A stretch of 38,849 nucleotides of DNA from an uncultured SAR86 cluster bacterium (GTDB lineage Bacteria; Pseudomonadota; Gammaproteobacteria; Magnimaribacterales; D2472), in contig CACBQK010000008.1 in the NCBI GenBank assembly GCA_902541365.1, forward strand, positions 1 through 38,849, written 5' to 3'. Positions within the stretch are counted from its first letter, which is position 1. Each line of letters starts with the position of its first letter. The notes beneath the pieces were generated by a model, which saw only the letters and a program-made list of their open reading frames with translations, was not told where the DNA came from and made no database searches. Positions 1-38,849 of the stretch are shown one piece after another. The translations under genes were made by a program, and so were the position numbers.

Positions 1-867
1 GTTAGTTGGTGGTCGCTAGATCATAATCTAGGCATAAGACATAGCCAATTAAATTCATCTTTAACAGGTTATGGCGATTTAAGACGATACAACACAATAA
101 TATTACCAAGTGGCAGTCCTGATTTAAGCAATTATGCAAAAGATATCTTAATGGATTGGGTAAAACAAGGTGGAACATTAATCGCAAACAATAGGTCCAC
201 AAGATCAATTATTTCAAATGATATTGGATCGGTAAAAAACTTAAATAATACATTTGATAAAAGTAAAAATTTCAGTTTTGACTTAATGAGAGAGATTTAT
301 TCCAAGGAAGAATATATTGATATATCTGATGCTAATGTGAATATAGTTAGCACAGAGATCACCTATCCATGGGAAACAACAGATATCACTTATTCTAAAG
401 AGGAATTAGAGATGCGAGATAAATGGCAATCAACATTAATGCCATCTGGTGGTATTGTTTCAGCAAGAGCAGATAATGAGCACTGGTTAACTTTTGGTAC
501 TGAGGATGTGGTTCCTGTCTTATATGGTAACTATCCTATACTTATGACTGGAGGAAATTCAGAAGCTGCATTAAGAATCGGTGAATTACTACCAAACAAA
601 GAATCTGAAACTAAAACAATAAATTGGTCACAAATTCCATCAGGATATGATTTAAGTGTAAGAATGAGTGGATTAGTCTGGCCAGAAGCAAGTCAAAGAA
701 TAGCCAACTCAGCATACCTAACAAGAGAAAAAATTGGAAAAGGTCAAATAATCTTGTTCTCAGGTGAGCCTAACTTCAGAGGTTCTGCATTGGGTACAAA
801 TCGCTTATGGCTAAATGCAGTAGTTTATGGAAGTGGCCTTGGAACCAATTCACTAGTAACACCATAA
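1..867 (+). CDS. M14-family zinc carboxypeptidase, C-terminal part (5' end outside window)
   Basis: The frame is open from base 1 and ends with TAA at 865-867, so only the last 288 residues are present and the true start lies to the left. The visible part matches the C-terminal, glutamine-amidotransferase-like region that follows the zinc carboxypeptidase domain in large bacterial M14 peptidases: an ILPSGS strand, then the DWVKQGGTLIANN helix-strand, and near the end GKGQIILFSGEPNFRG followed by GTNRLWLNAVVYG. The zinc-binding HxxE...H catalytic domain is not in the window, so activity cannot be judged. Proteins of this type are usually exported and act on peptides in the periplasm or outside the cell. 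The gene is closed by a strong terminator. I recognise the family from the C-terminal motifs only; confidence in M14 is moderate to good. Confidence 0.75.
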   Translation, partial: VSWWSLDHNLGIRHSQLNSSLTGYGDLRRYNTIILPSGSPDLSNYAKDILMDWVKQGGTLIANNRSTRSIISNDIGSVKNLNNTFDKSKNFSFDLMREIYSKEEYIDISDANVNIVSTEITYPWETTDITYSKEELEMRDKWQSTLMPSGGIVSARADNEHWLTFGTEDVVPVLYGNYPILMTGGNSEAALRIGELLPNKESETKTINWSQIPSGYDLSVRMSGLVWPEASQRIANSAYLTREKIGKGQIILFSGEPNFRGSALGTNRLWLNAVVYGSGLGTNSLVTP

Positions 868-871
868 AAAA

Positions 872-897
872 AGCTCTCAACAAGGAGAGCTTTTTTT
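872..897. terminator. Bidirectional rho-independent terminator
   Basis: A perfect 7-bp stem, AGCTCTC (872-878) with GAGAGCT (885-891), closes a 6-nt loop. It is flanked by a run of A on the left (866-872) and T on the right (891-897). It can stop the plus-strand peptidase gene and, read on the other strand, the convergent cupin gene that ends at 906. Confidence 0.9.
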
Positions 898-905
898 AAT
901 TGAAT

Positions 906-1310
906 TTAATCTATGAAGATAGTGTGCTCTTTGCCCTCTTCAGCAACTCTTATAACTAAAAGTTGTTGACAGGTGCCTTCAGGTAATGAAGGTGTATCAG
1001 CCTCTCCACCATGAACCCAATCTGATCTTTCAAACCAATATTCATTTTTATTATATTCTTTCCATTCACCAGATGATTTTGATTGAGATTTTCCATCGAG
1101 AACATAAACAAGTGTTCCAGCAGCTGGATGGAAATGTTTTGGTGTTCCATCTTGATTACAAGAATTTCTTCTTTCCACATGCATTTCCATACCATTTCCT
1201 AAGTTAAATGATTCAGTAGAGACTAAACCAGGAAAAGTAGTTTCTTTAGCATGATCATCAGCAATAGAAATTATGGAAATAAATGACAAACTTAAAATTA
1301 AATATCTCAT
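906..1310 (-). CDS. Secreted small cupin-domain protein
   Basis: A 134-residue protein with an N-terminal signal peptide (MRYLILSLSFISIISIA, likely cleaved before DDH). The mature part has a single cupin barrel: a first motif around KHFHPAAGTLVYVLDG supplies His residues for metal binding, and a second around ERSDWVHGGEADTPS supplies another His. Small periplasmic cupins of this kind bind a metal ion or small ligand; the substrate is unknown. The frame extends upstream to 1391, but the ATG at 1310 was chosen because it begins the signal peptide and lies one base after the stop of the preceding gene (1312), with which it is probably co-transcribed. The signal-peptide end and the IADDH sequence are shared with that neighbour. 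Confidence 0.8.
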   Translation of the reverse strand: MRYLILSLSFISIISIADDHAKETTFPGLVSTESFNLGNGMEMHVERRNSCNQDGTPKHFHPAAGTLVYVLDGKSQSKSSGEWKEYNKNEYWFERSDWVHGGEADTPSLPEGTCQQLLVIRVAEEGKEHTIFID

Positions 1311-1311
1311 T

Positions 1312-2046
1312 TTATGTACCATCAAAATTTTTAACAAACTGTACCATTTGGCTATGAACACCTGAAACAATATCACTTGTATTCGAAACAAATTCTTTAT
1401 AGGTATCCGTAGAACGAACCGCAGCTAAACCTTCAGAGAGTTCAGTCATAGAATCAGCACCAATATAAACCATATGAGTTGAGTATCTATTACCAAAAGC
1501 AACTGCATTTAAACCAAAAGATCCATTAAACAAATCAAGACTTGAAGACATTAGATCTTTCCAAGCGAGTGCATATTCCATTTCAGATCCTCTTTCAACC
1601 TTAAAGTTAAACTTCGCAAAAACACTGTTTGTTTGCCAGTCTCTCCCAGACAAAGCATTTTCAGTGATCCAATTATATGTTCTATCGGTCTCAGTAGTTT
1701 TAGGAAAGCTGGCAAGCATTCTTGCAGACTCTGGACAAGAGGTAAATATAGCTCTTCCCTTTTCCATTTGTTCATAATTATCGTAAACCACAAGAATAAA
1801 GTGAGTACTTGGTGAGCCTCTAAGTGCCCATAGACTAACTTTAACATTCGATTCTTCACGCCACTTTTTTGCACATTGCGACTTATCAAACATATTAAGT
1901 GAATTCACAAAAGCAACAGGATTAGTAACTGAAAAATAATTGAATTCAGCCACTGTTCCATCACTTTCTATTTTTACTTCATGATCATCAGCAATAATAA
2001 GATTTGATGTCATAAAAAAAGTAAATATTAAAAATAATTTTTTCAT
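1312..2046 (-). CDS. Secreted protein of unknown function
   Basis: A 244-residue protein starting MKKLFLIFTFFMTSNLIIA, a clear signal peptide with predicted cleavage before DDH. The mature protein has two similar halves of strand-helix-strand character, one ending near ILVVYDNYEQMEKGR and one near THMVYIGADSMTELSEGL, which suggests a tandem ferredoxin-like (dimeric alpha/beta-barrel) fold; this is inferred by eye. The reading frame runs up to 2166, but the ATG at 2046 is preceded by a GGAGGA ribosome-binding site (2053-2058) and by the signal peptide, whereas the longer form would overlap the upstream gene. It forms a two-gene unit with the cupin. I do not recognise a named family. Confidence 0.75.
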   Translation of the reverse strand: MKKLFLIFTFFMTSNLIIADDHEVKIESDGTVAEFNYFSVTNPVAFVNSLNMFDKSQCAKKWREESNVKVSLWALRGSPSTHFILVVYDNYEQMEKGRAIFTSCPESARMLASFPKTTETDRTYNWITENALSGRDWQTNSVFAKFNFKVERGSEMEYALAWKDLMSSSLDLFNGSFGLNAVAFGNRYSTHMVYIGADSMTELSEGLAAVRSTDTYKEFVSNTSDIVSGVHSQMVQFVKNFDGT

Positions 2047-2052
2047 AATAAT

Positions 2053-2058
2053 TCCTCC
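2053..2058 (-). promoter_or_regulatory. Shine-Dalgarno site of the secreted protein gene at 2046
   Basis: The minus strand reads GGAGGA six bases before the ATG at 2046. It decides this start over the in-frame upstream ones. Confidence 0.8.
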
Positions 2059-2116
2059 AATAACTAAAATAATATAAAAAATGAAATTATTAAATACTTT
2101 ATTAAATAAATTTCTA

Positions 2117-3514
2117 TTAATCTGACATGTATAGGCCAAAACCTTCTTGCAGCTCGATAAGATCATTCATGCTAATTACAGATGATTTTGTATAGAAATC
2201 TTTTGATTCTTTTGTGAATAAAATATAGTTCAAAAGATCGGTTTCATTCTTGTATAAATTTTTAAGGTTCATTTCTTTACAAAAATCTTTAAAATTCAAT
2301 CTTGCTTGATCTACAGTTAATAATTCAAGACTTTGATCATGCTGTTTTGAGTCAACTATTTTTAACAAAGAGCTATCAATATCACCAGGTATATTTCCAT
2401 AATCCCCTTTCACTAAATCTATAAATTCTTTATTTAGATTTTTATATCGTTCATTATCTAAAACATTTAATAATGCTTGTGCCCCAATAATCTGTGAAGT
2501 GGGTGTAACAAGTGGTATATAACCAACATCTTTTCGTATTCTAGGTATTTCTTTTATTAAATTATCTAACTTATCTAATTTATTAAGATCAAGTAGTTGC
2601 TTCTCTAAAATACTTAACATACCGCCTGGAACTTGATTGATAAGCATTTTTATATCAACGCCTTTCATTGATCCTTCATATTGACTATATTTATTTCTTA
2701 TATTTTGAAAATACTCTGATATTTCAGCTAATTCATTCATATCATATGGATTATCACTATGATCATAAATCATTGATATAAAGCTTTCTGTTGCTGTATG
2801 AGCATACAAATTTGAGAATGAAGATATAGAAGTATCTATGTTATCTACTCCTGCCTCGTAAGCTTTAAAATTTGTAGCATCAGATAATCCGGTTGTAGCA
2901 TGTGTATGAAGATGTATAGGAATTTTCAAATTTTTCTTAAGATTTTTTATTAAACTATATGCAGTTTTAGGCTTTAATAATCCAGCCATATCTTTTATTC
3001 CAAGAGATTTAGCGCCAGCATCTTCAATGTCTTTGGCTAATTTCAACCAGTATTTTTCATTATGAACTGGACTTGTTGTATACGATATAGTTCCTTGAGA
3101 ATTAGCACCATATTTATTCACACACTCTATTGAATAAACAATATTATTAATATCATTAAGAGCATCAAAGATACGGAAAACATCAATACCATTTTCAGAA
3201 GATTTCTTAATAAATAAATCTATTACAGAATCATCATATTTTTTGTAACCGACTAAATTCTTGCCACGAAGAAGCATTTGAAGATCAGTTTTTTTAACAT
3301 TGGATTTGATAACTCTTAACCTTTCCCAAGGGTCTTCATTTAAGAACCGAAGACAGCAATCATATGTAGCACCACCCCACATCTCTAGTGATGAAAATCC
3401 AATATTATCAAGTTTTGAAAGTATCGGTATCATATCTGATAAACGCATTCTTGTAGCGATTAAAGATTGTTGACCGTCTCTTAAAACAAGTTCAGTAATA
3501 GATGGGTACTTCAT
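2117..3514 (-). CDS. Carboxyltransferase subunit, OadA/PycB type, without biotin carrier domain
   Basis: A 465-residue protein of the oxaloacetate decarboxylase alpha / pyruvate carboxylase B / transcarboxylase 5S family. These transfer a carboxyl group between biotin and pyruvate/oxaloacetate. The HMGL-like TIM-barrel spans about residues 5-265: RDGQQS (12-17) and HLHTHATTG (201-209) carry the metal ligands D13, H203 and H205, and K174 in GIKDMAG is the lysine that is carbamylated in the family. The PYC/OADA conserved C-terminal domain follows (about 275-455). The protein stops right after it: the biotinyl domain with its MKM lysine, usual in OadA (about 590 residues), is absent, as in 5S-type subunits with a separate carrier. 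No biotin carboxylase or carrier gene is in the window. It lies 8 nt downstream of the YeiH-type gene, probably in one transcript. Confidence 0.85.
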   Translation of the reverse strand: MKYPSITELVLRDGQQSLIATRMRLSDMIPILSKLDNIGFSSLEMWGGATYDCCLRFLNEDPWERLRVIKSNVKKTDLQMLLRGKNLVGYKKYDDSVIDLFIKKSSENGIDVFRIFDALNDINNIVYSIECVNKYGANSQGTISYTTSPVHNEKYWLKLAKDIEDAGAKSLGIKDMAGLLKPKTAYSLIKNLKKNLKIPIHLHTHATTGLSDATNFKAYEAGVDNIDTSISSFSNLYAHTATESFISMIYDHSDNPYDMNELAEISEYFQNIRNKYSQYEGSMKGVDIKMLINQVPGGMLSILEKQLLDLNKLDKLDNLIKEIPRIRKDVGYIPLVTPTSQIIGAQALLNVLDNERYKNLNKEFIDLVKGDYGNIPGDIDSSLLKIVDSKQHDQSLELLTVDQARLNFKDFCKEMNLKNLYKNETDLLNYILFTKESKDFYTKSSVISMNDLIELQEGFGLYMSD

Positions 3515-3522
3515 TTATATAA

Positions 3523-4434
3523 TTATAAGCTTGTCACTACCATAAATGATATTAAAACTATAGTTAGCCATAACAAAATAGGATAAATTAAGCTTGCTAA
3601 ATTATTTATTTGCTCAACCCTTGACTGGAGCGCAATAAAAAAAATCCCAATATTTATAAGCACAATACTCAGTAATTCTGATATTTCATATATTAGACCA
3701 GGTAAAGTGAATATATTCGATACAACAATTACTATAAAAAATAAAATAATAAATTGTGGTAAATCTTTTAAATTTAATGATCCCTTTTCGTTTTCTATAA
3801 AAGCTATTAAAGCAACCAATGGCACTATCCAAATTGTTCTTCCAACTTTCAAAGTAGTTGCAATTTCACCAGCTTCATCACTATATAAAAAGCCAGAACC
3901 TATAACTGATGCTGTGTCATGAATAGCTAACGCTGAAAACAAACCAAATTGCATATCAGTTAAGCCTAAGAATCTTCCAATAATTGGAAATAAAGCCAAA
4001 GCGATTGCATTCATTAAAAAGATTATAAAAACAGCAAGTGATATCTGATTTGGTTTAGCTTTAATGATGGATGATATGGCTAATGCAGCTGTTGCTCCAC
4101 AAATAGCAGTTGCAGAGGTAATTAGGTATATAAACTTTTTATCTAAACTAAATAACCTACCTATTAACAAACCTAAAAGAAAAGTGATTATTACAAAGAT
4201 ACTTATTATCGGATAGTAATTAGTTAATAAATCAGTAAATGTTTTAAAGCTAATCGAAAAGCCAATTAAAACAATACCAATCTGTAAAGGCATAGAGCCT
4301 ACATTTGAAATAAACCCTGTAAGATTATCTTTCATAATAAATCCAAGTATTAAGCCCAAACTCAAAGAAATAATTGGATTGTGAAAAAAAGCTACTGATA
4401 TTATTGAAATTGAGATTAACAATTTATACATCAT
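3523..4434 (-). CDS. YeiH/UPF0324-family membrane transporter
   Basis: About 303 residues with some ten hydrophobic segments and the family's signature stretches: LITSATAICGATAALA near the middle, then ALAIHDTASVIGSG and the TTLKVGRTIW motif. The family is annotated as putative sulfate exporters; the substrate is not shown by the sequence. Two ATGs stand in tandem (4434 and 4431); the second lies exactly 6 nt after a TAAAAT box and may be the real, leaderless start. The gene heads a two-gene minus-strand unit with the carboxyltransferase and is divergent from the TPR protein gene, with only 39 nt between them. A link between an anion exporter and a carboxyltransferase is suggested only by position. 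Confidence 0.85.
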   Translation of the reverse strand: MMYKLLISISIISVAFFHNPIISLSLGLILGFIMKDNLTGFISNVGSMPLQIGIVLIGFSISFKTFTDLLTNYYPIISIFVIITFLLGLLIGRLFSLDKKFIYLITSATAICGATAALAISSIIKAKPNQISLAVFIIFLMNAIALALFPIIGRFLGLTDMQFGLFSALAIHDTASVIGSGFLYSDEAGEIATTLKVGRTIWIVPLVALIAFIENEKGSLNLKDLPQFIILFFIVIVVSNIFTLPGLIYEISELLSIVLINIGIFFIALQSRVEQINNLASLIYPILLWLTIVLISFMVVTSL

Positions 4435-4437
4435 ATA

Positions 4438-4443
4438 ATTTTA
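4438..4443 (-). promoter_or_regulatory. Candidate -10 box for the YeiH-type gene
   Basis: The minus strand reads TAAAAT, then TATATG, then ATG (4431). Transcription would begin at the second start codon. No Shine-Dalgarno is visible. A chance match is possible in such AT-rich DNA. Confidence 0.35.
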
Positions 4444-4461
4444 AATCATTTAATTTTTTAT

Positions 4462-4467
4462 TATTAT
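4462..4467 (+). promoter_or_regulatory. Candidate -10 box for the TolB-like/TPR gene
   Basis: TATTAT is followed by six bases and then the ATG at 4474, so the transcript would start at the A of the start codon. No ribosome-binding site is visible and the -35 region is not distinct. Confidence 0.35.
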
Positions 4468-4473
4468 ATAAAT

Positions 4474-5964
4474 ATGAAAAAGCTTAAGATTGCACTTCAT
4501 TTCATTAAGATCAGGCTTAAAAATATCGGATCAATTCTTATTAAAACATCTGCAGGATATGCAGTTGCTTCTTTTGGCTTAATTCAAGTTGCTAGTGTAG
4601 TTACAGATAACCTATCTACAGAATCAATATTTGGCATTTCTAGCGAATCTTTTATGCAGATCCTATTTATAGGTGTTTTAGTTTTATTTCCAATTGTTTT
4701 GATAATTTCATATATAACAAGGAAAAAAACAATTGATGAAGAAACTTTAAAAAATTTCGATGAGAATAATTCTACAATTGATGATTACAGGCCAAAAATA
4801 GGTTTAATACCTTTTGAAAATTTAAATAATGATAATGATGGGGAGTTTCTTGTTGATGGAATTGTAGAAGACTTGATAACTGAGTTATCTATGATTAAAG
4901 AAATATCAGTTGCTACTAGAAAAACCTGTTTCGGATTTAGGGGTAAGGACTATACATCTCAATCATTTAAAGATGAGTGGGGATTTGATTTCATCGTATC
5001 AGGATCTATAAGATCTTCAAATGACAGATTACGTATATCAGTTGAATTAAGTGACATGAATGATGATAGAGTTATTTGGAGTAATAAATATGATCGAATA
5101 AACACTGATATTTTTGAAATCCAAGATGAGATAGTAACAAAAATAATTAGATGTATAGTTGGTGAAATCGAAATAACAAGTTTGAAAAGAGCTCATAGAA
5201 AACCTACTGAGAATATGACATCTTATGAATATACTCTTAAAGGAAGAGCTCTAAATCAAAAATTTGATAAAGAGGCTAATGCTGAAGCTATAAAAATGCT
5301 TGATTTAGCAATTGAAGCTGATGACACTAATGCACTTCCCTATTCTTGGAAAGCATGTACTCTTGGTCAAGCTATGACACTTGGTTTTAGAGAAAGAAAT
5401 GATGAAAACATGGAAGAGTTTTTAGGGTCTTTAAGTAAAGCAAATGAACTTAATGAAAATGATTGGAACACAAATAGGATTTTGGGTGAAGCAAGTCTAA
5501 CACTTCATAATTTCCAACAAAGTAAAATCTATGCAACTAAGGCATATAATGCAAATCCTAATCATCCATTTGTATTATCAATTTATGGAGATGCTCTAAT
5601 CAGGAATGGTGAAGTAGAGAGCGGCATTAAGATATTTGAAAAGATGTATAAAATGGAGCCCATACCTGCTATGGATAGTAATTCAGATAGGCCATTAAAA
5701 AAGTTATTTTTAGCATATTATCTAAATAACGATTACAAAAAATGTGATGAAATATTTAATCAGATAGAAGAACACGATTTTCAAGATTGGTTTATTTACA
5801 TGCACATTAAGACAAAGCAAAATATTGAATACATAAAAGAAAGTTGGTATGAAATGGGTGCTGATAAGTTTAAAGACCTAAATTGGAAAGATGAAATATC
5901 ATTATTTCATTTAAATGACAAAGAACTTAAATCATCTTTAGAAAGTTTTGCAGAATCTCATTAA
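4474..5964 (+). CDS. Membrane-anchored TolB-like/TPR protein related to the non-catalytic part of class III adenylate cyclases
   Basis: A 496-residue protein. Two N-terminal membrane segments (about 25-45 and 61-82, the first with SAGYAVASFGLIQVAS) match the membrane module found in many proteobacterial TPR regulators. A TolB/FlgO-like domain follows from about 108 (IGLIPFENL, then FLVDGIVEDLITELS) to about 230, including FIVSGSIR and the family's VIWSNKYDR. Residues 260-430 form helical TPR-like repeats, for example SIYGDALIRNGEVESGIKIFEK. There is no cyclase catalytic domain and no DNA-binding domain in this frame, so it is more likely a protein-protein interaction or sensing module than an enzyme. 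Its 3' end overlaps the next gene by 17 nt, suggesting coupled translation. Confidence 0.8.
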   Translation: MKKLKIALHFIKIRLKNIGSILIKTSAGYAVASFGLIQVASVVTDNLSTESIFGISSESFMQILFIGVLVLFPIVLIISYITRKKTIDEETLKNFDENNSTIDDYRPKIGLIPFENLNNDNDGEFLVDGIVEDLITELSMIKEISVATRKTCFGFRGKDYTSQSFKDEWGFDFIVSGSIRSSNDRLRISVELSDMNDDRVIWSNKYDRINTDIFEIQDEIVTKIIRCIVGEIEITSLKRAHRKPTENMTSYEYTLKGRALNQKFDKEANAEAIKMLDLAIEADDTNALPYSWKACTLGQAMTLGFRERNDENMEEFLGSLSKANELNENDWNTNRILGEASLTLHNFQQSKIYATKAYNANPNHPFVLSIYGDALIRNGEVESGIKIFEKMYKMEPIPAMDSNSDRPLKKLFLAYYLNNDYKKCDEIFNQIEEHDFQDWFIYMHIKTKQNIEYIKESWYEMGADKFKDLNWKDEISLFHLNDKELKSSLESFAESH

Positions 5965-6817
5965 AACCAAACAAGGAAGTCTTACCTTAGTTTTTTTATA
6001 TTACGTAATTTCTTTCTATCTAGCATTCATGTTTACTAAAAACTTTGACCTTGATGGTTGGCTTCTTATATTGGCCTGGCACATAACTGCAACCTTAATT
6101 ATTTTCTTATTTTCTAACATCCATAAGAATTCAAGTATTTACGATCCTTTTTGGCATGTAGCACCAATACCAATAGTCTTTTATATTGCAAATCAATCAT
6201 CATTATCTAATCTAGAACAAAGTTTAGTAATATCAGCTTTTTTATTTTGGGCACTGCGGTTAACTTATAACTGGTTTCTTAATTGGACTAATTTAGATCA
6301 TGAAGACTTTAGATATATAGATTTAAAAAATAATAAAAGGCTTTTGGCATTTATTAATGATCTTTTTGGAATCCACCTTATCCCAACATTGATTGTAAAC
6401 ATAAGCCTCTACCCTATTTATATAGCTTTAACTTCAGAAGACTTAAATAACCTTGCTTACGTTGGTTTTATATTAATAGTAGTTGCGGTTATCGTTCAGT
6501 ATATTTCAGATGATCAAATGAGAAATTTTAGAAAAGATATCAATAATTTAGGTAAAACTATGAAATATGGATTATGGAAATACTCAAGACATCCCAACTA
6601 TTTTGGTGAAGTAAGTTTTTGGTTTGGTATATATATATTTGCTCTTGCTTCGGGATCAACACCTTTGTGGGTATTAGCTTGTCCATTAGTGATGTTAGCC
6701 TTATTTGTATTTATTTCATGTCCTATGATGGACAACAGAAGTCTTAAAAAAAGACCCGACTACAAAGAATATATGGAGAAAACACCACAATTATTATTTT
6801 GGTTTGTAAAAGATTAG
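5948..6817 (+). CDS. DUF1295 family membrane protein (steroid 5-alpha reductase-like)
   Basis: A 289-residue integral membrane protein with about seven hydrophobic segments. The C-terminal half carries the DUF1295 signature: QMRNFRKD, then GLWKYSRHPNYFGEVSFW, and CPMMDNRSLKKRPDYKEYM near the end. This is the NADPH-binding region of the wider steroid 5-alpha reductase/isoprenylcysteine methyltransferase-like fold. Family members are presumed membrane reductases or lipid-modifying enzymes; the substrate is unknown. The start is a TTG at 5948, inside the 3' end of the previous gene; the next ATG would remove the first membrane segment. It is convergent with the next gene, 5 nt away. Confidence 0.85.
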   Translation: MQNLIKTKQGSLTLVFLYYVISFYLAFMFTKNFDLDGWLLILAWHITATLIIFLFSNIHKNSSIYDPFWHVAPIPIVFYIANQSSLSNLEQSLVISAFLFWALRLTYNWFLNWTNLDHEDFRYIDLKNNKRLLAFINDLFGIHLIPTLIVNISLYPIYIALTSEDLNNLAYVGFILIVVAVIVQYISDDQMRNFRKDINNLGKTMKYGLWKYSRHPNYFGEVSFWFGIYIFALASGSTPLWVLACPLVMLALFVFISCPMMDNRSLKKRPDYKEYMEKTPQLLFWFVKD

Positions 6818-6822
6818 TGTCT

Positions 6823-7350
6823 TTATCGGATACTAGCTGTAAATGAGCCACCTTTTGTTTGCTCAAGCAATTCATCTGCATCGAGCTGACCTTCACCATA
6901 GATTTCTGACTCAAACCAATTAATAAAATCTTGATCACGAGTGGTTTTCCAAAAATCCCAAGCTGATCTGGCTTTGTCAGTTTTCATTGTCCCAAACTTA
7001 AGTGCATTCATTCGTATATCTAAATGTTTTTTATCAACAAAACCTTTCTTAACTTTTTCGTAAACATCGAATATATCAACAAGGCACATAATAATAAACA
7101 TTGTTGATCTCCAATTTTCTGCATCTGTTAATTCATCAGATGACCAGTCTTTAGATAAAAAATTTGCAAATTCACCATCTTTAGCTGTTGCAAAATATCT
7201 TTCATATTGTCTTTGTGTTAACGAATGTCCGAATTGCGCTTTTGTGATTTCATTTTGTTGATGGATTTGTATTCCTAAATAAACAACTGATACAACTACC
7301 CCAAGTGCTGCTATTACCTGAACAATAAGAATAATTAAATCTGAATCCAT
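6823..7350 (-). CDS. Hypothetical protein with one N-terminal membrane anchor
   Basis: A 175-residue protein. One membrane segment spans about residues 5-26 (IILIVQVIAALGVVVSVVYLG), followed by IQIHQQNEITKAQ and then a mostly helical, charged soluble domain rich in Trp and Asp. The YLGIQI-QQN junction is common in short membrane-anchored hypothetical proteins of marine gammaproteobacteria, but no function is known to me. The N-terminus is outward or periplasmic and very short, so the soluble part is probably cytoplasmic. It is divergent from the 145-residue membrane protein gene (89-nt spacer). Confidence 0.7.
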   Translation of the reverse strand: MDSDLIILIVQVIAALGVVVSVVYLGIQIHQQNEITKAQFGHSLTQRQYERYFATAKDGEFANFLSKDWSSDELTDAENWRSTMFIIMCLVDIFDVYEKVKKGFVDKKHLDIRMNALKFGTMKTDKARSAWDFWKTTRDQDFINWFESEIYGEGQLDADELLEQTKGGSFTASIR

Positions 7351-7401
7351 AAGCCTATGTTACTTTAATTTCACAAGATTTAAATATTAATTATTTATGT
7401 G

Positions 7402-7433
7402 TAAAATATCTACTTACTTCACATTTAAGGAGG
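7402..7433 (+). promoter_or_regulatory. Candidate promoter -10 and strong Shine-Dalgarno of the Ala-rich membrane protein
   Basis: A TAAAAT hexamer (7402-7407) preceded by TG lies 33 nt before the start codon, and AAGGAGG (7427-7433) is 6 nt before the ATG at 7440. The ribosome site is close to the anti-Shine-Dalgarno consensus and implies strong translation. The -35 is weak (TTTAAA, 7379-7384). Confidence 0.5.
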
Positions 7434-7439
7434 ATTAAA

Positions 7440-7877
7440 ATGGAAGAAGCTTTAGTTCAAAGCGCAATGGCTGAAATAGCAATGTGGGATGCGTTTGCAG
7501 CTGGAAGAACTGCAAATGCTACCGGATTTCTTGCTATAGTTTTAGCATTATGGGTTGCAGCTAGATTTAGCAGTGTTTCATTAGAAAAAAATGTTAATTT
7601 ACTAGGAAAAATATTCGTAACAGCTTTTGCTGTTGGAGTGTTTCTATCTGGTTTAGTTGTGTATGGAAATATTAGTGGTCTATTTGAAGGTCATGCATTA
7701 GCATTATCGACACTTGATGCAGCTAATGGAGATATAGACATAGGGCCCGGCTCACAAGCATTTGTAGCTGCAATGGCAGAAGGCGGTAATATGATAGGAA
7801 AAGTTGGTGGCATGTTAATGCTAGTAGCTGCTCTTGGTATTGCTGTTATTCCCCTATGGGTTAATACAAACGACTAG
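7440..7877 (+). CDS. Small Ala-rich three-helix membrane protein, unknown function
   Basis: A 145-residue protein with three hydrophobic segments, about residues 28-43, 54-78 and 120-140, and a conserved-looking loop FEGHALALSTLDAANGDIDI between the second and third. Alanine makes up 26 of 145 residues, unusual beside its Lys/Asn/Ile-rich neighbours. I do not recognise the family. The gene stands alone: a near-consensus ribosome-binding site (7427-7433) precedes it and a 10-bp-stem terminator follows it, so it is a one-gene transcription unit that looks built for high expression. Divergent from the hypothetical gene at 7350. Confidence 0.8.
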   Translation: MEEALVQSAMAEIAMWDAFAAGRTANATGFLAIVLALWVAARFSSVSLEKNVNLLGKIFVTAFAVGVFLSGLVVYGNISGLFEGHALALSTLDAANGDIDIGPGSQAFVAAMAEGGNMIGKVGGMLMLVAALGIAVIPLWVNTND

Positions 7878-7896
7878 TTAGTTATTTCAATCCACT

Positions 7897-7926
7897 AACG
7901 CCTATCTTTCGATAGGCGTTTTTTTT
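7897..7926 (+). terminator. Strong rho-independent terminator
   Basis: A perfect 10-bp stem, AACGCCTATC (7897-7906) with GATAGGCGTT (7911-7920), a TTTC tetraloop, and a run of eight T (7919-7926). It ends the Ala-rich membrane protein transcript. The T run also forms the first base of a TATAAT box for thiD. Confidence 0.95.
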
Positions 7927-7931
7927 ATAAT
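7926..7931 (+). promoter_or_regulatory. Candidate -10 box of thiD overlapping the terminator T-run
   Basis: A perfect TATAAT ends six bases before the thiD ATG (7938), which predicts a leaderless transcript. No Shine-Dalgarno fits in the 11 bases between terminator and start. The -35 position would fall inside the terminator stem and shows no consensus. Confidence 0.4.
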
Positions 7932-7937
7932 CACAAA

Positions 7938-8714
7938 ATGTCGTTTATACCAAAAGTTCTTATTATAGCGGGGTCAGATTCAGGCGGTGGAGCTGGAATT
8001 CAAGCAGATATTAAGACAACTTCATTTTTCAAAGGATATGCAATGACTGTGGTTACAGCTATTACGGCACAAAACACAATTGGCGTTCAATCAATATATC
8101 CTTTACCAAAGCAAATAGTCATAGATCAAATTAATTCTATTAATAATGACCTAACGCCTGATGTTATAAAAATAGGAATGTTAGCTGATGAAGAAATTAT
8201 TGAATATATAAGTATGAACATCTCTAACCACAAAATTGTTTTAGATCCAGTTATGGTAGCTACATCAGGAGATGTTCTTGTTAGTGATGAAGTAATAACT
8301 TCAATTAAAAGTAATCTCGTTAGTAAATCTTTTTTAATAACTCCCAACATACATGAAGCTGAAATTCTTAGTGGGAAGAAAATTAATAATCTTGAAGATC
8401 AGATAGATGCAGGAAAGAAATTATTAAAACTTGAATGTAAAAATGTATTAGTAAAAGGCGGTCATGGAAATTCAGACAATATAAGTGATGTCTTGATTAC
8501 TTCTAATGGTGACGAACATATATTTGAATCTAAAAAAATTAATAGTACAAATACCCATGGAACAGGCTGTTCTTTAGCATCAGCAATAGCTACAAACATA
8601 GGTTTAGGAATTAATTTAAAAGATTCAATAAGAATTTCTATTGAATATGTTCAAAATGGTATTAAAAAAGCCCCTAATTTTGGTTCAGGTAATGGACCTA
8701 TTCGTCATTTTTAA
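7938..8714 (+). CDS. thiD: Hydroxymethylpyrimidine (phosphate) kinase ThiD
   Basis: A 258-residue ribokinase-fold enzyme that phosphorylates HMP and HMP phosphate to HMP pyrophosphate, the pyrimidine half of thiamine. Visible signatures are IAGSDSGGGAGIQADIK near the N-terminus, VVTAITAQNT, KIGMLAD, the VLDPVMVATSG segment, and HGTGC (207-211), the anion hole and catalytic region. Length is normal for the family. No other thiamine gene is nearby and no TPP riboswitch could fit between the preceding terminator and the ATG, so regulation by thiamine at this site is unlikely. Its 3' end overlaps the convergent transporter gene by 17 nt. Confidence 0.95.
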   Translation: MSFIPKVLIIAGSDSGGGAGIQADIKTTSFFKGYAMTVVTAITAQNTIGVQSIYPLPKQIVIDQINSINNDLTPDVIKIGMLADEEIIEYISMNISNHKIVLDPVMVATSGDVLVSDEVITSIKSNLVSKSFLITPNIHEAEILSGKKINNLEDQIDAGKKLLKLECKNVLVKGGHGNSDNISDVLITSNGDEHIFESKKINSTNTHGTGCSLASAIATNIGLGINLKDSIRISIEYVQNGIKKAPNFGSGNGPIRHF

Positions 8715-9432
8715 CTAACGGATTTATATTCCTAACACCATAAATAAATATTGTATCTATCAACGCAATAAATATTTTAAAAATATATTTTGATAAAGCT
8801 ATGTAAAAAGCCTCATATATACTCAAGTCTGTTGCTATCACCCAGGTAAAAGTATAAATAAAGGTATCTAGTAATTGTGAAGTAATAGTTGAAAGATTAT
8901 TCCTCAACCAAAGATATTTACCTTGTGTAATAGTTTTAAGATAATTGAAAAACCAAACATCAAATTTTTGACTTATAAAGTAAGCAGTCAGAGAACCTAT
9001 TATAAAAGCTGGTGAATATGAGGCGATGACTGATAGAGCATTATGAACTTCTAATGCTGAACCAGTTAAATCAGAGGGTTTGAATAGTAAACTTAAAAGG
9101 AGTGTTAATAGGACAGCAATGTTTGCAAAAAATCCAAGATTAACTGCCCTGTTAGCTTCAGTTTTACCATATTTTTCATTTAGTAGGTCTGTTGAAAAAT
9201 AAATTCCTGAATAAAGGATTGCACCCATACTTACAGTAAACGTAGCATTAAAAATAACAAATTCAGAAACCTTACCACCTTGAAGATTGCCCAGAATAAT
9301 GCCTAAAATTACAGCTGTATATAAACCATATTTTCCAAAAAATTTATAAAGAACTACAACTAGTAACAAGTCATAAAAAACTACTACTAGCCATAAGGTT
9401 TCTTGAGATAACCCCTGAAAGAGGAATTCCAT
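8698..9432 (-). CDS. yhhQ: Queuosine precursor transporter (YhhQ/VUT family)
   Basis: A 244-residue inner-membrane protein with six or more hydrophobic segments. The family motif TDLLNEKYGKTEANRAV lies at about 81-97 and WLRNNLSTITSQLLDT at about 175-190; both are typical of the VUT family, whose E. coli member takes up the queuosine precursors preQ0/preQ1 for tRNA modification. The start is 4 nt downstream of the etfA stop, so it is probably the last gene of an etfB-etfA-yhhQ transcript, although the functions are unrelated. Its tail overlaps thiD. Confidence 0.9.
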   Translation of the reverse strand: MEFLFQGLSQETLWLVVVFYDLLLVVVLYKFFGKYGLYTAVILGIILGNLQGGKVSEFVIFNATFTVSMGAILYSGIYFSTDLLNEKYGKTEANRAVNLGFFANIAVLLTLLLSLLFKPSDLTGSALEVHNALSVIASYSPAFIIGSLTAYFISQKFDVWFFNYLKTITQGKYLWLRNNLSTITSQLLDTFIYTFTWVIATDLSIYEAFYIALSKYIFKIFIALIDTIFIYGVRNINPLVKNDE

Positions 9433-9436
9433 CTAA

Positions 9437-10366
9437 TTACACAGAGTCAGTTAATTCAGGAACTGCTTCAAATAAATCACCGACAAGACCATAGTCTGCA
9501 ACCTGAAAAATTGGTGCATCTTCATCTTTATTAATAGCAACTATTACCTTAGAGTCCTTCATTCCAGCTAAATGTTGAATAGCGCCGGAAATGCCAATAG
9601 CTATATATAATGAAGGTGCAACTATTTTACCTGTTTGTCCAACTTGATAATCATTTGGAACATAGCCAGCATCAACAGCGGCCCTTGAGGCTCCTACTGC
9701 GGCTCCCAATTTATCAGCAAGTGCTTCGATGATTTTAAAATTTTCAGATGAGCCTAATGCTCTTCCACCAGAAACAATTACATCTGCGGCTGTAAGTTCT
9801 GGTCTATCACTCTCAGCAATTTCATCGCTAACAAACTTTGAGTTATTTAAAGAATCAACAACAGCACCAACATCAACATTTACTGATGAATCTACCACGG
9901 GTGATGCATCAAAAGCTGTTGTTCTTACAGTTATTACCTTGACAGAATCAGTTGATTTAACAGTTGCAATGCAACTTCCTGCATAAATTGGTCTTTTAAA
10001 TGTGTCAGCATCTTCAATTGAAATAATATCTGAAATCTGTTGAACGTCTAATTTAGCTGCGACTCTGGGAAGAAAATTCTTACCAAAAGTTGTTGCAGGT
10101 GCGAGTATATAATTAAATCCGTCTGCAACAGAAACAACTAAGTTACCTAAATCTTCAGCTAAGAAGTTTTTATATATAGGATCATCAACATGAATAACTG
10201 AACTAATACCAGAAATCTTCGCAGCTTGTTCTGCAACTGAGGATGATTCTGATCCAGCAACTAATATTGATACATCTCCACCAATTTCTGATGCAGCTGT
10301 TACTGTGTTAAGGGTTGAACCTTTAACTTCACTATTATCATGTTCTGCTACTACTAATATACTCAT
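9437..10366 (-). CDS. etfA: Electron transfer flavoprotein alpha subunit
   Basis: A 309-residue FixB/EtfA protein. The N-terminal nucleotide-binding-like domain runs to about residue 185. The C-terminal FAD domain has the family pattern [50 protein letters not shown] and [12 protein letters not shown]. With EtfB it carries electrons from acyl-CoA and other flavin dehydrogenases to the ETF:quinone oxidoreductase encoded divergently at 11195. Its ATG overlaps the etfB stop (ATGA, 10363-10366), so the two subunits are translationally coupled. Confidence 0.97.
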
Positions 10367-11115
10367 GTTATTACCTTTGCTTCATTTTTTAACTTTTCAA
10401 CTAATTCGTCAACCGAATCAACCATAACACCGGCTTCACGTGTTGGTGGCAATTCTACTGAAAGAATTGACGTTCTATTAGATACATCTATGCCAAGATC
10501 AGAAACATTTTGAATGGAAAGTTCTTTTTTCTTTGCTTGCATAATATTTGGCAATGATGCATATCTTGGCTCATTAAGTCTTAAATCCGTTGTAACAACT
10601 GCTGGAAGGCTTACATTTATTGTTTGTAAACCACCATCAATTTCTCTTGTAACTAATGCACTATCCCCTTCAATTTTAAGTTCGGATGCAAAAGTAGCTT
10701 GGGGCATATCAAGCATAGAAGCTAACATTTGACCGGTTTGGTTATTATCTCCATCAATTGCTTGCTTGCCTAAAATTATAAGATTAGGATTTTCAGATTC
10801 AACTATTTTGGTTAAAACTTTTGCAATAGCTAGTGGTTCTAGTAGACCCTCAGATTGAGCTAAAATTGCTCTATCTGCTCCAAGTGCAAGACATGCTCTT
10901 AGCTGTTCTTGAGATTCATCACCTCCAACTGTTACAACAACTACTTCTGAAGATTGACCAGATTCCTTTAATCTAACTGCTTCTTCGACAGCAATTTCAC
11001 AAAAGGGGTTAACTGACATCTTTACATTATTGAGATCAACATTTGAATTATCAGATAATGGCCTTACCTTTACGTTATAGTCCACTACTCTTTTTATAGG
11101 TACTAGTATTTTCAT
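10363..11115 (-). CDS. etfB: Electron transfer flavoprotein beta subunit
   Basis: A 250-residue FixA/EtfB protein starting [18 protein letters not shown]. Characteristic segments are [49 protein letters not shown], where the AMP-binding loop lies, and the [21 protein letters not shown] recognition loop that contacts partner dehydrogenases. First gene of the etfBA-yhhQ unit, divergent from the ETF:quinone oxidoreductase gene. Confidence 0.97.
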
Positions 11116-11194
11116 AATATGTTAAGTTTAAAGGGTTTTGCGGCTATAATTGTAATGCTTTTTACACAATTTCTAAAGAGCTTAGGAAGTATTT
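11116..11194. promoter_or_regulatory. Divergent promoter region between etfBA and ETF:quinone oxidoreductase
   Basis: This 79-nt spacer separates two divergently read, functionally linked units and must hold both promoters. On the plus strand a TATAAT (11145-11150) is a candidate -10 for the oxidoreductase gene, whose ATG at 11195 is preceded by AGGAAG. No clear operator symmetry was seen. Confidence 0.45.
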
Positions 11195-12838
11195 ATGGAA
11201 CGTGATGTAATGGAATATGATGTCCTTGTTGTGGGTGCTGGACCTGCAGGACTATCTACAGCTATAAAATTTGCTCAATTAAATAAAAAAAATAATACAA
11301 ATCATTCGATATGCGTTATTGAAAAAGGATCTGAGGTTGGCGCTCATATTTTATCTGGTAATGTATTTGAGCCTACAGCTCTCAATGAGCTTATTCCTGA
11401 TTGGAAGGATAAAGAGGCACCACTTGATACACCCGTAAAGAAAGATATTGTTAAGTACCTTGTAAATGAAAACATATCCATACCCGTCCCTCTGCCAGGA
11501 TTTTTTATGCCTAATTTCAACAATCATGGTAATTACATTATGAGTCTTGCTAATTTTTGTAGATGGCTCGCAAAAGAGGCAGAGTCACTTGGTGTTGAAA
11601 TATTTGCTGGCTTTACTGCTTCTGAAATAATTATTGAAAATGATCAGCTGAAGGGAATTGTTACTGGTGAAATGGGTGTTAGTAAGGATGGTGAAAAAAA
11701 ACCATCATACCAGCCCAGTATGGAGCTAAGAGCAAAATACACTGTCCTTTCTGAGGGTTGTAGAGGTCATCTTGGTAAGCAGATAATTAAAAAATTTAAT
11801 TTAGATCAAGGTAAAGATCCACAACATTATGGGATAGGTTTTAAAGAAATATGGGATATCAAACCTGAATTACATAAAGAAGGGACCGTAATGCATACTG
11901 CAGGTTGGCCAGCTAAAGGTACAGCATCTGGATCTTATTGCTACCATGGTAAAAATAATCAACTCTATATGGGTTACGTAGTTCCATTAGATTATAAGAA
12001 TCCTTATCTAAGTCCATATGATGAATTTCAACAATGGAAGCATAATTCTGGTATATCTAAGCTTCTAAAAGATGGAACCAGAGTGGCTTATGGTGCAAGA
12101 GCACTCATAAAAGGTGGTTTCCAATCACGACCAAAAATGTCATTTAATGGTGGACTTATAGTTGGTGATAATGCGGGAACACTAAATTTCCCTAAAATTA
12201 AAGGTACTCATACAGCAATGAAATCTGGAATGATTGCTGCTGAAGTTATACATGAGGCAATAGAAAACAATAATATTGGTTCAGATCTTGTTCTTTATGA
12301 AGATAGAATTCAAAAGTCCTGGCTTCAAAAAGAACTTTACAAAGCAAGGAACTTTGGTCCGTTATTACATAAATTTGGTAATCTATTTGGTCCTATCTTA
12401 GCGGCTATAGATCAATTTGTTTTTAGAGGCAATCTACCATTTACTTTAAATCACCCTACTCCAGATTATGCTTGCTTAGAAGATGCATCTAAGATGCCTA
12501 AAATTAATTATCCCAAACCAGATGGGATTATATCTTTTGATAAACTTAGTTCTGTCTATCTATCGAATACTACACATGAGGAAGATCAGCCATGTCATTT
12601 GAAGTTAAGAGATGAAAATATCCCAATAAGTGTAAATTTACCCAAATATGCTGAACCAGCTCAGAGATATTGTCCTGCGGGTGTTTACGAGGTTGTTAAT
12701 GAGAATAACCAAGATAAATTTGTCATTAACGCTCAAAATTGTGTTCATTGTAAAACATGTGATATTAAGGACCCATCGCAAAATATTACTTGGGTAACAC
12801 CTGAAGGTATGGGTGGTCCAAATTATCTTAATATGTAA
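11195..12838 (+). CDS. Electron transfer flavoprotein:ubiquinone oxidoreductase
   Basis: A 547-residue membrane-associated flavoprotein that passes electrons from reduced ETF to the quinone pool. The N-terminal Rossmann motif VVGAGPAGLSTAIKFAQ binds FAD. The middle carries the family segments GAHILSGNVFEP, EGCRGHLGKQ, YGIGFKEIWDI and the second FAD-binding stretch VGDNAGTLNFPKIKGTHTAM. At the C-terminus four cysteines (C493, C516, C519, C522; pattern CPAGVYE...CVHCKTCDIKDP) bind the 4Fe-4S cluster. Length is standard. Start codon 11195 has AGGAAG upstream; an in-frame ATG five codons on is an alternative. The stop overlaps the next start as TAATG. Confidence 0.97.
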   Translation: MERDVMEYDVLVVGAGPAGLSTAIKFAQLNKKNNTNHSICVIEKGSEVGAHILSGNVFEPTALNELIPDWKDKEAPLDTPVKKDIVKYLVNENISIPVPLPGFFMPNFNNHGNYIMSLANFCRWLAKEAESLGVEIFAGFTASEIIIENDQLKGIVTGEMGVSKDGEKKPSYQPSMELRAKYTVLSEGCRGHLGKQIIKKFNLDQGKDPQHYGIGFKEIWDIKPELHKEGTVMHTAGWPAKGTASGSYCYHGKNNQLYMGYVVPLDYKNPYLSPYDEFQQWKHNSGISKLLKDGTRVAYGARALIKGGFQSRPKMSFNGGLIVGDNAGTLNFPKIKGTHTAMKSGMIAAEVIHEAIENNNIGSDLVLYEDRIQKSWLQKELYKARNFGPLLHKFGNLFGPILAAIDQFVFRGNLPFTLNHPTPDYACLEDASKMPKINYPKPDGIISFDKLSSVYLSNTTHEEDQPCHLKLRDENIPISVNLPKYAEPAQRYCPAGVYEVVNENNQDKFVINAQNCVHCKTCDIKDPSQNITWVTPEGMGGPNYLNM

Positions 12839-14619
12839 TGTTTAAACTTAGATACATTCTTTATACAGGGTTGTTATCAATAGGTTTAATTGTTGCTTTT
12901 AATTTATCTCTGATACCAAATTTCTTTTCTAAAAATAATGATGAGCAAAGATTTTTAGAACTTCTAGATAAAGAATTTGCTAAATCAATAGAGGATAATC
13001 CTATCTATGCATCCTATATGGGAGATTTACGTTTTAACACACTATGGCCTGATTACTCAATTGACAAAATAAATAAAGATCATGAACATACATTACAAGT
13101 TATACAAGAGCTTGAAATGATGAGTGTTGATGATTTTTCAGATGAAAATAAACTGAACTATCGATTATTTTTAGATGATTACAAAAACTCTGCAGATAAA
13201 CATAAATATCAAATATATTTATTACCATTCAGTCATAGAGGCGGCATTCAACTCCAGCACGAAACAGCAGAAACATTACCTCTTCGTAATTTTCAACAAT
13301 ATATGGATTGGATTTCTCGTCTAGAAAAACTGGATGGTGTAATTGATCAATATATTGCATTGGCAAACCAGGGTATTGAAAATCAAGTCATGCCACCTAA
13401 GATTTTGATGAGTAGAGTCTTAAATCAAATAAAATTACAAAATGTTGATTCTTATATAAATAGTCCTTTCTATGATGCATTTGAGGTTTTACCAGATGAA
13501 ATATCAAATCAAGAACAAGAACAAATAAGAGAACAAGCGCAAATTGCTATATCCAATGTTGTAATACCCTCTTATGTAAAGTTATTAAATTTCTTTGAAA
13601 ATTCTTATTATCCTAATTGTAGAGACACAATAGGTATTAGCGATATTAAAAATGGTTCACAATACTATGAACTCATCGCTAGGCAATTTACAACTACCGA
13701 GCTCACCCCAGATGAAATACATAATATTGGATTAAGTGAAGTAACAAGGATAAAGAATGAAATGTTTAAGATTATGGATCAAGTTCAATGGAATGGAAGT
13801 TTTGATGAATTCTTAGACTTTTTAAGGACAGATAGCCAGTTTTACTTTGAAACAGGTGAAGAGCTATTTACTGAATATCTTGCTACATCTAAAAGAATAG
13901 ATCCTTTGTTGGTTAAATTATTTAAAGACTTACCTTCTATGCCATATGGATTAAAACCTATACCAATGGAGAGTGCTCCTGATACAACAACAGCCTACTA
14001 TCAAAGACCTGCTGCTGATGGTTCAAGAGCTGGGTATTACTATGTAAACCTATATATGCCTGAAGTTAGACCTAAATATGAAATAGAAGCACTATCACTT
14101 CATGAGGCGATGCCAGGTCACCATTTACAAATTGCTTATACGATGGAATTAGATTTACCGAACTTTAGAAAATATGGGGGCTATACTGCATTCGTTGAAG
14201 GATGGGGTTTATATGCTGAAAGTTTAGGTGAAGATTTAGGGATGTACAAAGATCCATATTCCAAATTTGGTCAGCTAACATATGAAATGTGGCGAGCAGT
14301 AAGACTTGTTGTTGATACCGGTATGCATTACAAAGGATGGTCAAGACAACAAGCAATTGAATATTTCTTAGACAATGCAGCAAAAACAAAACAGGATGTC
14401 ATAAATGAGATTGATAGGTATATTAATTGGCCTGGTCAAGCATTGGCATACAAAATTGGTGAACTTAAAATAAAGGAACTTAGAGCTATTTCTGAGAATA
14501 AGTTAGGTGATGAGTTTGATATTAAAGAATTCCATCATGAGGTTTTGAGACATGGGGGCATACCTCTTTATGTTCTTGAGGAAAAAATAAATTCTTGGAT
14601 CAATCAACAAATAAATTAG
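12838..14619 (+). CDS. DUF885 family metallopeptidase-like protein
   Basis: A 593-residue DUF885 protein. The N-terminus has one hydrophobic segment (MFKLRYILYTGLLSIGLIVAF), a signal anchor or signal peptide, so the enzyme is probably periplasmic. The zinc-site motif HEAMPGHH begins at H422 (H422, E423, H428 or H429), and E454 in FVEGWGLYAE is the likely third ligand, the arrangement seen in this gluzincin-like family. Other conserved parts are PAADGSRAGYYYVNLY before the site and YINWPGQALAYKIGELKI after it. Members are poorly characterised peptidases. It is coupled to the preceding gene by TAATG (12836-12840) and overlaps the next start by 25 nt, so it could supply amino acids or peptides to a catabolic unit. 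Confidence 0.9.
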   Translation: MFKLRYILYTGLLSIGLIVAFNLSLIPNFFSKNNDEQRFLELLDKEFAKSIEDNPIYASYMGDLRFNTLWPDYSIDKINKDHEHTLQVIQELEMMSVDDFSDENKLNYRLFLDDYKNSADKHKYQIYLLPFSHRGGIQLQHETAETLPLRNFQQYMDWISRLEKLDGVIDQYIALANQGIENQVMPPKILMSRVLNQIKLQNVDSYINSPFYDAFEVLPDEISNQEQEQIREQAQIAISNVVIPSYVKLLNFFENSYYPNCRDTIGISDIKNGSQYYELIARQFTTTELTPDEIHNIGLSEVTRIKNEMFKIMDQVQWNGSFDEFLDFLRTDSQFYFETGEELFTEYLATSKRIDPLLVKLFKDLPSMPYGLKPIPMESAPDTTTAYYQRPAADGSRAGYYYVNLYMPEVRPKYEIEALSLHEAMPGHHLQIAYTMELDLPNFRKYGGYTAFVEGWGLYAESLGEDLGMYKDPYSKFGQLTYEMWRAVRLVVDTGMHYKGWSRQQAIEYFLDNAAKTKQDVINEIDRYINWPGQALAYKIGELKIKELRAISENKLGDEFDIKEFHHEVLRHGGIPLYVLEEKINSWINQQIN

Positions 14620-15464
14620 CTCTAGTTGAGCCATCAAATTTTAATTTTAATACAGAGACGTTTGATACAAATGTTTTTCAAAATGATCTTCAATTTAATA
14701 AGCTAAAGATTTTTGAAGAGTTTGATAACTTTATAAGTACATTAGATAAAAATAAAATCTCATTTAATATTCTAAAGAGTCCAAAAAATTCACCTGATAG
14801 CATATATCCAAATAATTGGGTTGTAACTTTTGAAGATGGAACTTATGACTTATTTAGTATGCAATCTCCTAACAGACGTCTAGAAAGATCAAACTCAAAC
14901 ATAAATTTTTTAAATACAAACTATTCACTTAAAAATGATTTAACTGAATATGAAGCAGAAAATATTTTTTTAGAGGGAACGGGTTCTTTGGTTTTAGATA
15001 GAGTTAACAAAACCGCATATATGGCTGAATCAAATAGATCAAACGTAAGTTTAGCTTCAAAATGGTCTCAACTTAGAGGATATGATCTTGTTCATTTTAA
15101 AAGCTATATAGATAAAAAGCTCACTTACCATACAAATGTTCTGATGTTTATTACAAATAAATTTGCTGGTATATGTTTTGATTCAATACCCGATTCTAAA
15201 AATTTACTATCAAATATTGAAAAAACTCATAAGATTCTTAATTTATCTATAGAGCAGGTCAAAAACTTTTCAGGGAATGCCATAGTAGTAAGAAATATTA
15301 ATAACGAAGCTAAATTTTTAATATCTTCATCTGGTCTTAAAGCTTTCGATTTAATACAAAAAAGATTTATTGAAAAATATTATGATATCGTGGACATAAA
15401 TATTCCCACAATTGAAAAAATTGGCGGTGGCTCAGTTCGCTGCATGCTATTGGAGTTATTCTAG
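14595..15464 (+). CDS. ctlX: CtlX-like amidinohydrolase (arginine deiminase superfamily)
   Basis: A 289-residue protein of the guanidine-modifying pentein fold, closest to the citrulline-utilisation hydrolase CtlX group. Visible motifs are YPNNWVVTFEDG (Asp region), LEGTGSLVLDR, YMAESNRSN, the catalytic His region LTYHTNVLMF, and GGGSVRCMLLELF at the C-terminus with the nucleophile C283. It should hydrolyse the ureido or guanidino group of citrulline, arginine or a close relative; which one cannot be read from the sequence. The start is a TTG at 14595, inside the end of the DUF885 gene, consistent with translational coupling. The stop overlaps the convergent LysE-family gene by 4 nt. Confidence 0.85.
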   Translation: MDQSTNKLALVEPSNFNFNTETFDTNVFQNDLQFNKLKIFEEFDNFISTLDKNKISFNILKSPKNSPDSIYPNNWVVTFEDGTYDLFSMQSPNRRLERSNSNINFLNTNYSLKNDLTEYEAENIFLEGTGSLVLDRVNKTAYMAESNRSNVSLASKWSQLRGYDLVHFKSYIDKKLTYHTNVLMFITNKFAGICFDSIPDSKNLLSNIEKTHKILNLSIEQVKNFSGNAIVVRNINNEAKFLISSSGLKAFDLIQKRFIEKYYDIVDINIPTIEKIGGGSVRCMLLELF

Positions 15465-16051
15465 AAAAGTATATTTATAAGAATTAAACATCCAAGACCA
15501 ATAAGGATAGATCCTGAAATCTTATTGATAATTTCTTGAACTGGCTCCCATCTCTTTTGAACATTATCGTGTGTAAGAACTATGGTTAAGAATGAAAACC
15601 ATAAAGTAGTAGCTACTGCAAAGTAGATAGGAATAAAGATCTTTCCAATAAATGAAATATCATCATTAAGAATAATTGAAAATAATGAAATAAAGAAAAT
15701 AAAAGCTTTTATATTAAAGATGTTTGTAATAAATCCATTCGTGAAGCTGCTAGACATTAATTGGGATTTTTCAGATGTCTGCGATTCACTTTTTAATGAT
15801 GAGATACCTATAAATATTAAGTAAAAAGACCCAAACATAGATATTAGATCACCCGCAATATTATTTGAAACTAATAGAGTTGATATGCCATATATTGCCA
15901 AGTAACAATGAATTAATATCCCAACTCCAATCCCAAATGCACAGGATAATCCCCCCCTTCTTTTGTTAAGTGAAACCTCTCTAATAATTATTGCTGTATC
16001 TGGTCCAGGACTCATAACAGCAAATAAATGAGCTAAAGCTGCATAAATCAT
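15461..16051 (-). CDS. LysE/RhtB-family amino acid exporter
   Basis: A 196-residue inner-membrane protein with about six hydrophobic segments. The LysE/RhtB signature MSPGPDTAIIIREVSLNKRRGG opens the protein and GSFYLIFIGISSLKS marks the third helix, followed by SSFTNGFITNIFNIKAFIFF. Members export amino acids such as threonine, homoserine or lysine; the substrate is not predictable. It is the last gene of the long minus-strand operon (2 nt after murB) and lies tail-to-tail with the CtlX-like gene, which it overlaps by 4 nt. Confidence 0.9.
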   Translation of the reverse strand: MIYAALAHLFAVMSPGPDTAIIIREVSLNKRRGGLSCAFGIGVGILIHCYLAIYGISTLLVSNNIAGDLISMFGSFYLIFIGISSLKSESQTSEKSQLMSSSFTNGFITNIFNIKAFIFFISLFSIILNDDISFIGKIFIPIYFAVATTLWFSFLTIVLTHDNVQKRWEPVQEIINKISGSILIGLGCLILINILF

Positions 16052-16053
16052 TT

Positions 16054-17037
16054 CTATATAATCATTGGTTCTATCTCTAAGAGAATATTAAACTCTTTAT
16101 AGACTTTTGATTGAATGTCTTGAGAGATTTTTATTATGTCATCATAACTAATATTGTTTTTGTTGGTAATTATTAGTGCATGACTTGAATGTAAATTATC
16201 AATAGCTTCTTGATTTAAAGTGCTTTTAATAAGTTCAATAAGTCTTCCTGCTCCAACTTTTACATTTGATTTATCATGATCCCATATTATTAAATCTTCT
16301 TTTTTAAAGTTCTTGTATGAAATATCTTTTTCATTAATTATAGGATTTTTAAAAAAGCTTCCAGCATTTGGTAATACTGTTGGGTTAGGCAGTTTTGAAT
16401 CACGTAACTCACAGATAATCGCACCTAGTTCTTTAGAGGTTATAGATGTTATATCTTTTTCTTTAGCAGTAATAAGGTGTCTTATACCCTCATAATCCAT
16501 ATTCAGTTTTTCAATATGATTAAATTCAAAATCAATATCAATAATAAAATATTGTTTAGTTTGAAAAATTGAAGATCTATAGCCAAAGTCACATTGATCT
16601 TTTAGAAGTTTTTTAAAAGTTTTATCTTCAAAGTCATAAACATTGATGCTTTTAATAAAGTTAGAAACCTGAACTCCATATGCACCTATATTTTGAACTG
16701 GTGCTGCACCTACAGATCCAGGAATACCTATTAAATTTTCAATACCAAATCTATTATCTTCAATAACACTTAATACAAAATCATTCCAATTTACAGCAGA
16801 TCCAACTCTATACAAGGTTGATGATATTTTATTAATATTTGTATTATTTGATTTAATTACTTTTTTATTTAGTTTTGTAGGAAGAACTAAATTTGTACAT
16901 TCTCCTATAATCAATAATTCATCTAATTTGTTAAATTCAACTTTAAGCAGATCTTCATCAGATTCAATTTCATATAGTGTATTTGTATGACAAGGAAGAT
17001 TTAAAGAATTTTTAATATTTATTTCATATTTAGTCAT
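16054..17037 (-). CDS. murB: UDP-N-acetylenolpyruvoylglucosamine reductase MurB
   Basis: A 327-residue FAD enzyme that reduces enolpyruvyl-UDP-GlcNAc to UDP-MurNAc, the second committed step of peptidoglycan synthesis. FAD-binding signatures GIPGSVGAAPVQNIGAYGVQ (105-124) and GYRSSIF are present, the catalytic Ser lies in PNAGSFFKNP, and a C-terminal Glu in LLEIEPM fits the other acid. The normally GxGSN loop reads LIIGECTNLV (about 42-51), an unusual variant. Length is close to that of the E. coli type. The start overlaps kdsB by 8 nt. Confidence 0.95.
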   Translation of the reverse strand: MTKYEINIKNSLNLPCHTNTLYEIESDEDLLKVEFNKLDELLIIGECTNLVLPTKLNKKVIKSNNTNINKISSTLYRVGSAVNWNDFVLSVIEDNRFGIENLIGIPGSVGAAPVQNIGAYGVQVSNFIKSINVYDFEDKTFKKLLKDQCDFGYRSSIFQTKQYFIIDIDFEFNHIEKLNMDYEGIRHLITAKEKDITSITSKELGAIICELRDSKLPNPTVLPNAGSFFKNPIINEKDISYKNFKKEDLIIWDHDKSNVKVGAGRLIELIKSTLNQEAIDNLHSSHALIITNKNNISYDDIIKISQDIQSKVYKEFNILLEIEPMII

Positions 17038-17764
17038 ATTTATTAAGAATCATTAAAGCTTTTTTATAATCAGTCTCAGTATCAATTCCAATACTTAACT
17101 CTTCAATTTCCTCTAAATAGATATCATATCCATTATCTAAAAATCTTAATTGCTCTAGGTTTTCAGAGGTCTCATTTTTAGATCTAGGTAATGAAACGAA
17201 AATATTTAAAGTTTTGTAGTTATATGAATATATACCAACATGCTGAAAATACTTAACTTTACTTTTTGTAAAGTTGTTTGGAATAACATTTCGTGAAAAA
17301 TATAAAGCTCTATTTGAATTTGATAAAGAAACTTTTACATTATTTACGTCATGCAAATCATTATCTTTAAATAAAGTACATGCTGAGCCAACAGACGCAT
17401 TTACATTATTGTAAATTATATCTGCTGTTTTATTTATTGTTTCTGGATTAATAAATGGCTCATCGCCTTGAACATTAACTATAACCGTATCATCACTAAC
17501 GTCCAATTTAGACGCACACTCATGAACTCTATCAGTACCAGACTTATGCTCTTTTGAGGTTAAGATAACATTAGAAGAAAAGTTTTTTACATGATCCTCA
17601 ATTTTTTTTGAATCAGTTGCTATAAAAACTTCTTTAGCATTGCTCTGTATAGCCCTAAAATAAACTCTTTCGATCAAACTCTTTCCATTTAAATCTAGAA
17701 GAGCTTTTTCTTTAAGTCTCGTGCTAGAAAGTCTTGAAGGAATTATTACGATAAACTCATTCAT
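17030..17764 (-). CDS. kdsB: CMP-KDO synthetase KdsB
   Basis: A 244-residue 3-deoxy-manno-octulosonate cytidylyltransferase, which activates KDO with CTP for addition to lipid A. The nucleotide-binding start IIPSRLSSTRLKEKALLDL, the VFIATDS strand, KSGTDRVHE and VQGDEPFI (Mg2+-binding Asp) are diagnostic; NVIPNNF and the GIDTETDYKKA end are also typical. Length is normal. It overlaps the lpxK part of the upstream fusion by 8 nt and murB by 8 nt, so the envelope genes are tightly coupled. Confidence 0.97.
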   Translation of the reverse strand: MNEFIVIIPSRLSSTRLKEKALLDLNGKSLIERVYFRAIQSNAKEVFIATDSKKIEDHVKNFSSNVILTSKEHKSGTDRVHECASKLDVSDDTVIVNVQGDEPFINPETINKTADIIYNNVNASVGSACTLFKDNDLHDVNNVKVSLSNSNRALYFSRNVIPNNFTKSKVKYFQHVGIYSYNYKTLNIFVSLPRSKNETSENLEQLRFLDNGYDIYLEEIEELSIGIDTETDYKKALMILNKYD

Positions 17765-20525
17765 CGTTTGGTAAAGAACGTATTCTTGATTCTAGGTCAT
17801 TGATAAATGATTCTTCTATTTTTGGCTCAACAGTTAAAAACCAGATCCTAGGATTTCCAAAATTCTTACAACGTGCTGCATCTTTTTCAGTCATTATTAT
17901 TGGATGATGATCAAGAAATCCAAAATCACTTTCCTCAAATTGATGATGATCAGGAAAGGGATGTCTTTCGATGTCAAAATTTAGTTGAGACAAGGTATCA
18001 AAAAATCTTCCAGGATTACCTAAACCAGCAACAGCATGTATCTGATTATGCATAGGCCATTTATCAATATCATATGATTTACCTGTATTTAAATGTACAA
18101 ATTTACTTGGCTGTAGAGTCATAAGGATTTCACCATCTTCAGTTGGTCCGCCATTATTGATAATGTAGTTTCCTGTCTTTAATCGTTTTGATGATTCTCT
18201 TAATGGTCCAGCTGGGAATGTTAAACCATTTCCAAGTCTTCTAGATCCATCAATGACGATAATTTCAATATCACGATGCATCTTATAATGTTGTAGACCA
18301 TCGTCAGATAAAATTACGTCACAATCATTTTCATTAATTAGATTTTTAATTGCTCTAGATCTATTTTTATCTAAATAAAGAGGCACATTTAAATTAGCAA
18401 GCATTTGCGCTTCGTCACCTGATTTTTTATATTCAGTATTATCATCAACTCTCAGAGTTCCTGAGAAATTACCGCCGTAGCCTCTTGAAACAATTCCAAC
18501 TTTCATACCCTTCTCTTTTAGTTTTGAAGCAATATACTTAACTAGGGGCGTTTTACCTGTTCCTCCAATATTTATATTCCCAATAACAACAACTGGAGTA
18601 TCTGTTTTAAACGACGGAATTTGATTTTTAAGATATTTTCTTCTTCGTCTGTTGGTTAGAAAAGTAAAAATCCATGAGAATGGTAAGAGTAGATACAACC
18701 ATAAGTGTTTTTGATACCAAGCATTTATTACAAAACTGGAATTATTTTCAACATCGTCAATTGGCTGCAAATATGAAACTTTTTGTAGGGATGTAGACGA
18801 TGATTTCTTACTTTCAATTGGAACATTTTTATATAGTGAACCGTAGATGCCCTCTTCTTCAAGTAAATCTAAATGTTTGCCTTGTTGCGATATAAGACCA
18901 TTATCCAGCACTACTATTTGATCAGCATTTTCAATTGTTGATAATCTATGAGCTATAACTATCGTAGTTCTATCAGATATTAATTTTTCAAGTGACTCTT
19001 GCACTAATTCTTCCGATTCAGTGTCAAGAGCAGATGTTGCCTCATCGAGAATAATAATTGGAGAATTTTTATAAAAAGCTCTTGCTATAGCAAGCCTTTG
19101 TCTTTGACCACCTGACAGCAGTACACCATCATCACCTATTTCTGAATTTATGCCTTCTGGTAATTTATCTATAAAATCTAAACATCCAGCTAATCTGGCA
19201 GACTCAATTACTCTCTCAGTGTCAAATTCGTCATCACCATAGGCTATATTTCTTTCTATAGTGTCGTTAAATAAAGTTGGTGACTGAGTAACAATTGATA
19301 TTGATTTTCTAAGAAAACTTAAATCATATTCATCGCTTGGAATACCATCTATTAATATCTGCCCAGTGTAATTCGAATAAAATCTAGAAATAAGATTAGC
19401 CAATGTAGATTTTCCAGACCCCGATTTACCAACAAATGCTATTGTTTCATGCTTATTAACAATTAAATTTATATTATTTAATATATTTTTTTCTCCTGTA
19501 TATCCAAAAGAAACATCCTTAAACTCTATGACGCCTTCGATAGGTTTTGTTGTATCTCCAGTATTAACTTCGTCATCAAAATCTAATTGATCAAATATCT
19601 CATTAGCAGCTGCTAAACCTTTTTGAATAACTCCATTAATGCTTGATAACTGTCTTATAGGTTTTGCCATCAAGCCTGCTGCTGTAAAAAATGCTACGAA
19701 GGTTTCTGCATCAAGTGTTATTCCTAAGGAGGAACCTAATGCAAAATATGCAACTAAGGAAAGGGATATAGAAACTAAAAATTGTATTATTGGTGTAGCT
19801 AAATTATTAGTAGCTTCAAGTTTTAAATTCTGAACTTTATTTGAAGAGTTAGCATCTGCAAATCTACTATTTTCATACTCTTCAGCACCAAATGATTTAA
19901 TTTCAACATGACCATTTACGGCTTCTGAAGCAATATGAGTAACATCTCCCATTGCTGTTTGTATTTTTTTTGCAAGCCTTCTAAGCCTTTTACCAGCAAA
20001 ATAAACAATAATTGCAATTAAAGGTGCAGTAACAATGAGAAGTAACGTTAATTTCCAGTTAAGATAGATCATATAAAAGAATAAACCTATTAATAAAAAT
20101 CCTTCCCTGACTAAAGTTTTAATAGCATTAGATGCTGCACCAGATACTTGGGTTGTTGTAAATGTAATTCTATTAATTAATTGACCAGACTGATTTTGAT
20201 CAAAATATTTTTTTGGTAGCTGATGCAACTTTTTAAAAAGTTCATCCCGAAGATGGTAAACAACTCCAAATCCTACTCTGGCCATAAAATAATTACCAAT
20301 GAAGAAACCCAATCCTCGTGCAAGAGCAATGCCAATTAAAGATAATGCAAGAAGTTGCTGTTTATCTTCTGAGTTTTCATTAATGAAACCAATAATTTGC
20401 CTAATCCATTCAACTGCTGCTATATCAGCCGAAGCAAATAAAATAAAACCGAAAATACTTATTAAGAAAGACCATTTATATCTCCATGAATAAGAAAATA
20501 ATCTTTTTAAAGAATTTTGTTTCAT
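17757..20525 (-). CDS. msbA-lpxK: MsbA-LpxK fusion: lipid A flippase joined to lipid A 4'-kinase
   Basis: A single 922-residue frame holding two enzymes usually made separately. Residues 1 to about 570 are a complete MsbA-type ABC exporter: six membrane segments, then the ATPase with Walker A GKSGSGKST (366-374), signature LSGGQ (470-474), Walker B IIILDEAT (490-497) and H526. Residues from about 599 are a full LpxK (tetraacyldisaccharide 4'-kinase): membrane-helix start LWLYLLLPFSW (608-618), P-loop GNINIGGTGKTP (649-660), VSRGYGG, SDDGLQHYKMHRD, FPAGPLRE and MTEKDAARC. A linker of about 28 residues (571-598, Ser-rich) joins them. There is no stop, frameshift or in-frame ATG at the junction, and both halves look active. 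LpxK phosphorylates the lipid A precursor on the cytoplasmic face; MsbA flips the finished core-lipid A. Start ATG overlaps the exbD stop (ATGA). kdsB follows with an 8-nt overlap. Confidence 0.95.
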   Translation of the reverse strand: MKQNSLKRLFSYSWRYKWSFLISIFGFILFASADIAAVEWIRQIIGFINENSEDKQQLLALSLIGIALARGLGFFIGNYFMARVGFGVVYHLRDELFKKLHQLPKKYFDQNQSGQLINRITFTTTQVSGAASNAIKTLVREGFLLIGLFFYMIYLNWKLTLLLIVTAPLIAIIVYFAGKRLRRLAKKIQTAMGDVTHIASEAVNGHVEIKSFGAEEYENSRFADANSSNKVQNLKLEATNNLATPIIQFLVSISLSLVAYFALGSSLGITLDAETFVAFFTAAGLMAKPIRQLSSINGVIQKGLAAANEIFDQLDFDDEVNTGDTTKPIEGVIEFKDVSFGYTGEKNILNNINLIVNKHETIAFVGKSGSGKSTLANLISRFYSNYTGQILIDGIPSDEYDLSFLRKSISIVTQSPTLFNDTIERNIAYGDDEFDTERVIESARLAGCLDFIDKLPEGINSEIGDDGVLLSGGQRQRLAIARAFYKNSPIIILDEATSALDTESEELVQESLEKLISDRTTIVIAHRLSTIENADQIVVLDNGLISQQGKHLDLLEEEGIYGSLYKNVPIESKKSSSTSLQKVSYLQPIDDVENNSSFVINAWYQKHLWLYLLLPFSWIFTFLTNRRRRKYLKNQIPSFKTDTPVVVIGNINIGGTGKTPLVKYIASKLKEKGMKVGIVSRGYGGNFSGTLRVDDNTEYKKSGDEAQMLANLNVPLYLDKNRSRAIKNLINENDCDVILSDDGLQHYKMHRDIEIIVIDGSRRLGNGLTFPAGPLRESSKRLKTGNYIINNGGPTEDGEILMTLQPSKFVHLNTGKSYDIDKWPMHNQIHAVAGLGNPGRFFDTLSQLNFDIERHPFPDHHQFEESDFGFLDHHPIIMTEKDAARCKNFGNPRIWFLTVEPKIEESFINDLESRIRSLPNDE

Positions 20526-20923
20526 TTTGATAAAGTCCTAATTTGAACATCAGAAAATGAATTTTTTTGTAAAAAGTCCATAAGTTCTATAGTTATTTTA
20601 TGAGTAACATCCCCTTCTATACTTAGAATAATTGTATCTTCGACAATTAATTCATTTAAAAGTGCATTTTTTAAAGCATCATTATTAACAAGATATGATT
20701 TATTGTTGAAGATTATAGTATTGTCATTAAAAACATAAATTTGGTTAGATAGCGAAGATGTCTCAACATTAAATGATTCTGTAGTTGGCAGGTCTAAATC
20801 AAGAAATTGTGAATCTGTTATCTTTGAGGTTGCAACAAAGAAGATTACTAAGATAAATACAATATCGATTAGTGGAGTAATCTCTATACTTGGATTCTTA
20901 TTTGAAGTTAGTACAAATTTCAT
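20522..20923 (-). CDS. exbD: ExbD/TolR-family biopolymer transport protein
   Basis: A 133-residue protein with a short cytoplasmic start, one membrane helix and a periplasmic domain. The conserved proton-path aspartate lies in ITPLIDIVFILVIFFV (about 16-31), and LDLPTTES follows. With the adjacent ExbB it forms a proton-driven stator complex of the ExbBD/TolQR class. No TonB or TolA gene is nearby; this position, next to lipid A and Lol genes, recurs in gammaproteobacteria. It abuts exbB directly and its stop overlaps the msbA-lpxK start by 4 nt. Confidence 0.92.
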   Translation of the reverse strand: MKFVLTSNKNPSIEITPLIDIVFILVIFFVATSKITDSQFLDLDLPTTESFNVETSSLSNQIYVFNDNTIIFNNKSYLVNNDALKNALLNELIVEDTIILSIEGDVTHKITIELMDFLQKNSFSDVQIRTLSK

Positions 20924-21517
20924 TTAAAAATTATCAATAAATGATGAAGTTTTACTTTGTAACAAAATCATTAATTTATTAACTTTTTGCTCAAAGTGTC
21001 TATGTAAAATAAGTCCTGGAACTGCAATCATTAAGCCAAAGGCAGTTGTGATTAGGGCTTGAGAAATGCCGCTTGCTAATAAGTCAGGTGATGCTGCACC
21101 TGAAGATTGAAAAGTTGAAAAAACAGTTATCATTCCAACAACCGTTCCTAAGAGACCTAAAAGAGGTGAAATAGTTGAAACTACTCCAAGCATTGAAAGA
21201 TTTCTTTCAAGTTTGTATTTAATTTCAATAGATTTTTCCTCTAATTTAGATTCAAGAAGATCTCTAGATAATTCTTTATATTTATGAACAGTTATTAAAA
21301 GATCTCCTAATGATGAAATGTCTGATATTGCTCTCTCCTGATAATCATCCAAAAGATCTCTATCAATTAAATTTAGAACCTGCTTATCAAGGCCAGATGG
21401 AGATACAAGTCTTTCTTGTAACATCCAAAATCTTTCAATTGATATTGAGATTATAGTTATGGAGCAAGCTAAGAGAGGCCACATAAACCATCCACCTGCT
21501 ATAAAAATATCACTCAT
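20924..21517 (-). CDS. exbB: ExbB/TolQ/MotA-family proton channel protein
   Basis: A 197-residue protein with three membrane segments: an N-terminal one (WFMWPLLACSITIISISIE), and two in the C-terminal half within LGVVSTISPLLGLLGTVVGM and ISQALITTAFGLMIAVPGL, the signature of the MotA/TolQ/ExbB proton channel domain. It should energise an outer-membrane or periplasmic process together with ExbD. Start and end overlap lolD (8 nt) and abut exbD. The residue pattern favours ExbB over MotA because no large cytoplasmic loop is present. Confidence 0.93.
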   Translation of the reverse strand: MSDIFIAGGWFMWPLLACSITIISISIERFWMLQERLVSPSGLDKQVLNLIDRDLLDDYQERAISDISSLGDLLITVHKYKELSRDLLESKLEEKSIEIKYKLERNLSMLGVVSTISPLLGLLGTVVGMITVFSTFQSSGAASPDLLASGISQALITTAFGLMIAVPGLILHRHFEQKVNKLMILLQSKTSSFIDNF

Positions 21518-22181
21518 TTACTTTTCTTAAGCCCCCATCATAAATTTCATAAACTGCATCCATCATATTAGCAAAATTTAAATCATGAGTTGCTAGAATG
21601 ATCCCTATCTGATTATTTCTTGAAATATTCATTATTAAATCCTGAATAAGTTGAGATGTTTTATTATCAAGATTACCAGTAGGCTCATCCATAATTAAAA
21701 AATTTGGATTGTTTGATAAAGCCCTTGCAATTGCTAATCTTTGTTTCTCTCCACCTGAAAGTTGATACGGATAAGATTTAAATTTATCTTTTAAGCCAAC
21801 GCTTATTAAGAGTTCATCAATATGTGGATTATTTTTATTACTATTTAAGTCTTGAACAATTTTACAATTATCAAAAGCATTAAAATCTTCAAGAAGGTGA
21901 TGAAATTGGTATACAAAACCAAAATTATCCAGCCTCAAGCTTGCTGATGAATCTGAATTTAAATCACTATAATTTATTTCATTAAAGAAAATCCTTCCTG
22001 ACGAATAATCATCTAATTTAGCTAAAAGGTGTAAAAAAGTAGATTTACCACATCCTGAAGCACCTATTATCGAACACGTTTCTCCCTGAGATATAGAGAA
22101 ATTAATATCACGCAAAACAGAATTCTTAATTCCATCAGAAATAAAAGTTTTCGATAAATCTTCAGTAAAAATTTTATTCAT
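21510..22181 (-). CDS. lolD: LolD, ATPase of the lipoprotein-releasing complex
   Basis: A 223-residue ABC ATPase with Walker A IGASGCGKST, a YQFHHLLEDFNAFDN stretch matching the LolD-specific region after the Q-loop, signature LSGGEKQR, Walker B FLIMDEPTGNLD and the H-loop LATHDLNFA. It drives release of lipoproteins from the inner membrane to LolA, together with the LolC/E-type permease encoded just upstream (8-nt overlap). Start ATG at 22181. Confidence 0.95.
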   Translation of the reverse strand: MNKIFTEDLSKTFISDGIKNSVLRDINFSISQGETCSIIGASGCGKSTFLHLLAKLDDYSSGRIFFNEINYSDLNSDSSASLRLDNFGFVYQFHHLLEDFNAFDNCKIVQDLNSNKNNPHIDELLISVGLKDKFKSYPYQLSGGEKQRLAIARALSNNPNFLIMDEPTGNLDNKTSQLIQDLIMNISRNNQIGIILATHDLNFANMMDAVYEIYDGGLRKVNE

Positions 22182-23406
22182 GTCTTAGAACCTCATTAGG
22201 ATTCAATTTAGCTGCTCTTGTTGATGGCCAAACAGAAGAAATAAAACATAAAAGAAATGAAGAAAGTAGAACTAAAGTTATTTGATTAAAGTTAAAAGCA
22301 TATGGAAAATAATTAATAAAGTAATTATCCAATAATGATCTATTAATTAATGTTTCAATAAAGTTAATTAAAGGATCAAGATTTAATGTAATTAATATCC
22401 CCAATATGAGACCAGAAATGATACCCAACATTGATATATATAAACCTTGAAAGATAAAAATACTTACAATTGTAAAGTCTGATGCACCAATTGTTTTGAG
22501 AATAGCTATCTCTCTTTCTTTAGATCTTACACTCATAATTGTAGTACAAAGAACATTAAACGCAGCTACACCAATAATTAAGAAAACCAGAATACCTATT
22601 ATTAATTTTTCTAATTGGACCGCTTGAAATAAGGTTCCATGAGTTTTTTCCCAGGTTGATGATGCATATATTTTGTCTTGAGTAGATATTTCTAAAACAA
22701 TATCTGATCCAATAACTCTTGAATTCATAATATCTGTAACCTTTAATCTGATATTTTCTGTTGCATCCCCGAATCCTTTAATTTTTTGAGCAGACTTGTG
22801 AGTGATTAAAGCCAAATTCTGATCTGGCTCAGCCTTTAGTTCAAAAATACCAGAAACAATAAATTTAAAGCTTCTAGGGAAAGATCCAATTATGGATGAT
22901 CTCATTTCTGAAGTTGTTATATTTACTTCATCACCAACAGAAGTTCCCAAATGTGCTGCTAGCCAATATCCCAGAATGATTTCGTTATCATTCAGTGATT
23001 CTAGGGAGCCCATCAACATATTATTGGGAAGTATTGAAACTTCAGTCTCTTTCTTTACGTCTATTCCAGTTAGAGCAATTCCCTTTGATCTATTACCTAT
23101 AGATATTAATGCCTGCGTTTGAATAAACGGTGCTGCTGCTAGAACATCTGGATTTTTTTCTATTTGATCAATTAGTAAATCATAATCAGAAATGGGTTCT
23201 TTTGAATGAATTAATACGTGAGGTATTACACCTAATATTCTATCTCTTAGTTCTTTTTCAAACCCATTCATGACTGATGTAACGATGATGAGAGCGGCTA
23301 CACCTATAGTTAAACCCATAACAGCCACTATGGAAGTAAAGGATACGAATGCTCCTTTGCTTGATCTAAAATACTTTAGGCCAAGAGAGGCTGAAAGTTT
23401 AAGCAT
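22174..23406 (-). CDS. LolC/LolE-family lipoprotein-releasing permease
   Basis: A 410-residue inner-membrane protein with the LolC/E layout: one N-terminal membrane helix (SIVAVMGLTIGVAALIIVTSVMNGFEKELRDRILG spans it and the family motif after it), a large periplasmic domain (about 50-265), then three C-terminal helices of the FtsX-like domain with MSVRSKEREIAILKTIGAS and the ending SSVWPSTRAAKLNPNEVLRHE. It works with LolD. Only one such permease gene is present here, although LolCDE systems need two; it may be a homodimer-forming LolF-type protein or its partner may be elsewhere. LolC and LolE cannot be separated reliably by eye. Confidence 0.92.
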   Translation of the reverse strand: MLKLSASLGLKYFRSSKGAFVSFTSIVAVMGLTIGVAALIIVTSVMNGFEKELRDRILGVIPHVLIHSKEPISDYDLLIDQIEKNPDVLAAAPFIQTQALISIGNRSKGIALTGIDVKKETEVSILPNNMLMGSLESLNDNEIILGYWLAAHLGTSVGDEVNITTSEMRSSIIGSFPRSFKFIVSGIFELKAEPDQNLALITHKSAQKIKGFGDATENIRLKVTDIMNSRVIGSDIVLEISTQDKIYASSTWEKTHGTLFQAVQLEKLIIGILVFLIIGVAAFNVLCTTIMSVRSKEREIAILKTIGASDFTIVSIFIFQGLYISMLGIISGLILGILITLNLDPLINFIETLINRSLLDNYFINYFPYAFNFNQITLVLLSSFLLCFISSVWPSTRAAKLNPNEVLRHE

Positions 23407-24833
23407 TACTTTAATAGTTTTTTTAGAACGTCTTCTATACTACCTTTATATGGAGGTCTTATAGCATCAAGTAATTTATCTAAACCAAATCCTATTTGCT
23501 TATAAATTGGCTTATTGTTTGAAAAGTTCATAAATCCATCAAAACCATCATATTTACCCATTCCGGATGGACCAACACCTCCAAAACCTAATTCATTTTG
23601 TTGAATATGCCCCATAATGTCATTAACTGTAACTCCACCAGAAGTTGTTGAGTTAACAACTTTAGCTTCTTCATTTTTATTGTTTCCAAAATAATATAAT
23701 CCCAATGGTTTATCATTTTTGTTTATATAGTTAATTGGTTCATTTATGTCCTTGTAAGTCTTTATTGGGAGTAAGGGACCAAAAATCTCTTCTTTCATAA
23801 TTTGCATTTCGTCAGTTGGGTTTAAAACAAGTGTTGGAGGAATTTTATGTGACTCTTGTTGGGAGAAATCTTCATTTGCTGGATTAATTTCAACAAGCTC
23901 TGCACCATGATCTTTGGCATCTGCTAGAAGACCATTTAATCTATCATAATGTTTCTGATTTATTACTGATGTGTAGTCAGGGTTATATTTAAGATCGCTA
24001 TAAAATTCATTAACTTGATTCTTACATGCTTCTACAAAATTATCCTTCTCTGTTTCATGCACATATACATAATCAGGTGCTAGACATATTTGGCCTGCAT
24101 TCAAAGTCTTATTAAACATCACTCTTCGTGCTGTTATATCTATATTTGAAGAATCGCTGACTATAACTGGAGATTTCCCTCCAAGCTCCAACGTTAATGG
24201 AACTAGATTTTCTGAAGCCGCACGCATTACATGCTTGCCGATATTTCCACTTCCTGTAAATAACAAATGATCAAACTTAAGCTGAGTAAAAGCGACGCCT
24301 ATATCAGGACCACCTAGAAATGTTGCAAATTCAGTTTCATCAAAAGCACTGTCACATATTTCTTTTAAAAGCTCAGAAGTAATAGGAGTAAATTCACTAG
24401 GCTTATGCATCACCTGATTACCAGCACTAAAGATTCCAGCTAAAGGAGCAAGAGATAAATACATGGGAAAGTTCCATGGAGATATCATTCCAACAACTCC
24501 AAGTGGCTCTCTATGGATATATGATTTAGCTCCAAGAAATCCGAATGGGAAATTAGATTTTCTTTTCTCATCCTTCATCCAGGACTTTAAATGTTTTTTT
24601 GCATGAGAAAATGCAGGAAGAACAGCATAAACATCAGATATTAAAGATTGATTAGGTGACCTTGATCCAAAGTCAGTATTTAATGCTTCAGTTATTCTTT
24701 CTTTATTTTGAATAACCATATCTTGAACTCTGTCTAATCTATCTATTCTTAATTCGTATGAAGGCGGACCTTCATTCAAGAAATGCTCTCTTTGAAGTTT
24801 AATAACTTCTTCCATTGACCTTTGATTTTCCAT
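23406..24833 (-). CDS. Aldehyde dehydrogenase, coniferyl-aldehyde dehydrogenase type
   Basis: A 475-residue NAD(P)-dependent aldehyde dehydrogenase of the class-3-like/CalB group. Key parts are VGMISPWNFPMYLSLAPL, the FTGSGNIGKHVMRAA nucleotide loop, LELGGKSPVIV with the catalytic Glu, NAGQICLAPDYV with the catalytic Cys, and EEIFGPLLP. The C-terminal tail (IYKQIGFGLDKLLDAIRPPYKG) suggests a membrane-associated helix as in fatty aldehyde dehydrogenases. The frame continues to a TTG at 24845, but the ATG at 24833 has a GGAGG site 5 nt upstream and is preferred. It sits between lolC/E-like and the DECR-like gene and ends one base into the lolC/E start, an unusual placement for a catabolic gene. 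Confidence 0.9.
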   Translation of the reverse strand: MENQRSMEEVIKLQREHFLNEGPPSYELRIDRLDRVQDMVIQNKERITEALNTDFGSRSPNQSLISDVYAVLPAFSHAKKHLKSWMKDEKRKSNFPFGFLGAKSYIHREPLGVVGMISPWNFPMYLSLAPLAGIFSAGNQVMHKPSEFTPITSELLKEICDSAFDETEFATFLGGPDIGVAFTQLKFDHLLFTGSGNIGKHVMRAASENLVPLTLELGGKSPVIVSDSSNIDITARRVMFNKTLNAGQICLAPDYVYVHETEKDNFVEACKNQVNEFYSDLKYNPDYTSVINQKHYDRLNGLLADAKDHGAELVEINPANEDFSQQESHKIPPTLVLNPTDEMQIMKEEIFGPLLPIKTYKDINEPINYINKNDKPLGLYYFGNNKNEEAKVVNSTTSGGVTVNDIMGHIQQNELGFGGVGPSGMGKYDGFDGFMNFSNNKPIYKQIGFGLDKLLDAIRPPYKGSIEDVLKKLLK

Positions 24834-24838
24834 AATAT

Positions 24839-24843
24839 CCTCC
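24839..24843 (-). promoter_or_regulatory. Shine-Dalgarno deciding the aldehyde dehydrogenase start
   Basis: The minus strand reads GGAGG, five bases, then ATG at 24833. This favours the ATG over the TTG four codons upstream. Confidence 0.8.
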
Positions 24844-24851
24844 AAGCTAAA

Positions 24852-25724
24852 TTAAGATCTATTCTTTTTATCTTTATTGTTAGCTTTTCTTATTATATCT
24901 CTTATTTCAGTCCAATCATTGTCTGAAAGTTCTGATAAATTAGAGAAAGTTCCTCCACCACTTAAATACTGAGCACCATCAAGGGCAATAGTTTGTCCAG
25001 TAAGATATTCACAACCATCAGCCATTAAAAAGGTTGCTAGATTTTGTAATTCTTCCATTTTTCCTGCTCTTCCCAATGGAATAGCTTTATAGGTATCTTC
25101 ACTTATATCTCCCTTAGGACTTAACCTAGCCCAAGCACCTTCTGTTGGGAAAGGCCCAGGAGCAATAGAGTTCAGTCTAATTCCATACGGACCCCACTCT
25201 ACGGCTAATGATTTTGTCATTGCATCTAATCCAGTTTTTGACATTGCTGAAGGTACGACGTAAGCAGATCCTGTCCATACCCATGTAGCTAGTATAGAAA
25301 TTATTGAGCCTTTACATTTTTGCTCTATCCATCGTTTACCAACTGAATGAGTTACATAAAAAGTTCCATGAAAAACTATGTTTGCAATTGCATCAAACCC
25401 TCTTGAAGATAAATCTTTTGTTGGAGATATAAAATTACCTGCAGCATTATTTACAAGGCCATCAAGAGGACCTTCATCAAAAATTCTTCCAATATAGTCA
25501 TCAACATCTTGAGGCGATCTAATATCTAGAGGTTCATGTTTTACATCAACACCATATTTTTCTTTGAGTTCATTAGCTGTATCTTCAAGTACATTTCCTC
25601 TTCTTCCACAAATATAAACTTGAGCACCATGTTTAGCGAAGTGAGTTGCCATTTCTTTCCCAAGACCAGTACCACCTCCAGTAACTAAAATCCTCTTATC
25701 TTTTAGTAAATCATCTTTGAACAT
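24852..25724 (-). CDS. Short-chain dehydrogenase, 2,4-dienoyl-CoA reductase-like
   Basis: A 290-residue SDR enzyme with the NADP-binding GGGTGLGKEMA near residue 17 and NNAAGNF. In place of the usual YxxxK the active site reads AYVVPSAMSKTGLDAMTKSL: as in mitochondrial-type 2,4-dienoyl-CoA reductase, Ser stands where the usual Tyr is, with Tyr earlier and the Lys retained. GPFPTEGAWARL and the GQTIALDGAQYL ending also fit that group. The expected reaction is NADPH reduction of 2,4-dienoyl-CoA during oxidation of polyunsaturated fatty acids, which would feed the ETF system of the same window indirectly. A GGAGG site (25729-25733) precedes the ATG at 25724. Confidence 0.85.
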   Translation of the reverse strand: MFKDDLLKDKRILVTGGGTGLGKEMATHFAKHGAQVYICGRRGNVLEDTANELKEKYGVDVKHEPLDIRSPQDVDDYIGRIFDEGPLDGLVNNAAGNFISPTKDLSSRGFDAIANIVFHGTFYVTHSVGKRWIEQKCKGSIISILATWVWTGSAYVVPSAMSKTGLDAMTKSLAVEWGPYGIRLNSIAPGPFPTEGAWARLSPKGDISEDTYKAIPLGRAGKMEELQNLATFLMADGCEYLTGQTIALDGAQYLSGGGTFSNLSELSDNDWTEIRDIIRKANNKDKKNRS

Positions 25725-25733
25725 TTTTCCTCC

Positions 25734-26738
25734 CTATGCATCTATAATTTCTACTATTGAATCTGCCCATTTCGACGAATCATTTAATGAAGGTACCATA
25801 GTTAAAGACTTACCTCCATTTTCCAAAAATAACTCCTTATATTCATCATCTATTTCATATAATGTTTCTAAATTATCAGCTGTAAAAGCGGGTGAAAGAA
25901 CAAGTATTTTTTCTATGCCTCTGCCTGGGAAACTTTCGAGGACCTCATCGGTAAAGGGTTCAAGCCAGTTTTTTGTTAATCTCGACTGGAATGAAACTGT
26001 ATATTTATCTTGAGAAAGATTAAATCTGTTTGCAATAAGCCTAGTAGTTTCATAACACGTTGCTTTATAACAAAACTTATTTTCATTAGTTATTTCATTT
26101 TCGCAATTGTTGTCAGCACAAAGAGAATCATCATATATATCATCAACTGCCTTAGTTGGTAGTCCGTGATAACTAAATAAGATGTGATCATACTCATCAA
26201 TATCAAATGATTTCAGCTTATCCTCCCAAGAATCTATAAATGATTCTTGTTCATAAAATTGATTTATAAATTTTATAGAAGGTGAAACACTCTGTTTTTT
26301 AAGAACTCTAGAAATTTCATCAAAAACGGACCCAGTTGTTGCAGTGCTATATTGAGGAAATAGAGGAAGTATTATAATTTCATCAAGATTTTGAGAAATT
26401 AACTTTTTTAATTTATCTTCGATAGATGGAGATTGATATCTCATAGCAAATTCAACCTCAATATGGGGAACTTTTTTACTAACTTTATCAGCTAAAGCAG
26501 ATGTATTTACTATGAGAGGCGAGCCATTTTCAGTCCATATTTTTTTATAAATCTTTGCAGAGCTGAAAGCCCTGAAAGGGACAATGATTAAAGAAACTAG
26601 AATAAATCTAAGAATGTATGGAACAGTAATAACTTTTGGATCCATTAAGAATTGTCTTAAGTATTTAAAGACAGATAAATATCCTGGATCATCCGGTGTT
26701 CCAAGATTAATAAGTAACAGTCCTTTTTTAGTCTTCAT
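25734..26738 (-). CDS. hemH: Ferrochelatase
   Basis: A 334-residue ferrochelatase, inserting Fe2+ into protoporphyrin IX, the last step of heme synthesis. Signatures are LLLINLGTPDDPGYLSVFKYLRQFL, PLFPQYSTATTGSV, FSYHGLP with the catalytic H191, and SPAFTADNLETLYEI with E291. Between HGLP and the following helix lies an insertion with four cysteines (C207, C212, C223, C228), which resembles the internal cluster-binding segment of [2Fe-2S]-containing bacterial ferrochelatases. The 5' end overlaps the MFS gene by 11 nt. Confidence 0.96.
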   Translation of the reverse strand: MKTKKGLLLINLGTPDDPGYLSVFKYLRQFLMDPKVITVPYILRFILVSLIIVPFRAFSSAKIYKKIWTENGSPLIVNTSALADKVSKKVPHIEVEFAMRYQSPSIEDKLKKLISQNLDEIIILPLFPQYSTATTGSVFDEISRVLKKQSVSPSIKFINQFYEQESFIDSWEDKLKSFDIDEYDHILFSYHGLPTKAVDDIYDDSLCADNNCENEITNENKFCYKATCYETTRLIANRFNLSQDKYTVSFQSRLTKNWLEPFTDEVLESFPGRGIEKILVLSPAFTADNLETLYEIDDEYKELFLENGGKSLTMVPSLNDSSKWADSIVEIIDA

Positions 26739-27912
26739 ATCTATATTTAAATATTGGGTGTAATACTATAAAAACAAACAAAACAAAGCATAAAATTCCG
26801 CTTGCGAAGTACAACAATGAACTATTATAAATGTACAAAGGCATAGCTACTATAGGTGTAAGTATATGACCTATAGGAAGAACTGATCCCAAGTGTCCTG
26901 CAGCTTCACCTTGGTATTCAGGTTGTTGAGCTATTGAGAGTCCGGATGAATTAGCAGGTCTAACCATGCCCAAACCCACTCCATGAAGGATAATGGAAGA
27001 AAAATATGTTGCAATCGAGTCTGATACAGCCATTATGCAATATGAAAAAGCAAGTATTAAACAACCATATATCAGTAATTTATAATTATTTAAATTAAAC
27101 ATGCTAGTAAACATATTTTGACTAACGATTGTAGATATTGATAAAAGAACAAATGTAAAACTGATTAAAAGCGTTATGTCTTCAAGATTATTGAAGTTAT
27201 CAGTTAAATAAAATCCAATAGATTGTAATAACGATGCTGAGCAAAGACTCAATACTGATGCAAATACTAAATAAGGCCATACGGTAGGCGCAAGTCTTGA
27301 TAATTTAGATGTTGGAATTTCTGAGACCTCCATAGGCTTATTTTCAAGTGTAAAAAATACGCCCATGGCAACTACAATTCCTAAAATAGAAAAGAAAATA
27401 AATGGAGCTAATGCTGATATCAAATATAAATATCCACCTAAAAGTGGGCCAACCAATGTGCCTAAAAGAAAATTTGATTCAAACCTTGCAAATTTCTTGG
27501 TTCTCTTACTTTTAGGTGTAATGTCAGCAATATAAGCAAATGATGCAGGTCTTGTAGCCGATCCCAATAATCCATAAATTGTTCTACCTAATATTAAAAG
27601 TGGAAATACAAATGCAGCACTTAGAATATTTTTATCGGCTAGATATATTGGCAGTATAAGGATTATCATGGATATTGAATATCCAATATATCCAAGTATT
27701 GCTATATTTCTTCTTCCATATTTATCAGATGCTCTCCCCCATGGTGCAGATGTCATTGCCCAAGCTACAGCAGATAAAGAAAAAATAAATGAAGCTTGAA
27801 TTTCTGAAAGGCCTAAGTCCCTTGCTAGTGGTGGAATGATTGCGTAAACAAAGGACATACCAAGGCCAACAGCAAAAAGCCCTGATTTTAGCCAGAAAAT
27901 TGGTTTCTTCAC
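26728..27912 (-). CDS. MFS transporter, drug-efflux-like (MFS_1)
   Basis: A 394-residue protein with about 12 membrane helices. Motif A between helices 2 and 3 reads APWGRASDKYGRRN, and the motif C-like helix 5 is FLLGTLVGPLLGGYLY, both typical of drug:H+ antiporters such as TetA-type proteins. No substrate can be assigned; in a marine genome a metabolite or siderophore is as likely as a drug. It sits between trpS (4 nt) and hemH (overlap). Confidence 0.85.
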   Translation of the reverse strand: MKKPIFWLKSGLFAVGLGMSFVYAIIPPLARDLGLSEIQASFIFSLSAVAWAMTSAPWGRASDKYGRRNIAILGYIGYSISMIILILPIYLADKNILSAAFVFPLLILGRTIYGLLGSATRPASFAYIADITPKSKRTKKFARFESNFLLGTLVGPLLGGYLYLISALAPFIFFSILGIVVAMGVFFTLENKPMEVSEIPTSKLSRLAPTVWPYLVFASVLSLCSASLLQSIGFYLTDNFNNLEDITLLISFTFVLLSISTIVSQNMFTSMFNLNNYKLLIYGCLILAFSYCIMAVSDSIATYFSSIILHGVGLGMVRPANSSGLSIAQQPEYQGEAAGHLGSVLPIGHILTPIVAMPLYIYNSSLLYFASGILCFVLFVFIVLHPIFKYRYED

Positions 27913-27916
27913 TTTA

Positions 27917-28891
27917 TTAAGAGATACCTATTTTTGAACGAATTTCTTCAATAAATTCTTGCGCTAATGGACGAACTTTTTTTGCTCCATCTGAGAGATA
28001 GTCTTTAACTAAGTCTTTTTGCTCTTTTAATTCAAAATATCTTTCACGAATAGGTAAAAGAGAATCATTAGCTTTATAAAAAAGCTTATTTTTAGCATCA
28101 CCCCAAGATATGCCATTTTCATATTCTTCTTTAAACTCAGCTATTTCTTCATCTGATGCAAAATTTTGATAAAGATTAAAAACATTGCAGGCCTGATGAT
28201 CCTTAGGCTCACCTGGCTCGAGTGAGTTAGTGATAATTTTCATAATTGATTTTTTTAATGTTTTTTCATCACAAAGCAAAGGAATCACATTGTTATATGA
28301 TTTACTCATTTTTCTTCCATCTATTCCTGGAATCGATTCATCATCATTAATAATTGCCTCAGGGACCTCAAAAGTGTCACCAAATATATGATTAAATCTA
28401 TTTGCAATATCTCTTGTCATCTCTAGATGCTGGAGCTGGTCAGGACCAACAGGTACATGGGTTGAATTAAACATTAATATATCAGCAGCCATAAGAATTG
28501 GATAAGAGAATAAACCCATGTTAATTCCCTTATCATCATCATTATTTTCTTTTAATGCTTTGTAAGCATGTGCCCTATTCATTAATCCCTTTGCAGTTAC
28601 ACAATGGAGTATCCAACTTAATTCTAGGATTTCTCTGATATCAGATTGTTTGTAGAAATACGAGCTCTTAGTATCTAATCCACTCGAGAGCCATGCAAGA
28701 GCAATGTTCTCAATAGATGAAGTGACCTCTTGCGGATTATTAACTTTAATAATCGAATGGTAATCTGCTAAAAAAAAGAAAGAATCTTTTGAATCTTTCG
28801 CTAATTCAAGACTTGGCCTTATAGCACCAAAATAGTTTCCTAAGTGTGGGGTGCCTGAAGTAGTAATACCTGTTAAAATTCTATTTTTCAT
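27917..28891 (-). CDS. trpS: Tryptophanyl-tRNA synthetase
   Basis: A 324-residue class I aminoacyl-tRNA synthetase. The HIGH-type motif is TSGTPHLGNYFG (11-22) and the KMSKS motif is exact (194-198). FLADYHSI, MAADILMF and VPVGPDQLQHLEMTRDIA are TrpRS-specific. It is the first gene of the 13-gene minus-strand run that ends with the LysE-family gene. A TATAAT on the minus strand (28899-28904) ends 7 nt before the ATG and no Shine-Dalgarno is visible. Confidence 0.96.
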   Translation of the reverse strand: MKNRILTGITTSGTPHLGNYFGAIRPSLELAKDSKDSFFFLADYHSIIKVNNPQEVTSSIENIALAWLSSGLDTKSSYFYKQSDIREILELSWILHCVTAKGLMNRAHAYKALKENNDDDKGINMGLFSYPILMAADILMFNSTHVPVGPDQLQHLEMTRDIANRFNHIFGDTFEVPEAIINDDESIPGIDGRKMSKSYNNVIPLLCDEKTLKKSIMKIITNSLEPGEPKDHQACNVFNLYQNFASDEEIAEFKEEYENGISWGDAKNKLFYKANDSLLPIRERYFELKEQKDLVKDYLSDGAKKVRPLAQEFIEEIRSKIGIS

Positions 28892-28898
28892 TACTCTA

Positions 28899-28904
28899 AT
28901 TATA
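28899..28904 (-). promoter_or_regulatory. Candidate -10 box for trpS and the long envelope operon
   Basis: The minus strand reads TATAAT, then seven bases, then the trpS ATG (28891), implying a leader of zero or one base. It would be the main promoter for the run 28891 to 15461. The -35 region is only T-rich. Confidence 0.4.
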
Positions 28905-28923
28905 AACGCGATATATAAAAAAA

Positions 28924-30342
28924 ATGGAAAGAACTGATCAAATTATTGAATTAATATCAAAAGCAAATCAATCGTTTGATAGTGGTGTTATTAGAGATGG
29001 TCAAAAACTTACAAGAGAAGCTCTTAAACTTGTAAAGATTCAAGGAAAAATTCCTAACAAGCTTAAACATAAACTTAATGCAACAGTCGCCCTTTCTAGA
29101 TATTTTGATGATATTTCCTCTTTTGCAACTAACCCAAAAAGAGACAAGCTAGTAAACAAAATAAAGAAAATAGCAGATAATCCAATTAAAAATCCACGTA
29201 AACAGGCAGATGAGATACATAAAGTTCAAGCGCAATGGCAAGCATTAGATCAAACATCTAAAACAGCCTCGCAAAAACAGTGGAATACATTTAGATCTTA
29301 TGTTGATAAAGCATGGATACCATGCGGAGAATTCTTCGACGAACTCAATAAACAAAAATTGGTTAACGCAACAAGAAAACAACAGGTAACTCAAGATCTA
29401 ACTGAATTTGTTCAAAGAAATAACAATAAGTTTCCAACTATAAGGATACTAAGAAATAAATTAAGAAAATTTGAAGATTCATGGAATGGTCATGCGCCCG
29501 TCAGGGATGATGTGTTTAGAAAACTAAAGTCAGATTTCACTGATGCAAAACAACCAATTCTTGATGAGATAAAAAAACAAAACGAGCAAATTAAAATAAA
29601 AAAAGAACAAATCATTGAATCAGTATCAAAAATAAATTCAGAAAATATGGATGAAAATATTTCTAAATATATGAATCTTAAAAAAGACTGGAACATTTTA
29701 GATAAATTGCCGCATAAAGTAGAAAAATTATTATGGAAAGAATTTATATCATCTGGAGATAGGTTTTTTGAGGAGCAAAATAAAAATAAACAAATTCAAC
29801 TTGATGAATTAGGTCTTGTTTTAAAAGATCTAAAAAAATATGAGATTGAGGATCTGCAAGAAATGCTTCCAAAGTTTGATCTCATCAACAAAACAAAAGA
29901 ATACAAATCTCTTCAGAATAAAATTGTTAAATTACGTAATGATGAAAAAGATAAGAAAAAGAAAGATTCTATAAATGATTTAGAGAAACTATTCGAATAT
30001 ATTACTGAAAAAAAAGATTTCTCTGATTTAACCAACTTAGATAATTCATATAAGGAAATATTTGATTATAAGTTTGATTCTCACTCTAAAGATGAAATGA
30101 TTGAATCATGCATAAGAATAGAAATGATATGCAATGTTGAATCATTAAAAAAAGATGAAAAAATTAGAAATCAAATACAACTTAAAATTCTTACTGAAAA
30201 ATTTAATAAAGCTAAACTAACAAAAAAAGAAGAAATCTTTCTTCACATAAAGAATTTTTTCCTAAATTTATCTATATCTAAAGTGAGTAATGCTGAAAAA
30301 AATATGTGGAAAAGGATTATCAAAGCAATTAAGACTTCTTAA
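28924..30342 (+). CDS. DUF349 domain protein
   Basis: A 472-residue, highly charged, almost entirely helical protein with no membrane segment. DUF349 repeats are visible: KVQAQWQALDQTSKTASQKQ followed by WNTFRSYVDKAW near residues 100-130, KFEDSWNGHAPVRDDVFRKLKS near 185-210, and MNLKKDWNILDKLP with LLWKEFISSGDRFFEEQ near 245-280. The C-terminal third is Lys-rich coiled coil. Proteins of this family in gammaproteobacteria are of unknown, probably structural or nucleic-acid-related, role. The start has only AT-rich sequence (TATATA, 28912-28917) before it. Its end overlaps the convergent transporter by 14 nt. Confidence 0.8.
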   Translation: MERTDQIIELISKANQSFDSGVIRDGQKLTREALKLVKIQGKIPNKLKHKLNATVALSRYFDDISSFATNPKRDKLVNKIKKIADNPIKNPRKQADEIHKVQAQWQALDQTSKTASQKQWNTFRSYVDKAWIPCGEFFDELNKQKLVNATRKQQVTQDLTEFVQRNNNKFPTIRILRNKLRKFEDSWNGHAPVRDDVFRKLKSDFTDAKQPILDEIKKQNEQIKIKKEQIIESVSKINSENMDENISKYMNLKKDWNILDKLPHKVEKLLWKEFISSGDRFFEEQNKNKQIQLDELGLVLKDLKKYEIEDLQEMLPKFDLINKTKEYKSLQNKIVKLRNDEKDKKKKDSINDLEKLFEYITEKKDFSDLTNLDNSYKEIFDYKFDSHSKDEMIESCIRIEMICNVESLKKDEKIRNQIQLKILTEKFNKAKLTKKEEIFLHIKNFFLNLSISKVSNAEKNMWKRIIKAIKTS

Positions 30343-31726
30343 GGTTAAGTTCCTTTTGTATTAATCTATGCTTTTCTCGATCAAGATTATAAAAATAAAA
30401 AATAGCTATAGGTATTAGTAACATGATAGGTACTAAGCCACCTTGTGTTGATATTAAAAAGAAAATTTGATCATCTGTAGGGTTTGTAGAAGTAAAGCCA
30501 ATAATACTTAAAACAAAACCAGCTATTGCAGTTCCAAACCCTGTATTGACTTTTTGTAAAAAACCAAGTGCTGCAAATAAAACACCCTCTTGTCTTTTAT
30601 TAGTAATTAACTCTACTTCATCTGCTATATCAGCAACCATAGAGTCGCGAATCATGTTGCCAATGATGTTATTGGTAATACCAACAAGAATAAATATCCA
30701 TAAAAACATTACTAATTGATAAGTCCCTTTCGGAGGAGTTAAATCAAAATATCCAAGTATTAATGGTGCTGGATAAATTATTCCAGTTAAAAACATAGAT
30801 ATTAATATTATGCTCCTTTTCTCAAATAACTTTACCAATCTTGGAGCTAATGCAAATGCTAAAAAGGCACATACAACGTACATTGGTAAAAATAATGTAA
30901 TCTGAGTTCCAGATAATTCCCAGAAATAAGTGTTAATGTAAAGGGTCAAGGTATTTCCAAGACCCCATGCCACAGATAAACCAAATGAACCAAAAAAGAA
31001 TATTACAAAGGTTTTGTTAGTTAATGCCATTCGAATTTCTTGAAATATATCTTTTATAGTTATTCTTCCCTCCCAAGTAGATAAAGCCGTTCCATATCGC
31101 AGGGTTGATATAGAAGAAATAATAATAAATAAGCCCATAATAGCAGCACCTGTATAACCAAAAGGAGCCCACGCATCAGGATTAAGTTGACCTTTTGAAT
31201 ACTCTGGAGTCGAGGAAAAAAAAACATAGTAGCCTAAAAAAGCATTTGAAAGGCCTGCTAACCACCCAAATAGTTCGCGTATTGAAAATAATGATGTTCT
31301 TTCATCATAATCTTTTGTAATCTCTCCTCCAAGTGCTCTATGGGGAACATCAAATAATGTCATCCCGAATCTTGTAATAATGCAAAATGAGAGCATCCAG
31401 ATAAACAAAGATGCTTGAGTTAATTCCCAATCTGCTCTTGGCATAAATAAAAATATATACCCAACTACAATCGGAACTACTGATGCAAATAAATATGGAT
31501 GTCTTCTTCCAATAGAGGAATTGGTTCTATCAGAAATTGATCCAATGATTGGATCTGTGAATGCATCAAAAAATAGTGCTATAGCTATCGCTAAACCAGC
31601 TAGTCCAGGCTCGAGACCTACCACGTTACCGTAATAAAAAAGTAAAAAAAATGTAAACATATCAACCTTGATGCCATTTGGAATAGCACCAGTTGCATAT
31701 GCAATTTTTGATTTATTTGTTAGCAA
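30329..31726 (-). CDS. GPH-family MFS transporter (sugar:cation symporter type, MFS_2)
   Basis: A 465-residue protein with about 12 membrane helices. The GPH signature reads FFDAFTDPIIGSISDRTNSS with IGRRHPYLF following, and helix 4-5 carries FDVPHRALGGEITKDYDERT. The family moves glycosides, pentosides and hexuronides with Na+ or H+, and marine members also move other solutes; the substrate is open. The start lies 7 nt inside the upstream alpha/beta hydrolase gene, suggesting they act together. Confidence 0.88.
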   Translation of the reverse strand: MLTNKSKIAYATGAIPNGIKVDMFTFFLLFYYGNVVGLEPGLAGLAIAIALFFDAFTDPIIGSISDRTNSSIGRRHPYLFASVVPIVVGYIFLFMPRADWELTQASLFIWMLSFCIITRFGMTLFDVPHRALGGEITKDYDERTSLFSIRELFGWLAGLSNAFLGYYVFFSSTPEYSKGQLNPDAWAPFGYTGAAIMGLFIIISSISTLRYGTALSTWEGRITIKDIFQEIRMALTNKTFVIFFFGSFGLSVAWGLGNTLTLYINTYFWELSGTQITLFLPMYVVCAFLAFALAPRLVKLFEKRSIILISMFLTGIIYPAPLILGYFDLTPPKGTYQLVMFLWIFILVGITNNIIGNMIRDSMVADIADEVELITNKRQEGVLFAALGFLQKVNTGFGTAIAGFVLSIIGFTSTNPTDDQIFFLISTQGGLVPIMLLIPIAIFYFYNLDREKHRLIQKELNLKKS

Positions 31727-32637
31727 TTTATCTCTAAGTGATTTTTTAAATCAATTTTAAACTGATTAAAGACAGGTTCTTCAATAAGATGACCCATATT
31801 ATCGATAATTTTAATCTTACTATTTTTGATAAGTTTATTTGTATGAAAAGCATTTTTAACCTTTATTAATGGATCAGTTTTACCATGAACTATTAATGTA
31901 GGTATGCTAATAGTATTTACTTTATCGATTCTGTTTTTAGTTCCAAGTATAGCTGCCATCTGTCTTATAAAACCTGAATCATCCGGACTCCTTTTTATGG
32001 TCTCATTTACTTCTTTTTTAAATTGGGGATTATCATAGTCGAATCCATTCATACCTATTGTTGAAACTAGCCGAACAGTTCTATCGATTCTCTCCTCTTT
32101 CGATGCATTTTTAAAAGCTCTTTCACCAAGTAACTTTATGACAGAAAATTTTGGGCCATTAAAGGGGTTTGGAACAGAAACCATTGAAGCTATTTGTGTA
32201 TACGAATAAAAACGATCTTGATGATTTGAAACTAGAATTTGGGAAATCATGCCGCCCATTGACATACCAATTATATGACATTTATCAATCTTTAATGTAT
32301 CAAGAAGCAAAACAGCGTCGTCTGCCATGTCATCCAGTTTATATTCTGACTTTATAGGCAAGTAAAAGTAATACTTTAAGATATTAGTTAAAAAGGTTGG
32401 TTTGGATTTAAATCTACTTGAAAGACCCATGTCCCTATTATCATAAGCTATCGGTCTATATCCACTTTGTTGAAGAAATTTAATCATGTATGGTGGCCAA
32501 AATGTGAGCTGACCACCAAGGCCCATTACCAAGAGCACAGGAATACCATCAGCGGGACCATAATCTCTATAATAAATTTTTAGATTATTTTTTGTTGCAT
32601 AACCCTCTTCGAATCCAGATGCATCATTAAAGAACAT
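31720..32637 (-). CDS. Alpha/beta hydrolase
   Basis: A 305-residue alpha/beta-hydrolase fold protein. Oxyanion region LLVMGLGGQLTFWP, the DNRDMGLSSRF loop, nucleophile elbow GMSMGGM (S126), acid in IVHGKTDPLI and catalytic His in DNMGHLIEE are all in place. It resembles the aclacinomycin-methylesterase/proline-iminopeptidase-like set; no signal peptide, so cytoplasmic. The substrate is unknown. It overlaps the GPH transporter by 7 nt and lies 2 nt after the hotdog thioesterase, giving a three-gene unit thioesterase-hydrolase-transporter. Confidence 0.88.
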   Translation of the reverse strand: MFFNDASGFEEGYATKNNLKIYYRDYGPADGIPVLLVMGLGGQLTFWPPYMIKFLQQSGYRPIAYDNRDMGLSSRFKSKPTFLTNILKYYFYLPIKSEYKLDDMADDAVLLLDTLKIDKCHIIGMSMGGMISQILVSNHQDRFYSYTQIASMVSVPNPFNGPKFSVIKLLGERAFKNASKEERIDRTVRLVSTIGMNGFDYDNPQFKKEVNETIKRSPDDSGFIRQMAAILGTKNRIDKVNTISIPTLIVHGKTDPLIKVKNAFHTNKLIKNSKIKIIDNMGHLIEEPVFNQFKIDLKNHLEINC

Positions 32638-32639
32638 GG

Positions 32640-33038
32640 TTATACTAACTTGCTAGTAGCGGTTGCACTAGCAACTATTTTTTCATTTTGGAAAAGTTCT
32701 GCACTCGTATATGCAATCGTTCTTCCCTCCTTAATATACTTAGCTTTCACAAGAATTTCTCCAACAGTACAAGGTCTTAGAAATTGGACATTAATATCAA
32801 GCGTTAAAGGATTTACTTGACCATTTGTTAAAGCTAAAACAAGTTGCGCCATACATGAGTCAAGCATAGCAGTAACAAATCCACCTTGAACAATTGTGTC
32901 ATTTGAATGGGTTAGCTCTACTGAGGCATTAAATTTAAGCTCAAGGGTTTTGTTATCTTTATCAAGATTAAAATCTGAAAAACCAAGAATATCTAAGAAT
33001 TTAGGTTTATTGATACTGAAAGGATTAAATTCATGCAT
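32640..33038 (-). CDS. PaaI-type hotdog thioesterase
   Basis: A 132-residue single hotdog domain. The region TIVQGGFVTAMLDSCMA corresponds to the HGG-(x)-D/E helix of PaaI-like acyl-CoA thioesterases, with Gln in the usual His position and Asp as the likely catalytic acid. LTLDINVQFLRPCTVGEI and the IVASATATSKL end are also family-like. It probably hydrolyses a CoA thioester in the cytoplasm. First gene of the unit with the hydrolase and the GPH transporter, 17 nt downstream of tRNA-Ser on the same strand. Confidence 0.85.
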   Translation of the reverse strand: MHEFNPFSINKPKFLDILGFSDFNLDKDNKTLELKFNASVELTHSNDTIVQGGFVTAMLDSCMAQLVLALTNGQVNPLTLDINVQFLRPCTVGEILVKAKYIKEGRTIAYTSAELFQNEKIVASATATSKLV

Positions 33039-33055
33039 GTTTATTATTAAGTAAG

Positions 33056-33145
33056 TGGCGGAGAGACAGGGATTCGAACCCTGGAAGGAGTTGCCCCCTT
33101 GCTGGTTTTCAAGACCAGTGCATTCAACCGCTCTGCCATCTCTCC
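33056..33145 (-). tRNA. tRNA-Ser (anticodon UGA)
   Basis: The minus strand folds into a full 90-nt tRNA: acceptor GGAGAGA paired with TCTCTCC, discriminator G and encoded CCA, anticodon stem CTGGT/ACCAG with loop CTTGAAA (anticodon TGA), a long serine-type variable arm (AAGGGG/CTCCTT) and a T arm CAGGG-TTCGAAT-CCCTG. It reads UCA and other UCN codons. It is the only RNA gene in the window. Confidence 0.97.
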
Positions 33146-33213
33146 TAAAGGCAAATATTATAAATTATTTTTTCTACTGAATCTTCCAATAGGTATCGTT
33201 TCCTTTTCTTATA

Positions 33214-34635
33214 TTAATTAGCTGTCAATTTTCTTTTTCTTCTACTTCCATGTTTTAGATAAACCAGCTTAGCTTCTTCTTTAAAAGCTTTATCTTTTCT
33301 TATACTCCATACTCGATCACGTGCAAATTTTGCAGATGCTTTCAAGTCAACTATTTTAGGCAAATAAGAGCCATTTAAATTTGCATTATGTATTATTTTT
33401 GGATCAAATTTTTTCAGTTCAGGTAAAAGACTTTTAATCCAATAAGCATTTGGATCTTGGTCCATGCTTTGCTTTGTTACTGAGTATATTCGTGGAAGAT
33501 TAATACCAGTAACACCACTTTGCATCTGAACCTGACTAATATGGATTCCGGGCTCATAGTCAGTAAAGAGTCTTGCTAAAAGCGGAGATGTTTTTTGCCA
33601 TGGTTGCCACATATTATACGAGGCAAATGACATAATCATTGCCCTCATTCTAAAATTAATCCACCCATCGGTTTGCAAAAACTTCATACAAGCATCTAGA
33701 AAAGGGAATCCTGTTTTACCTGTGATCCATTTTTCAATCATCTCATCATCATGTTCTGTCCTTAGATCATCACACATGCGGTGCATAGAATTAAATTCTA
33801 ATTCTGGTTCGGTATGTAGTTTTTGAACAAAATGACAATGCCAATAGAGTCTTTTCTTAAAAGAATAAAGGTCTTTTTTGTTATTCAATAATGGAAGTAA
33901 TTTGTTTAATTGTTGATATACCTGCCTTATAGATACCGAACCATAAGTGAAATGAGGAGATAATCTTGAACAAGTTTTTTCAGATAGTACAGGGCTAGAC
34001 ATTTTTGTTCTGTAGCCCTCACATCTATGTTCTAAAAAAGTCTCCAACAAATCGTTAGCAATTGAAGTACCTCCTTTTTGAATGCTTTTCGAATGTTTCA
34101 AATTGCTATTTAATTTTGCTTGGTAACTTTTGAAGTCTGTTAATTGGATTTCATCTTTATTGTGAGAAATTTTAGGAGGTCCAAGAACATCTTTGTTCAT
34201 AATATGATTCCAATTTTTTGACCAAGAATCTCTATCGAAATTATCTAATTGCAATCCAAAATCGTCATATATTTTAATTTTTTTTTGGAAATAATTTTTG
34301 AATCTCTCAAATCCATCTCTAAAATATCCAACATCAGTGCAATGATTCATATGGATAAAATAATCCTTGTAGTTGGCATGAATCCAATTCTTTAAGTCAT
34401 CGAAATTACCCTCGAATATATTAATTTTCGAGTGAACCTCTCTTAGATCTTCATTGAGCTCTTTTAAACAATCATTTGAAAATTTTAATTGTCTTGATGA
34501 TTTACCATTAGCTTTCCAATAATTTTCATCATATAAATAAACAACAATATAGTTTGATCTTAAGGAACCATAATATAGAGCTGCATTATCTAGTATTCTT
34601 AAGTTTCTATTTATAATAATGATATCTGTTGTCAT
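33214..34635 (-). CDS. Deoxyribodipyrimidine photolyase/cryptochrome family protein
   Basis: A 473-residue flavoprotein with an N-terminal Rossmann antenna domain (about 1-130, starting IIIINRNLRILDNAAL) and a C-terminal helical FAD domain. FAD-binding and Trp-rich segments are RLYWHCHFVQKL, TGFPFLDACMKFLQTDGW, INFRMRAMIMSFASYNMWQPW, and LARLFTDYEPGIHISQVQMQ, with GINLPRIYSVTKQSMDQDP after it. The last pattern belongs to a bacterial subgroup close to photolyases that is often named cryptochrome; repair of UV dimers is likely but the subgroup's activity cannot be read by eye. It lies beside a DCC-type CxxC gene on the same strand, 41 nt away. Confidence 0.88.
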   Translation of the reverse strand: MTTDIIIINRNLRILDNAALYYGSLRSNYIVVYLYDENYWKANGKSSRQLKFSNDCLKELNEDLREVHSKINIFEGNFDDLKNWIHANYKDYFIHMNHCTDVGYFRDGFERFKNYFQKKIKIYDDFGLQLDNFDRDSWSKNWNHIMNKDVLGPPKISHNKDEIQLTDFKSYQAKLNSNLKHSKSIQKGGTSIANDLLETFLEHRCEGYRTKMSSPVLSEKTCSRLSPHFTYGSVSIRQVYQQLNKLLPLLNNKKDLYSFKKRLYWHCHFVQKLHTEPELEFNSMHRMCDDLRTEHDDEMIEKWITGKTGFPFLDACMKFLQTDGWINFRMRAMIMSFASYNMWQPWQKTSPLLARLFTDYEPGIHISQVQMQSGVTGINLPRIYSVTKQSMDQDPNAYWIKSLLPELKKFDPKIIHNANLNGSYLPKIVDLKASAKFARDRVWSIRKDKAFKEEAKLVYLKHGSRRKRKLTAN

Positions 34636-34676
34636 AAATTACGTTATTAAGGATTTGTTAAATTTGAGCTTAATCT

Positions 34677-35009
34677 CTAAATATTTCTTAACAATTTAAA
34701 GCGCCAATACAATAAAAAAGCAAGGATTGAATATGCAAATATAGCCAAATGTTTAACTATTGGTAAAGATATAAATCTTCCTAGCCATTGATAACCATTT
34801 GTTCTATTCCAAACATAAATAAATGCATCAACGCCTTCCAATTCTTCACCATCAGGAAAGATAACATGCAATCTTTTTAAATACTTATCATCCATTTCAC
34901 TACAGTCAGAAAATTCTAATGATGATCTTTTTTTATAATGTTGAATTTCAAAATTACAAATTCCGCATTTTTCATTAAAAAGAACTTTGCCATTAATTTC
35001 TAAGTTCAA
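34677..35009 (-). CDS. DCC-family (DUF393/YuxK) thiol protein
   Basis: A 110-residue protein of the DUF393 family named for its Asp-Cys-Cys motif. Here the motif reads FNEKCGIC (about 11-18), with Glu-Lys before the first Cys. VIFPDGEELEGVDAFIYVW and WLGRFISLPIVKHLAIFAYSIL are typical of the family, whose end is a hydrophobic helix. Predicted disulfide oxidoreductase-like role, unproven. Start is TTG at 35009: an in-frame TAG lies directly upstream, so no earlier start exists. The TTG overlaps the TGA stop of a 36-residue membrane protein gene (TTGA). Confidence 0.85.
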   Translation of the reverse strand: MNLEINGKVLFNEKCGICNFEIQHYKKRSSLEFSDCSEMDDKYLKRLHVIFPDGEELEGVDAFIYVWNRTNGYQWLGRFISLPIVKHLAIFAYSILAFLLYWRFKLLRNI

Positions 35010-35116
35010 CTAACAACTCCAAAATAAACAAACACTGACCAAAGACTGAAATAAACAATTGCGCCAAGCGCTAAACCAATTATTATTGTTGAAATTTTTA
35101 TAAATGCTTTTTTCAT
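35006..35116 (-). CDS. 36-residue single-span membrane protein
   Basis: A short frame from ATG at 35116 to TGA: a Lys-rich start (MKKAFIKIS) and one hydrophobic helix (TIIIGLALGAIVYFSLW), a positive-inside topology typical of real small membrane proteins. Its TGA overlaps the TTG start of the DCC gene by two bases, the reading that explains that unusual start. No clear ribosome-binding site is visible. No family is recognised. Likely a genuine small gene missed by length filters. Confidence 0.6.
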   Translation of the reverse strand: MKKAFIKISTIIIGLALGAIVYFSLWSVFVYFGVVS

Positions 35117-35209
35117 AATAATGTAATGATATCAAAAGTGATAATATCTCACTATGAGAATGAATTGTTCAGTACTATATTTGACTATATAAATGTTTGT
35201 AAATTTAGA

Positions 35210-35749
35210 ATGAAAAATTTGCTAATTTTATCTTTAAGTTTTTTTATTCTTACGTCGTGTGAAGTTTCACAATCGGAAAATGTTTACACTCCACCGAATA
35301 ATAAAATAAAGCCAATTGAAAATCTTATCTATTACACTGATGTAAATTCATTAGAAATTATTAAAACTAAAATAAAAGAGATTCTTATGATCAATCAAAA
35401 TAATATTATTATGATTGAACCTGAAGAAATAAGTAGTTTTATTGATTGTGGATATATGAATAATGAAATATATGTTGATTATATAAATAGAATTTTTAAT
35501 TCATCTTTAACTATTAAAATTATCTTTCTAGATCAAAAACTCGACGATAGAAAAGCACTTTATATTGATTTTGATTACATATTTAAATCGAAGGAAACTG
35601 GAACTACCTGGCGTTTTTCAACAAAAAAATCAAAAGATCTTTTAGTTGGTAATCCTGTTTACGATGATAATCCTTACAGAGCATGTTCATCAAAACAAAA
35701 AATTGAGACTAAATTAAAAAATGTTCTAGAATATCAACTAAAATTTTAA
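35210..35749 (+). CDS. Lipoprotein of unknown function
   Basis: A 179-residue protein with signal MKNLLILSLSFFI and lipobox LTSC, so it is predicted to be a lipoprotein exported by the Lol pathway if sorted outward. The frame opens at 35126, but the ATG at 35210 begins the signal sequence. The mature part is acidic/Ile-rich, includes the pattern YIDFDYIFKSKETGTTWRFS and ends with a Lys-rich segment. Two cysteines beyond the lipobox (in IDCGYMNN and RACSSK) could form a disulfide. No family is recognised. It leads a three-gene plus-strand unit with the two small genes that follow. Confidence 0.7.
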   Translation: MKNLLILSLSFFILTSCEVSQSENVYTPPNNKIKPIENLIYYTDVNSLEIIKTKIKEILMINQNNIIMIEPEEISSFIDCGYMNNEIYVDYINRIFNSSLTIKIIFLDQKLDDRKALYIDFDYIFKSKETGTTWRFSTKKSKDLLVGNPVYDDNPYRACSSKQKIETKLKNVLEYQLKF

Positions 35750-35752
35750 ACA

Positions 35753-35914
35753 ATGACTAAATTTCTTCTTTCAATACCGTTTTTCTATGCAATACTGATG
35801 TTTGTGTCAATCAGCAAACAAGACAGCTGGAGCACCAATCTTTTTTCTAAGATCCTTATATATCTAATGATTCTTATTTGCTGTTTAGCTATTTTTGGTA
35901 TTTGGTACCTTTGA
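35753..35914 (+). CDS. 53-residue two-span membrane protein
   Basis: A short frame starting ATG 3 nt after the lipoprotein stop. Two hydrophobic segments (FLLSIPFFYAILMFVSI and ILIYLMILICCLAIFGIWYL) are separated by the polar loop SKQDSWSTNLFSK. Its TGA (35912-35914) overlaps the TTG start of the next gene as TTGA. Position, spacing and coupling support a real gene; the family is unknown. Confidence 0.65.
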   Translation: MTKFLLSIPFFYAILMFVSISKQDSWSTNLFSKILIYLMILICCLAIFGIWYL

Positions 35915-36225
35915 ACAAGCTAATTTTCTTTGTATTTCTATCATTATCTATTCAAGCAAAGGATTTAAGTCTTCAGTGTGAAAATATAAAAAAAGCTGAA
36001 GATACTCATGGACTAATAATTAAATATCAAAAAAAACAATTTTTGTTTAAAGAAAATATCTATCTATTTAATAGTTATAGAGAAAATGAAATTTTTGCCC
36101 AACGTCGAACTATTTTTTTAAATTCATTCTTAGAATTTAATCAAAAAACATATGTGTTAATTGAAGTAAATTCATGGATCCATAAAATCACAAAAAATGA
36201 ATTTATCTGCAGGGTTGTTAATTGA
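35911..36225 (+). CDS. Small secreted protein of unknown function
   Basis: A 104-residue protein whose best start is TTG at 35911, giving the signal peptide MNKLIFFVFLSLSIQA, cleaved before KDL. An earlier TTG at 35878 would start in the middle of the preceding gene and place 11 extra residues before the signal. The mature part is basic and Phe/Asn-rich with two cysteines (LQCEN and FICRV), which may pair in the periplasm. No family is recognised. Its tail overlaps the convergent esterase gene by 8 nt. Confidence 0.6.
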   Translation: MNKLIFFVFLSLSIQAKDLSLQCENIKKAEDTHGLIIKYQKKQFLFKENIYLFNSYRENEIFAQRRTIFLNSFLEFNQKTYVLIEVNSWIHKITKNEFICRVVN

Positions 36226-37138
36226 TTACTAAGTATTCAAGAACGCCATCAAATCTTGATCCAAACTCGGATGCATAATGATCATAACCATCAAAGACTA
36301 TATATTTATAGTCTTTTGATTTTGAATCTAGTATTTTATTAACTCTTCTTTGTGGTGTGCCATAGAGGGAATCTAAACCAATCGTTCCATGATCGAAATA
36401 TATTTTTTGATCATCGATATTAGTAATATTGTCCTCAATATAAGAAATAATCGCATTTGCAGTGTCATCATCACCATCTATTTTTCCAACAAGGGGTAAT
36501 AAAAAATATTCTAATGGTTTTATTCCAACCCAGTGAGTAGAAATGCAGCCGGCAAATCCAAATAGATCAGGGTGTTCTATTAAGGCATTTAATGCAGAAA
36601 GACCGCCCATGCTTGCACCAATGATTCCTAAATTCTTATTATTCAATGAGATATCAAACCTTTCTTCTACAAATGGAATAACATCTTCAGTTAGGAATTC
36701 TAAATAGTATAGATTATTGTTATTTACCCATTCTTGATAACGTCTTTTCTTAAAACCACTATCAAAGTAGGGAATTGATTCTTTTGGAAAATACTCAGCA
36801 TATCTTTTAGTTTCATCAACAAAAAATCGATTACCTTTTTTTGCGCTGTGTATACCAATTATGACAAAATTTAATTCATTTTCATTCAAATTCATTTGTT
36901 CAATCTTTTCATCAATGCCCCACTCCATGTTATGCCAGCTTTCAGCAGCGTTAAATAGCTCCTCTCCATCATTCATAAAAATAAACAATGTATCTGAATC
37001 AATTATTTTATTATTTGGATAATATATTTGAATTTTTCTTGTATCATAATCTGACTCAATTACAAAATTCTCTAACTCACCAAATGAAACATCTGAGAAG
37101 CTATTTAAAGATAGAAATAATAATAGAAGTATCCTCAA
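36218..37138 (-). CDS. Secreted esterase-like alpha/beta hydrolase (putative esterase family)
   Basis: A 306-residue protein of the esterase D/enterobactin-esterase-like group. Signal MRILLLLFLSLNSFS is followed by the mature enzyme, probably periplasmic. Family patterns are LFIFMNDGEELFN, FVIIGIHS, EDVIPFVEERFDI, the nucleophile elbow GASMGGL (S176) and the His in FDGYDHYASEF. The substrate is unknown (sugar or siderophore esters are known for the group). The start is TTG at 37138: an in-frame TGA lies four codons upstream with no ATG between, and the TTG overlaps the stop of a 57-residue gene as TTGA. Confidence 0.8.
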   Translation of the reverse strand: MRILLLLFLSLNSFSDVSFGELENFVIESDYDTRKIQIYYPNNKIIDSDTLFIFMNDGEELFNAAESWHNMEWGIDEKIEQMNLNENELNFVIIGIHSAKKGNRFFVDETKRYAEYFPKESIPYFDSGFKKRRYQEWVNNNNLYYLEFLTEDVIPFVEERFDISLNNKNLGIIGASMGGLSALNALIEHPDLFGFAGCISTHWVGIKPLEYFLLPLVGKIDGDDDTANAIISYIEDNITNIDDQKIYFDHGTIGLDSLYGTPQRRVNKILDSKSKDYKYIVFDGYDHYASEFGSRFDGVLEYLVIN

Positions 37139-37308
37139 AATATTCTCTCAATAAAAGGATATAAATAATAAGCCGTCACACCTGAAATAATTAAAAGGCT
37201 ATACCAAAAAATTCTTGGTCTAGCATTTGGCAAAAAGTTACCTGTTTGATGCAATAATCCGAAAAAAATTACAAAAATCCAAAATAATATTACTTCACCG
37301 TAACCCAT
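37135..37308 (-). CDS. 57-residue two-span membrane protein
   Basis: A short frame from ATG at 37308 to TGA at 37135. Two hydrophobic segments (VILFWIFVIFFGLLH and WYSLLIISGVTAYYLYPF) flank the polar linker QTGNFLPNARPRI. It begins 3 nt after the stop of the 70-residue gene and its stop overlaps the esterase start by two bases. The double coupling supports a real, unannotated gene. No family is recognised. Confidence 0.65.
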   Translation of the reverse strand: MGYGEVILFWIFVIFFGLLHQTGNFLPNARPRIFWYSLLIISGVTAYYLYPFIERIF

Positions 37309-37311
37309 TTT

Positions 37312-37524
37312 TTAGAAAATCTTGTTATACAAAAAGAATACTGCTCCACCCACTGCCCACTGAAATACAGTAACCAAGAAAACCGATAATAAATAATAAA
37401 TTACATCTTTAATTTTAGGAGTTAAAAAAATATTTTTAAAACTCTCAACCGTGGTAAGAATTATCATCGATATTCCTACTGTAATGATCATACTTACATA
37501 AACTAAAGTATCTTGAATTTCCAT
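37312..37524 (-). CDS. 70-residue two-span membrane protein
   Basis: A 70-residue protein with two hydrophobic segments (LVYVSMIITVGISMIIL and YYLLSVFLVTVFQWAVGGAVFFL) separated by a short charged loop. An AAGGAGGA ribosome-binding site (37531-37538) lies just before the ATG, after the GGT stop at 37541. Not recognised as a named family. It is the second gene of the unit GGT - 70 aa - 57 aa - esterase. Confidence 0.75.
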   Translation of the reverse strand: MEIQDTLVYVSMIITVGISMIILTTVESFKNIFLTPKIKDVIYYLLSVFLVTVFQWAVGGAVFFLYNKIF

Positions 37525-37540
37525 TATAAATCCTCCTTAA

Positions 37541-38849
37541 CTAATAACCGCTTGCATGTCCGTCTTTTCTACTCTCAGATGCACCATAATACACCCCATC
37601 AACTCTCATAATTGCTTGATAACCACCATAACCACCTTTTTCGTCTTTAAGATTATGTCCTAATTTCATTAGTTCACTTCGCACTTGGTTATCGATGCCA
37701 GATTCAAGACTGAGAAATCCACCATTTATCATGGTTTCTCCAGTGGGTTCTGATGATCCAAAATGTCTTATACGTGGAGCATCTCCTGCTTCTTGAAGAT
37801 TCATTTGAAAATCTACAATATTTACAACGATTTGGGCATGCCCTTGAGGTTGCATCCCTCCACCCATTAATCCAAAACTTATAAATGGCTTGTCATCTTT
37901 GGTAATAAATGCAGGAATAATTGTATGAAATGGTCTTTTGCCACCTTCTAAGCTGTTACGATGTTTTGGATCTAAATTAAACATTTCTCCTCTATCTTGA
38001 AGCATAAAACCAAGATTTGGAGGAACCATACCTGAACCCATACCTCGATAATTACTTTGAATGAGTGAAACCATATTTCCATCTTTATCAGCAACTGTCA
38101 TATAGATGGTGTCGCCATTTTCAAAAATACCAGTGTCATAGGTGGATGCAGCTTTTTTAAGATCAATTAATTTATTTCTCTCTAATGCATATTCTTCAGA
38201 AATTAGTTCTTCAACAGGCACATCAGCAAAATTCATATCAGCATAGTATTTTGCTCTATCTTCATAGGCTAATTTCTTTGCTTCTGTAAAGATATGAATA
38301 TATTCAGCAGAGTTATGTCCCATATTAGAAATATCATATTGCTCAAGAATATTTAGTATTTGCAGAGCAGCAATACCTTGGCCATTTGGTGGTAATTCCC
38401 AAACATCAAAACCTCTATAATTAGATGAAACTGGAGTAATCCACTCAGGTTGGTAATTTTTGAGATCATCTTCTGAGAGAAAACCGCCTTGCTCAGTTAT
38501 GAATTTTGAAATTATTTTAGCTATATCACCTTTATAAAAACTCTCTCCATAGGATTTTGCAATTTCTTTGTAGGTATTGGCTAAACCCTTATTTACGAAA
38601 ACATCACCTTTTTTGAGAGCATCACCATTTGGCATCCATACATCTTTAAAATTTGGATAATCTTTATATCTCTCAGATGACAATTGAAGATAATAGCCAA
38701 CTACCTCAGTTATTGGAAACCCATTATCTGCATAGTAAATAGCGTTAGTAAATAACTCATCAAAAGAGTTTTTACCAAAGCGTTTATGAAGTGCAGTCCA
38801 ACCAGCAACAGCTCCTGGAACAGTAACTGGTAAAGGACCATATGGTGGA
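37541..38849 (-). CDS. Gamma-glutamyltransferase family enzyme, C-terminal part (5' end outside window)
   Basis: The frame is open through the right edge, so the start lies outside; about 435 residues are visible. Upstream of the first possible start codon the frame still reads family sequence (PPYGPLPVTVPGAVAGW). The GGT fold is clear: AYEDRAKYYAD, the autoprocessing/nucleophile Thr in GDTIYMTVADKDGN (codon 38108-38110), GSGMVPPNLGFMLQDRG and FGLMGGGMQPQGHAQ. These are Ntn-hydrolases, usually periplasmic, that cut gamma-glutamyl bonds in glutathione or related amides. The nucleophile context TIYM differs from the TTHF of classic GGT, as in the GGT-like acylase branch. It leads the minus-strand unit with two small membrane proteins and the esterase. 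Confidence 0.93.
   Translation of the reverse strand, partial: PPYGPLPVTVPGAVAGWTALHKRFGKNSFDELFTNAIYYADNGFPITEVVGYYLQLSSERYKDYPNFKDVWMPNGDALKKGDVFVNKGLANTYKEIAKSYGESFYKGDIAKIISKFITEQGGFLSEDDLKNYQPEWITPVSSNYRGFDVWELPPNGQGIAALQILNILEQYDISNMGHNSAEYIHIFTEAKKLAYEDRAKYYADMNFADVPVEELISEEYALERNKLIDLKKAASTYDTGIFENGDTIYMTVADKDGNMVSLIQSNYRGMGSGMVPPNLGFMLQDRGEMFNLDPKHRNSLEGGKRPFHTIIPAFITKDDKPFISFGLMGGGMQPQGHAQIVVNIVDFQMNLQEAGDAPRIRHFGSSEPTGETMINGGFLSLESGIDNQVRSELMKLGHNLKDEKGGYGGYQAIMRVDGVYYGASESRKDGHASGY

What the first reader, a model, noticed from the sequence alone, without database searches (positions are those of the whole stretch)
35006..37524. Cluster of tiny membrane and secreted proteins, partly unannotated
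Seen: within 2.5 kb lie genes for 36-, 53-, 57- and 70-residue membrane proteins, a lipoprotein and a 104-residue secreted protein, all with tight spacing or stop-start overlap with neighbours; the first three fall below common length cut-offs. Inference: this is an accessory envelope locus, possibly two convergent modules (lipoprotein/53 aa/secreted and GGT/70 aa/57 aa/esterase) of unknown function. It is the best place in the window to look for an undescribed system.
Basis: partly seen in the sequence, partly recalled or inferred. Interest (0 to 1): 0.5.

Follow-up and report, generated by a model that had tools for sequence, protein, structure and literature searches.

The report
Variable tRNA-Ser interval of tiny genes
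A short stretch of an ocean bacterium's chromosome holds several real but tiny envelope-protein genes that stay put in related bacteria while larger neighbouring genes come and go; it looks like a small gene-exchange spot rather than one new molecular machine.

Summary
In this SAR86-type genome the 36-, 53-, 57- and 70-aa membrane ORFs, the lipoprotein and the 104-aa secreted ORF are all present with the stated tight spacing. They are intact and under purifying selection in genus mates, so they are real genes. The inferred two-module "system" is not supported, because the six genes are not inherited together. The locus is a 0.85-4.4 kb variable interval between tRNA-Ser(UGA) and gamma-glutamyltransferase (GGT); both flanks align in every genus genome examined whose contig reaches them. 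Inside, three tiny membrane genes (36, 53, 57 aa) are constant. Other genes between them are gained, lost or replaced: lipoprotein 3 of 9, photolyase 2 of 9, DCC1-like 8 of 9, esterase and 70-aa ORF 5 of 8, 104-aa gene 7 of 8. No integrase or defence gene was recognised. The 36-aa gene recurs in a second SAR86 genus in three other settings, one with the same upstream element. The lipoprotein family was found only in SAR86-type genomes, often near a relative of the same esterase. Most likely this is a miniature, recombination-driven flexible locus of envelope genes; biochemical functions remain unproven.

The parts
33056..33145 (-). tRNA-Ser(UGA); one border of the variable interval
   Evidence: ARAGORN, Rfam; same tRNA in all 8 genus loci fetched and in G098 of another genus
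33214..34635 (-). photolyase/cryptochrome-like gene, variable (2 of 9 genomes)
   Evidence: PF03441/PF00875; presence
34677..35009 (-). DCC1-like thiol-disulfide oxidoreductase with CxxC and a C-terminal membrane segment; 8 of 9 genomes (not found in G005)
   Evidence: PF04134 E 4.1e-13
35006..35116 (-). m36: 36-aa single-pass membrane protein, constant (9 of 9)
35130..35143 (-). TATNACTTTTGATA element upstream of m36, shared with G009 and six genomes of another genus
   Evidence: (1 match, 0.01 expected)
35210..35749 (+). lipoprotein of a family found here only in SAR86-type genomes, variable (3 of 9)
   Evidence: model pLDDT 81.3
35753..35914 (+). m53: 53-aa two-pass membrane protein, constant (9 of 9; G007 partial at contig end)
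35911..36225 (+). s104: secreted 104-aa protein (TTG start), 7 of 8; another 57-aa membrane ORF takes its place in G003
36218..37138 (-). secreted esterase (PF00756, GASMGG), variable (5 of 8)
37135..37308 (-). m57: 57-aa membrane protein, constant (8 of 8), downstream of GGT
37312..37524 (-). m70: 70-aa two-pass membrane protein, variable (5 of 8)
37541..38848 (-). gamma-glutamyltransferase (runs off the window end); other border of the interval
   Evidence: PF01019 E 3.3e-128; TIGR00066

Best explanation
The locus is a miniature flexible genomic locus of SAR86 bacteria between tRNA-Ser(UGA) and GGT that carries envelope and secreted proteins. Shown: the small ORFs are conserved genes under purifying selection; the two flanks are conserved; single genes between constant tiny genes (m36, m53, m57) are present, absent or replaced in different relatives. 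Inferred: alleles and gene variants are exchanged by homologous recombination through the conserved flanks and the constant genes, without an integrase. Also inferred: each tiny membrane protein is co-transcribed or translationally coupled with a neighbour (m36 with DCC1-like, m53 with s104, m57 with GGT and the esterase) and acts as a membrane-bound accessory to envelope chemistry. It is not one dedicated six-gene machine.
For: Flanks: the tRNA-Ser side aligns at 80.6-86.7% identity in 8 of 8 genus relatives, as far as fetched (the G002 alignment, 83.1%, also spans part of the interval), and the GGT side in 7 of 7 whose contig reaches it; between them the alignment is patchy, and tRNA-Ser is found in 8 of 8. 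Contents per genome. The tRNA-to-DCC slot holds photolyase (G000, G002), a 97-aa membrane ORF (G003, G007), a 622-aa ORF (G009; DUF885-like by recall, not searched) or no gene that I found (G001, G004, G005, G008). In G003 the s104 slot holds a different 57-aa ORF that has 66-75% identical ORFs in 8 other named loci and no convincing similarity to the window's genes. Purifying selection. Mosaicism: G000 versus G002 is 94.2% identical over 35753-38849 but 83.1% over 32257-35055, with the lipoprotein only in G000; GGT and DCC1 trees disagree on G008. Kept spacing: m53 to s104 is -4 nt in 7 of 7 genomes with both, m57 to esterase -4 nt in 5 of 5. No recombinase among the 10 window proteins scanned; no accepted defence match.
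Against: Only nine genus genomes with the locus, most of them draft. The gain/loss pattern needs few events (1-2 changes per gene on the GGT tree), and that tree is itself affected by recombination. Breakpoints were not formally tested. The inserted genes of the relatives (97-aa, 622-aa, 57-aa ORFs) were not scanned for families. The photolyase-like gene, a variable one, matches a phage protein family of unknown function (PHROG 25969, E 5.9e-38), so a phage route for that gene is not excluded. The accessory role of the tiny proteins rests on spacing alone; m36 occurs without DCC1-like in G005 and in another genus beside other genes, which argues against a strict m36-DCC1 partnership.
Confidence: 0.62

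Rival explanations
1. Esterase, lipoprotein and 70-aa membrane protein form a real functional set (for example processing of ester-linked lipids at the envelope), and this locus is one home of it.
For: Of 19 family genomes with both esterase and lipoprotein matches, 14 carry them on one contig with less than 8 kb between them (my comparison of the coordinates). In G059, G062 and G067 they are directly tail to tail, and m70 lies about 1.8 kb from the lipoprotein in G059 and G062. In other SAR86 genomes the lipoprotein lies in a locus with fatty-acid hydroxylase, Mpo1-like and SO2930-type cytochrome genes. Membrane lipids are said to feed SAR86 beta-oxidation in the abstract of PMC11582366.
Against: In this genus the esterase and m70 occur without the lipoprotein in G001, G002 and G008, and the lipoprotein occurs in 46 of 107 family genomes against 28 of 107 for the esterase. 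The lipoproteins of the window and of the tail-to-tail loci fall in two different clades of a quick tree that carries long-branch warnings. m70 in G006 and G098 goes without an esterase match at E 1e-30. The linkage count is not corrected for phylogeny; most of the 14 are of one genus.
Confidence: 0.25
2. One reading: two convergent co-functional modules forming one undescribed envelope system of six genes.
For: Tight spacing and overlaps; all products are predicted at the envelope.
Against: Gene contents vary independently. m57 and s104 were found only in this genus, m53 likewise apart from one marginal hit, while m36, m70 and the lipoprotein occur elsewhere without the full set.
Confidence: 0.08
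3. m36 is a selfish or toxin-like single-pass peptide gene that relocates by itself among accessory spots.
For: 27 of 27 copies examined are 35-36 aa. It lies in three settings in genus g8 (behind a flavin-monooxygenase-like gene, beside a 95-aa membrane gene, behind a 362-aa gene) and in a fourth here; a tRNA-Ala(GGC) lies within 9 of 20 fetched g8 loci.
Against: 12 of 20 g8 copies lie near the same monooxygenase-like gene (11, and G053 about 2.3 kb away), so the scatter is modest and gene-order change under vertical descent can explain it. No match to a toxin family; no RNA family besides the tRNA; antisense RNAs were not sought otherwise.
Confidence: 0.03
4. The tiny ORFs are spurious.
For: Very short, AT-rich sequence; no accepted family match for the tiny ORFs.
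Against: Conserved frames, low dN/dS and fewer amino-acid changes than neutral reshuffling in most tested pairs.
Confidence: 0.02

Closest known systems
Replacement/additive flexible genomic islands of aquatic bacteria (PMC4033161: abstract seen; PMC10872708: passages seen)
   Same: Same chromosomal position in relatives, conserved flanks, a tRNA at a border, different genes inside, envelope-type products, mosaic sequence that suggests homologous recombination.
   Different: Far smaller (0.85-4.4 kb); single genes differ between constant tiny genes rather than whole clusters.
Tycheposons (passages in PMC10872708)
   Same: A tRNA at one border.
   Different: Described there as cargo-carrying transposons of 4-200 kbp with a tyrosine recombinase; none was recognised here.
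Genus-specific small-protein families as catalogued in GMSC (PMC11364881: passages seen)
   Same: Small, partly membrane-bound, without conserved domain; [quoted passage not shown]
   Different: m36, m70 and the 57-aa ORF of G003 cross genus borders here.
TIGR03805/TIGR03806 pair (beta-helix protein and SO2930-family diheme cytochrome)
   Same: In 19 of 42 named lipoprotein loci a relative of the TIGR03806 protein lies beside the lipoprotein match.
   Different: The window's own lipoprotein lies in another setting without them.

Membership tests
Replacement flexible genomic island | Same location, conserved flanks, different gene content in relatives | tested here: met
Replacement flexible genomic island | Raised synonymous divergence at borders from homologous recombination | tested here: inconclusive
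   G000-G002 synonymous differences rise from 0.14 (GGT) to 0.47 (m53) and 0.65 (m36) and trees conflict; no formal breakpoint test
Replacement flexible genomic island | Large gene-cluster size (recalled: typically tens of kb) | tested here: not met
   interval 849 to 4395 bp in eight genomes
Tycheposon | Tyrosine recombinase near the tRNA | tested here: not met
   no recombinase among the 10 window proteins scanned; the rest of the chromosome was not examined
Gamma-glutamyltransferase (PF01019) | Profile match above cut-off | tested here: met
   429 bits against 27; the part in the window scores 344.1 against the TIGR00066 cut-off of 357.85, the gene being cut by the window end
Putative esterase (PF00756) | Profile match above cut-off and GxSxG nucleophile | tested here: met
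   55 bits against 22; G-x-SMGG kept in alignment A7
DCC1-like (PF04134) | Profile match above cut-off and CxxC | tested here: met
   51 bits against 27.8; CGIC or CSIC
BamC-like lipoprotein fold | Confident structural match | tested here: inconclusive
   Z 5.0 to BamC and 5.5 to an AMPK sensor domain; best Foldseek E 0.024 in the PDB
Type I toxin-like peptide | Antisense RNA and toxicity | not testable with these tools
   Rfam showed only the tRNA
Known anti-phage defence proteins | PADLOC profile match | tested here: not met
   9 proteins scanned; one weak hit of the esterase (E 0.0072, no stretch passing on its own)

The most novel reading that the evidence does not exclude
The three always-present tiny membrane genes (m36, m53, m57) are the core of the locus: they keep a stable set of positions between tRNA-Ser and GGT into which SAR86 cells exchange single genes (lipoprotein, esterase, photolyase, 97-aa and 57-aa membrane proteins) by recombination. 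That would be a miniature gene-cassette board without integrase, built on small-protein genes.
Probability: 0.15. Interest if true: 0.6.

Novelty: new variant of a known kind. Interest (0 to 1): 0.36.

Why it matters
[quoted passage not shown] A sub-5-kb variable site stocked with conserved proteins of 35-70 residues shows that part of its envelope variation lies below usual gene-length cut-offs, and it supplies small-protein families (m36, m70, the SAR86 lipoprotein) that can be tested.

Tried and rejected
Rejected: spurious ORFs; known defence genes; one six-gene system. Phage origin is not supported for the small genes: PHROGs matched only the photolyase-like protein among 9 scanned; DNA of 34640-37540 had no match in phage records; a viral-contig scan for m36 gave 96 pattern matches and none confirmed. 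Plasmid records were not searched. My first count of five or more neighbour kinds of m36 did not survive a check: upstream ORFs of different length were pieces of the same monooxygenase-like gene.

Led nowhere: Pfam/NCBIfam on the tiny ORFs (weak sub-threshold matches only, such as PetM, FeoB-associated, Phr). Structure search with the lipoprotein model: no confident match (best E 0.024 in PDB, 0.008 in viral models). Families missing from the VIA list are not excluded. Structure of s104 from one sequence: pLDDT 52.6, not used. m36 beyond SAR86: 2 of 369 class genomes matched, one being the own genome and one a partial hit at E 4.8e-4 inside a 173-aa frame, taken as chance. m57 in the order: 8 of 203, all of this genus. 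m70 in the order: 10 of 203, one a fragment with two stops. Promoter and terminator scans were no better than shuffles, so the m36 upstream element is not called a promoter. Literature searches: SAR86 + small proteins + hypothetical, none; TIGR03806, none; SAR86 + gamma-glutamyltranspeptidase, one microbial-mat paper (listing); SAR86 + genomic island + lipoprotein, five papers judged unrelated from the listing; DCC1-like terms, one plant paper (listing); some searches gave the papers cited. No claim is made that these genes are absent from print.

Rows dropped: the esterase tree used 21 of the 25 loci handed to the script, out of 28 genomes with a match. The lipoprotein alignment and tree used 37 of 42 named loci plus the window; five were left out as partial, undetected by the ORF script or a near-duplicate. 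One search included 7 of 9 genus copies of m36 (G005 and G007 left out) and 20 of 20 from g8. One search tested up to six chosen genome pairs per gene, and one search printed a subset of pairs.
Full report
What is there. The window lies in a 1.02-Mb draft genome. The named loci found through the lipoprotein are labelled SAR86 (39 of 42) or carry broader Gammaproteobacteria/Proteobacteria labels (3 of 42). The six genes of the finding are present at the stated coordinates with the stated spacing. Identified neighbours are a DCC1-like thiol-disulfide oxidoreductase, a PF00756 esterase with GASMGG, gamma-glutamyltransferase and a photolyase/cryptochrome-like protein. The lipoprotein, m36, m53, s104, m57 and m70 have no accepted family match.

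Are the small ORFs genes? The locus was found in 9 of the 10 genus genomes held, own genome included; G006 had no match. The 36-aa ORF is present in 9 of 9, the 53-aa ORF in 9 of 9 (G007 cut by its contig end), the 57-aa ORF in 8 of 8 contigs that reach it, s104 in 7 of 8, the 70-aa ORF and the esterase in 5 of 8, and the lipoprotein in 3 of 9. Nei-Gojobori dN/dS in the printed pairs is below one for every gene, with s104 loose (0.14-0.43) and one short-branch m36 pair at 0.46. A reshuffling of the observed substitutions gives more amino-acid changes than observed in most tested pairs; three short-branch comparisons (m36 G003-G007, m70 G001-G008, s104 G001-G008) are not significant.

What kind of locus? 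A tRNA-Ser(UGA) lies at 33056-33145 and is found in all eight genus loci fetched and near m70 in G098 of another genus. DNA on the tRNA side aligns in 8 of 8 genus relatives and on the GGT side in 7 of 7 whose contig reaches it, while the stretch between is patchy. The interval ranges from 849 bp (G005) to 4395 bp (window) in the eight genomes where both borders are seen. The slot between tRNA and DCC1-like holds photolyase in G000 and G002, a 97-aa membrane ORF in G003 and G007, a 622-aa ORF in G009, or no gene that I found in four genomes; DCC1-like itself is missing in G005. In G003 the s104 slot holds a different 57-aa two-pass ORF, with 66-75% identical ORFs in 8 other named loci among those fetched; in L177 and L190 these lie beside methyltransferase-like and transporter-like ORFs (my reading of the sequences). 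So three tiny genes are the constant part, and mostly longer genes are the variable part, with m70 a tiny exception.

Exchange. G000 and G002 are 94.2% identical from m53 through GGT but 83.1% on the tRNA side up to m36, and the lipoprotein lies just between, only in G000. GGT joins G008 to G000 and G002, whereas DCC1-like joins G008 to G001. This fits homologous recombination, as described for flexible islands of aquatic microbes (PMC4033161, abstract; PMC10872708, passages), but no formal breakpoint test was run.

The parts elsewhere. m36 is found in 29 of 107 family genomes, 9 of this genus and 20 of genus g8. All 27 copies examined are 35-36 aa. In g8 it lies next to a 95-aa membrane ORF (6 of 20), behind or near a flavin-monooxygenase-like gene (11 of 20; G053 about 2.3 kb away), or behind a 362-aa gene (2 of 20); the monooxygenase label is my reading of the sequence. 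tRNA-Ala(GGC) lies within the fetched stretch in 9 of 20. The 95-aa neighbour is 51% identical to the 97-aa ORF of G003 and G007, so m36 and this protein share a locale in both genera. The element TATNACTTTTGATA occurs once in the window, upstream of m36, against 0.01 expected. Of 214 fetched loci 26 carry it; by their origin these are overlapping pieces of G000, G009 and six g8 genomes, all in the 95-aa setting for g8. It is absent upstream of m36 in G001, G002, G003, G004 and G008 and in the other g8 settings. m70 occurs in 9 of 107 family genomes, near lipoprotein and esterase in G059 and G062 and next to a TPR protein there and in G006. m57 and s104 are confined to this genus in the genomes searched, and m53 likewise apart from one marginal hit (E 9.5e-4) in a 341-aa frame of G073.

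Lipoprotein and esterase. The lipoprotein family is in 46 of 107 family genomes and the esterase in 28 of 107 at E 1e-30. Nineteen genomes have both, and in 14 they lie on one contig with less than 8 kb between them; the exceptions are G061, G069, G079, G080 and G092. An earlier count gave 14 of 18, a miscount. In 19 of 42 named loci a TIGR03806 cytochrome relative lies beside the lipoprotein (family name). The model of the lipoprotein (mean pLDDT 81.3) is an alpha/beta domain without a confident match; weak matches include BamC and START-like domains, which prove nothing. An esterase-lipoprotein set for lipid or ester processing is the main functional rival and is compatible with the locus model.

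Verdict. It is not a six-gene system; it is a very small tRNA-linked flexible interval. GGT as a route from glutathione to cysteine in SAR86 is already in print (PMC11582366, passage), and genus-restricted small families are common (PMC11364881, passages), which lowers the surprise.

Noticed in passing
17757-20525 (-): One 922-aa ORF appears to join an ABC-transporter (MsbA-like) half and an LpxK-like kinase half (names recalled from reading the translation, not searched).
   Followed up: no
L027:3721-3894 (-), L173:10711-10881: 57-aa two-pass membrane ORF in the s104 slot of G003, with 66-75% identical ORFs in 8 other named loci.
   Followed up: partly
L135:4115-7450; L174-L189, L191, L195, L203: SAR86 loci in which a TIGR03806 cytochrome relative lies beside the lipoprotein match, mostly with a TIGR03805 beta-helix relative before and a DUF2147 relative after it; some loci are cut by contig ends.
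   Followed up: partly
L052-L057: m36 divergent from a 95-aa membrane ORF and sharing the window's upstream element; an RNA-binding-protein-like ORF (recalled) lies on the other side in the loci where it was called.
   Followed up: partly
33047-33180: Short ORFs over the tRNA-Ser gene (MAERLNAL..., MAERQGFEPW...) are frames across the tRNA, not genes.
   Followed up: yes
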